Origin: Candidatus Kuenenia stuttgartensis
GTDB lineage: Bacteria > Pseudomonadota > Alphaproteobacteria > SMXS01
Length of the DNA: 40,468 bases
Direction of reading: 5' to 3'
Assembly (NCBI GenBank): GCA_943329845.2
Contig: CALQFM020000034.1
Location: 1 to 40,468, forward strand
Shown: positions 1 through 40,468 of the stretch, in pieces
Layout of the letters: each line of letters starts with the position of its first letter
Numbering within the stretch: position 1 is the stretch's first letter
The notes under the pieces: model-generated
What the model saw: only the letters and a program-made list of their open reading frames with translations
What the model was told of the DNA's origin: nothing
The model's database searches: none
Made by a program: the position numbers and the translations under genes

Positions 1-130
1 AAGTGCCGTTGAAACTCAGGCAGCGACCGCGGAAATCCCAGATCGTCGCGCTGAAAAATGTCCATCGCCGTCATGATACGATTCGCCCGTCCCGATCATC
101 GGGAGAGACTACATCTAGCGGGTGTCTGGC

Positions 131-616
131 TCAAGCGGATAGGCACGGGCCAAACGAACTCAGCAAGTTTTCTGCAAAATCCCTACGCGAAAATTCATCT
201 AGACGCACTCGGACATCTTCCGAAACCAAGCTCAGGACGGAGGTCACTATCGGGCCGAAGGCTACATCCAACTTACATGCAGCGAACGCAATTAAGATTA
301 GATATTTTGTGTTCTCTCTAAAATCATCATTCAACCCCTCAATCGCGTTTAGTGCCAATCCCACTCTGAGTAAGTCAGGTCGCCGCATGTTTATCGCAAC
401 CTCTGCTATATATCCACTTAGGCTTAGGAGCTTCTTTCTTAGAGCCAAATCAAACAGAACGCTTCGAATTTCTTCGCGCTCTTCAGCTGACATCTCCTCA
501 AAGCTTTCGACAAGCTTGGAACTAAGAGCGACTTGATCGTCAACGTTGGGCCGACGGCGCATACTTGTTGCTTCGAGAATAGCAAGCTGCTCCTGAAACG
601 CTTCTGCGGGCACCAT
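131..616 (-). CDS. Hypothetical protein, alpha-helical, AT-richer than neighbours
   Basis: I do not recognise this 161-residue protein. It reads as mostly helical, with alternating charged and hydrophobic stretches and no signal peptide, membrane segment or cysteine pattern. The ATG at 616 is the first in frame, and a GTG follows directly. Its base composition is visibly more AT-rich than the pnt operon next to it, and codon use is less biased toward G/C at third positions, which suggests acquired DNA. A terminator of the pnt operon separates it from pntB. Nothing in the 130 bases to its left looks like a gene. Function unknown; that it is a real gene rests on the long open frame in AT-richer DNA. 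Confidence 0.55.
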   Translation of the reverse strand: MVPAEAFQEQLAILEATSMRRRPNVDDQVALSSKLVESFEEMSAEEREEIRSVLFDLALRKKLLSLSGYIAEVAINMRRPDLLRVGLALNAIEGLNDDFRENTKYLILIAFAACKLDVAFGPIVTSVLSLVSEDVRVRLDEFSRRDFAENLLSSFGPCLSA

Positions 617-730
617 GGATCAGCTTTCAATCGTCAGGTGGAAGGGCGTCCGTTCCATTACCTCGATCATAGACAGGAAATGCCCGCTTTCCACTCACAG
701 ACGCCACCAGCGCGTATGCATCGCCAAAAG

Positions 731-755
731 AAAAGGCCGCCCGGAGGCGGCCTTT
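731..755 (-). terminator. Rho-independent terminator of the pnt operon
   Basis: A perfect 10-bp stem (732-741 paired with 746-755, core GGCCGCC/GGCGGCC) closes a 4-nt loop. Read on the minus strand it is followed by a T-rich run (TTTTCTTTT), and it lies about 20 bases past the pntB stop. Confidence 0.85.
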
Positions 756-776
756 CCGAAGCACTGGCAATGCGCC

Positions 777-2183
777 TTACAGCGCCTTGACGATCTCTTC
801 GACCATCTTCTTGGCGTCGCCGAACAGCATCATGGTGTTGTCGCGGAAGAACAGCTCGTTCTCGACGCCGGCGTAACCGGCCGCCATGCCGCGCTTGATG
901 AACAGCACGGTCTTGGCGTTTTCCACGTCCAGCACCGGCATGCCGTAGATCGGGCTGGTCTTGTCGGTCTTGGCCGCCGGGTTGGTGACGTCGTTGGCGC
1001 CGATGACGAAGGCCACGTCGGCCTGGCTGAACGACGAGTTGATGTCCTCCAGCTCGAACACCTCGTCATAGGGCACGTTGGCTTCGGCCAGCAGCACGTT
1101 CATGTGGCCGGGCATGCGGCCGGCGACCGGATGGATGGCGTATTTTACGTTGACGCCTTCCTTCTTCAGCTCCTCGGCCATTTCCTTCAGCGCGTGCTGC
1201 GCCTGGGCGACGGCCATGCCGTAGCCGGGGACGATGATGATCGAGCCGGCGTTCTTCATGATGAAGGCCGCGTCCTCGGCCGAGCCGCGCTTGACCGGAC
1301 GGGTCTCGACCACGCCGGTCGCGCCCGTGCCCGCCTCGCCGCCGAAGCCGCCGAGGATGACGCTGAAGAATGAGCGGTTCATGGCCTTGCACATGATGTA
1401 GCTCAGGATCGCGCCCGAGCTGCCCACCAGCGCGCCGGTGATGATCAGCGCCGTGTTCGACAGGGTGAAGCCGATGCCGGCGGCCGCCCAGCCCGAATAG
1501 GAGTTCAGCATGGACACCACGACCGGCATGTCGGCGCCGCCGATCGGGATGATCAGGGTGATGCCGATGACCAGCGACAGGCCGGCGATGGCCCACAGCA
1601 CCCAGGCCTGCTGGTCGATGCAGAAATAGACGACCAGGCCCAGCAGGATGATGCCGAGCAGGGCGTTCAGCAGGTGCTGGCCCGGGAACGTCACGGGCGC
1701 GCCCGAGACGAGGCCCTGCAGCTTGGTGAAGGCGATGACCGAGCCGGTGAAGGTGACGGCGCCGATGGCGATGCCGAGCGACATCTCGACCAGGCTGGCG
1801 GTCTTGATCAGGCCGTCGTCGCCCAGGATGCCGAAGGCTTCCGGCGAATAGAACGCGCTGGCGGCCACCATCACTGCCGCGAGGCCGACGAGGCTGTGGA
1901 ACGCGGCAACGAGCTGCGGCATGGCGGTCATGGCCACCTTGCGGGCGGTCACCGCGCCGATGCCGCCGCCGATGGCGAGGCCACCGACGATCATGGCGAT
2001 GGTGATCGGGTCGACGCCATGGCCGGCGATATTGGCCAGCGTCGTGCCGATGGCGATGGCCATGCCGATCATGCCCATGGTGTTGCCGCGCCGTGAGGTC
2101 ACCGGCGACGACAGGCCGCGCAGCGCCAGGATGAACAGCACGCCGGCGACGAGGTAGAGGATAGCGGTAATGTTCGCGGACAT
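777..2183 (-). CDS. pntB: NAD(P) transhydrogenase subunit beta
   Basis: Membrane and NADP(H)-binding (domain II/III) subunit of proton-translocating transhydrogenase, which uses the proton motive force to reduce NADP+ with NADH. The 468-residue length is normal for PntB. The first about 270 residues are a series of hydrophobic segments (for example LYLVAGVLFILALRGL near the start). The C-terminal third holds the NADP-binding fold, with GYGMAVAQAQ and, further on, HPVAGRMPGHMNVLLAEA and the FVIGANDVTNPAA stretch typical of domain III. It is the last gene of a minus-strand pntAA-pntAB-pntB operon, 12 bases after pntAB, and is followed by a strong terminator. It looks intact. Confidence 0.97.
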   Translation of the reverse strand: MSANITAILYLVAGVLFILALRGLSSPVTSRRGNTMGMIGMAIAIGTTLANIAGHGVDPITIAMIVGGLAIGGGIGAVTARKVAMTAMPQLVAAFHSLVGLAAVMVAASAFYSPEAFGILGDDGLIKTASLVEMSLGIAIGAVTFTGSVIAFTKLQGLVSGAPVTFPGQHLLNALLGIILLGLVVYFCIDQQAWVLWAIAGLSLVIGITLIIPIGGADMPVVVSMLNSYSGWAAAGIGFTLSNTALIITGALVGSSGAILSYIMCKAMNRSFFSVILGGFGGEAGTGATGVVETRPVKRGSAEDAAFIMKNAGSIIIVPGYGMAVAQAQHALKEMAEELKKEGVNVKYAIHPVAGRMPGHMNVLLAEANVPYDEVFELEDINSSFSQADVAFVIGANDVTNPAAKTDKTSPIYGMPVLDVENAKTVLFIKRGMAAGYAGVENELFFRDNTMMLFGDAKKMVEEIVKAL

Positions 2184-2195
2184 GTCCCCGGCCCC

Positions 2196-2525
2196 TTACT
2201 TTTCTTTTTTCTTGTACATGGCCAGCATGCGCTGGGTGACCAGGAAGCCGCCGAAGATGTTGACCGAGGCCATGATCAGGGCGAGGAAGCCGAGAATCTT
2301 CGAGGTCCAGGTCATCCTGGCGAAGCCTTCGGCCATCTCGGGCACCTGGACGCCGACGGCGATCAGCGCGCCGACCACGATCACCGACGAGATGGCGTTG
2401 GTGACCGCCATCAGCGGGGTGTGCAGGGCGGGCGTGACGCTCCAGACCACGTAGTAGCCGACGAAGATCGCCAGCACGAAAATGGCCAGCTCGAAGACGA
2501 CGGGGCTAACGAGTGCATGTTCCAT
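2196..2525 (-). CDS. pntAB: NAD(P) transhydrogenase subunit alpha, membrane part
   Basis: A 109-residue integral membrane protein corresponding to the C-terminal membrane domain of single-chain PntA. Three to four hydrophobic segments are visible ([51 protein letters not shown]), with a lysine-rich C-terminus. In alphaproteobacteria such as Rhodospirillum the alpha subunit is split into a soluble PntAA and this small PntAB, and the same split is seen here. The ATG at 2525 follows the pntAA stop by two bases, which suggests translational coupling. A longer in-frame start upstream would run into pntAA and is rejected. Confidence 0.95.
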
Positions 2526-2527
2526 GA

Positions 2528-3673
2528 TCAGGCTCCGGTGAATTGCGGATGGACGATCTGGCCGTCGCGCGTCAGCAGGATGCCGGCCACCGTTTCGTCG
2601 TCCCAGGCGAAGGACAGGGCGCCGTCCTTGATGTGGGGCGTGATGAAGTTCAGCAGGTTCTTGGCGAACAGGTTCGATGCGTCCACCGGAATGCGGCTGG
2701 GCACGTTGAAGTGGCCGATGATGGTCACGTCGTTGCGGACAACGACCTCGCCCGGCACGGTCAGCGTGCAATTGCCGCCGGTCTCGGCCGCCAGGTCGTA
2801 GATCACCGAGCCCGGCTTCATGGAGGCGACCATGGCGTCGTCGATCAGCTTGGGCGCGGGACGGCCCGGGATCAGCGCCGTGGTGATGGCGATGTCCTGC
2901 TTGGCGATGGTGTCGGCGATCAGCTGGGCCTGCTTGGCCTTGTAGGCGTCGCTCATTTCCTTGGCATAGCCGGCGGCGGTTTCGGCGGCCTTGGACTCCT
3001 CGTCCTCGACCATCAGGAACTTGCCGCCCAGCGATTCGACCTGCTCCTTGGTGGCGGGACGCACGTCGGTGGCGCTGACGATGGCGCCCAGGCGCTTGGC
3101 GGTGGCGACGGCCTGCAGGCCGGCGACGCCGGCGCCGAACACCATGACCTTGGCGGGCGCCACGGTGCCGGCCGCCGTCATCATCATCGGCATGGCGCGC
3201 TTGTAGTGGTCCGCCGCCTCGATGACGGCCTTGTAGCCCGCCAGGTTGTTCTGCGAACTCAGGATGTCCATGGACTGGGCACGGGTGATGCGCGGCATCA
3301 GCTCCATGGCCATGGCGTTGATGCCGGCGGTGGCATAGGCCTTCACGCCCTCCAGATCCTGATACGGCGTCAGCGACGCGATCAGGTAGGCGCCGCGCTT
3401 GATCAGGGCGAACTCGTCCACATCGCCCTCACCGGTGCGCAGCGGACGCTGGATTTTGAAGATCACGTCGGCGTCGGCATAGGTGCTGGCCGCATCGGGC
3501 GCGATTGTTGCCCCGGCCTCGGCGAACACCCGGTCCGGCTGCGATGCGCCGTCACCGGCGCCGGTTTCGACGACGACGTCGAAGCCCAGGCCCTTCAGTT
3601 TCTTCACGGTGTCCGGCGAGACCGCGACGCGGCGCTCGTGCGGACGCCGTTCCTTGGGTACAGCGATTTTCAT
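2528..3673 (-). CDS. pntAA: NAD(P) transhydrogenase subunit alpha, NAD-binding part
   Basis: Soluble NAD(H)-binding domain I of the proton-translocating transhydrogenase, 381 residues, beginning [13 protein letters not shown] as in the alanine dehydrogenase/PntA family. The central Rossmann motif [20 protein letters not shown] and the following ATDVRPA are the NAD-binding elements. [15 protein letters not shown] and [13 protein letters not shown] are further family signatures. It heads the three-gene operon, so the promoter should lie in the 108-base gap (3674-3781) to the upstream gene. It appears complete. Confidence 0.96.
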
Positions 3674-3781
3674 GAAAACGTCCCGTTATGCCGTTTTTTG
3701 GCGATGCTTATCGTTGGGGCGGACTATAGCAGACCATCACTGCGCCGCAACAATCGACGCGGTGTACATGCGCACGTGACT

Positions 3782-4756
3782 TTAGGATTTCCGCACGGAC
3801 TGCGCGGGCGACAGCCGGCGCACGACGAGGCCGGCGACGGTCACGTGCGGATGCGGGCCGTGGCCCAGCCGCATGGCCAGCGACGGCGCGCCGTCCACCG
3901 CGTCGGCCAGGGCGCGCGCGCCCGAGGCGATGGCGCGCTCGGTGGCGATGCTGTCTTCCAGGCCCTTCTTCAGCCCTGCCATGGCGGCACGCATGGGCGC
4001 CGTGTTGACGATGCCGCTGGGATCCTCGTGGCGGCGCAGCCAGTCGTAGTAGCGCGGTGCCGACGCCGCGGCCTTGCGCAGCAGGCGCTCGGCCTTGTCG
4101 ATGGACCGGCGCGCGGCGGCCAGCCGGCCGGGCGGCAGCGGCTGGCCGGCGGAATCGGGCCGCTCCAGCAGGTGGATCATGGCGGTGTTGAGCTCTGCGC
4201 GTGCCCTGGTCAGGAAATATTGCGGGTTGGCGGTGCGAATCGCGTCGGCCGCGGCGTGCTGGAACACGTTCTCGCGCGCCAGCAGGTCGATCAGCAGCTG
4301 GTCCTGCGCGGCGGCGAGCAGCAGCTCGGCGGCCAGGTCCTTCTTCGCCCGGGCGGTGCGGAGCTGGCGCGAGATGATGATCTGGCGCTCGGTTGCCGCG
4401 ATCAGCGCCTCGGCATAGGCGAACACGCCGGCCAGGTAGTCCTGGCGCTGGGGGCTGCGCAGCGTGGGCGCGGGCACCAGCTTCAGCGCCCGCGACGTGA
4501 CGCCCGCGGTTGCCGCCGCCTCGATCAGGGCATTGTCGGCCGCGCTGTCCGAGGCCTGGCGCTCGAGCAGCCCCAGATAGGCGGCACCTACCTCCGCCAG
4601 GATCGGCGTCAGCCGGTTCATGGCCTCGAACTCGGCCTTGGCGTCTTCCCGGTAACGTTTCGTGTCCGCGTCGGATTCGGGCACGTAGCACTGGCGGACC
4701 CGCATCCACCAGGTCCGCAGCAATCGTCCCACAGTTTTCGTGGAAGCACGCGCCAC
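3782..4756 (-). CDS. Hypothetical protein in the pepF operon
   Basis: A 324-residue protein that I cannot assign to a family. It is rich in alanine, arginine and leucine, probably mostly helical, with a basic N-terminus and no obvious signal peptide or membrane segment. The start is a GTG at 4756. It is supported by a good ribosome-binding site (TAGGAG, 6 bases upstream) placed across the stop of the oligoendopeptidase gene, whose last codon is only 9 bases away. It is therefore very likely translated from the same transcript as DUF2312-pepF. A role with the peptidase is possible from position only. Confidence 0.7.
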   Translation of the reverse strand: MARASTKTVGRLLRTWWMRVRQCYVPESDADTKRYREDAKAEFEAMNRLTPILAEVGAAYLGLLERQASDSAADNALIEAAATAGVTSRALKLVPAPTLRSPQRQDYLAGVFAYAEALIAATERQIIISRQLRTARAKKDLAAELLLAAAQDQLLIDLLARENVFQHAAADAIRTANPQYFLTRARAELNTAMIHLLERPDSAGQPLPPGRLAAARRSIDKAERLLRKAAASAPRYYDWLRRHEDPSGIVNTAPMRAAMAGLKKGLEDSIATERAIASGARALADAVDGAPSLAMRLGHGPHPHVTVAGLVVRRLSPAQSVRKS

Positions 4757-4765
4757 GATCGGCTC

Positions 4766-6544
4766 CTACAGCGATTCCAGTTCGTCGATCATAGCAGAAA
4801 TGACCGACAAACCCTTCTGCCAGAACGACGGGTCCGACGCATCCAGGCCGAAAGGCGCCAGCAGCTCCCTGTGCCGCTTGGTGCCGCCCGCGCGCAGCAT
4901 GTCCAGATACTTGTCCTCGAAGCCGGCGGGCTGCTGCTGGTAGACCGCATAAAGCGAATTGACCAGGCAGTCGCCGAAGGCATAGGCATAGACATAGAAC
5001 GGCGTGTGGATGAAGTGCGGGATGTAGCACCAGTAGTCCCGGTACGCCTCGGTCAGTTCGATGGCCGGACCGAGGCTGTCGCCCTGCACCCCCATCCAGA
5101 TCTCGCCCAGCCGCTGCGGCGTCAGCTCGCCGCTCCGGCGCTCGGCATGGACCTTCTCCTCGAAGGTGTGGAACGCCGTCTGGCGCACCACCGTGTTGAT
5201 CATGTCCTCGACCTTGGACGCCAGCATGACCTTGCGTCGCACCGGATCGGTGGTCTGGGCGAGCAGCGCCTGGAACGTCAGCATCTCGCCGAAAACGCTG
5301 GCGGTCTCGGCCAGAGTCAGCGGCGTGCCCGCCATCAGCGTACCGCGGGGCCCGGCCAGCACCTGGTGAACGCCGTGTCCCAGCTCGTGGGCGAGCGTCG
5401 TCACGTCGCGTGTCTTACCCTGGTAGTTCAGCAGCAGATACGGGTGCGCCGACGGGACGGTGGGATGCGCAAAGGCGCCGCCCTGCTTGCCCGGCTTCAC
5501 CGGCGCGTCGATCCAGGCGTTGGCGAAGAACGGCTGCGCCACGTCCGCCAGCTTCGGCGAGAAGGCGCGGTAGGCCTCGATCACCGTCGACGTTGCCTGG
5601 TCCCAGGGAATGTGCGCGTCGTCTTGTTCGGGCAGCGGCGCGTTGCGGTCCCAGAAATTGAGCCGCTCCATGCCCATCCACTTGGCCTTGAGCGCGTAGT
5701 AGCGGTGCGAGAGCCGCGGATAGGCGTCTCGCGCGGCGCTCACCAGCGCATCGACGACTTCGGGCTCGACCTGGTTGGCGAGATGGCGCGACGCGGCGGG
5801 CGTCGGATATTTCCGCCAGCGGTCCTCCGCCTCCTTGTCCTTGATGAGGGTGTTCATCACCAGCGAGAACAGTCGAATGTTCTTGCCGAACACCTCGGTC
5901 AGCGCCTCGGCCGCCCTGCGGCGCCGGGCCGTATCCTTGTCGGACAGCAGGCTCAGGGTCTGCTCCTCGGTCAGGCTCTCGCCGTCGACGGTGAAGCGCA
6001 GGCCGGCGATGGTCTCGTCGAACAGCCGGGCCCAGGACGACCGGCCCGCCACCGATTTGTCATGCAGCAGGTGTTCGGCCTCGTCGGACAGCTGGTGGTC
6101 CCGAAACAGCCGCACCTCGTCCAGCCACGGCCGGTAGTGGTTCAGCACCGGGCTGGCGAGCAGCGCGTCGAACGCCGCGTCCTCGACGCGGTTGATCTCC
6201 AGGGTGAAGAACAGCAGGTGCGCGCTGATGTCGGTCAGTCGCTCCTGAATGCCCTGGCTGAAACGCGCGGTTTCGGCGTCGTCCAGCCGGGTGACGTAGT
6301 ACAGTCCGGCATAGCTGCCGATGCGCCCCGCCAGCTCTTCGATCTGTTCGTAGAGGGTGACCGCTTCACCCAGCGCGTTGCCCGTCAGGCTGCCGATCTT
6401 GCCCTTGAAATCGCTTTCGAACGCCATCGCCCGCTTTTCCAGTTCGGCCAGCGCGGCTTTCAGCTCGGGCGAATCCGGAGCGGGGTAGAGGTCCGAGAGG
6501 TCCCATTCCGGCAGCGCGTCGTTGGATGATGCGGTTACGGCCAT
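4766..6544 (-). CDS. Oligoendopeptidase F family zinc metallopeptidase (M3)
   Basis: Cytoplasmic M3-family peptidase that cleaves short peptides. The zinc site HELGHGVH (HExxH) is present near residue 380, followed by the downstream glutamate region ETASVFGE, which supplies the third zinc ligand in this family. The length (592 residues from the ATG) is right for PepF-type enzymes. I chose the ATG at 6544 because GAGG lies about 7 bases upstream. A GTG at 6550 overlaps the DUF2312 stop (GTGA) but has no space for a ribosome-binding site. It is in an operon with the DUF2312 gene upstream and a hypothetical gene downstream. No signal peptide is seen. Confidence 0.93.
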   Translation of the reverse strand: MAVTASSNDALPEWDLSDLYPAPDSPELKAALAELEKRAMAFESDFKGKIGSLTGNALGEAVTLYEQIEELAGRIGSYAGLYYVTRLDDAETARFSQGIQERLTDISAHLLFFTLEINRVEDAAFDALLASPVLNHYRPWLDEVRLFRDHQLSDEAEHLLHDKSVAGRSSWARLFDETIAGLRFTVDGESLTEEQTLSLLSDKDTARRRRAAEALTEVFGKNIRLFSLVMNTLIKDKEAEDRWRKYPTPAASRHLANQVEPEVVDALVSAARDAYPRLSHRYYALKAKWMGMERLNFWDRNAPLPEQDDAHIPWDQATSTVIEAYRAFSPKLADVAQPFFANAWIDAPVKPGKQGGAFAHPTVPSAHPYLLLNYQGKTRDVTTLAHELGHGVHQVLAGPRGTLMAGTPLTLAETASVFGEMLTFQALLAQTTDPVRRKVMLASKVEDMINTVVRQTAFHTFEEKVHAERRSGELTPQRLGEIWMGVQGDSLGPAIELTEAYRDYWCYIPHFIHTPFYVYAYAFGDCLVNSLYAVYQQQPAGFEDKYLDMLRAGGTKRHRELLAPFGLDASDPSFWQKGLSVISAMIDELESL

Positions 6545-6546
6545 AT

Positions 6547-6789
6547 TCACCCCTCGATGGCGCTCATATAGAGATCGAGCAGGGCTTCGAGCTCCTGGCG
6601 GTCGCCCCGCTCCATCTTGCGCAGCCGAATCACCTGGCGCATGACCTTGGGGTCGAAGCCGTTGCCTTTCGCTTCGGCGTAGACGTCGCGGATGTCATCG
6701 GCGAGGCCCTTCTTCTCTTCCTCCAGGCGCTCGATCCGTTCGATCAGCGACTTGAGTTGACCCGCCGCGATACCGCCGACATCGGCCAT
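6547..6789 (-). CDS. DUF2312 family protein
   Basis: An 80-residue protein beginning [20 protein letters not shown]. It carries the run [17 protein letters not shown] and, further on, [20 protein letters not shown], which is characteristic of the alphaproteobacterial DUF2312 family (related in sequence to GapR-type DNA-associated proteins). It should be a small helical, coiled-coil-forming protein. The ATG at 6789 gives the typical family N-terminus; the longer in-frame extension upstream does not. Its stop touches the start of the oligoendopeptidase gene. The GapR-like nucleoid role is known for one member of the family and is only an inference here. Confidence 0.88.
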
Positions 6790-6867
6790 GAAACGCTCCC
6801 TGCTATTGTCTGTTCTGGTCCTGCCGGAACTTAGCGGCTGCGGTCGCGAATGCAAGGCGCGACCGGT

Positions 6868-7733
6868 TCAGCCCGCGAACCGGGCGCTCAACGCGGCGAT
6901 GACCTCGGTATCGACGGCCGGATCGAACTTGCGGGCGAACAGGGCGCCCGAATCGTCCATCTCGTCCAGGTCGGCCAGCCTGAGCACGCGGGGATGCGCC
7001 TCCCACCGAACCTGACGAAGCGCTTGTTGTCGTTGACCAGCGTGTCGCGGAACGGGCTCGCCATGATCATCTGCTGCATCAGCAGCTCGTCGGGTGCGAA
7101 GGTCATTTTCAGCGTGGAATAGCCTGCCTCGCGGGGAGACGCCTTGGCCGCCCAGTCGCAGAAGGCGCGGCTCAGCATCCCCCATTGCGAGCCGTAATAC
7201 TTCACCCGGCCGCGGTGGACCGGCGCCATCGGCACCGGCAGCCGCCGCGGGCCGCGCGCTAGCTCGAGCCGCAGCCAGTGGTAGCGGCGCTTGATCACGC
7301 CCCGAAGGGGCTGCGGCAAGGCGGCGATCAGCCGACAGTCGATGAAGTTGGCGCCGTTTTGCCGGGACAGGAAGTCGCGCAACTCGCCGGCGGGCCGCAG
7401 CGGCATGTCCTGACCGCTGAGATTGATCAGGTAATCCCAGTCCAACGGGCTGGCGCACAGGTCGACGAAGGCGTCGAGCAGGGCCCGCGCCAGGCTCCAG
7501 CCGCCCCAGGACATCCTGCGGGACGGCAGGACACGGAAGTTGGGCTGGCCCTGGCGGCGGCGGATCACGTCATGGACCGCGGGGTCGGCCCCGGCGTCCA
7601 CGTGCACCAGGATGATGTCGGCGGGACTCGCGAGCAATCCGATCAGCCCGTCGAGCTGCTCGGCGTTCCGGTGCGCCATGATGAAATACGCGATTTTCAA
7701 GCCGAGCCTGTCGTCTACGTCGCCTCGCCGCAC
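6868..7733 (-). pseudogene. Core-2/I-branching (GT14-like) glycosyltransferase, frameshifted
   Basis: The first about 240 residues read as a beta-1,6-N-acetylglucosaminyltransferase-like protein: KIAYFIMAHRN at the N-terminus, HVDAGADP, then DYLINLSGQDMPL, GSQWGMLSR and FAPDELLMQQ, all typical of this family. After KRFVRFGG the open frame becomes atypical (proline, tryptophan, serine and arginine rich) and stops at 6888. A different frame continues with EAHPRVLRLADLDEMDDS and ALFARKFDP, the expected family C-terminus, to a stop at 6868. One base appears to be missing between about 7000 and 7015. The listed start is a GTG at 7733. A TTG 33 bases later would give MKIAYFIMAHRN, the more usual N-terminus. 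This is either a sequencing error or a recent inactivation. Confidence 0.8.
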
Positions 7734-7818
7734 GGCCCCCGAGGCTTTCCTTCATGGTTCCGTCGCCACCGGTATGTTAAGCCGTAAGTCCGCAGCGAGA
7801 ATACGAGGAAATGCCGCA

Positions 7819-9243
7819 ATGCGCCGCTCACGCAGCATCCGAATCATCGCCACGCTCGGCCCGGCCAGCAATACGCCGGAGATGATCGACGCACTCCACC
7901 GGGCCGGCGCGGACGTTTTCCGGCTCAACATGAGCCATGGCGACCACGGCCAGATCGCGGCGCTGTACCAAGCGATCCGGGATCTCGAGGCCGAGGTTGG
8001 CGCGCCGATCGGCGTGCTCGCCGACCTGCAGGGTCCCAAGTTCCGCATCGGCGCCTTCGCCGGCGGGCCGGTCATGCTGCGCGAGGGCCACCGTTTCGTG
8101 CTGGACCGCGACCCGTCGCCCGGTAGCCACGACCGCGCAGAGCTTCCCCATCCGGAAATCTTCGCCGCGCTGAAGCCCGGCCAGCGGTTGCTGCTCGACG
8201 ACGGCAAGATCCGGCTGAAAGTGCTCGAGGTGGGGACCGACCGGGCATTGACCGAGGTCGAGTTCGGCGGACCGCTGTCCGACCGCAAGGGCGTCAACCT
8301 GCCCGAGGCTGTGCTGCCGCTGCCGCCGCTGACCGAGAAGGACAAGCGCGACCTCGAATTCGCGCTGGGCCTGGGCGTCGACTGGATCGCCCAATCCTTC
8401 GTCCAGACAGCCGCCGACGTTGCCGCCGCCCGCGACCTCATAGCCGGCCGCGCCAGCCTGCTGGCCAAGATCGAGAAGCCACAGGCGCTGAGGGACATTG
8501 GCGCCATCACGGACATCGTCGACGCGGTCATGGTGGCGCGGGGCGACCTGGGCGTGGAAATGCCGGTCGAGGATGTGCCGGGCGCGCAGAAGACCATCAT
8601 CGACGCGGCAAGGCGGCGCGGCAAGCTGGTGGTCGTCGCCACCCAGATGCTCGATTCCATGGTGAAGTCGCCGGTGCCGACCCGCGCCGAGGTCTCGGAC
8701 GTGGCCAACGCGGTGTTCGAGGGGGCCGACGCGGTCATGCTGTCGGCCGAATCGGCCGCGGGCGATCATCCGATCGAGGCGGTCGAGGTGATGAACAGGG
8801 TCGGCGCCAAGGTCGAACAGGATCCGCATTACCGCACCTATATCGATTCGGTGCGCCCGACGCCCGATGCGACCAGCGCCGACGCCATCATTACCGCGGC
8901 GCGACAGGTGGCGCAGACCATCAAGGCGGCGGTCATCGTCACCTACACCACCTCCGGCTCCACCGCGTTGCGCGCGGCCCGCGAACGCCCGGCGGTGCCG
9001 ATCCTTGCGCTGACGCCCCGGCAGGATACGGCGCGCCGGCTCACGCTTTGCTGGGGCCTCCACAGCGTCATCGGCGAGGACGCGCACAATTTCGGCGACA
9101 TGGTCGACAAGGCGCGCAAGGTCGCCAAGCACCAGGGCTTCGCCCGCACCGGCGACTATATCGTCGTCACCGCCGGCGAGCCGTTCGGCACCCCGGGCCG
9201 CACCAACGTGCTGCGCATCGCCAAGGTGCTGGACAGCGATTGA
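7819..9243 (+). CDS. pyk: Pyruvate kinase
   Basis: Last step of glycolysis, converting phosphoenolpyruvate and ADP to pyruvate and ATP. The 474-residue protein begins MRRSRSIRIIATLGPAS, the family N-terminus. Active-site motifs are in order: FRLNMSHGDH, GVLADLQGPKFRIG, KDKRDLEFAL followed by VDWIAQSFVQ, LLAKIEKPQAL (catalytic lysine region), MVARGDLGVEMP and VVATQMLDSM, ending with a C-terminal regulatory domain. The ATG at 7819 has GAGGA about 9 bases upstream. A longer in-frame extension to 7540 runs antisense through the glycosyltransferase gene and is rejected. It faces rpmJ, with a shared hairpin between them. Confidence 0.97.
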   Translation: MRRSRSIRIIATLGPASNTPEMIDALHRAGADVFRLNMSHGDHGQIAALYQAIRDLEAEVGAPIGVLADLQGPKFRIGAFAGGPVMLREGHRFVLDRDPSPGSHDRAELPHPEIFAALKPGQRLLLDDGKIRLKVLEVGTDRALTEVEFGGPLSDRKGVNLPEAVLPLPPLTEKDKRDLEFALGLGVDWIAQSFVQTAADVAAARDLIAGRASLLAKIEKPQALRDIGAITDIVDAVMVARGDLGVEMPVEDVPGAQKTIIDAARRRGKLVVVATQMLDSMVKSPVPTRAEVSDVANAVFEGADAVMLSAESAAGDHPIEAVEVMNRVGAKVEQDPHYRTYIDSVRPTPDATSADAIITAARQVAQTIKAAVIVTYTTSGSTALRAARERPAVPILALTPRQDTARRLTLCWGLHSVIGEDAHNFGDMVDKARKVAKHQGFARTGDYIVVTAGEPFGTPGRTNVLRIAKVLDSD

Positions 9244-9251
9244 CCCTGCCC

Positions 9252-9287
9252 AAAAAGGAAAGGGCCGCGTCTTGCGGACGCGGCCCT
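9252..9287. terminator. Shared terminator between pyk and rpmJ
   Basis: A perfect 11-bp stem (9261-9271 with 9277-9287) and a 5-nt loop lie between the convergent pyk and rpmJ genes. The minus-strand copy is followed by CCTTTTT, so it is a good intrinsic terminator for rpmJ. On the plus strand the following T run is weak. Confidence 0.8.
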
Positions 9288-9312
9288 GAATTTCTTCGCC
9301 TGGAGGCCAGGA

Positions 9313-9438
9313 TCAGCCCTGGCGTGCCTTGTAGCGGCGCTGCGTCTTGTTGATGACGTAGACGCGGCCCTTGCGGCGGATGACGCGGCAATCGCGATGA
9401 CGCGACTTCAGCGACTTGAGTGAGTTCTTGACTTTCAT
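9313..9438 (-). CDS. rpmJ: 50S ribosomal protein L36
   Basis: A 41-residue basic protein, [20 protein letters not shown] followed by [20 protein letters not shown] and a final G. It matches the 41-residue L36 form common in alphaproteobacteria, which has KSRHRDC in place of the full zinc-binding CXXC set of the 37-residue form. It is a component of the large ribosomal subunit. Start ATG at 9438, stop TGA at 9313-9315. As is common for this form, it stands alone outside the spc operon, next to a terminator shared with pyk. Confidence 0.95.
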
Positions 9439-9537
9439 TGTTCTGCTCCGGACCGCATTGCGGCTGAATTCGAGGCGCGGACCATATGGGCGGCAAACGG
9501 CGTTGTCAACACGCAGAAACGCCGCGTGCGCGAATCC

Positions 9538-10047
9538 TCACTGGGCCGCGGGCGGCGCGTCTTCCTCGCTGAAGCCGTCGTTGGACGCACTGACGACGAT
9601 GACCGCGCCGATGCCCAGCGCCAGCGCCATCAGGCCGTAGGTCCACCAGGGCGAGGGCTCGCCTTCGCTGCGATAGGCGAGGCGCTGCTCGGTCTCGCGC
9701 AGGCTGAGGCCGTTGACCTGCAGGTCCTCGAAGCCGTCCGGCGTGAACTTCAGGTCGGCCAGCGCCATCAGGTTGCGCCGCGTGTCGACATAGTTGGTCG
9801 AGACGCTGTCGGGCATCCGGGCCGCCAGGTTGACGCCGTACTTCACGTCGGCCTTGCGCAGATGGGCCGGGCCGCCGAACGGGATCCGCAGATAGGCCAT
9901 GCCGGCCACTTCGTCCTCGCCGAGCACGCCAGCCAGGGTGCTCTCCTGGGCCGCATAGAGGTTGCGCCATTCCTGCGCGATCACGGGCGTGGTCTGCGCC
10001 GCGACCAGCGCGACGGCGGTGGCCATGAGAGCGGTCTTGCGCAGCAT
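9538..10047 (-). CDS. Hypothetical exported protein with C-terminal membrane anchor
   Basis: 169 residues from the ATG at 10047, which is preceded by GGAG at 6 bases. A second ATG at 10065 lacks this site. The N-terminus MLRKTALMATAVALVAAQTTPVIAQ is a clear signal peptide with likely cleavage after AQ. A middle soluble part follows, then a hydrophobic segment (WWTYGLMALALGIGAVIVV) and a short acidic tail (GFSEEDAPP). It should therefore be periplasmic with a C-terminal inner-membrane anchor. I cannot name the family. It lies upstream of rpmJ on the same strand with about 100 bases between, so co-transcription is uncertain. Confidence 0.7.
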   Translation of the reverse strand: MLRKTALMATAVALVAAQTTPVIAQEWRNLYAAQESTLAGVLGEDEVAGMAYLRIPFGGPAHLRKADVKYGVNLAARMPDSVSTNYVDTRRNLMALADLKFTPDGFEDLQVNGLSLRETEQRLAYRSEGEPSPWWTYGLMALALGIGAVIVVSASNDGFSEEDAPPAAQ

Positions 10048-10157
10048 GAAGTACTCCGAATCCAACGGGTTGAGGCGCCGATAATACCGGTTTTCCCCGG
10101 CCTGTCATCCGCTTGCGGCGTGCCTGCCACCAGTTTGGCAGCGGCCTCGCGGCTGGG

Positions 10158-11606
10158 TCAGCGGCCGATCAGGAACCGGGTGATGCATTCGATGCGCGTG
10201 CCGAAGGGCGGCCATGCGGCCTTGTTGAAGGCGATGCGGCCCTGCTCCAGCACCGAGCGCGCGTGGCTGAAGGTACGGAATCCCGCCTCGCCGTGGTAGG
10301 CGCCGATGCCGCTGGCGCCGACGCCGCCGAAGGGCAGGTCCTCGACCGCCGCATGCAGCATGGTGTCGTTGACGGTCACACCGCCCGACAGCGTGCGGTC
10401 GATCACCCGGCGCTTCTCGTGGCTGTCGTTGGAGAAGTGATAGAGAGCCAGCGGCCGCTCATGGGCATTGATGTAGGAAATTGCCTCGTCGATTGTCCGG
10501 CAGGACTTCAGCGGGAGCACCGGACCAAACACTTCCTCGCGCATCACCGCCATGTCGTCGGTCGCCCGCAGGATCAGGGTCGGCGCCATCTTGCGCCCGC
10601 TTTCCAACGCCTCTCCCGACGGATTGACCTCGATGACCTCGGCGCCCCTGGCGCGCGCGTCGGCGACGAGCGCGCGCAGCCGCGCGTTATGCTGGTCGGA
10701 GACGATCGAGGAGTAGTCCGGATTGCCGGCCAGCGACGGGTACATGGCGGCCACCTGTCCGGCAAAGGCGGCGGCGAAGGCATCCATGCGGTGCTCGGGC
10801 ACGAAACCGTAGTCGGGGGCGATGCATGTCTGGCCCGCGTTGATCAGCTTGCCGAACGCGATGGCGCCCGCCGCCTTGCCCAAATCATAGCCCTCGCCGA
10901 TGATCACCGGGGACTTGCCGCCCAACTCCAGCGTCACCGGCACCAGGTTATCGGCGGCGGCCTTCATCACCTGGCGGCCCGTGGCCGTCGAACCGGTGAA
11001 CATCAGATGGTCGAACCGGCGCCGGGAGAAGGCGGCCGCCACGTCGGGCCCGCCAGTGATCACCGCTACCGTGTCCTGGTCGAACGCCTGGGCAAGCAGT
11101 TCCTTGATCAGCGCCGAAGCGTTGGGGGTCTGCTCGGGCGGCTTGATCATCAGCCGGTTGCCGGCGGCCAACGCCTGGGCAAGCGGCACCAGGCAAAGCT
11201 TGTAGGGATAGTTCCAGGGCGACATCACGCCCACCACGCCGAGCGGCTGGTAATTCACATAGGCCTTGGCGAAAGGCTGCTGCAGCCGATTGAGCGGTAC
11301 AGGGCGCGGCCTGACCCATTTTGGCAGGTGCTTGCGGGTGTGGCGCAGCACAAGCAGCGTGCCCAACGCCTCGGTCAGCATGGTCTCGTGGCGGCTGCGG
11401 TTGCCGAAGTCCGCGCTCAGCGCCTCGGCCATCCGCCCGTGGTTCTGCCGGATCAGGTCGTCGAGCGCGTCGAGATGACCCAGGCGCGCACGCAGGTCCG
11501 GCGCGCCGTGGTTGAGGAACGAGCGCCGCTGACCGGCCAGAACGGCCTCGATGGGTTCATCGAGCGCGCCGGCCCACCGATGGTTGTCAAAAGTTTGCAC
11601 ATTCAT
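10158..11606 (-). CDS. Coniferyl-aldehyde-dehydrogenase-type aldehyde dehydrogenase
   Basis: 482-residue NAD(P)-dependent aldehyde dehydrogenase oxidising an aldehyde to a carboxylic acid. Motifs are VMSPWNYPYKLCLVPLAQAL, FTGSTATGRQVM (nucleotide-binding loop), LELGGKSPVII (general-base glutamate), NAGQTCIAPDYGFV (catalytic cysteine) and FGGVGASGIGAYHGEAGFRT at the C-terminus. These features, and the short N-terminus without a long extension, fit the coniferyl aldehyde dehydrogenase (CalB-like) subfamily used for phenylpropanoids or medium-chain aldehydes. The ATG at 11606 (MNVQTFDN) is chosen because the open frame upstream runs antisense through the divergent thioesterase. The substrate cannot be read from the sequence. 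Confidence 0.92.
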   Translation of the reverse strand: MNVQTFDNHRWAGALDEPIEAVLAGQRRSFLNHGAPDLRARLGHLDALDDLIRQNHGRMAEALSADFGNRSRHETMLTEALGTLLVLRHTRKHLPKWVRPRPVPLNRLQQPFAKAYVNYQPLGVVGVMSPWNYPYKLCLVPLAQALAAGNRLMIKPPEQTPNASALIKELLAQAFDQDTVAVITGGPDVAAAFSRRRFDHLMFTGSTATGRQVMKAAADNLVPVTLELGGKSPVIIGEGYDLGKAAGAIAFGKLINAGQTCIAPDYGFVPEHRMDAFAAAFAGQVAAMYPSLAGNPDYSSIVSDQHNARLRALVADARARGAEVIEVNPSGEALESGRKMAPTLILRATDDMAVMREEVFGPVLPLKSCRTIDEAISYINAHERPLALYHFSNDSHEKRRVIDRTLSGGVTVNDTMLHAAVEDLPFGGVGASGIGAYHGEAGFRTFSHARSVLEQGRIAFNKAAWPPFGTRIECITRFLIGR

Positions 11607-11630
11607 TGTTGGAACAGTATCAGATGCGAC

Positions 11631-11645
11631 AGAGTTGCAAACTCT
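11631..11645. promoter_or_regulatory. Candidate operator in a divergent promoter region
   Basis: The perfect dyad AGAGTTGCAAACTCT (6-bp arms, 3-bp centre) lies in the 93-base gap between the divergent aldehyde dehydrogenase and thioesterase genes. It has the size and symmetry of a repressor site; no regulator gene is adjacent. Confidence 0.4.
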
Positions 11646-11699
11646 TTTGCAGTGCGAGGGAGCATTGCGCCAACGTGCGTCTTGCCCGAAAGTGCCCGC

Positions 11700-12143
11700 A
11701 TGGCCCGTTCCGACTTCAAATTCTACCACTGCATCCGCACCCGCTACGCCGAGGTCGACGCACAGGGCGTCGTGTTCAACGCCCACTACCTGACCTATTT
11801 CGACGTCGCTCACACCGAGTACATGCGGGCGATGCATTATGACTACAAAGGCGAGGTCGCCCGCACCGGCCTGGATTTCCACCTGGTGAAATCGCTCGTG
11901 GAATACCGCCAGCCTTTGGTGTTCGACCAGCAGATCGACGTCTGCGTGCGCGCCGCGCGCATCGGCCGCACCAGCGTCACCAACCTGTTCGAGATCCATC
12001 CGGCCGACACCGACGACCTGCTCGCCTCGGGCGAGACGGTGATGGTGTGTGCCGACCTGGCCAGCCACCGGCCCGTGCCGGTGATGCCCTCCTTCATCGA
12101 GGCCATGCGGCGGATCGAGGGCGACAACCTCGCTGGCGCGTAA
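11700..12143 (+). CDS. Acyl-CoA thioesterase, YbgC/4HBT hotdog family
   Basis: 147-residue single hotdog-fold thioesterase, hydrolysing acyl-CoA. The N-terminal signature TRYAEVDAQGVVFNAHYLTYFD contains the catalytic aspartate position of the 4-hydroxybenzoyl-CoA thioesterase/YbgC group (D-x-x-G-x-x-x-x-x-x-Y). The later LVEYRQPLVFDQQIDV and SGETVMVCAD segments fit the same fold. The start at 11700 gives MARSDFKFYHCIRTRY; the longer frame upstream is antisense to the aldehyde dehydrogenase. It is transcribed divergently from that gene, so the two may share regulation in an acyl or aromatic acid pathway. Confidence 0.88.
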   Translation: MARSDFKFYHCIRTRYAEVDAQGVVFNAHYLTYFDVAHTEYMRAMHYDYKGEVARTGLDFHLVKSLVEYRQPLVFDQQIDVCVRAARIGRTSVTNLFEIHPADTDDLLASGETVMVCADLASHRPVPVMPSFIEAMRRIEGDNLAGA

Positions 12144-12161
12144 GGCGCCGCTCGCCCTTCG

Positions 12162-12782
12162 TCAGGCCCGGGATGAACGGCGGAGCCGCTCGAAGGCCGC
12201 GCGCACCAACGGCAGCCGGTCATTGCCGAAATACATGTCGGTATCGTTGACGAACATGGTCGGCGAGCCGAAGCCGCCCCGGTCGATGACGTCCTGGGTA
12301 TTGGCCTTCAGCCGGTCCTTGATGTCCTGCCTGGCGATGCCGTCGAAGAAGCGGGTCCGGTCCAGGCCGGTTTCTGCGACGATATCGGCCAGCACCGCGT
12401 CGTCGTTGATGTCGCGGTTCTCACCCCAATAGGCGTGGAAAACCCGCGATGCGAACGGCACCAGCCTGCCGTCCCCGGCAGCGACGAGGCAGCCGCGCAT
12501 CGCCTTGACGCTGTTGATCGGGAAGATCGTCGGCCAGTTGATCTCGATGCCGGCGACCCGCGCCCAGTCATAGAGGTCCTTGCGCGAATACCTTGCCTTG
12601 GCGGGCACCGGGTTCTCCCGGTTGCGGTAGACGCTGTCGTTGACCGCGTTGAAGATGCCGCCCACCAGGATCGGCTTCCACTCGATGTCGACGCCGAACT
12701 CCGCCGCGATCGGCTGGACGTTGACGAAGGCCAGATAGGTCCACGGGCTGGAACAGTCGAAGAAGAATTCGAACCTGATCAT
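12162..12782 (-). CDS. DsbA-family 2-hydroxychromene-2-carboxylate isomerase
   Basis: 206-residue thioredoxin-fold (DsbA/kappa-GST) protein. The N-terminus MIRFEFFFDCSSPWTYLA is the 2-hydroxychromene-2-carboxylate isomerase signature, with serine (CSSP) at the active site in place of the CxxC of oxidoreductases. The C-terminal GGFGSPTMFVNDTDMYFGNDR is also typical, including the cis-proline SPT. Such enzymes isomerise ring-cleavage products of naphthalene-type aromatics using glutathione, but many homologues have unknown substrates. Its ATG overlaps the stop of the upstream MFS gene (ATGA), so the pair is translationally coupled, which suggests import plus catabolism of one compound. Confidence 0.88.
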   Translation of the reverse strand: MIRFEFFFDCSSPWTYLAFVNVQPIAAEFGVDIEWKPILVGGIFNAVNDSVYRNRENPVPAKARYSRKDLYDWARVAGIEINWPTIFPINSVKAMRGCLVAAGDGRLVPFASRVFHAYWGENRDINDDAVLADIVAETGLDRTRFFDGIARQDIKDRLKANTQDVIDRGGFGSPTMFVNDTDMYFGNDRLPLVRAAFERLRRSSRA

Positions 12783-14026
12783 GGCGCGTTCTCCCGAAGA
12801 TGGGGCTGTTCCCAATATTTGTAGACGACCAGCCAGACCAGCACGGCGCTGGAGCCGAGGTAGCCCGCGCTGATCCAGGCAAGCAGGCTGACCGAGGCGC
12901 CGTGGTCGAAGGCGAGGCCCATCACGTAAGGCGACAGCGCCGTGGCCAGCATGCCCAGGCTGCTCATGATGGCGCGCACCGATCCCACATGGCGCGGTCC
13001 GAACATCTCGGTCCAGAACGCGGTGCCGGCCGGGATGCCGAAGCCCAGCGTGATGCCCGACAATCCTAGGTAAAGCCAGGCGGCGATCGGGTGGCTGGTC
13101 AGCGCCAGCGACATCATGCCGGCCATGAAGGGCAGCGTGTTCCAGGCGATCATCTTGCGCGCGCCGACCCGGTCGACCAGCGGCCCGGCGACGATCGAGC
13201 AGAGGAATGCGACGCCGGCATAGGCGATGAACGCCTTGGGCTGCAGCCCCATGGGCCAGCCCTGCAGCCGCGCCACGTGCTGCTGATGGAAGATGAAGCC
13301 GGTCAGGATGAACGGCATGGTCATCGCCGACGGCAGCATCAGATAGAAGCGGATGTCGCGCAGCAGCACCCGGCGCGCCCAGCCGCTTTTCTGGTCGGCG
13401 GTCTGCTGGCCTTCCTCGCTGTTGCGCAGGAATTCCTCGTGGCGCTCCTTGTGGCCGACCAGCAGCCACAGCATCATCGGGATCAGCGTGACGGTCAGGA
13501 ACAGGGCGCTCCAGTGCCAGGCGTCGCGCCAGCCCAGATGGCTGTTCAGCGTCTTGGCCATCACCGGAAAGGTCGCCTGGGCGAGCGCCATGCCGAACGA
13601 CGCGACCGAGATCGCCTTGCCCCGCTCCTTGTCGAAATAGCGGGCCATGGAGGTGAACGAGGCGTGCATCATTAGCCCCTGCCCGGAGATGCGCAGCAGG
13701 AAGAAGGCCAGCATCAGGGTCGGGATCGAGTTGGCCGTCGACATCGAGAAGCAGCCGGCGATCAGGGTGACGCAGATCAGGAAGGTGAAGGTGCGCAGGT
13801 CCACGTCATCGATCTTGCGTCCGGCCCACATCATCAGCACGCCGGCGACGCCGGTGGCGAGCGAGAACAGCAGGCCGATGTCGCCGTGGCTCAGGTTGAA
13901 CGACTGGCGCACCGAATCGGTATAGGGGCCGAAATAGTACGTCTGCCCGAAGCCGGAAAAGAACAGCATCATGAACCCGTAGGCCAGGAAGCGCGGGTTC
14001 GACAGGATGAAGGCCAGATAATTCAT
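12779..14026 (-). CDS. MFS transporter coupled to a DsbA-like isomerase
   Basis: 415-residue major facilitator protein with about 12 hydrophobic segments. The first is FLAYGFMMLFFSGFGQTYYFGPY, and the loop after TM2 reads MWAGRKIDDVDLR. FGIPAGTAFWTEMFGPRHVGSVRA is in the second half. It lacks a signature that would name its substrate; the pattern resembles MFS proteins of the oxalate/formate or monocarboxylate type. Start ATG at 14026. It is translated together with the downstream isomerase (4-base overlap). A dyad-symmetric sequence lies in the divergent gap upstream (14098-14145). Confidence 0.85.
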   Translation of the reverse strand: MNYLAFILSNPRFLAYGFMMLFFSGFGQTYYFGPYTDSVRQSFNLSHGDIGLLFSLATGVAGVLMMWAGRKIDDVDLRTFTFLICVTLIAGCFSMSTANSIPTLMLAFFLLRISGQGLMMHASFTSMARYFDKERGKAISVASFGMALAQATFPVMAKTLNSHLGWRDAWHWSALFLTVTLIPMMLWLLVGHKERHEEFLRNSEEGQQTADQKSGWARRVLLRDIRFYLMLPSAMTMPFILTGFIFHQQHVARLQGWPMGLQPKAFIAYAGVAFLCSIVAGPLVDRVGARKMIAWNTLPFMAGMMSLALTSHPIAAWLYLGLSGITLGFGIPAGTAFWTEMFGPRHVGSVRAIMSSLGMLATALSPYVMGLAFDHGASVSLLAWISAGYLGSSAVLVWLVVYKYWEQPHLRENAP

Positions 14027-14097
14027 CGAGCGCCCCTCCCCGTGGGCGCGGCCGTTGTGGCATCGGCATCAAGGAGTCTACATAGGTCCACAGGCTA

Positions 14098-14145
14098 GAT
14101 CATCCTGCATTCAGGCAAAATTGGCCGCATGCAGGAAAGATGATC
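14098..14145. promoter_or_regulatory. Interrupted dyad between MFS and MaoC genes
   Basis: The arms GATCATCCTGCAT (14098-14110) and ATGCAGG-AAAG-ATGATC (14129-14145) are inverted copies apart from a 4-base insertion. They are centred in the divergent gap between the MFS transporter and the MaoC hydratase. It may be an operator or a hairpin in the MaoC leader. Confidence 0.35.
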
Positions 14146-14182
14146 GATCCTGAAGTTCTAGCTGCATGGGAAGGCGAAGGCC

Positions 14183-14641
14183 ATGACCGACTGGCGGTAT
14201 TTCGAGGATCTGGCGGTGGGCGAAACCGTGGAATCCGAGCCCTTCACGCTGGAGCGGAGCGAGATGATCGCCTTCGCCTCGCGCTACGATCCGCAATATT
14301 TCCACAACGACGAAGCCGCGGCCGCCGACCATCCGGTGTTTCAGGGCATCACCGCCAGCGGCATCTACACGGCGGCGATCTGGCGGCTGCTCGACCACCA
14401 AGTGTTCGGCGACGTGCATTGGGTCTGCGGCATCGGTTGGGACCAAGTGCGCTGGCGCAAGCCGCTGAAGCCCGGCGACCGGGTGCGCGCCTGGGCCGAG
14501 ATCCTGGAGAAGCGGCCGTGGAAGAAACGCACCGACATCGGCCGCGTCACCATCCGCCACGAGTTGCGCAACGATGCCGGTGAGGCCGTCTTTCACTTCC
14601 TCGGCGACAGCCTCGTGCACAAGCGGCCGGTCGCCGCCTAG
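14183..14641 (+). CDS. MaoC-like (R)-specific enoyl-CoA hydratase family protein
   Basis: 152-residue MaoC dehydratase-domain protein. MTDWRYFEDLAVGETVESEP is the standard N-terminus, and FASRYDPQYFHNDEAAA carries the Asp-x4-His hydratase motif, followed by GITASGIYTAAIWRLL. It should hydrate an enoyl-CoA or a related thioester. It is a single gene on the plus strand, divergent from the MFS-isomerase pair. It ends by sharing a CTAG tetranucleotide with the stop of the ArsC-like gene on the other strand. Substrate unknown. Confidence 0.9.
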   Translation: MTDWRYFEDLAVGETVESEPFTLERSEMIAFASRYDPQYFHNDEAAAADHPVFQGITASGIYTAAIWRLLDHQVFGDVHWVCGIGWDQVRWRKPLKPGDRVRAWAEILEKRPWKKRTDIGRVTIRHELRNDAGEAVFHFLGDSLVHKRPVAA

Positions 14642-15162
14642 CCCTTGCGCGACGCGTGCTGGGCGGACATTTCACCCACCTTGTCCTCCAGGCTCAGCCG
14701 GTCGAGTGACGCGTGCGGCAGGCTGACGAAGGTGGACAGCAGCACGTTGATGTCCTTGTAGGTCTCGGCGAATTCGGCGGCGATCTCCGCCTCGTTGTAC
14801 TCGCCCGACTCGAATCTTGCCGGGTCGGGGAAGGTCCACTGGGCGGTCACCGGGTGGCCGGGCCATTGCGGCATGGGCTCGCCGGCGGCGCTGTCGCACA
14901 GCGTGATGATGAAGTCGAACGCCTGCGCGTCCGGTCCGCTGAACTCCTCGATCGACTTGGACCGCAGCCCCTCGACCGGATACTTCATCTGCTGAAGCAG
15001 GCTGAGGGCGCGCGGATCGATGGAGCCCTTGGGCTTGGTGCCCGCGCTGTAGCCCTTGAACTTGCCCTGGCCAAGCTTGTTGAGGATGGCCTCGGCGATG
15101 ATGCTGCGCGCCGAATTGCGGGTGCACAGGAACAACACGTCGTAGACACCGTCTCTGGGCAT
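14638..15162 (-). CDS. ArsC-like low-molecular-weight phosphatase-fold protein
   Basis: 174 residues from the ATG at 15162 (MPRDGVYDVLFLCTRNSARS). The CTRNSAR loop is the Cys-x5-Arg phosphate-binding site of low-molecular-weight tyrosine phosphatases and thioredoxin-type arsenate reductases. FDFIITLCDSAAGEPMPQWPG, with the later conserved cysteine, and HPVTAQWTFPDPARF match the arsenate-reductase branch. No arsR, arsB or acr3 is nearby, so a role in arsenic resistance is unproven. It may be a phosphatase or reductase for another oxyanion. A further ATG at 15180 is possible but adds only six residues. Confidence 0.85.
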   Translation of the reverse strand: MPRDGVYDVLFLCTRNSARSIIAEAILNKLGQGKFKGYSAGTKPKGSIDPRALSLLQQMKYPVEGLRSKSIEEFSGPDAQAFDFIITLCDSAAGEPMPQWPGHPVTAQWTFPDPARFESGEYNEAEIAAEFAETYKDINVLLSTFVSLPHASLDRLSLEDKVGEMSAQHASRKG

Positions 15163-15319
15163 ACTTCCTCCTGTTGGCAACAGCTATGCGGGCCGCCGAG
15201 GCGACCGCCGTTTCCGGCGCATGGTTTCGAAACCGCAGCGTCGATGCCAGTGAACTTTTTCTGACAGCGCTCGCGGCGCTCGCCGCGCCCTGTCCGCTCC
15301 AGCAGGTAGTTAGGGCCTC

Positions 15320-16987
15320 TCAGACGATCATGCCGGCCCGCGCGGCGGTATAGGCGCCGCCGCTCACGGTCATCTGGCCGTTGACGATCACCGTGTCGAT
15401 GCCCGTGGGGTGGCGGATGTAGCGGTTGGCGTTCCCCGGCACGTCGTGGACGAAGATCTCCTCGCCCCGGTCGATGGTGGCCGGGTCGAACACCACGATG
15501 TCGGCGGCCATGCCGGGTTGCAGCAGGCCCCGGTCGGCGATGCCCCACGCCTGCGCCACCTCCTGGGTCATGCGGTGGACGGCGCGCTCCAGGGTCATGT
15601 CGCCCCGCTCGCGGACGTGGCGCGACAGCATGTAGCAGGTGTCGCCCGCGCCGCAGAACTGGGCGATGTGGGCGCCCGCGTCCGATGCGCCGACCAAGCA
15701 GGCCGGATGGTCGAGGATCTTCGCCACGAAATTCGCATCGCCGTGGATCGCGCCTACCAGCTGGAACTCGGCGTCCAGGCCGTCGCGAAGGGCGATGTCG
15801 ATCATGGCTCGCGGCATGGGAACGCCCAGTTCGTTGGCCACCTCGTGCAGCCCCCGGCCCTCGTAGGGCTTGTTGTCCGGATGGGTCACCCGGCCCACGC
15901 GCAGCGCGCCGAACGCCGCCATGATCGGTCCGGCGCTCATCTCCTTGATCAGCACTTCTTGGGTGGCGGGGTCCGAGAAATACGCCAGCCGGTCCTTCAG
16001 GGGCATCTTCAGCGCCTTTGCCCAGGCCGGCATGGACAGCAGCAGGAACGAGTTCTCGGAGAGCCGCATGTTGAGGTCGAACGGCCGCGGCATGGACTGG
16101 CCGTAGACGTTGGCGCCGCCCGCGCGCACGGCGGCCAGCCGGTCCAGTGAATCCTGCCACAGCGTGCCCAGGGGGCTGTAGACGATGGGCGCCAGGGTGC
16201 ACATCACGCCGGTCGCGCGCGAGATTTCGGCGAGCTCGTCGATGCAGTCGAGCTGCTTCACCGGATCGAGGAAGAACGGCACGGTCTGCATCACGCCGCG
16301 GCCGGTGTCGGCCATGGCCTGGGCCAGCGCCAGCTTCTCGCGCATGTCGGCGAAGCGGCTGGGCACCGGCTTCATGTTCTCGTCCACGTCGATGTACGAC
16401 GTCGACAGGCCGATGGCGCCCGCGTTCATGGCGTCTTTCAGCAGCCGCACCATCTCGGCGATTTCAGCGTCGGTGGCGATCCGCTCCTGCGCGGCCTCGC
16501 CCATGACGTAGAGCCGCAGCACCGAATGGCCGACCAGCGCGCCCACATTGATGCCCAGGCCCGGGCGGATATGGTCCAGATAGTCGGGAAAGCTCTCCCA
16601 CGACCACGGCACGCCGGCCTCGAAGGTGGCGTCGCCGATATCCTCGATCACCCGGAACATGCTGATCAGCTTCTTCGCCGCCGCCTGATCGCGGATCGGC
16701 GCGACCGACAGCGAGCAGTTGCCGATCACTACCGTCGTGCAGCCATGCTCCAGCGACGGCGTCGCCAGCCGGTCCCAGCACAATTGTGGATCGTAATGGG
16801 TGTGGATGTCGATGAAGCCGGGCGCGACGGCCCGGCCAGCGGCGTCGATGGTCTGTTTCGCGCTGCCGGCGAAGCTGCCGACGGCGATGATCCTGCCGTC
16901 CGCCATCGCCACGTCGCCCTTGAAGGGCGCGCCGCCCGATCCGTCGACGATCAGTCCGTTCCTGATCAGAATGTCCGCCTGCGCCAT
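15320..16987 (-). CDS. N-acyl-D-amino-acid deacylase family amidohydrolase
   Basis: 555-residue metal-dependent amidohydrolase of the D-aminoacylase/DAN-hydrolase group. DILIRNGLIVDGSG and VAPGFIDIHTHYDPQLCWD give the HxH metal site. GNCSLSVAP, the metal-binding aspartate region SDAGAHIAQF and GLLQPGMAADIVVFDP at the C-terminus follow in order. These enzymes cleave N-acyl-D-amino acids or related ureido compounds; many homologues have unknown substrates. The ATG at 16987 has GGGGAG seven bases upstream; two further upstream starts (to 17026) lack this. A palindrome just upstream (17006-17023) suggests repression at the promoter. Confidence 0.9.
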   Translation of the reverse strand: MAQADILIRNGLIVDGSGGAPFKGDVAMADGRIIAVGSFAGSAKQTIDAAGRAVAPGFIDIHTHYDPQLCWDRLATPSLEHGCTTVVIGNCSLSVAPIRDQAAAKKLISMFRVIEDIGDATFEAGVPWSWESFPDYLDHIRPGLGINVGALVGHSVLRLYVMGEAAQERIATDAEIAEMVRLLKDAMNAGAIGLSTSYIDVDENMKPVPSRFADMREKLALAQAMADTGRGVMQTVPFFLDPVKQLDCIDELAEISRATGVMCTLAPIVYSPLGTLWQDSLDRLAAVRAGGANVYGQSMPRPFDLNMRLSENSFLLLSMPAWAKALKMPLKDRLAYFSDPATQEVLIKEMSAGPIMAAFGALRVGRVTHPDNKPYEGRGLHEVANELGVPMPRAMIDIALRDGLDAEFQLVGAIHGDANFVAKILDHPACLVGASDAGAHIAQFCGAGDTCYMLSRHVRERGDMTLERAVHRMTQEVAQAWGIADRGLLQPGMAADIVVFDPATIDRGEEIFVHDVPGNANRYIRHPTGIDTVIVNGQMTVSGGAYTAARAGMIV

Positions 16988-17005
16988 CCCGCGTCTCCCC
17001 AACGC

Positions 17006-17023
17006 TGTTACCATATGGTTACA
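17006..17023. promoter_or_regulatory. Operator-like palindrome before the D-aminoacylase
   Basis: TGTTACCATATGGTTACA has a perfect 10-bp centre (ACCATATGGT) and matching TGT/ACA ends, with one unmatched position per arm. It lies 19 to 36 bases before the deacylase start codon and so probably overlaps its promoter or leader. The form is typical of TetR- or GntR-type sites; no regulator gene is near. Confidence 0.5.
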
Positions 17024-17080
17024 CACGATAGAGCGCCGGGTTGCGGCGGTAAACGGGCAAAATGGATAGTTCTAAGCCTC

Positions 17081-17213
17081 CTCGCCCTCTGGGAGAGAAA
17101 GGGGCCCGCGCCCGCAGGGCGTGGGAAGGTGAGGGGCGATGTGCGGGCAAGGGCAAAGGCGGTGTTTGATTCCGGCAACGCCCCTCACCATACCCTCTCC
17201 CAGAGGGAGAGGG
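17081..17213. repeat. Palindromic intergenic repeat, copy 1
   Basis: Two modules. Module B (17081-17138) begins CTCGCCCTCTGGGAGAG and ends GGTGAGGGGCG. Module A (17179-17213) begins CGCCCCTCACC and ends CCCTCTCCCAGAGGGAGAGG. The end of B and the start of A are inverted copies, so the spacer is the loop of a large hairpin. Both modules recur at 23942-24058 in the opposite order. It lies directly downstream of the succinate-semialdehyde-type dehydrogenase stop. Confidence 0.85.
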
Positions 17214-17216
17214 TTC

Positions 17217-18587
17217 CTAAGCCACCACCACCGTCTTGATGTTGGTGAACTCTCGGATGCCGAAGATGCCGAGCTCGCGGCCATAGCCGCTTTCCTTGAC
17301 GCCGCCGAACGGCAGGCGCGGGTCGGACTTGACGAAGTCGTTGACGAAGCAGACGCCGGCGTCGAAGTGGTCGCGGGCAATGCGCTCGCCGCGCTTGCGG
17401 TCGCCAGTGAACACCGCCGCGCCCAGGCCGTAGGGCGTGTCGTTGGCGATCTTCAGCGCCTGCTCCTCGTTCGAGGCGCGGATGATCGACGCGACCGGGC
17501 CGAACAGCTCCTCGTCGAAGGCGGGCATGCCCTTCTCGACGCCGTCCAGAATGGTGGCCGGATAGAACGCGCCGGGCTCGTTGGGAATGGCGCCGCCGAG
17601 GATGTTGCGGGCGCCTTCCTTCAGGCTGCGCTCCACCTGGTCGTGCAGCTCGTCGCGCAAATCGGCGCGGGCGAGCGCGCCCAGCGCCACCGATTCATCC
17701 ATGGGGTCGCCCATCTTGCGGGCGAGCAGCCGCTCGGCCAGTTTGTCCTCGAATTTCTTGGCGATGCTGTCGATCACGATGAACCGCTTGGCGGCGATGC
17801 AGGCCTGGCCCGTGTTGAACAGCCGGCTGGCGGCGCCGGCCTCGGCGGCCTTGTCCAGGTCGGCGTCCTCCAGCACCACGAAGGGATCGCTGCCGCCCAG
17901 CTCGAGCACGCTCTTCTTCAGGCACGCGCCGGCCGTCGCGGCGATGGCCCGGCCGGCGGCGTTGGAGCCGGTCAGGGTCACGGCGCGCACCGCGTCATGC
18001 CTGATCACGCCCTCTACCATGCCGCTGGGGATCAGCAGGGTCTGGAACACGCCGTCCGGCAGGCCCGCCTCGCGCAGCGCCTCCTCCAGCGCCAGCGCCG
18101 AACCGGGGACGTTGGAGGCGTGCTTCAGCAGCGCCGCGTTGCCGGCCAGCAGGCTGGGGATGGCAAAGCGCAGCACCTGCCAGAACGGGAAGTTCCACGG
18201 CATCACCGCCAGCACCACGCCCAGCGGCCGGAACGCCACGAACGCCTTGTGCGCCTCGGTCTTGACGATGTCGTCGGCCAGGTATGCCGGGCCATGCTCG
18301 GCATAGTAGCGGCACGCCCAGGCGCATTTCTCGACCTCGGCGCGGGCTTCCTTGATCGGCTTGCCCATCTCCGCGGTCATCAGCCTTGCATAGCGTTCCT
18401 TGTTGGCTTCCAGCACGGAGGCGAGACGCGGCAGGAGCGCGGCGCGATCCTCGATGGATGTCGTGGACCAGCCCGCGAAAGCCTTGCCAGCGCTGGCGAC
18501 CTTCTGGGCCACCTCGCCGGCGGTGTGCTGCTGGTAAGTGGCAATGACGTCGCCAGTGGCCGGGTTGATCGCCTGCATCACGCTCAT
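17217..18587 (-). CDS. NAD(P)-dependent succinate-semialdehyde-type aldehyde dehydrogenase
   Basis: 456-residue aldehyde dehydrogenase. MSVMQAINPATGDVIATYQQ opens the protein, and the motifs VMPWNFPFWQVLRFAIPSLL, LTGSNAAGRAIA, LELGGSDPFVVLEDADLD (general-base glutamate) and NTGQACIAAKRFIV (catalytic cysteine) are intact. KSDPRLPFGGVKESGYGREL closes it. This combination and the short form fit the succinate semialdehyde dehydrogenase (YneI/Sad-like) branch. The start has AAGGAGCC upstream. It begins 19 bases after the methyltransferase gene, so MBL hydrolase, methyltransferase and this enzyme may form one operon. The palindromic repeat at its 3' end may stop or process the message. Confidence 0.9.
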   Translation of the reverse strand: MSVMQAINPATGDVIATYQQHTAGEVAQKVASAGKAFAGWSTTSIEDRAALLPRLASVLEANKERYARLMTAEMGKPIKEARAEVEKCAWACRYYAEHGPAYLADDIVKTEAHKAFVAFRPLGVVLAVMPWNFPFWQVLRFAIPSLLAGNAALLKHASNVPGSALALEEALREAGLPDGVFQTLLIPSGMVEGVIRHDAVRAVTLTGSNAAGRAIAATAGACLKKSVLELGGSDPFVVLEDADLDKAAEAGAASRLFNTGQACIAAKRFIVIDSIAKKFEDKLAERLLARKMGDPMDESVALGALARADLRDELHDQVERSLKEGARNILGGAIPNEPGAFYPATILDGVEKGMPAFDEELFGPVASIIRASNEEQALKIANDTPYGLGAAVFTGDRKRGERIARDHFDAGVCFVNDFVKSDPRLPFGGVKESGYGRELGIFGIREFTNIKTVVVA

Positions 18588-18606
18588 GGCTGGCTCCTTG
18601 GAAGGT

Positions 18607-19731
18607 CTAGTCTTTCACGCGCTCGAGCGGCGTGGTCCACAGATAGATAGTCCGTTCGCGCTTGTATGCACCGCCCGGCGTCACCTTGACAACGGTCTGG
18701 TGGCGGATGCCGGGGATGTCGAAGTCGTGGCTGACGATGCGCGATCCCGGCTTCATCCGGTCGAACTGGGGCAGCAGCTTGGCGTTCATGGTCGGGCTGA
18801 GATAGAGCGTCACCACGTCGGCCTGGCTCAGATCGGCCTCGAACAGATTGCCTTCGCGCACCTCGATCTTCTTCGACAATCCCAGCGACTTGATCTTGCT
18901 GCGCGAATCCTCGACCAGCCGGTGGTCGATCTCGTAGCCGACGGCCTTGGCGCCGTATTTCTGCGCGGCGGCGATCAGGATGCGGCCGTCGCCCGATCCC
19001 AGATCGTAGACCGTCTCGTGCGGCATGACCCGCGCCATCACCAGCATCTCCTCGGCCACGATCTCGGGCGTGGGCACGAAGTTGATGCCGGCGGTACTCG
19101 GCCGGTCCACGGCGGTCGCGCCCGTGCCGGTCTTCAGCGGCGTGGTGTAGACATAGATCAGGTGCTCGCGGCCGCCTTCCACCTCCGGCGCGAAGCGGAT
19201 CAGCTTCTCGGGCATGTAGTCGCCCAGGCCGTAGTCGTGGCTGACGATCCGCGCGCCGGCTTTGAGCTTTTCCAGCTGGGGCAGCAGCTTGCGGTTGAGA
19301 TCGCGGCTCAGCGACAGGGTGATGACGTCGGCGTCCTGCAGGTCCAGCGTGAGGATGTCGCGGCGCAGGAACGTCACCTTGCTCGCCAGCCCGGCCTCCT
19401 TCGCCGCCTTGCGCGACTGCTCGACCAGCTTGGGGTCCAGCTCGAAGCCCTCGGCCTTCACCCCATAGGTCAGCGCCGCCTTGATGACGATGCGGCCGTC
19501 GCCGGAGCCGAGATCGTAGAGCAGGTCGCGGCGCTTCAGCTTGGCCGCCTCCAGCATGCGCTCGACCACGATCATCGGCGTCGGCGCATAGGGGATGTCC
19601 GGCTGCTTGAAGGTTTCCGACGTCTCGGGCGGATTGTCATCCCGGTATTCGCGCCAGCCGCTCCAGCCGAAGAAGCCGATGGCCGCCAGCGCGAGCACGA
19701 CGAAGATGCCGCGCGACACCACGCGGTTCAT
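18607..19731 (-). CDS. Membrane-anchored protein with two tandem SAM methyltransferase domains
   Basis: 374 residues. An N-terminal hydrophobic segment (GIFVVLALAAIGFFGWSGW, residues 8-26) is followed by two copies of one class I methyltransferase domain. YDLGSGDGR, the SAM-binding motif I, occurs at residues 72-80 and again at 242-250, exactly 170 residues apart. Each copy then has a GFELD/GYEID acidic strand, an LLPQ segment and RIVSHD. The motifs resemble the family that includes the lysine methyltransferases of ATP synthase c-subunit (FAM173/ATPSCKMT). Both motif I copies look intact. The MBL hydrolase gene is 40 bases upstream and the aldehyde dehydrogenase 19 bases downstream. Target unknown. 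Confidence 0.85.
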   Translation of the reverse strand: MNRVVSRGIFVVLALAAIGFFGWSGWREYRDDNPPETSETFKQPDIPYAPTPMIVVERMLEAAKLKRRDLLYDLGSGDGRIVIKAALTYGVKAEGFELDPKLVEQSRKAAKEAGLASKVTFLRRDILTLDLQDADVITLSLSRDLNRKLLPQLEKLKAGARIVSHDYGLGDYMPEKLIRFAPEVEGGREHLIYVYTTPLKTGTGATAVDRPSTAGINFVPTPEIVAEEMLVMARVMPHETVYDLGSGDGRILIAAAQKYGAKAVGYEIDHRLVEDSRSKIKSLGLSKKIEVREGNLFEADLSQADVVTLYLSPTMNAKLLPQFDRMKPGSRIVSHDFDIPGIRHQTVVKVTPGGAYKRERTIYLWTTPLERVKD

Positions 19732-19771
19732 GGCCTCTGTCCCCGTTCTGGCGTGCTGTTCCGGAAGGGTC

Positions 19772-20668
19772 CTACTCCTCGACGTTCAGCCGGTATGTGT
19801 CGCCGTCGCGCACCAGGCGCCCGGCGGTCGGGCTGGCGAAATGGGTGCCGATGATCAGGGTCGGCGTGTCGGCGTAACGCTCGAACACCTCGCGGCGGGT
19901 CCTGGTGGACTGGTTGGAATCGTAGTCGACCGCGGCGGCCCAGTCGGGGCGCGCGATCTGGCAGGGATGGTGCATGAAGTCGCCGGTGATCAGCGCCGTC
20001 TCGCCCCTGGATTCGATCAGCACGCTGACATGGCCCGGCGTGTGCCCGACCGTGGGGATCAGGCGCACGGTGTCGGACAGCACGTGGTCGGTGCCGACCA
20101 GGTCCACCAGCCCGGCCTCGAACACCGGCCGCACCGAATCGCCGAACACGGTGCCCGATTCCAGCATGTCCTTCTCGCCCGCCGGTTTGGCGTCGTCAGC
20201 GTCGGCTTCGGCCTTCCAGTAGGCGAACTCGTCGGCGCCCATCAGGTAGCGGGCGTTGGGGAAGGTCGGCACCCACCTGCCGTCCACCCACATGGTGTTC
20301 CAGCCCACATGGTCGATGTGCAGATGGGTGCACAGCACCGTGTCGATGCTCTCGCGGGGGAAGCCGGCCTTGGCCAGATCGTCGAGAAACGGCCCCTGCA
20401 TGTGGTTCCAGGCGTCGAACGCCCGGTCCTTGTCGTTGCCGACGCAGGTGTCGACCAGGATGCGCCTTCCGCCGGTTTCGACAATCAGCGCGTGGATGCT
20501 GGCCAGCATCTTCAGGTCGTGGGTGACGAAATGCGGCTGCAGCCATTTGATCGGCTCGATCGCCTCGCGGGTCGCGGCGGGGATCAGCCCACGCATGCCG
20601 GGCACCCGGTCAAGCTCGGGCACCTTGGTGACGGTGACGTCGCCCACCGTCCACTTCATGAATTCCAT
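19772..20668 (-). CDS. MBL-fold metallo-hydrolase
   Basis: 298-residue metallo-beta-lactamase-fold hydrolase. The zinc motif CTHLHIDHVG (HxHxDH) is near residue 111, followed by TVGHTPGHVSVLIES, LITGDFMHHP and the late histidine in LIIGTHFASPTAGRLV. It has no signal peptide, so it is probably cytoplasmic. The order resembles quorum-quenching lactonase or aryl-ester-type MBL proteins, but the substrate cannot be read. It heads the minus-strand group with the methyltransferase and aldehyde dehydrogenase. Its upstream side faces an integrase remnant. Confidence 0.88.
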   Translation of the reverse strand: MEFMKWTVGDVTVTKVPELDRVPGMRGLIPAATREAIEPIKWLQPHFVTHDLKMLASIHALIVETGGRRILVDTCVGNDKDRAFDAWNHMQGPFLDDLAKAGFPRESIDTVLCTHLHIDHVGWNTMWVDGRWVPTFPNARYLMGADEFAYWKAEADADDAKPAGEKDMLESGTVFGDSVRPVFEAGLVDLVGTDHVLSDTVRLIPTVGHTPGHVSVLIESRGETALITGDFMHHPCQIARPDWAAAVDYDSNQSTRTRREVFERYADTPTLIIGTHFASPTAGRLVRDGDTYRLNVEE

Positions 20669-20747
20669 CGATCCATCCCTTTCCGCCAGAAATTCCCGTT
20701 TGGAATCAACGGGAGGATGGGCGTCTTGGAACGCCCCGAATCAACAC

Positions 20748-20770
20748 TATGATACAATGGTGCGATACAA
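20748..20770 (+). promoter_or_regulatory. Likely -10 box with short direct repeats before the integrase remnant
   Basis: TATGAT (20748-20753) resembles a sigma-70 -10 box. The 7-mer GATACAA occurs at 20751-20757 and 20764-20770, 13 bases apart, ending at the ATG of the integrase fragment. No ribosome-binding site is visible, so the message would be nearly leaderless. Confidence 0.4.
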
Positions 20771-21350
20771 ATGCCCCGGATACCGTCCTACCTCGTGCAC
20801 AGCGCCAGCGGTGTTTTTTATCTGCAGTTGCGCCTGCCTGGTTGTTTCCGAGAGAGAAATCCCCATGTGCCGCCTCTCTTTCGTCGTTCGTTGCGGACAC
20901 GAGACAAACGAGCCGCATTGCGAGCGGCTCGTCGCTGGAGGGGCGCTCTGGACAGCCTAGCACACAAATACTTTGAGACTGCCGCCTCGTTCGCCAAGGC
21001 CATGGAACTGCTGTACCGCTACGAGGAGTTGGTGGCGCGGACGGTAAATTGGGCCCAGGTCGAAGAGGGCTTTCTCAGCGGGTTGGATGACGACGAGGAC
21101 GAGTTGCTGGAGCGCGCGCAACGCTACATGGCAGGACAGGCTGCAGCACGATGGAGAACGATGGAGCAGGTGGAGATGCCGGCGCCGCAATTGTCTTCTC
21201 AAGTCACGGCGGAGCCCACACCCCAATCGTCCGTCACCGTGAAGGTGCTGGTAGACAAGTTCCTGGCCCACAAGGCCTCAACCACCAAACAGTCGAGCCT
21301 AAAATCATATGAGAGCAAATGCCGCCGGTTCGATCGTGTGGTCACTCTCC
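20771..21350 (+). pseudogene. Phage-type integrase, N-terminal fragment
   Basis: The open frame begins MPRIPSYLVHSASGVFYLQL, which is the N-terminal DUF6538-like domain of a group of phage-type tyrosine recombinases. A helical linker follows, then the start of a core-binding domain (VKVLVDKFLAHKA, SLKSYESKCRRFDRVV). At about 21335-21370 it runs into sequence that is antisense to the neighbouring secreted-protein gene, and the frame continues there only as non-family sequence to 21853. The catalytic domain with R, HxxR and Y is absent. The fragment is more AT-rich than its flanks. It is a remnant of a mobile element whose remainder was deleted. Confidence 0.75.
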
Positions 21351-21784
21351 TCGGCGGTGGTCGTAGCCCCGATGTTACGCAGCTTGCCGTTCAGGTCGCA
21401 CAGATAGACCAGCGTGGTGCTCTCGAAGAGCTTGCCGATCTTGTCGGCCACCTCGTCGCTCACGCCCATGGCCTTCATCTGCGGCGACCGGCTCTCGACT
21501 TTCTCGTAGTTCATCGCCATGCGGTAGCCGTCGTCGCGGGTCGACAGCACCCGGAACGACACCTCGGCGACCTGGGTGGCGGTGACGGTCGGGCCGGGCT
21601 CGCCCTCCTTCTGGCGCGACTGGGTCACGTCGATGCGGTAGCGGATCATGGTGGTGGGCGGCGCGCGGAACTCCACCTTCAGGTCGCCGGGCCGGGCGGT
21701 CGGCTCGGCGACGATCGGCTGCGCGCCCGCCGCGCCCGGCAGCAGCAGGAGAACGATCGACAGCAGGGCCAGCCTTGCGCGCAT
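21305..21784 (-). pseudogene. Secreted hypothetical protein, 3' end replaced
   Basis: The protein starts MRARLALLSIVLLLLPGAAG and continues AQP, a clear signal peptide, followed by a periplasmic beta-rich-looking domain (MIRYRIDVTQSR, VAEVSFRVLSTRDDGYRMAM). I do not recognise the family. After residues NIGATTTAEE the sequence crosses the junction with the integrase fragment, and the last about 15 codons are read from the foreign DNA to a stop at 21305. The native C-terminus is therefore missing. It is divergent from the acyl-CoA synthetase gene, with its ATG at 21784. Whether the truncated product is still made is unknown. Confidence 0.65.
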
Positions 21785-21915
21785 GTGCCTGAATCCAAAG
21801 AAGCTCGCGTGCCGAACCCTATCGCGGTGTGGAGGCGGTGGATAGTGCCGTGATCCGTAGATTGAAGCGTCCGCGAGCCGTCGATAGAGTGGGCGCGGGG
21901 AAACGGGGTAGTAAC

Positions 21916-23481
21916 ATGACCGAACTGGCCGAAGTCCACCTGGGCACCACCGCGGGCGAGATCTCGCGCCGGGCCATCGAGCGCTACGGCGACCGCGAGG
22001 CGCTGGTGTGCGGCGACACGCGGCTGACCTACCGGCAGCTCGGCGACCGCATCAGCCAGATCATGCAGGCGCTGCAGGCGCGCGGGCTCAAGCGCGGCAT
22101 GGCGCTGTGCCAGCTCGGCTCCAACCGGCCCGAGACGCTGATGGTGCGCCTCGCCTGCACCCTGCTGGGCATCCGCTACACGGCGCTGCATCCGCTGGGC
22201 GCGGTCGAGGACCATGCGTTCATCATCGAGGACAGCGAGGCCGACGCGCTGGCCGTCGATCCCTACTATTCGGAGCGCGGCGCGGCGCTCGCCTCGCGCG
22301 CCTCCCGGCTGCAGCACGTGTTCGGCATCGGTGCGACCAATATCGGCGACGACCTGCTGGCGCGCGCCGACAGCTTTGAGCCCAGGAAATTGTGGGACGA
22401 GGCCGATCCCGCGGGCATCGTCGGCCTCGTCTATACCGGCGGCACCACCGGACGGCCCAAGGGCGTCATCCACCGCCACCGGGCGACGGTCAACGCCATC
22501 CTGATGATGCTGGCCGAATGGGAATGGCCGCGCGACATCCGCACGCTGGTGGTCACGCCGCTGTCCCACGCCGGCGGCTCCATGGTGGCGCCCAGCTTCG
22601 TCAAGGGCGGCACCGTCCATCTGCAGGAGGGCTTCGACCCGGACAAATTCCTCGACTGCGTGGTGCGCGAGAAGATCAGCGTCACCTGGCTGGTGCCGAC
22701 CATGCTCTACCGGCTGCTGGATCACCCGCGCATCCGCGAACTGGACCTGTCCAGCCTGAAGCTGGTGGTCTACGGCGCCTCGCCCATGTCGCCGACCCGG
22801 CTGAAGGAGGCGCTCGGCATCTTCGGCCCGGTGTTCCTGCAGCTCTACGCCCAGTCCGAGCTGCCGATGACGGTGACCACGCTCAACACCTGGGACCACG
22901 ATCCGAATCATCCGGAGCGGCTGGCGTCGTGTGGCTTCCCTGTGGCCAACGTGCAAGTAAAACTGCTCGACGAGGACGACGTCGAGGTGCCGCAGGGCGA
23001 GGTGGGTGAGATCTGCGTGCGCAGCCCGCTCGCCATGGACGGCTATTGGAAGCGGCCAGAGGAGACGGCGGCGACGCTGCGCAGCGGCTGGCTGCACACC
23101 GGCGACATGGCCCGCAAGGACGAGGAGGGCTACCTCTACATCGTCGACCGCAAGAAGGACATGATCATCTCCGGCGGCTTCAACGTGTACCCGAAGGAGG
23201 TCGAGGACGTGCTGACCCACCATCCGGGCGTGGCGCAGGCCGCCGTCATCGGCGTGCCCGACGACAAGTGGGGCGAGGCGGTCACCGCCGTCATCGTCCG
23301 CAAGAACGGCGCCACCGTCACCGCCGAGGAGCTGATCGCGCTGGTGAAGGAGAAGAAGGGCTCGGTGCAGGCGCCCAAGAAGATCGAATTCGCCGATTCG
23401 ATCCCGGTGACCGCCATCGGCAAGCCCGACAAGAAGGTGCTGCGCGCCCGCTTCTGGGGCGAAGGCCGCCAGGTGAACTAG
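21916..23481 (+). CDS. AMP-forming acyl-CoA synthetase
   Basis: 521-residue member of the ANL adenylating family, activating a carboxylic acid with ATP and CoA. LVYTGGTTGRPKGVIHRH is the phosphate-binding loop (A3). LYAQSELPMTVT corresponds to the A5 region, GWLHTGDMARKDEEGYLYIVDRKKDM to A7/A8, and IPVTAIGKPDKKVLR holds the A10 lysine. The ATG at 21916 gives MTELAEVHLGTT. The open frame before it starts inside the divergent gene's leader. It is followed after 9 bases by a DUF35 protein and then by a thiolase, so it probably feeds a beta-oxidation-like or side-chain-removal pathway. The substrate is unknown; fatty, steroid or aromatic acids are all possible. Confidence 0.92.
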   Translation: MTELAEVHLGTTAGEISRRAIERYGDREALVCGDTRLTYRQLGDRISQIMQALQARGLKRGMALCQLGSNRPETLMVRLACTLLGIRYTALHPLGAVEDHAFIIEDSEADALAVDPYYSERGAALASRASRLQHVFGIGATNIGDDLLARADSFEPRKLWDEADPAGIVGLVYTGGTTGRPKGVIHRHRATVNAILMMLAEWEWPRDIRTLVVTPLSHAGGSMVAPSFVKGGTVHLQEGFDPDKFLDCVVREKISVTWLVPTMLYRLLDHPRIRELDLSSLKLVVYGASPMSPTRLKEALGIFGPVFLQLYAQSELPMTVTTLNTWDHDPNHPERLASCGFPVANVQVKLLDEDDVEVPQGEVGEICVRSPLAMDGYWKRPEETAATLRSGWLHTGDMARKDEEGYLYIVDRKKDMIISGGFNVYPKEVEDVLTHHPGVAQAAVIGVPDDKWGEAVTAVIVRKNGATVTAEELIALVKEKKGSVQAPKKIEFADSIPVTAIGKPDKKVLRARFWGEGRQVN

Positions 23482-23490
23482 GAGAATTCC

Positions 23491-23919
23491 ATGTCAGATA
23501 CCGCGCTTGCCAACCCGCCCACCATCGTGCCGTTCCTGAAGTTCGGCGCCGACGGCGCGCCCTATCTCGAAGGCCAGCAATGCGCCGACTGCGGCGAAAT
23601 CTACACCACCGAGCGCATAGCCTGCTCGAAGTGCTTCTCGCGCAAGCCGTTCAAGGCGGTGAAACTACCGACCACCGGCGAGCTCTACACCTTCTCGATC
23701 GTCCACCGCTCCTATCCGGGCATCAAGGTGCCGTTCGTGTCGGCCACCGTCGACCTCGACGGCGCCTGCTCGCTGAAGGGCACCCTCGTGGATGTGACGC
23801 CCGATCCCGACCACGTGAAGACCGGCATGAGGGTCGAGGTGGTGTTCCGCGAGCTGGAGCACAGGAACAAGGACGGCAGGACCTACGTGTCCTACTTCTT
23901 CGCGCCGAAGAAGGATTGA
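23491..23919 (+). CDS. DUF35 OB-fold protein with zinc ribbon
   Basis: 142 residues. The rubredoxin-like zinc ribbon CADCGEIYTTERIACSKC (four cysteines as CxxC...CxxC) is followed by an OB-fold part (GELYTFSIVHRSYPGIKVPF, VEVVFRELEHRNKDGR). Proteins of this family pair with SCP2-type thiolases or thiolase-like aldolases, as in steroid side-chain degradation (ChsH2/Ltp2) and in archaeal HMG-CoA synthesis. The thiolase gene downstream on the same strand fits this pairing. Start ATG at 23491, 9 bases after the synthetase stop. It is probably a CoA-substrate-channelling partner of the thiolase. Confidence 0.92.
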   Translation: MSDTALANPPTIVPFLKFGADGAPYLEGQQCADCGEIYTTERIACSKCFSRKPFKAVKLPTTGELYTFSIVHRSYPGIKVPFVSATVDLDGACSLKGTLVDVTPDPDHVKTGMRVEVVFRELEHRNKDGRTYVSYFFAPKKD

Positions 23920-23941
23920 GGATGGTGCGGGCGGAGGCAAA

Positions 23942-24058
23942 GCCCCTCACCCTAACCCTCTCCCAGAGGGAGAGGGAACAAGGTGTGCGCCATTTTTTCC
24001 CTCGCCCTCTGGGAGAGGGAGGGACCCGCGCCCGCAGGGCGTGGGAGGGTGAGGGGCG
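23942..24058. repeat. Palindromic intergenic repeat, copy 2
   Basis: Module A (23942-23976, GCCCCTCACCCTAACCC...) followed by module B (24001-24058, CTCGCCCTCTGGGAGAG...GGGTGAGGGGCG). The outer ends are inverted copies (GCCCCTCACCCT/AGGGTGAGGGGC), so the whole unit can fold on itself, with further palindromes inside (CCCTCTCCCAGAGGGAGAGG). It is the same pair of modules as at 17081-17213 but in the opposite order. It lies between the DUF35 and thiolase genes. Confidence 0.85.
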
Positions 24059-24094
24059 TTCCCTCCGCAACACAATTCCACAAGGAGACCAGAC

Positions 24095-25240
24095 ATGAGC
24101 GAAGACGTTTACGTACTCGGCGTGGACATGATCAAGTTCGGGCGCTTCCCGCACCGGACCATCGACGGCCTGGGCGCGGAAGCCGCGCTGCTGGCGCTCG
24201 ACGACGCCGGGCTCGGCATCAGGGACATGCAGGCGCTCTATCTGGGCAATGTGGGCCATGTCACCCAGTTCGTCGGCCAGAAGATCCTGCAGCAGATCGG
24301 CCAGACCGGCATTCCGGTGGTCAACTGCACCAACGCCTGCGCCTCGGGCGCCACCGCGTTCCGCGAAGCCTATCTGGCGGTGAAATCGGGCGAGTTCGAC
24401 CTGGTGCTGGCGGTCGGCGTCGAGCAGATGGGCAAGGGCCTGCTAGGCAACGCGGGTGGCGGCGATGACGGCATCCCGCGCGAGGGCCTGCTGGGCTCGC
24501 GGCTGATGCCCGCCCTGTTCGCCGAGGTCGGCATGGAGCATTCGCGGAAGTACGGCACGAAGCCCGAGCATTTCGCCAAGGTGTCGGTGAAGAACCACCA
24601 TCATTCGACGCTCAATCCCAAGGCCATGTATCAGATCGAGACGCCGCTCGAGGAGGTGATGGGCGCCGAGATGATCGCCTATCCCAACACCAAGCTGATG
24701 TGCTCGGTGAACGTCGACGGCTCGGCCGCCGCCGTCATCGCCTCGGCGAAAAAGGCCCGCGAGCTGGGCATGGGCCGCGCCGTGCGCGTCCGCGCCTCGG
24801 CGCTGACCAGCGATCGCTTCACCCAGCGCGACCTGACCCTGCCCGACTTCAACACCTGCACCCGCGACGCGGCGAAGATCGCATACGAGAAGGCCGGCAT
24901 CGGCCCGCAGGACATCAACCTGGTGGAGCTGCACGACTGCTTCGCCACCGCCGAGATCGTTCACTACGAGAATCTGGGTCTGTGCGGCGAGGGCGAAGCC
25001 GGCGCGTTCATCGACTCGGGCGCCACGTATCTGGGCGGCAAGGTGCCGGTCAACGTCTCGGGCGGCCTGCTGTCGAAGGGCCATCCGCTCGGCGCCACCG
25101 GCATCGCCAACATCTACGAGGTGGCGACCCACCTGCGCGGCGAGGCCGGCGCCCGCCAGGTCGAGGGCGCGCGGCTAGGCCTCACCCACGTGCTGGGCCT
25201 GGGTCAAGCCTGCGCGGTGCACGTGCTGGAGAAGGTGTAG
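24095..25240 (+). CDS. SCP2-type thiolase family protein
   Basis: 381-residue thiolase-fold enzyme. NACASGATAFREA contains the nucleophilic cysteine position, LHDCFATAEI is the HDCF motif typical of SCP2/lipid-transfer-protein thiolases, and GGLLSKGHPLGATG holds the catalytic histidine. The protein could cleave a 3-ketoacyl-CoA. With its DUF35 partner it could instead act as a retro-aldolase like Ltp2, although the conserved cysteine favours thiolase chemistry. An AGGAG-type site (AAGGAGACC) precedes the ATG at 24095. The 175-base gap to the DUF35 gene is filled mainly by a palindromic repeat. Its 3' end overlaps the convergent MFS gene by 59 bases. Confidence 0.9.
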   Translation: MSEDVYVLGVDMIKFGRFPHRTIDGLGAEAALLALDDAGLGIRDMQALYLGNVGHVTQFVGQKILQQIGQTGIPVVNCTNACASGATAFREAYLAVKSGEFDLVLAVGVEQMGKGLLGNAGGGDDGIPREGLLGSRLMPALFAEVGMEHSRKYGTKPEHFAKVSVKNHHHSTLNPKAMYQIETPLEEVMGAEMIAYPNTKLMCSVNVDGSAAAVIASAKKARELGMGRAVRVRASALTSDRFTQRDLTLPDFNTCTRDAAKIAYEKAGIGPQDINLVELHDCFATAEIVHYENLGLCGEGEAGAFIDSGATYLGGKVPVNVSGGLLSKGHPLGATGIANIYEVATHLRGEAGARQVEGARLGLTHVLGLGQACAVHVLEKV

Positions 25241-26639
25241 ACCACTCGGCCGACGCCCGGGCAGCTTCCGCGACTTTCTCCCGTTCGGTGCGCCGTGCGT
25301 TGCGGCGGCCGATGGCGTCGCGCATGTTGCGGTGGCGCGTCTCGGTGATGGGGTAGCGCCATGCGACCCAGGCGGTCAGGATCATAAAGATCGGCGGTCC
25401 CAGCGCGAACACGCTCTTGACGCCCCACAGGCTGCTCGCGGTGTGCACCGCGCCCGGCGAATCATCGTAACCCAGCAGGACGATGGCGTAGAGCGCCAGC
25501 GCCGGGCCGAACGACATGGCCAGTTTCGACACGGTCGCCCAGATGGCGAAGAACAGCGCGGCCCGGTTCTGGCTGGTCTTCAGGGTGTCCAGGTCGATCA
25601 CGTCGGCCTTCATGGAGTTGGACAGCACGGCCGACGAGCCGCCGCCGAACCCGGTCACCATGGCGATGGGCAGCATCCACCAGAAATCGCCGGGCCCCAG
25701 CAGCAGGTAGAGCCAGCTGAAGCTGGGATAGACCATCAGGCAGGCGATCCACGCCTTGTGCTTGCCGATCTTCTTCGACAGCCAGACCCAGAACGGGATG
25801 CCGGCGAGCCCGGCCAGATAGAAGGTCAGCAGGAACAGGATGGCCCTGTCCTCCGCCCCGATCACGTCGGCGAGGTAGAACACCACCATGGCCGTCGCCA
25901 CCGCCGTGCCCACCGAGTTGAGGAAGAAGGCGAAGATCAGCCGCTTGAACGGGCCGTTGCGCCACATGGCGACGAGGCCGCGCCGGAAGCTGATCGCCGG
26001 CGGCTTGTACTCCGTGTTCTCGGGCACGTTGATGACGGTCAGGCCGACGGTGAGCGGCACCAGCACCAGTGTCATGATGCCGACCATGGTCAGCACCTCG
26101 CGGGTACCGCCATAGCTGAACGCGAACAGCGCGATCACCGGGATGATCTTGCTGGTGACGTTGGCGCCCATGCCCAGCCACACGCGCCAGCCCACCAGCA
26201 CCGATCGTTCGTGGTAGTCGGTGCTCAACTCCGCCGCCCAGGCATAGTAGGGGATCATCAGCATGCTCCAGCCGAACCACAGCACGAGCATCCAGGAGAG
26301 GAAGTACAGCGGCGTCACCGGCGGAGTCGGGAAGAACAGGTGATAGATCGCCGCCATCATCAGCGGGACCGAGGCCACCATCCAGATGCGGCGCCGTCCC
26401 CAGCGGGTGTGCGTGACGTCGCTGAGGTGGCCGATCAGCAGGTCCGACACCGCGTCGAACAGCCGTGCCGCCAGCCAGATGGTGCCGACGACGGCGGCGC
26501 CCAGCGCCAGGTCCTTGGTGTAGTATTTGAGCAGGTAAGCCGTGATCACGACGCTCGCCACCTGCAGCGGCATCTCGGACAGGCCATAGAAGAAAATGGT
26601 CCGCTTCGACAGCGGACGGTGTCCCGTTTCCTCGACCAT
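25182..26639 (-). CDS. MFS transporter, GPH (sugar:cation symporter) type
   Basis: 485-residue transporter with about 12 hydrophobic segments. LFDAVSDLLIGHLSDVTHTRWGRRRIWM is the signature loop of the glycoside-pentoside-hexuronide:cation symporter family. WAAELSTDYHERSVLVGWR and DLDTLKTSQNRAALFFA are also typical. The ATG at 26639 (MVEETGHRPLSKRT) is chosen because it places a short cytoplasmic tail before TM1; an extension to 26729 is unlikely. The last about 20 codons (arginine, alanine and proline rich) overlap the 3' end of the convergent thiolase gene, which is unusual but contains no frameshift. The substrate may be a sugar or another catabolite. Confidence 0.88.
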   Translation of the reverse strand: MVEETGHRPLSKRTIFFYGLSEMPLQVASVVITAYLLKYYTKDLALGAAVVGTIWLAARLFDAVSDLLIGHLSDVTHTRWGRRRIWMVASVPLMMAAIYHLFFPTPPVTPLYFLSWMLVLWFGWSMLMIPYYAWAAELSTDYHERSVLVGWRVWLGMGANVTSKIIPVIALFAFSYGGTREVLTMVGIMTLVLVPLTVGLTVINVPENTEYKPPAISFRRGLVAMWRNGPFKRLIFAFFLNSVGTAVATAMVVFYLADVIGAEDRAILFLLTFYLAGLAGIPFWVWLSKKIGKHKAWIACLMVYPSFSWLYLLLGPGDFWWMLPIAMVTGFGGGSSAVLSNSMKADVIDLDTLKTSQNRAALFFAIWATVSKLAMSFGPALALYAIVLLGYDDSPGAVHTASSLWGVKSVFALGPPIFMILTAWVAWRYPITETRHRNMRDAIGRRNARRTEREKVAEAARASAEWSTPSPARAPRRLDPGPARG

Positions 26640-26700
26640 GATACTCCCCGATATCGGCTGGTCCCGGCTCCGGTTAAGCAAACGTCGGTCTTCCCGTAAT

Positions 26701-26748
26701 GTCCAGTGAAGTTTCCGGCACGGGCGCATAAAAACCGCCGCACTGGAC
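26701..26748. promoter_or_regulatory. Spaced inverted repeat in a divergent promoter region
   Basis: GTCCAGTG (26701-26708) and CACTGGAC (26741-26748) are exact inverted copies 32 bases apart, between the divergent MFS gene and the first small lipoprotein gene. They could be paired operator half-sites or a long-loop hairpin. Confidence 0.3.
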
Positions 26749-26766
26749 GGACCGCGTCGAAGTGCT

Positions 26767-27120
26767 ATGAATCAGACGATGCGGATACGAACTCTCCTCA
26801 TGACCCTCGGTCTGGTGGCGTTGGCGGCGTGCGGCGAACCGCTGGGCAAGAAGCCCATGGTGGCCGGCTGCGAGGCCTCGGCCGCCGCCGTGAACCCGGA
26901 GCTGGACAGCGCTGCACTGGATTATCGCGCGGTGGTCGGCCGCGAGGCGATCCTGCGGTTCCACGTGTCGCGCGCGGGCGGCGAGCGCAGTGCGGTCAAC
27001 GTCAAGTGCAAGGTCAACATGCGCGGCGTTCTCAAGCGCATCACGATCGACGGCGCGCGCGCGCAGGGCGAGAAGTTGGCCGACGGCCAGGCGGCGTTCA
27101 GCGCCGCGGCCCGCCCGTGA
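26767..27120 (+). CDS. Small predicted lipoprotein, paralogue 1
   Basis: 117 residues starting MNQTMRIRTLLMTLGLVALA with lipobox LAAC, so the mature protein should be lipid-anchored from Cys 20-22 onward. The C-terminal half (VKCKVNMRGVLKRITIDGAR, GEKLADGQAAFSAAAR) aligns with the next gene: V-x-C-x-V-x3-G-x-L, a G-x-K/R-x2-G-E-K/R-L step and an A-F-x-A-x-A-R end. The family is unknown to me. An internal ATG at codon 5 (MRIRTLLM) is also a possible start. It is divergent from the GPH-type transporter and 112 bases before its paralogue. Confidence 0.65.
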   Translation: MNQTMRIRTLLMTLGLVALAACGEPLGKKPMVAGCEASAAAVNPELDSAALDYRAVVGREAILRFHVSRAGGERSAVNVKCKVNMRGVLKRITIDGARAQGEKLADGQAAFSAAARP

Positions 27121-27232
27121 CCGACCGCTCCGAGCGGCCTCAATCCACGTTCTGACAGCGCGATGCCACCTTCTCCGTCGGGGGGCGTTGACCTATAACC
27201 GGGTTGCGGAACAGCCGTCTTGAGGAGGTGTC

Positions 27233-27607
27233 GTGGTAAGGATCGTCAAAGGCGTGGCCTTCTTGGGGCTTGTATCCGCAGTGGCGGGCTGCGGCGTCGT
27301 GTACAAGAAGGAAGTGATCGTCAGCGCCTGCGTTTCGTCGGGGCGCACCTATGATGACGCGCTTCGTGTTGCCAAGGTGGACGGCCTGGTATCGGGGCCT
27401 GGAACCGCCGAAATCCGCTTCATTCCGCCCGAGGACGAGCCGGGCAAGAGCGAACGCGGCACGATCGTCGAATGCGCCGTCGACCTCGAAGGGGAACTGG
27501 GCAAGATGAAGGTCGGCGGCGAGAAGGTCGAAGGCGAGAGGCTGGAGGCCGCCAGGGAAGCGTTCCGCGCCATCGCCCGGTCCTCGGCCTGGCAACTCGA
27601 ACGATGA
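27233..27607 (+). CDS. Small predicted lipoprotein, paralogue 2
   Basis: 124 residues from a GTG start (MVRIVKGVAFLGLVSAVAGC) preceded by GAGGAGG. The lipobox is AVAGC. The C-terminal half (VECAVDLEGELGKMKVGGEK, GERLEAAREAFRAIARSS) shows the same spacing of Cys, Gly, Gly-Glu and Ala-Phe-x-Ala positions as the gene just upstream, so the two are likely an old tandem duplication. Both keep one cysteine in the middle of the mature domain. Function unknown; probably an outer-membrane or periplasmic lipoprotein. Confidence 0.7.
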   Translation: MVRIVKGVAFLGLVSAVAGCGVVYKKEVIVSACVSSGRTYDDALRVAKVDGLVSGPGTAEIRFIPPEDEPGKSERGTIVECAVDLEGELGKMKVGGEKVEGERLEAAREAFRAIARSSAWQLER

Positions 27608-27704
27608 CGGGCCGGCGCGTCCCACGGGCGTGACCGGCCGGTAGCCGCCCGGAGGGCAACCACCTCCCGCTTCAAGCTGCATTGACCAATCGAGGCGCGC
27701 CGCC

Positions 27705-28667
27705 ATGCTGAACGCCTATGCCCGCCCCAGCGGGGCTATCGAACTCATTCCGATCGACGCCGCCACGGTCCCGGACACGGTGCTGTGGATCGACATGCTC
27801 GAGCCTTCGCCGGAAGAGGAGGATCTGGTCGAGCGCCTGCTTGGCATCGACGTGCCGACGCGCGAGGAAATGGGCGAGATCGAGCTGTCCAGCCGGCTGT
27901 ACCACGAGGGGGCGGCCGCGTTCATGACGGCCATGATCCTGTCCAGGGTGGATTCGGACGCGCCGCTGCTGCTGCCGGTCACCTTCATCCTGGCCGGGAA
28001 CTGCCTGGTCACCGTGCGATATTCCGATCCGCTGCCGTTCCGGATGTTCTCCGCCCAGGCGCAGCGGCCCGGAACCACCTATCTGACGCGCGAGGACGTG
28101 CTGGCGGGACTGCTCGACTCGATCGTCGACCGCATCGCCGACATCCTCGAGACCGTGCAGCACGAGATGGACACGCTGTCGTCGCGCATCTTCGCCAAGG
28201 GGCGCGCCCGTGGCGATCTCAACTTCGAGGAGGTGCTGCGCGACATCGGCAAGGCGCAGGGGCGGACGTCGCACGTGCGCGAAAGCCTCGTCAGCATCGG
28301 CCGGTTGCTGTCCTTCGTCACGAGGCCCGGCGAGAAGGCGGAGAAGGCCGCGACGCGGACGCTGAAGATGCTGTCCCGTGACGTGCTGTCGCTGGGCGAT
28401 CACGCCAGCTATCTCACCAACAACATCAATTTCATGCTCGATGCGTCGCTGGGCATGATCAACATCGAGCAGACTAGTATCATCAAGATCTTCTCGGTGG
28501 CCGCCGTGGTTTTCCTGCCGCCCACGCTGATCGCCAGCATCTACGGCATGAACTTCGAGCACATGCCGGAACTGGCGTGGCTCGCGGGCTATCCGTGGTC
28601 GCTCGGCCTGATGGTCCTCTCGGCGATCCTGCCCTATGTCTATTTCAAGCGGCGCGGCTGGCTGTAG
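27705..28667 (+). CDS. CorA-family divalent cation channel
   Basis: 320 residues. A long N-terminal cytoplasmic domain ends in two C-terminal membrane segments (FSVAAVVFLPPTLIASIYGMNF and SLGLMVLSAILPYVYF). The Gly-Met-Asn selectivity motif at the first segment end (YGMNFEHMPELAW) identifies the CorA channel for Mg2+, Co2+ or Ni2+. The basic C-terminus KRRGWL is typical. The start ATG at 27705 gives MLNAYARPSGAIELIP. It stands alone on the plus strand and ends 3 bases before the stop of the convergent DHA2 exporter. Confidence 0.93.
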   Translation: MLNAYARPSGAIELIPIDAATVPDTVLWIDMLEPSPEEEDLVERLLGIDVPTREEMGEIELSSRLYHEGAAAFMTAMILSRVDSDAPLLLPVTFILAGNCLVTVRYSDPLPFRMFSAQAQRPGTTYLTREDVLAGLLDSIVDRIADILETVQHEMDTLSSRIFAKGRARGDLNFEEVLRDIGKAQGRTSHVRESLVSIGRLLSFVTRPGEKAEKAATRTLKMLSRDVLSLGDHASYLTNNINFMLDASLGMINIEQTSIIKIFSVAAVVFLPPTLIASIYGMNFEHMPELAWLAGYPWSLGLMVLSAILPYVYFKRRGWL

Positions 28668-28670
28668 CGG

Positions 28671-30185
28671 TCACTCGGCGGGCTGGTCGACAGGCGGCAG
28701 TTGCCTGCGGTAGCCGCTCATCACTTCGCCCGCGTCCGGCGCCAGCCTGCGGAACCACATCCAGGAGGCGGCGCACATCAAGCCGGCGGCCCCGAAGATC
28801 GGCAGGAAGTCGCCAGGGTCGATATGCCGGACGTGACCGCCGGCAACCCCCGGCATCAGGCTCAGCAGCAGTGCCGCGAATGCCACGCCCATCCCCAGGC
28901 TGAGCTGCTGGGCGACGCTGGAGAAACTCGTGGCGTTGCTCATGCGCGCGTCGTCCACGTCGGCGAAGCTCAGCGCGTTGAGGCAGGTGAACTCCAGCGA
29001 GCGGAAGAAGCCCGAGACCATCAGCAGCGCCACCACCACCAGATAGGGCGTGTCGGGCTGGATCAGGCCGGTGACGGCGAGCAGCGCGCCGCTGAACAGC
29101 GCGTTCCAGGTCAGCAGCGTCCTGAAGCCGAACCGGCGCAGTACCCTGGTCGCCACGGTCTTCATGGTCATGGCGCCGATGGCGGTGGCGAAGGTGAGCG
29201 CGCCGGATTCGAGCGGCGACAGGCCGAAGCCGAGCTGGAACATCAGCGGCAGCAGGAACGGAATGGTGCCGATGCCGATGCGGAACACCGATCCGCCGAC
29301 CGTGGCGATGCGAAAGGTCGGGATGCGCAGCAGCCGCAGGTCGAGCGCCGGATGTCGGCTCAGCAGCGCGTGGCGCACATAGAGCCCGAGCACGAGCGCG
29401 GCGACCGCGAAGCCGGCCGCTACCGCCCAGCCCGGCAGCAGGCCCCGGCCCAGATTGTCGATGGCGAAGGCGAAGGTGCCGAGCCCCACGCCCAGCAGCA
29501 TGAAGCCGGCGATGTCGGGCTTGCGCGGGTTGGGACCGGTGACGGGCCCGATGTAGCGCAGCGCCAGGAACAGGCCCAGCGCGCCGATCGGCAGGTTGAT
29601 CAGGAAAATCCAGCGCCATGACCAGTAGGTGGCGATGAAGCCGCCCACCAGCGGCCCCACCGCCGGGCCGATCAGCGCCGGGATCACCACCCAGCTCATG
29701 GCCTGGACGAACCGGCTCTTGGGAATGGTGCGCAGCAGGATCAGCCGTCCGACCGGCATCATCATGGCGCCGCCCATGCCCTGGCAGATGCGGGCCAGGA
29801 TCAGCATGTTGAGGTCGACCGCGAGTGCGCAGCCCAGCGAGCTCAGGGTGAAGATCACGATGGCGGTACAGAAGATGCGTCGCGCGCCGAAGCGGTCGGC
29901 CAGCCAGCCGCTCAACGGGATGAACACGGCAAGGCTGAGCATGTAGGCGGTCATCGCCAGGTTCAGCGCCAGCGGGCTTTCGTCGAGGCTGCGCGCGATG
30001 GCGGGAATGGCGGTGGCGATCACCGTGCTGTCCAGTGTCTCCATGAACAGGGCGCAGGCAATGACCAGCGGCACAAGCATGGTCGGACGATCTGCGGCGG
30101 ACGGCGATATGGGCAATGGAACATCCGGCTCGGGGTCGGCACACCTTAGGACGAAGGTAGGCCTGGGCCAAGGGTTTGCCAGCAC
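28671..30185 (-). CDS. DHA2 (EmrB/QacA) family MFS drug exporter
   Basis: Up to 504 residues with 14 expected membrane segments. TM1 ALFMETLDSTVIATAIPAIA is the D1 signature of the drug:H+ antiporter-2 family, and the WLADRFGARRIFCTA loop and GPAVGPLVGGFIATYWSWRWIFLINLPIG (motif C and the following loop) fit. The first start, GTG at 30185, lies 12 bases after the phosphodiesterase stop. The ATG at 30080 (MLVPLVIACALFM) is directly before TM1 and is a credible alternative; neither has a clear ribosome-binding site. It probably exports a hydrophobic compound. It may be co-transcribed with the phosphodiesterase-like gene upstream. Confidence 0.88.
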   Translation of the reverse strand: MLANPWPRPTFVLRCADPEPDVPLPISPSAADRPTMLVPLVIACALFMETLDSTVIATAIPAIARSLDESPLALNLAMTAYMLSLAVFIPLSGWLADRFGARRIFCTAIVIFTLSSLGCALAVDLNMLILARICQGMGGAMMMPVGRLILLRTIPKSRFVQAMSWVVIPALIGPAVGPLVGGFIATYWSWRWIFLINLPIGALGLFLALRYIGPVTGPNPRKPDIAGFMLLGVGLGTFAFAIDNLGRGLLPGWAVAAGFAVAALVLGLYVRHALLSRHPALDLRLLRIPTFRIATVGGSVFRIGIGTIPFLLPLMFQLGFGLSPLESGALTFATAIGAMTMKTVATRVLRRFGFRTLLTWNALFSGALLAVTGLIQPDTPYLVVVALLMVSGFFRSLEFTCLNALSFADVDDARMSNATSFSSVAQQLSLGMGVAFAALLLSLMPGVAGGHVRHIDPGDFLPIFGAAGLMCAASWMWFRRLAPDAGEVMSGYRRQLPPVDQPAE

Positions 30186-30197
30186 GCGTGAAGAAAT

Positions 30198-31796
30198 TCA
30201 GGCGGCGTCGGGCGGCCGGCTGCCTTGCAGCGGCAACGGCCTGCCGTCGACATCGCCGCCGGGCACACCCAGCAGATCGAGGATCGTCGGCGCGATGTCC
30301 GTCACGTTGCCGTCCGGCAGCCGGCATCCAGCCTCGATCCCGGGACCAGCAGCCCATAGGCGCGTGTTCGGCACGTGGTCCCCGGTGCGCGGATAGCCTG
30401 GGGAGTTGATCGGCACCGCAACCAGGCCGACCCGCGGCGACTGGCAGGCCTCGATGCGGCCGATGTCCGAGCGGAAGCGGATCATCAGGTCGGGAACGTC
30501 CGGATGGTGGTCCGGGCCGAACACGTCGTCTGCCCCGACGATACTGTCGATGATCGTCGTGTTCGTCCCCGGAAGCGTCAGCGCCATCAGTTCGGCGCAC
30601 AGCTCGGCCAGCAGCGCGTTCGCCTCGGCGCCGGGCGCCACGGAACCGAACGGCTCGCGTCCCTTCAGGTTCAGCCTGATGGCGCCGCAACGGTTGTTCT
30701 TCAGCGCGCCGGCGCGCGTTCCCGGCGACTGGAACGGGTCGAGCAGCGCGCCGATCCCCGCCTGGGCGCGGCGCAGCGCGCCGATCCCCGTCGCCTTGCG
30801 CAGCAGACGCTTGACGCCGTAGGGCAGATAGCGGGCCTTGTCGTGCAGCGTGCGCAGCCGCCGGCGCGCCGGCGTGTCTCTCACCGAGGCCATGCCCAGG
30901 CGCGACAGCACCTCGGGCAGCAACTGCGGCCCGCCCACATAGGGGCCCATGCCGTGGCTCGACAGCACGACGACCGTGGCGCCGGGTCCGGCCTTGCCGA
31001 TCAGCCGCCCCATGCCCTCGTCGATGGCCGAATACAGCCGCTTCAAGGCGTCGCGCAACTCTTGCGGCGCGTCCGCCGGATGGTCCGGATGGGACTTGTC
31101 GAGCAGGTGCCACAGCTGGTGGCCGCCGCAATGGGTTTCGCCGAAGACGCAGGCGAACAGGTCCCACTGCTCCCTGTCGATCAGGTCGACCAGCATGTCG
31201 GACTTGGCCCTGCAGCCCCAAAGCAATCCGTCGAGCAGCGCTTGGCGACCGTCCTGGCTTGCCCGCGTGTCGCAGGCCCGGCCCTGGATCGGATGGTCGC
31301 CATACAGCGCCCGGATCTCCTCGAGCAGCGACGGCGGATGGGAGGCAGCCCTGAAATTCCGGTCGTGCAGGCCCCACTCGCACAGCTGGATGCCGTTCAG
31401 ACCGGGCGCGAGCGCGGTCTGCGGGAGGTCGATGGCAGCGACCCTGCGTCCGGCCCGGCTTGCCTTCACCCAGAAATAACGCTCCGGGTCGGCGTCGCCC
31501 TCCGTGAGCGGCCGGATGCGCGACTCGCCGGTGCGGATTTGGCCCGGATGATAGAATTCGCCCGTCCTGCCGCTTGAGATGCCGGTGTTGATTTCGGGCC
31601 ATATGGCGCCCGGCAGGGTGCGCAGCGGGCTATCGAGCCGGCACAGCACGCCCTCGCGCTCCAGCTTCGAGAACGTCGGCATGGCGCCCTCGGCGGCGAA
31701 GCGGTGGATCAGCGCTGCGCTGCCCGCGTCCAGCCCGATGAACAGCACGTTTGCCGGCACGTTCCCCCCTACGGCGCAGCCCGCTCCTCGGGTCAT
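30198..31796 (-). CDS. Alkaline-phosphatase-superfamily protein (type I phosphodiesterase-like)
   Basis: 532 residues. NVLFIGLDAGSAALIHRFA has the first metal-binding aspartate. GAIWPEINTG should carry the nucleophile region. HCGGHQLWHLLDKSHP and VVVLSSHGMGPYVGG supply metal-binding histidines. In classical nucleotide pyrophosphatases the latter reads SDHGM; here the aspartate position is serine, a variant I recall from a bacterial subgroup, so the chemistry is not certain. Start ATG at 31796 is listed. GTG at 31760 has an AGGGGG sequence close before it and gives VPANVLFIGLDAG, so it is equally likely. No signal peptide is seen. The gene is upstream of the DHA2 exporter. Confidence 0.8.
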   Translation of the reverse strand: MTRGAGCAVGGNVPANVLFIGLDAGSAALIHRFAAEGAMPTFSKLEREGVLCRLDSPLRTLPGAIWPEINTGISSGRTGEFYHPGQIRTGESRIRPLTEGDADPERYFWVKASRAGRRVAAIDLPQTALAPGLNGIQLCEWGLHDRNFRAASHPPSLLEEIRALYGDHPIQGRACDTRASQDGRQALLDGLLWGCRAKSDMLVDLIDREQWDLFACVFGETHCGGHQLWHLLDKSHPDHPADAPQELRDALKRLYSAIDEGMGRLIGKAGPGATVVVLSSHGMGPYVGGPQLLPEVLSRLGMASVRDTPARRRLRTLHDKARYLPYGVKRLLRKATGIGALRRAQAGIGALLDPFQSPGTRAGALKNNRCGAIRLNLKGREPFGSVAPGAEANALLAELCAELMALTLPGTNTTIIDSIVGADDVFGPDHHPDVPDLMIRFRSDIGRIEACQSPRVGLVAVPINSPGYPRTGDHVPNTRLWAAGPGIEAGCRLPDGNVTDIAPTILDLLGVPGGDVDGRPLPLQGSRPPDAA

Positions 31797-31909
31797 AGTA
31801 GGAGCTCGTGCGGATGGCGGCAACGGGCTGTGCCGCATATCGGGCTTTCGCTGGCGTGACGCGACGGTCTACTCTCCTCCGCGAAACGGGGAAATCAGCT
31901 GGTGACATC

Positions 31910-32539
31910 ATGACCATTCGCCTTGAGGGACTGACACTGTTCGACAACAAGGCCGGCTCGAACACCAAGCGGGTCCGCATGTACCTGGCGGAGAAGGGGC
32001 TCGAGATACCGAGGGAGAACGTCGAATTCTCCAAGCTGGAGCACCGCACGCCCGAGTTCCGCAAGATCAACCCCATGGCGGCGCTGCCGGTGCTCAGGCT
32101 CGAGGACGGCAGCTACCTCGCCGAATCCTGCGCCATCTGCCGCTACCTGGAGGAGTTCCACCCCAACCCGCCGCTGTTCGGCACCACGCCGAAGGAGCGC
32201 GCCGTCATCGAAATGTGGAACCGCCGCATCGAGCTCGACGTGGCCAGCTACGTCACCAGCTTCGTCAAGCATCAGCAGCCGTTCTTCGCCGAGGTGCTGA
32301 CCCAGGTCCCCGACTATGTCGAGGCCTGCCGCCACGACGCGCTGAAGAAGTTCGACTGGCTCAATGCGGACATGGAAGGCCGCGACTACATCGCCGGCGA
32401 CGACTTCACCGTGGTCGACATCACCACCTATGCCCGGCTTTCCACCGGCAAGCACCTCGGCCTGTTCTTCACCGACAGGCATCCCAATCTGCTGCGGTGG
32501 TGGGAGCGGATCGAAAGGCGCCCGAGCGCGCTGGCCTAG
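31910..32539 (+). CDS. Glutathione S-transferase family protein
   Basis: 209 residues with an N-terminal thioredoxin-like domain (LTLFDNKAGSNTKRVRMYLA, NPMAALPVLRLEDGSYLAES). LPVL carries the cis-proline and AESCAIC matches the glutathione-binding ES-x-A-I motif. The C-terminal helical domain follows (GDDFTVVDITTYARL, with the N-capping box region). Such enzymes conjugate or reduce compounds with glutathione. The ATG at 31910 is chosen because GGTGA precedes it and it gives the family N-terminus. It is divergent from the phosphodiesterase-like gene. Together with the DsbA-like isomerase it points to glutathione-dependent catabolism. Confidence 0.9.
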   Translation: MTIRLEGLTLFDNKAGSNTKRVRMYLAEKGLEIPRENVEFSKLEHRTPEFRKINPMAALPVLRLEDGSYLAESCAICRYLEEFHPNPPLFGTTPKERAVIEMWNRRIELDVASYVTSFVKHQQPFFAEVLTQVPDYVEACRHDALKKFDWLNADMEGRDYIAGDDFTVVDITTYARLSTGKHLGLFFTDRHPNLLRWWERIERRPSALA

Positions 32540-32554
32540 AAGGGGCGGTCCAGC

Positions 32555-33118
32555 CTAATGCGGCAGCGGCGCGCCGGGCACGTCGCCGGGGCGGATTGCG
32601 GGTTCGTCGGGTGGCGGCAGCGGTTCGGGGTGGGGCGTCTCGCGCGGCACCGGCCGCGGCGCACCCTGCGGCGGATCCATGCTGTAGTTGCGCGCGAACG
32701 GCTCGGCGAAGTTGCGGCAATATTTGAAGTCCTGCGCCAGCAGCGAGGTCTTGCTGGACGCGGCGCTCTCGCCGGCATAGGCGGCGACCATGCGCTCGAC
32801 CTCGTCCATGACGCCGTTCGCCGTGGCCGTCGCGTCGTCGCCCTGCTTCATGCGGAACGACGTGGCGATGGCGACCATTTTCATCGCCGTCTGCAGGATG
32901 TGCTCGGCCTTTTCGGGCGGCAGGTCGGCATCCGACGCCTTCAGCGACGACAGGTAGAGCGCGCCGCAGCGCATCAGCGGGTAGGCATGGTCACGCTCGC
33001 CCGCGCGGCCGGTGTTCAAATGGTCCCGGATCGGCGACATGGCCTGCGCGTGTACCGGGGCGAGCATCAGCATGCCCAGGATGAGCGTCAGCGCACGATG
33101 TGGCTTGGCAGGCTTCAT
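32555..33118 (-). CDS. Secreted hypothetical protein with proline-rich tail
   Basis: 187 residues from the ATG at 33118 (MKPAKPHRALTLILGMLMLA, then PVHAQA), a typical signal peptide. An upstream start to 33229 would bury it. The mature protein is helical in its middle, with cysteines in LMRCGALYLSS and FKYCRNFAEPFARNY. It ends in a proline-rich, probably disordered tail (RPVPRETPHPEPLPPPDEPA). I do not recognise the family. It is probably periplasmic. It is divergent from the GPP34-MFS gene and convergent with the GST gene. Confidence 0.7.
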   Translation of the reverse strand: MKPAKPHRALTLILGMLMLAPVHAQAMSPIRDHLNTGRAGERDHAYPLMRCGALYLSSLKASDADLPPEKAEHILQTAMKMVAIATSFRMKQGDDATATANGVMDEVERMVAAYAGESAASSKTSLLAQDFKYCRNFAEPFARNYSMDPPQGAPRPVPRETPHPEPLPPPDEPAIRPGDVPGAPLPH

Positions 33119-33365
33119 CTGTTCCGGATGATGGTTGGTCCCGGCAGGAAGGTAGGGGCGCGCGAAACCGTCGGCAAGCGTCCAGGGGCTTTCGGTTCGC
33201 GCCGCCTCGAATTGGGTCACCAGCGTCATCCGTCAGGCTCGTTCAATCCGATGCGTGCGCCCCCGATAGCGCGCTGTTTTCGTGTAATCTAAAGTCGCTT
33301 TCCGGCGCGACGATCGCAAGCCACCGATCAGCATGGGCCGGCGCGCGGGCCACTTTGGAGGCGGT

Positions 33366-35294
33366 ATGGACGCCAATACGCCGGTGAGTCTGATTGAGGA
33401 GCTTCTGCTCCTGACCCTGGAGGACTCCGGCGGCGAGTTCGACAGCGTGCCCGAGGTGTACCTGACCTGCGGCCTGGCAGGCGGCGCGCTGATGGACCTG
33501 GCGTTGCGGGGGCGGATCGACTCGGACCTCACGTCGCTGTGGGCGGTGGATGAGACGCCGACCGGCGATGTTGTGCTGGACATTGTCCTCGGCGAGATTG
33601 CTGCCGAGCCAGCGCGCCTCGATGCCCGCGCCTGGATCGAGCGGCTGGCGCCGGCCGCCTACGGCATGCGCGAAGCGTCGCTGGGCGCCCTGCAGCGCAA
33701 GCGCATTCTGCGGCAGCAGGACGAGCGCTTCCTTTGGGTGATGCAGGACCGGCGCTATCCGGTCGTCGACGGGCATGAACGCGCCGAGGCCAAGCGGCGC
33801 ATCCTGTCGCTGCTGTTCAACGACGAGATTCCCGATCCGGCGGACGCCGCGCTGATCGCCCTGGCCGACGCCTGCTTCGTGTTCGACCGCATCTTCACCC
33901 AGGCCCAGTTGAAGGAGGTGAAGCCGCGCATCGCGCAACTCGCCGCCCTCGATCTGATCGGCGGCCAGATCGTCGGGACCGCCCAGGATCTCAACCTGAA
34001 GCTGAAGAAGGCCGAGCGGCGCACGGTGATCGCCGGCCTCGCCGGCAACGTCATGGAATGGTACGACTTCGGCATCTACGGCTTCTTCGCCGCGGCCATC
34101 GGCCAGCAGTTCTTTCCGTCCAGCGACCCGACCATGTCGCTGCTCGCCTCCTTCGGCGTGTTCGCGGTGGGCTTCATTGCCCGGCCGCTGGGCGGCCTGG
34201 TGTTCGGCCACATCGGTGACCGGCTGGGACGGCGCACGGCGGTGATCGGCTCGGTGGTGGTGATGATCGTTCCCACCGCGCTGATGGGCCTGCTGCCGAC
34301 CTACGCCCAGATCGGCATCGCCGCGCCCATCCTCCTGGTGTTGCTGCGCCTGGCGCAGGGGCTCGCGGTGGGCGGCGAGTACACCACCTCCATCGTCATG
34401 CTGGTCGAGGGCGCGCTTCCCAGCCGGCGCGGCCGGGTCGGTGCGTTCGCGCCGTTCGGCTCCATCGGCGGCCTGCTGCTGGGCTCGGCGGTCGGCGCGC
34501 TGATCACCGGCTTGCTGCCGCCCGAGACCGCCGCGGCCTGGGGCTGGCGCGCCGCCTTCCTGACCGGGGTTTTCATCGGCCTGCTGGTATTCATCGCCCG
34601 CCGGCGGCTGCCCAGGGAGGTTGCCATCGAAGGGCCGCGGCGTGAGATCTCGCCGATCCGCGAAGCGTTCCGCACCCAGTGGCGGACGATCCTCAAGGCC
34701 ATCGGCTTCAACCTGGTGGCCAGCGTTGGCTTCTACATGTGCTTCGTCTACCTGACGACCTGGCTGATGCAGGTGCACGGGTTCGCCGAATCCCGCGCGC
34801 TGCTGCTCAACAGCCTGGCGTTGCTGAGCCTGATGGTGCTGACGCCGCTGATGGGTATCCTGTCCGACAGGATCGGCCGCAAGCCGGTGCTCCTTGCCGG
34901 AACCGGACTGCTGACCGTCTTCGCCTGGCCGGTCTTCTGGTTGCTCAGCCAGCCTGCGATTGCGGCGATCATCGGCGGCCAGCTCTGTTTGGCGCTGATC
35001 GTGTCGTGCTTTGCCGGCGCCTTCCCGTCCTTCATGGTCGAGGCTTTCCCCAAGCATGTGCGCTGCTCGGGCCTTTCGGTGGGCTACAATCTGGCGCAGT
35101 CGGTTTTCGGCGGCACCGTGCCGGTGGTCGCCGTATTCCTGATCGCCCAGACCGGCGACCCGCTGGCCCCCGCTTTTTACCTGGCGATCACATCGGCGGT
35201 GTCGTTCGCCATGACACTGATGATCTCGGCCCATCACGGCGACGGCCGCCAGGAGAGCATCGCTCCCCAGGCGGCCGTCAAATCCGCGGCCTAG
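33366..35294 (+). CDS. GPP34/GOLPH3 domain fused to an MHS-type MFS transporter
   Basis: 642 residues in one uninterrupted frame; GGAGG precedes the ATG at 33366 by 4 bases. Residues 6-205 match the GPP34 (GOLPH3/Vps74) fold in order: SLIEELLLLTLED, GGALMDLALRGRI, PTGDVVLD (65-72), AWIERL, LQRKRIL, RYPVVD and ALIALADACFVFDRIF. Residues 215-640 are an MFS transporter of the metabolite:H+ symporter group, with VMEWYDFGIYGFFAAAIGQQ and, later, GHIGDRLGRR (281-290). In GOLPH3 a Trp and an Arg before ALRGR bind PI4P. Here the aligned positions look like Pro 29 and Ala 38, so phosphoinositide binding is not expected. The substrate is unknown. It is not in an operon. Confidence 0.88.
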   Translation: MDANTPVSLIEELLLLTLEDSGGEFDSVPEVYLTCGLAGGALMDLALRGRIDSDLTSLWAVDETPTGDVVLDIVLGEIAAEPARLDARAWIERLAPAAYGMREASLGALQRKRILRQQDERFLWVMQDRRYPVVDGHERAEAKRRILSLLFNDEIPDPADAALIALADACFVFDRIFTQAQLKEVKPRIAQLAALDLIGGQIVGTAQDLNLKLKKAERRTVIAGLAGNVMEWYDFGIYGFFAAAIGQQFFPSSDPTMSLLASFGVFAVGFIARPLGGLVFGHIGDRLGRRTAVIGSVVVMIVPTALMGLLPTYAQIGIAAPILLVLLRLAQGLAVGGEYTTSIVMLVEGALPSRRGRVGAFAPFGSIGGLLLGSAVGALITGLLPPETAAAWGWRAAFLTGVFIGLLVFIARRRLPREVAIEGPRREISPIREAFRTQWRTILKAIGFNLVASVGFYMCFVYLTTWLMQVHGFAESRALLLNSLALLSLMVLTPLMGILSDRIGRKPVLLAGTGLLTVFAWPVFWLLSQPAIAAIIGGQLCLALIVSCFAGAFPSFMVEAFPKHVRCSGLSVGYNLAQSVFGGTVPVVAVFLIAQTGDPLAPAFYLAITSAVSFAMTLMISAHHGDGRQESIAPQAAVKSAA

Positions 35295-37248
35295 AACGTC
35301 CGGGTCACCTGCAGGCGCAGCTCCCGGCCGGGATTGATCACGCCGGTGATGTCCTGCGGCGCGCCCAGCGGCTTGCTGCCCAGGCCGGTGGCGTAGATCT
35401 CGTTGGTCAGGTTGGTGCCGATCAACGCGAACTCCCAGCCGCCGCCGGCCTCGTAGATCCGGATCGATGCGTTCAGGATGGTGTGCGCCAGAAAGTCGGT
35501 GTTGGGCTGGCGGTTGTGCACCGTGGTCCAGTGGGTGACGTCGAAGCTAACGCCGATATTGAGTTTGTCGGTCAGCTCATGGTCGTAGTCGGCACCCAGA
35601 TTGAACGTCCACGGCGGCGCCTGGAACGCCTCGCCCGACAGGTCCTGGTGCGGCGTCGGCAACGCCACGCACCCCGTCGCTGCGGTCTGTCCGCTGTAGC
35701 ACGGCGCGTTCGAGTAGTCCTTGAAATGCAGGTCCACATAGGCCACCGAAACATGGGCGTTCAGGTGATCGTCGAACTGGAAGGTGGACTGCAGCTCGAC
35801 GCCCTGGTTGATGGCGCTGGCGGCGTTGCCGATCGAGAAGCTGGTGGTTTCCGGATGGAAGGTCGCCACCTGCAGGCCGGTATACTTGTAGTGGTAGAAG
35901 GTCAGGTCGCCGCTCAGCCGGCCGTCGAGAAAGATGCCTTTCGCACCGACTTCGAAGCCCTCGGCCTTTTCGTCATCGAACGCCAGCGCGTTGTGGAGCT
36001 GCTCGTCGGTGAAGCCGGTATAGTTCGTGACCACGCCCGGATTGCCGATGCCGCCCGCCAGGAAGCCCGTGCGGTAGGCGCCATAGACCGTCAGGTCGTC
36101 CACCGGGTGCCAGGTCAGGGTCGCCTGCGGCGAGAAATTGTCGCCCTTGACCTTCACATGGTAGTCGGCGCCGGTCGGCGCGAACGGATTGCCGGCGCCG
36201 AACAGCGTCAGCCATTCGAACGGCTGGGTGATATGGGTGTCCTTGCTGACCTTGCTCCAGCGTCCGCCGCCCGCGAGTTCCAGGGTGTCGGTGATCTTCC
36301 AGGTGAGTTCACCGAATAACGATTAGCTGACGTTGTTGTTGACGTCGTAGTCGATCATCGTGTTGCTGGCGCCGAAATACGGGCTCGTCGGGTCCACACC
36401 GCGGTGAAGCGTCCGACGAGCTGGTGGGTCCTGGGATATTTCTTGTACGCCGCGCCGGGCAGCTCGGTTGGTCCGGTGTAGAACGGATCGGGAAACTCGG
36501 CTGGCGTAACCGTGATCCCCGTCGTGCCGTTGCGCATGTAGCCGCCTTGCATGGCTTCGCCCCGGATCGCGAGGCGAATGGCGAATTTGTTCGATACCGG
36601 CAGCGACACGGCACCCTCCAGGATCGGGTCCTGCTGCCGGAAGCCGTAGCTGGCCTTGGCGTAGCCTTCGAACTCGCCGGGCTCCGGCGACTTGCTGTCG
36701 ATGACGATCACGCCGGCCGGGGTGTTCTTGCCGAAGAACAGCGACTGCGGCCCCTTCAGCACCTGAATGCTGGCCTGATCGAAGAACCCCGAGTCGACGA
36801 AGTGGCCGCGGCCGACGGGAACGCCGTCGATCACCACAGCGACGGGCTGTTCCGAGGCGTAATCCGGTCCGTAGACGCCGATGCCGCGGATGTAGATGGC
36901 GCTGCCCGGCGTACCGCCGCCGGTGCGGTTGATCTGGACGCCGGGCAGCTGGGTGCCCAGCTGGGTCAGGTCCGTTGTCGCGTATTTTTCAATGGACTCC
37001 GACGGCAGCACCGCGGCGGCGACCGGCACGTCGATCTGCCGCTCCTCCTTCTTGCGCGCGGTGATGGTGACGGATTCGATGCCCGCGTACCGCGCGCTTT
37101 CCTTGGGGGCGGGCGGCGTAGCCTGGTTCGGCGTGTCCTGGGCCGAGGCAGCCGGGGTCCACAAAGCGATGACCGCTGGCAGGCAAGCTGAAAGCAGCAG
37201 GCGCGCAGACAGTCGTCCGCGACCCGCCATCCCGTGGTGCGATGTCAT
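35291..37248 (-). pseudogene. TonB-dependent receptor, disrupted
   Basis: The N-terminal part starts MTSHHGMAGRGRLSARLLLS with a signal peptide ending near ASAQ. The plug domain follows (GIESVTITARKKEERQIDVP, YIRGIGVYGPD, VLKGPQSLFFGKNTPAGVI) and then the first barrel strands. At about 36395 the frame breaks after GRFTAVWT. Another frame continues (DPTSPYFGASNTMIDYDVNN) and then meets a TAA near 36324. The C-terminal barrel (FGELTWKITDTLELAGGGRW to a terminal aromatic, RLQVTRTF) is otherwise well preserved. The total is shorter than usual, so part of the barrel may be deleted at the break. It cannot yield a full receptor as read. Its stop shares CTAG with the GPP34-MFS gene. Confidence 0.85.
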
Positions 37249-37682
37249 GATGTTCTCCCTGTTTCCATACGGCCCACCAGGGCCGCGGCTCCCCGTTGTG
37301 CAGCGATGACGTATTGGCACAGGCCACTCGCCACCTGCTTACTCGACACCCCACATGCCGAGTAAGTATCTGGAAAACAAACAGTAAACTTCAGTCGCCA
37401 GCGCAGTTGACTTTTTCAACGCTAGGACGATTGATCAAAAAAGGCAATGCTGCATGTTTCGAATTGGCGTCCAGCGCACAATTTTCGCGTGTGTTGCCCT
37501 CAGGCCCGGAGATCCTGTTGCGGAAGCCTCAAAGCTGCAGGGCATGCCACGGGTCTGCGATCGGCACGGGGCGCGCCGGCCGCAAGATGCGGACGTTCTG
37601 AATGGTGGGGCCGGGCCGCCAGTTCGCGGCGGCGACGTCAACCGGTGTCCGACCAGGGGCGGGCTGTCCGGCGGGACCGTGC
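37249..37682. other. 434-base intergenic region with a dyad and a possible coding remnant
   Basis: This gap between the TonB receptor start and the small lipoprotein stop holds no convincing complete gene. It contains the inverted repeat listed separately. A short minus-strand stretch (about 37529-37640; NWRPGPTIQNVRILRPARPV, ending at a TGA) reads like a protein C-terminus without any start or body and may be a gene remnant. Confidence 0.4.
37338..37366. promoter_or_regulatory. Operator-like inverted repeat upstream of the TonB receptor
   Basis: CTTACTCG (37338-37345) and CGAGTAAG (37359-37366) are exact inverted copies with a 13-base spacer, about 90 to 118 bases before the receptor start codon. 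The size suits a dimeric regulator site; a hairpin is also possible. Confidence 0.45.
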
Positions 37683-38009
37683 TCAGCGGGCTCCCTGCGG
37701 CACCAGCTTGGCGATGCAGACATTGGTGGCTTCCTCGCCGACCTTCTCGGAACGGTCGCTGGCCGGGTTGGCCAGCTCGGCGCGGGTGAGGTGTTGCTGC
37801 ATGTAGTCGCGCATGCAGCCGCACAGGTCGGCCGCCATCTTGGCCTCGACCCGCGGTCCCGCACCCTTGACGCAGGATTTCACGAACGATTCCTTCCAGC
37901 TCTTGTCGAAGCCCTTGTCGAATCCTTCCTTGAATTCGCTGTCGCCGCAGCCGGCCAGCGCCAGCGTCGCGAGGGCGATGCCCAAAAGGGCGGGTCGCGA
38001 ACGTCTCAT
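37683..38009 (-). CDS. Small predicted lipoprotein with conserved-looking cysteines
   Basis: 108 residues from the ATG at 38009, beginning MRRSRPALLGIALATLALAG with lipobox LAGC, so it should be lipid-anchored. The mature part has a repeat-like FKEGFDKGFDKSWKESF and three cysteine sites (FVKSCVKG, DLCGCMRDYM, NVCIAKL), suggesting disulphides. The family is unknown to me. The frame extends upstream into the SDR gene region, but the signal peptide fixes the start. It lies 89 bases downstream of the SDR gene on the same strand and might be co-transcribed. Confidence 0.7.
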   Translation of the reverse strand: MRRSRPALLGIALATLALAGCGDSEFKEGFDKGFDKSWKESFVKSCVKGAGPRVEAKMAADLCGCMRDYMQQHLTRAELANPASDRSEKVGEEATNVCIAKLVPQGAR

Positions 38010-38098
38010 TTGATTTTTCCCAGTCAACCAACGACGCCAGAATGTTGCTTGTCCGGAACAATTCACGCAAGCGGGTTGCATGCGTGAAACGACTTCCG

Positions 38099-38884
38099 CT
38101 AAAGCGGCGCCGGGTTGACGCAGGCGGCGTTGTCGATGCGCAGTTCGGCGCCATTGATGAACTTGGATTCGTCCGAGGCGAGGAACAGCACCGTATTGCC
38201 CACGTCCATCGCTTCGCCAAGGCCGGGGCCAGGTTTTGCCTCGCCCGCTTGCGGCTGGATCTGCCCGGCCTCGCCGGTGCCGGCGGTCTGCGCGCGAAGC
38301 CCCAGCACCAGCGGCGTGACGATCACCCCGGGCAGCAGGCAGTTGACGCGGATATTGTAGCGCTCCTGCTGGCAGTGGATCGCCGCCGCATTGGTCATCG
38401 ACCGCACCGCGCCCTTGCAGGCGGCATAGGCGAAGACGTCCTTGTAGCCCATGAGCGCCGTGGTCGAGGCCATGTTGATGATCGACCCCGGCCGGCCGTT
38501 CCGCTTGATGGTCTCGATGCCGTATTTGAGGCCCAGATAGGTGCCGTCCATGTGGATACGCTGGTGCAGCTGGTAGTCCTCCCAGCTGCATGTCTCCACA
38601 TTGCCGGGCCGGACCATGCCGGCATTGTTGACCACCACATTGAGCTCGCCGAAATGGTCGAGCGTCCGCGCGATGACCCGCTCCCACTGGTCGCGCTCGG
38701 CGACATCGTGCTCGATGAAGATGGCGTTCGCGCCCGCTTGATGGACGGTTTCCTCGCCGCCCTGACGGTTGATGTCCGTGACGACGACCTTTGCCCCCTC
38801 GCGCGCCAGCGCCAGCACGTCCGCACGACCCAGGCCCGAGCCGCCGCCCGTGACCAGACACACCTTGTCCTGAACCCGTCCCAT
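38099..38884 (-). CDS. Short-chain dehydrogenase/reductase
   Basis: 261-residue classical SDR. VCLVTGGGSGLGRADVLALA is the NAD(P)-binding TGxxxGxG motif, NNAG is present, SIINMAS holds the catalytic serine, and FAYAACKGAVRSM has the YxxxK catalytic pair. VTDIN after the second strand, with an aspartate at the end, favours NAD(H). It would oxidise an alcohol or reduce a ketone; the substrate is unknown. A loop between VLGLRAQTAGTGEAG and MDVGNTVLFLASDES is longer than usual. The start is ATG at 38884. It stands about 140 bases from the tRNA remnant that marks the edge of an integrated element. Confidence 0.92.
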   Translation of the reverse strand: MGRVQDKVCLVTGGGSGLGRADVLALAREGAKVVVTDINRQGGEETVHQAGANAIFIEHDVAERDQWERVIARTLDHFGELNVVVNNAGMVRPGNVETCSWEDYQLHQRIHMDGTYLGLKYGIETIKRNGRPGSIINMASTTALMGYKDVFAYAACKGAVRSMTNAAAIHCQQERYNIRVNCLLPGVIVTPLVLGLRAQTAGTGEAGQIQPQAGEAKPGPGLGEAMDVGNTVLFLASDESKFINGAELRIDNAACVNPAPL

Positions 38885-39023
38885 GTACCGGCCTCCCCTC
38901 GTTTTCCGAACAGACCGTCATGCTATGGGCGGGCACCTCGTGCCGCAATCGGGAAGTCCCGCCCGGAAGCAGTTCTCCCATAGGGGAGAAATCAAAAAGC
39001 GCTGTCTGGTTCAAGGGGGATGA

Positions 39024-39073
39024 TGGTGGGCGCAGCAAGGTTCGAACTTGCGACCCCTACGATGTCAACGTAG
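39024..39073 (-). tRNA. 3' half of tRNA-Val(GAC), likely attL
   Basis: Read on the minus strand: anticodon stem CTACG/CGTAG (39073-39057) around loop TTGACAT with anticodon GAC, a 5-nt variable loop, T arm GCAAG-TTCGAAC-CTTGC (39051-39035), the 3' acceptor strand TGCGCCC, discriminator A and encoded CCA (39026-39024). The D arm and the 5' acceptor strand (expected GGGCGCA) are absent; sequence to the right does not fold as a tRNA. This is the fragment left at one side when an element integrates into the 3' half of a tRNA gene. The restored full gene should lie beyond the window. Confidence 0.85.
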
Positions 39074-39223
39074 GTGTTTGAGTTGCGCTAAGGCCTCCCG
39101 GAGAAGACAAAGATCCAGGTTTCTCCCGCTTTACCCAATCCCAACTCACCTTAGCATTCCTCAAGATTCCTCTATTTGCCGTCAGATCGATTGCTATATG
39201 ATTGCTGGAAGGCTGGAGGAACG

Positions 39224-40390
39224 ATGAAAACGAAGCTCTCAAAACGGTCTGTTGATGCGGCTAAGCCTGGCAAGGTCGACGTCTTCCTCTGGGACGACGA
39301 ACTCCCCGGTTTCGGTCTCAAGGTTACCCCTGCCGGCCGCAAGGTCTACGTGCTTCAGGCGCGTATGGCCAACCGGGTTCGGAGATTCACAATTGGACGA
39401 CACGGCGCGCCGTGGACGCCAGACACCGCGCGGACTGAGGGCAAGCGGCTCGTCGGAATGATAGCGGCTGGTCAAGATCCAGCAGCCGAGAAAGAGGCGC
39501 TAAGGCGCGACATTACGATGTCGAGTCTTTGTGATCTCTATCTCGACGAGGGTGGGAAGACCAAGAAGCCGGGTACACTGGAACTCGAGCGCAGCTTGAT
39601 CGAGCGGCACATCAAACCGCTGGTTGGCTCAAAGAGCGTACTGTCGTTCAGCCAACGCGATGCCGATCGCCTGCTGGCTGATATCGCAAGCGGAAGGTCG
39701 GCCGCTGACATTAAAACCCGCAAGCAGGGCAGGGCGATAGTCCGCGGCGGGAAAGGTATCGCCAACCGAACCATCGAATTGGTGGCGTCGATGATGACGT
39801 TCGCCATCCAGCGCCAAGTTCGCCCTGATAACCCCGTGAAGGGCGTGCGCAAGTTTCGATTACAGCCGCGCCAGCGTTTTTTAACCACGGCCGAACTGGC
39901 TAGGTTGGGCGAGTGTTTGAAGGTTGGCGAAGGTGTGGAGGATCCATTTGCCTTGGCTGCGATCCGCTTCCTCCTGTTTACGGGCTGCCGCAAGAACGAG
40001 GCCTTGGCGATGCAGTGGTCATGGATCGACTTGGAGCGCAAGGTGGTCAACCTGCCGGACTCCAAGACCGGCGCAAAGCCCATCCTGTTGCCTGCGCCAG
40101 CGCTGCAACTCCTAAACGACCTGCCTCGCATCAAGGACAACGTCCACGTCTTCCCAAGCCAACGTGCAAAGACTCATTTTGTGGGCCTACAACGAGTGTG
40201 GGATAGGATCAGGAAGGCGGCCGAGCTCGCAGACGTGCGGCTCCATGATTTGAGGCATTCGTTTGCCAGCGTCGGAGCTGCCAGGGGCGATAGCCTCTAT
40301 ATCGTTGGCAAGCTACTCGGCGATCGTGTCCCACCGCGTGGTGTAACTGCGGCGATGTGGTCACCGCGCTCTCCGGCGGGGCCGGGTTGA
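39224..40390 (+). pseudogene. Tyrosine recombinase (P4-type integrase), C-terminus lost
   Basis: The listed frame is 388 codons, starting MKTKLSKRSVDAAKPGKVDV after GGAGG. The N-terminal arm-binding domain (DELPGFGLKVTPAGRKVYVL, DUF4102-like), core-binding domain (SSLCDLYLDEGGKTKKPGTL) and catalytic domain are all present. Catalytic Arg is in FTGCRKNEAL, and HxxR in LHDLRHSFASVG. After VGKLLGDR (about 40328) the family pattern, which should continue to a His/Trp and the nucleophilic Tyr about 20-25 residues later, is replaced by VPPRGVTAAMWSP and a stop at 40390. As read it lacks the tyrosine and should be inactive. The cause looks like an inserted element. Confidence 0.8.
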
Positions 40391-40468
40391 TCAGACGGCC
40401 ACGGCGGGCAGGCTGACGAGGGGATCATCGCTCAACGGCGCGAGCGTTTCCACTGTCATGTAGCGCGA
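40327..40468 (-). mobile_element. Probable insertion-sequence end inside the integrase
   Basis: Starting near 40327 (GTGTCCCACCGCGTGGTGTA) the sequence no longer matches integrase. On the minus strand it reads TTACACCACGCGGTGGGACA, a form like the terminal inverted repeat of some transposons (IS256-type ends look similar from memory). About 40 bases inside it is a minus-strand stop with a coding frame open to the window edge. The other end is not in the window, so target duplications cannot be checked. Confidence 0.45.
40391..40468 (-). CDS. Partial open frame, possible transposase C-terminus
   Basis: 25 codons run from the window edge to a TGA at 40391-40393 (…RYMTVETLAPLSDDPLVSLP, then AVAV). 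It ends about 65 bases from the presumed IS terminus, the distance expected for a transposase gene. I cannot assign a family from so few residues, and it may be a chance frame. Confidence 0.35.
   Translation of the reverse strand, partial: SRYMTVETLAPLSDDPLVSLPAVAV

Follow-up and report, generated by a model that had tools for sequence, protein, structure and literature searches.

A GPP34 (GOLPH3-like) domain fused to an MFS symporter in proteobacteria and its candidate link to STAS partner switching

Known GOLPH3-like proteins and STAS networks

The closest described counterpart of the domain studied here is the eukaryotic Golgi adaptor GOLPH3. According to two papers, GOLPH3 binds PI4P through W81, R90, R171 and R174, inserts a hairpin (residues 190–201) into the bilayer and accommodates the basic tails of membrane enzymes in an acidic groove close to the membrane (PMC13408441, PMC12494035). 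In bacteria, the GPP34 protein SCO4440 of Streptomyces coelicolor has an envelope-related phenotype and acts on peptidoglycan and wall-deficient cells. Its gene adjoins that of a D-Ala-D-Ala carboxypeptidase. The SCO4440 paper states that no GOLPH3-like protein had previously been described in a prokaryote, counts GPP34 proteins in 218 bacterial species and reports the wall phenotype, while a possible role is only proposed (PMC12402492). A second Streptomyces paper also mentions GOLPH3 (PMC13238533). SCO4440 is a standalone protein, whereas the GPP34 domain described here is fused to a transporter.

Two further systems invite comparison. Partner-switching relays (RsbU/RsbV/RsbW, SpoIIAA/AB) contain the elements that we find beside part of the GPP34 genes, namely a STAS protein with a serine motif, an RsbW-type HATPase and SpoIIE. 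The canonical outputs of these relays are sigma factors (PMC8256260), whereas a GPP34 domain, in cis on a transporter, is the candidate output in the present case. SulP/SLC26 transporters carry a cytosolic domain that belongs to the STAS network, a likeness that would extend to the present protein through the GPP34-STAS link proposed below. In SulP/SLC26 proteins that domain is STAS, joined directly to the transporter (PMC8256260), whereas in our protein GPP34 forms the N-terminal fusion and STAS is encoded separately. Among the matches listed from the open-licence literature, nothing was found on a GPP34-MFS fusion or on a GPP34-STAS link. New here is the STAS gene adjoining standalone GPP34 genes.

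The fusion gene, its domains and its joint

The window (the whole stretch of 40,468 nucleotides that was analysed) carries the fusion gene with the following features.

33366..35294, + strand: GPP34-MHS fusion gene, one open reading frame of 642 amino acids plus stop; 11 related fusion loci
33357..33361, + strand: GGAGG, ribosome-binding-like, 4 nt before the ATG at 33366; from the sequence
33390..33947, + strand: GPP34 (GOLPH3-like) domain, residues 9–194; Pfam PF05719 and fold match to GOLPH3
33450..33452, + strand: Pro29, at the position of GOLPH3 Trp81 (PI4P site); from the alignment
33477..33479, + strand: Ala38, at the position of GOLPH3 Arg90 (PI4P site); from the alignment
33669..33671, + strand: Arg102, at the position of GOLPH3 Arg174; from the alignment, R in 10/12 and K in 2/12 fusions
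33729..33761, + strand: hydrophobic hairpin tip, FLWV to RRYP, residues 122–132; aligned with GOLPH3 FLLF, low model confidence
33954..34085, + strand: single predicted helix, residues 197–240, GPP34-linker-TM1; AlphaFold2 model and near-gapless alignment of 11 fusions
34044..35204, + strand: MFS symporter part, residues 227–613; nearest to TIGR00883 (MHS)

An alternative in-frame ATG is present upstream, at 33333. The first-pass annotation had read the gene as a single intact frame joining GPP34 to an MHS-type MFS transporter, and the profile search that it proposed agrees over the 642 codons. With hmmscan, GPP34 (PF05719) matches residues 9–194 (E 1.2e-38; 133.6 bits against a gathering cut-off of 29.1) and MFS_1 (PF07690) matches residues 228–580 (E 2.2e-34; 119.4 bits against a cut-off of 33.4). 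A phmmer search of the PDB matched the GOLPH3 structures 3kn1 (E 1.9e-6) and 9qpq (E 3.7e-6) and also Vps74 (E 8.5e-5). Two separate genes joined by a sequencing error are excluded, because the single-frame joint of GPP34 and MFS recurs at 11 further loci. Just downstream of the fusion gene, at 35291–37320 on the − strand, a TonB-dependent receptor is found in two separate frames (35291–36157, with a Pfam barrel match, and 36355–37320, plug-like by eye), so that this neighbouring gene may be interrupted or misassembled.

AlphaFold2 models were obtained for the whole protein (59 alignment rows; pLDDT 85.7, pTM 0.77) and for GPP34 alone (12 rows; pLDDT 79, pTM 0.80). Superposition of the GPP34 model on GOLPH3, another check proposed earlier, gave Z 18.6 and an rmsd of 3.0 over 195 residues for 9qpq, and Z 17.5 and an rmsd of 3.1 over 190 residues for 3kn1. 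The best chain outside the GOLPH3 family reached only Z 2.9, and the GOLPH3 fold therefore extends over the whole domain. The resemblance to GOLPH3/Vps74 thus comprises the fold (rmsd 3.0–3.1 Å over 190–195 residues, at 27% identity to GOLPH3), a hairpin tip that is hydrophobic in the alignment and an equivalent of Arg174; the window protein differs in being bacterial, in being covalently joined to a transporter and in having lost three of the four PI4P residues. Residues 197–240 form one helix in the model, which exits GPP34, spans the linker and enters TM1. Over residues 6–222, the alignment of 11 fusions contains no insertion and lacks a single residue, where one row was trimmed at its start. 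Such a joint would attach GPP34 rigidly to TM1, an arrangement that, judged from the model, suits control of transporter activity. The hairpin region (residues 120–138) is poorly modelled, with low confidence in both AlphaFold2 models.

The PI4P site is largely gone. At the position of W81, proline (Pro29) is present in all 12 fusions and in 33 of 55 GPP34 rows; at that of R90, alanine (Ala38) is present in 10 of the 12 fusions and in 43 of the 55 rows. Both replacements had been proposed earlier, and our alignment agrees. R171 faces a gap, and the adjacent column 99 holds arginine in none of the 12 fusions and in 7 of 55 rows. Arg102, overlooked in the first-pass annotation, is the retained counterpart of R174 (arginine in 10 and lysine in 2 of the 12 fusions; arginine in 32 of 55 rows). 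One residue of the four is thus kept. The set of four marks the eukaryotic effector and not the Pfam family, and a PI4P-type ligand is unlikely for the window GPP34 because three of the four binding residues have disappeared. The hairpin tip FLLF of GOLPH3 aligns with FLWV, in a region of low model confidence, and W124 is found in 12/12 fusions and 48/55 GPP34 rows. Retention of this hydrophobic tip, together with the loss of all but one of the phosphoinositide residues, makes membrane contact without phosphoinositides plausible.

The transporter half was compared with the MHS symporters (ProP, TcuC, the shikimate transporter; TIGR00883). Residues 227–613 align with TIGR00883, the metabolite/H+ symporter model, over its full length (positions 1–399 of 400; E 2.2e-109), but the score of 366.2 bits is below the curated cut-off of 443.45, and the ProP and TcuC models score 287 bits each, far under their own curated cut-offs. 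As all MHS-type scores stay under these cut-offs, we describe the transporter as MHS-like and without an assignable substrate. Its MFS fold is clear, the best fold matches of the whole-protein model being MFS transporters. Since the positions that are invariant across fused and unfused relatives are kept, the MFS part probably still transports.

Distribution and gene neighbourhoods of GPP34 proteins

When 84,980 species genomes were scanned with the window protein, 126 relatives emerged, of which the best 80 were taken. Counting the architecture across genomes, as had been suggested at the first pass, we found GPP34 and MFS in one frame at 11 loci besides the window (L010–L020, of which L020 ends at a contig end) among these best 80 of 126. 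In the other 69 of the 80, GPP34 is absent from the stretch examined (3–13 kb), which sets the window protein apart from most MHS-type relatives. All 11 loci are proteobacterial, nine from alphaproteobacterial groups and two named only as proteobacterium; 4 of the 12 fusions come from records named Methylocystis or Methylocystaceae. Ten of the other fusions are 55–72% identical to the window protein. The fusion occurs in 2 of 7 genomes of the window's genus (L010 and the genus match G002 appear to be the same contig) and in 2 of 10 genomes of its family, five more of which have standalone GPP34 only. A class-wide draw contained GPP34 in 29 of 385 genomes, with the MFS fusion, among the loci examined, only at the window's own locus. 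The GPP34-MFS fusion is therefore rare but conserved. Among 72,556 plasmid records, 1297 match the window protein and none does so over 80% of its length in one place; a viral structure library gave no match at E <= 0.001.

The 12 fusions form one clade, with support of 99/98 in the GPP34 tree and SH-aLRT 100 in the MFS tree. Over 11 rows, pairwise identity averages 61% in GPP34 and 63% in MFS. For the pair window-L010, dN (0.19 in GPP34, 0.18 in MFS) is below dS (0.64 and 0.51) in both halves. Both halves appear about equally constrained. Four frames considered as further fusions (L115, L122, L102 and L114) were rejected, their extra length having no Pfam match and reading as an upstream non-coding frame.

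GPP34 is joined to other partners as well. In the class sample it is fused N-terminally to cytochrome P450 (PF00067) at five loci (L116–L120) and, by eye, in the truncated L121, the group being examined with wider flanks as L163–L167; these P450 fusions form one clade in which the hairpin tip is altered. An MMPL/sterol-sensing transporter gene adjoins the fusion in L121. A second clade (L123–L125) carries a C-terminal 4-TM domain with about four hydrophobic, histidine-bearing segments, whose best Pfam match is a weak one to cytochrome b561 (E 0.2, in L125). A third set (L126–L130; in L128 at 2354–3727), not one clade, has a domain that carries WEWRAFW...RDNIKMRK-like motifs and matches nothing in Pfam; the label 'CYTH-like' is given to it as a guess by eye. 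In L128 a chromate-transporter gene follows the fusion, and homologous frames lie near three other loci. The mean net charge of GPP34 is −4 in the CYTH-like group and −7 to −20 in the other groups. Profiles for STAS, HATPase and SpoIIE found none of these in the P450, 4-TM and CYTH-like fusion stretches. Joined to MFS, P450, a 4-TM domain and a further domain, GPP34 is a module that has repeatedly been attached to other proteins, behaviour that would be expected of a docking or targeting part.

No neighbouring gene is common to all fusions at the 10 loci with usable flanks (the window, L010–L012 and L014–L019; L013 and L020 were left out as short contigs). At four of the 10, however, STAS, an RsbW-type HATPase (HATPase_c_2) and SpoIIE are all found within about 6 kb of the fusion; some of these calls near GPP34 genes are confirmed by Pfam and the remainder come from home-made profiles. 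In L019, L018 and L014 the links look operon-like. The fusion of L019 is followed by HATPase_c_2 and a cNMP-SpoIIE gene, the predicted genes abutting at 7884 and 8300, with STAS divergent. L018 has eight genes in one direction (SpoIIE, HATPase_c_2, hybrid kinase, receiver, STAS, Na/Pi cotransporter, STAS and the fusion), with about 10 bp between the end of the last STAS and the predicted start of the fusion. The SpoIIE frame of L014 opens at the 3′ end of the fusion, with a hybrid kinase and a receiver also near, while in L012 the set lies beyond two transporter-like genes. Raw matches to any of the three profiles occur at 6 of 10 loci. L010 and L017 were not counted for the full set because their matches sit in other proteins: the frame that holds the single HATPase match of L010 has a histidine kinase match too, and the STAS of L017 is within a STAS-TCAD9-kinase-like protein 1.1 kb from the fusion. 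In L010 a GAF-HisKA_2 kinase additionally lies about 90 bp upstream of the fusion, whose 3′ end is overlapped, by eye, by a receiver; L011 has a CHASE kinase about 1.2 kb away.

The 69 unfused relatives gave no profile match to STAS, HATPase or SpoIIE in loci of 3–13 kb; an earlier single-sequence search of unfused loci had given a weak HATPase match in L076 (E 7e-4) and a receiver match in L026. Comparison of 4/10 fusion loci with 0/69 unfused loci gives a Fisher p of 1.4e-4, a rough figure since the control stretches are not matched in length. By profile, the 40-kb window contains no STAS, RsbW-type HATPase or SpoIIE, and the partner-switching set is thus present near GPP34 in relatives (the four fusion loci and the standalone gene of L151, which has STAS, RsbW-type kinase and SpoIIE all near it) and absent beside the window gene.

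Standalone GPP34 genes show the association with STAS more directly. A same-strand STAS gene lies within 200 bp of GPP34 for 13 of 29 genes in the family and class samples, against 0.044 expected from 1–9 STAS domains per genome; as the Poisson figures treat the 29 genes as independent, the count by genus (7/15) is the safer one. L132 (contig edge), L122 (GPP34 match in two pieces) and L160 and L161 (partial matches) were left out of the 29. The other 16 genes have no STAS within 200 bp, and the STAS-linked ones are scattered over the tree, with at least 4 changes of label. The SSAG(L/I)R serine motif is kept in 17 of 19 STAS rows of these loci, and the ATP-binding boxes, by eye, in most of 12 kinase rows. 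In the window genome itself, contig 9 (L131:6763-10795) has a standalone GPP34 gene with STAS, an RsbW-type HATPase 0.5 kb away and an MCP gene behind. This HATPase is the only strong RsbW-type match of the genome (84 bits, the next scoring 34), and the SpoIIE profile has no match there. A Na/Pi cotransporter is present by Pfam in the GPP34-STAS cluster of L134, from the window's genus, as in L018, and homologous frames occur in L132, L157 and L158. In L149 the neighbour of GPP34 is a receiver-SpoIIE protein, and STAS gave no match.

In a second sample, of about 16 kb each, none of four same-class and neither of two other proteobacterial GPP34 genes lies near any of the three. Five matches under the family cut-off (L178–L182), which the home-made GPP34 profile did not match, were left out. 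Among four actinobacterial plasmid loci, STAS is 4.7 kb off in one and a weak HATPase match 7 kb off in another. The GPP34-STAS link is strong and is confined to part of the family. An L,D-transpeptidase gene adjoins GPP34 in L188 (Pfam) and L190 (homologue), from one genus among the four same-class loci, and a beta-lactamase-family gene adjoins it in both non-alphaproteobacterial loci (L192, L193). Together with the neighbour of SCO4440, these peptidoglycan-related and beta-lactamase-family genes hint at an envelope role of GPP34.

Possible roles of the GPP34 domain

A full GPP34 fold lies N-terminal to TM1 in the window protein, continues into it through one helix in the model and is about as constrained as the transporter. 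The N-terminus of MFS proteins is inside the cell. From this topology GPP34 would sit in the cytosol, at the membrane, where its hydrophobic hairpin tip and flat face may lie against the bilayer in the manner of GOLPH3, with no phosphoinositide involved. The gene neighbourhoods suggest that in part of the family GPP34 is a docking site for a STAS protein, set by phosphorylation: an RsbW-type kinase would phosphorylate the STAS serine and a SpoIIE phosphatase would take the phosphate off. STAS binding could then shift the GPP34-TM1 helix and so gate or stabilise transport; the reverse direction is also possible, with the transporter reporting its substrate to the relay. Because the window locus lacks the set, a STAS partner for its fusion would need to be encoded at another site, such as contig 9. 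We give a probability of roughly 0.4 to this candidate reading of GPP34 as a membrane-facing docking module that links the symporter to a STAS partner-switching relay.

It is possible, if doubtful, that no protein partner is involved and that GPP34 uses its hairpin and Arg102 to read anionic lipid, curvature or membrane tension and adjusts the symporter accordingly. ProP, an MHS relative, responds to osmolality and lipid. The conserved W124 tip and the loss of most PI4P residues would fit such a sensor, as would the six of 10 fusion loci that lack the full STAS set; the hairpin is, however, the part modelled with low confidence, GPP34 is also fused to cytochrome P450 with the tip altered, and the STAS, kinase and phosphatase neighbours are left unexplained. 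The first-pass annotation had proposed a membrane- or lipid-sensing module that controls the transporter. A complete domain, a site mostly lost, a retained tip and a rigid TM1 joint suited to activity control agree with its general outline, but lipid sensing itself is not supported as stated, and the genes next to some GPP34 genes point to protein-phosphorylation signalling.

The signalling genes near L014 and L018 (hybrid kinase, receiver), L010 (GAF-HisKA_2 kinase, receiver) and L011 (CHASE kinase) would also suit a transceptor, in which the transporter part senses substrate and GPP34 relays its state to STAS or a two-component system, with gene regulation and not transport as the output. 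We regard this as rather unlikely, as these neighbours vary, none being common to all fusions, and the kept invariant positions suggest that the MFS part probably still transports.

Less likely again is a role in placement or stability only, GPP34 serving to anchor, oligomerise or position the symporter, perhaps within a curved or intracytoplasmic membrane, much as Golgi enzymes are held in place by GOLPH3. Methylocystis and Methylocystaceae, which contribute a third of the fusions, are methanotrophs with internal membranes. The GPP34 groups are acidic, and GOLPH3, in the available text, binds the tails of membrane proteins through an acidic membrane-facing side (PMC13408441, PMC12494035). An integral membrane protein nevertheless needs no peripheral anchor, and the STAS linkage would be left without explanation. 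That the joint is an artefact or functionless (a frameshift, a misassembly or a decaying gene) is hardly credible, even with the fusion in only two of the seven genomes of the genus, given the same joint at 12 loci, constraint on both halves and the lack of insertions.

If GPP34 is indeed a docking module for STAS, a wider and more speculative extension, which we rate as improbable, is that GPP34 in bacteria forms the receiving arm of a STAS relay and a new class of STAS target, recruited onto symporters, P450s and others, and that eukaryotic GOLPH3 would be a descendant in which the phospho-STAS cue was swapped for PI4P and a coat. To our knowledge, bacteria have no COPI coat. Through the fusion GPP34 is fixed next to TM1 of a transporter; the STAS linkage points to a candidate partner and to a phosphorylation cue. 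The transporter joint and the STAS link together make the bacterial job of GPP34 testable, and they bear on the origin of the Golgi adaptor GOLPH3.
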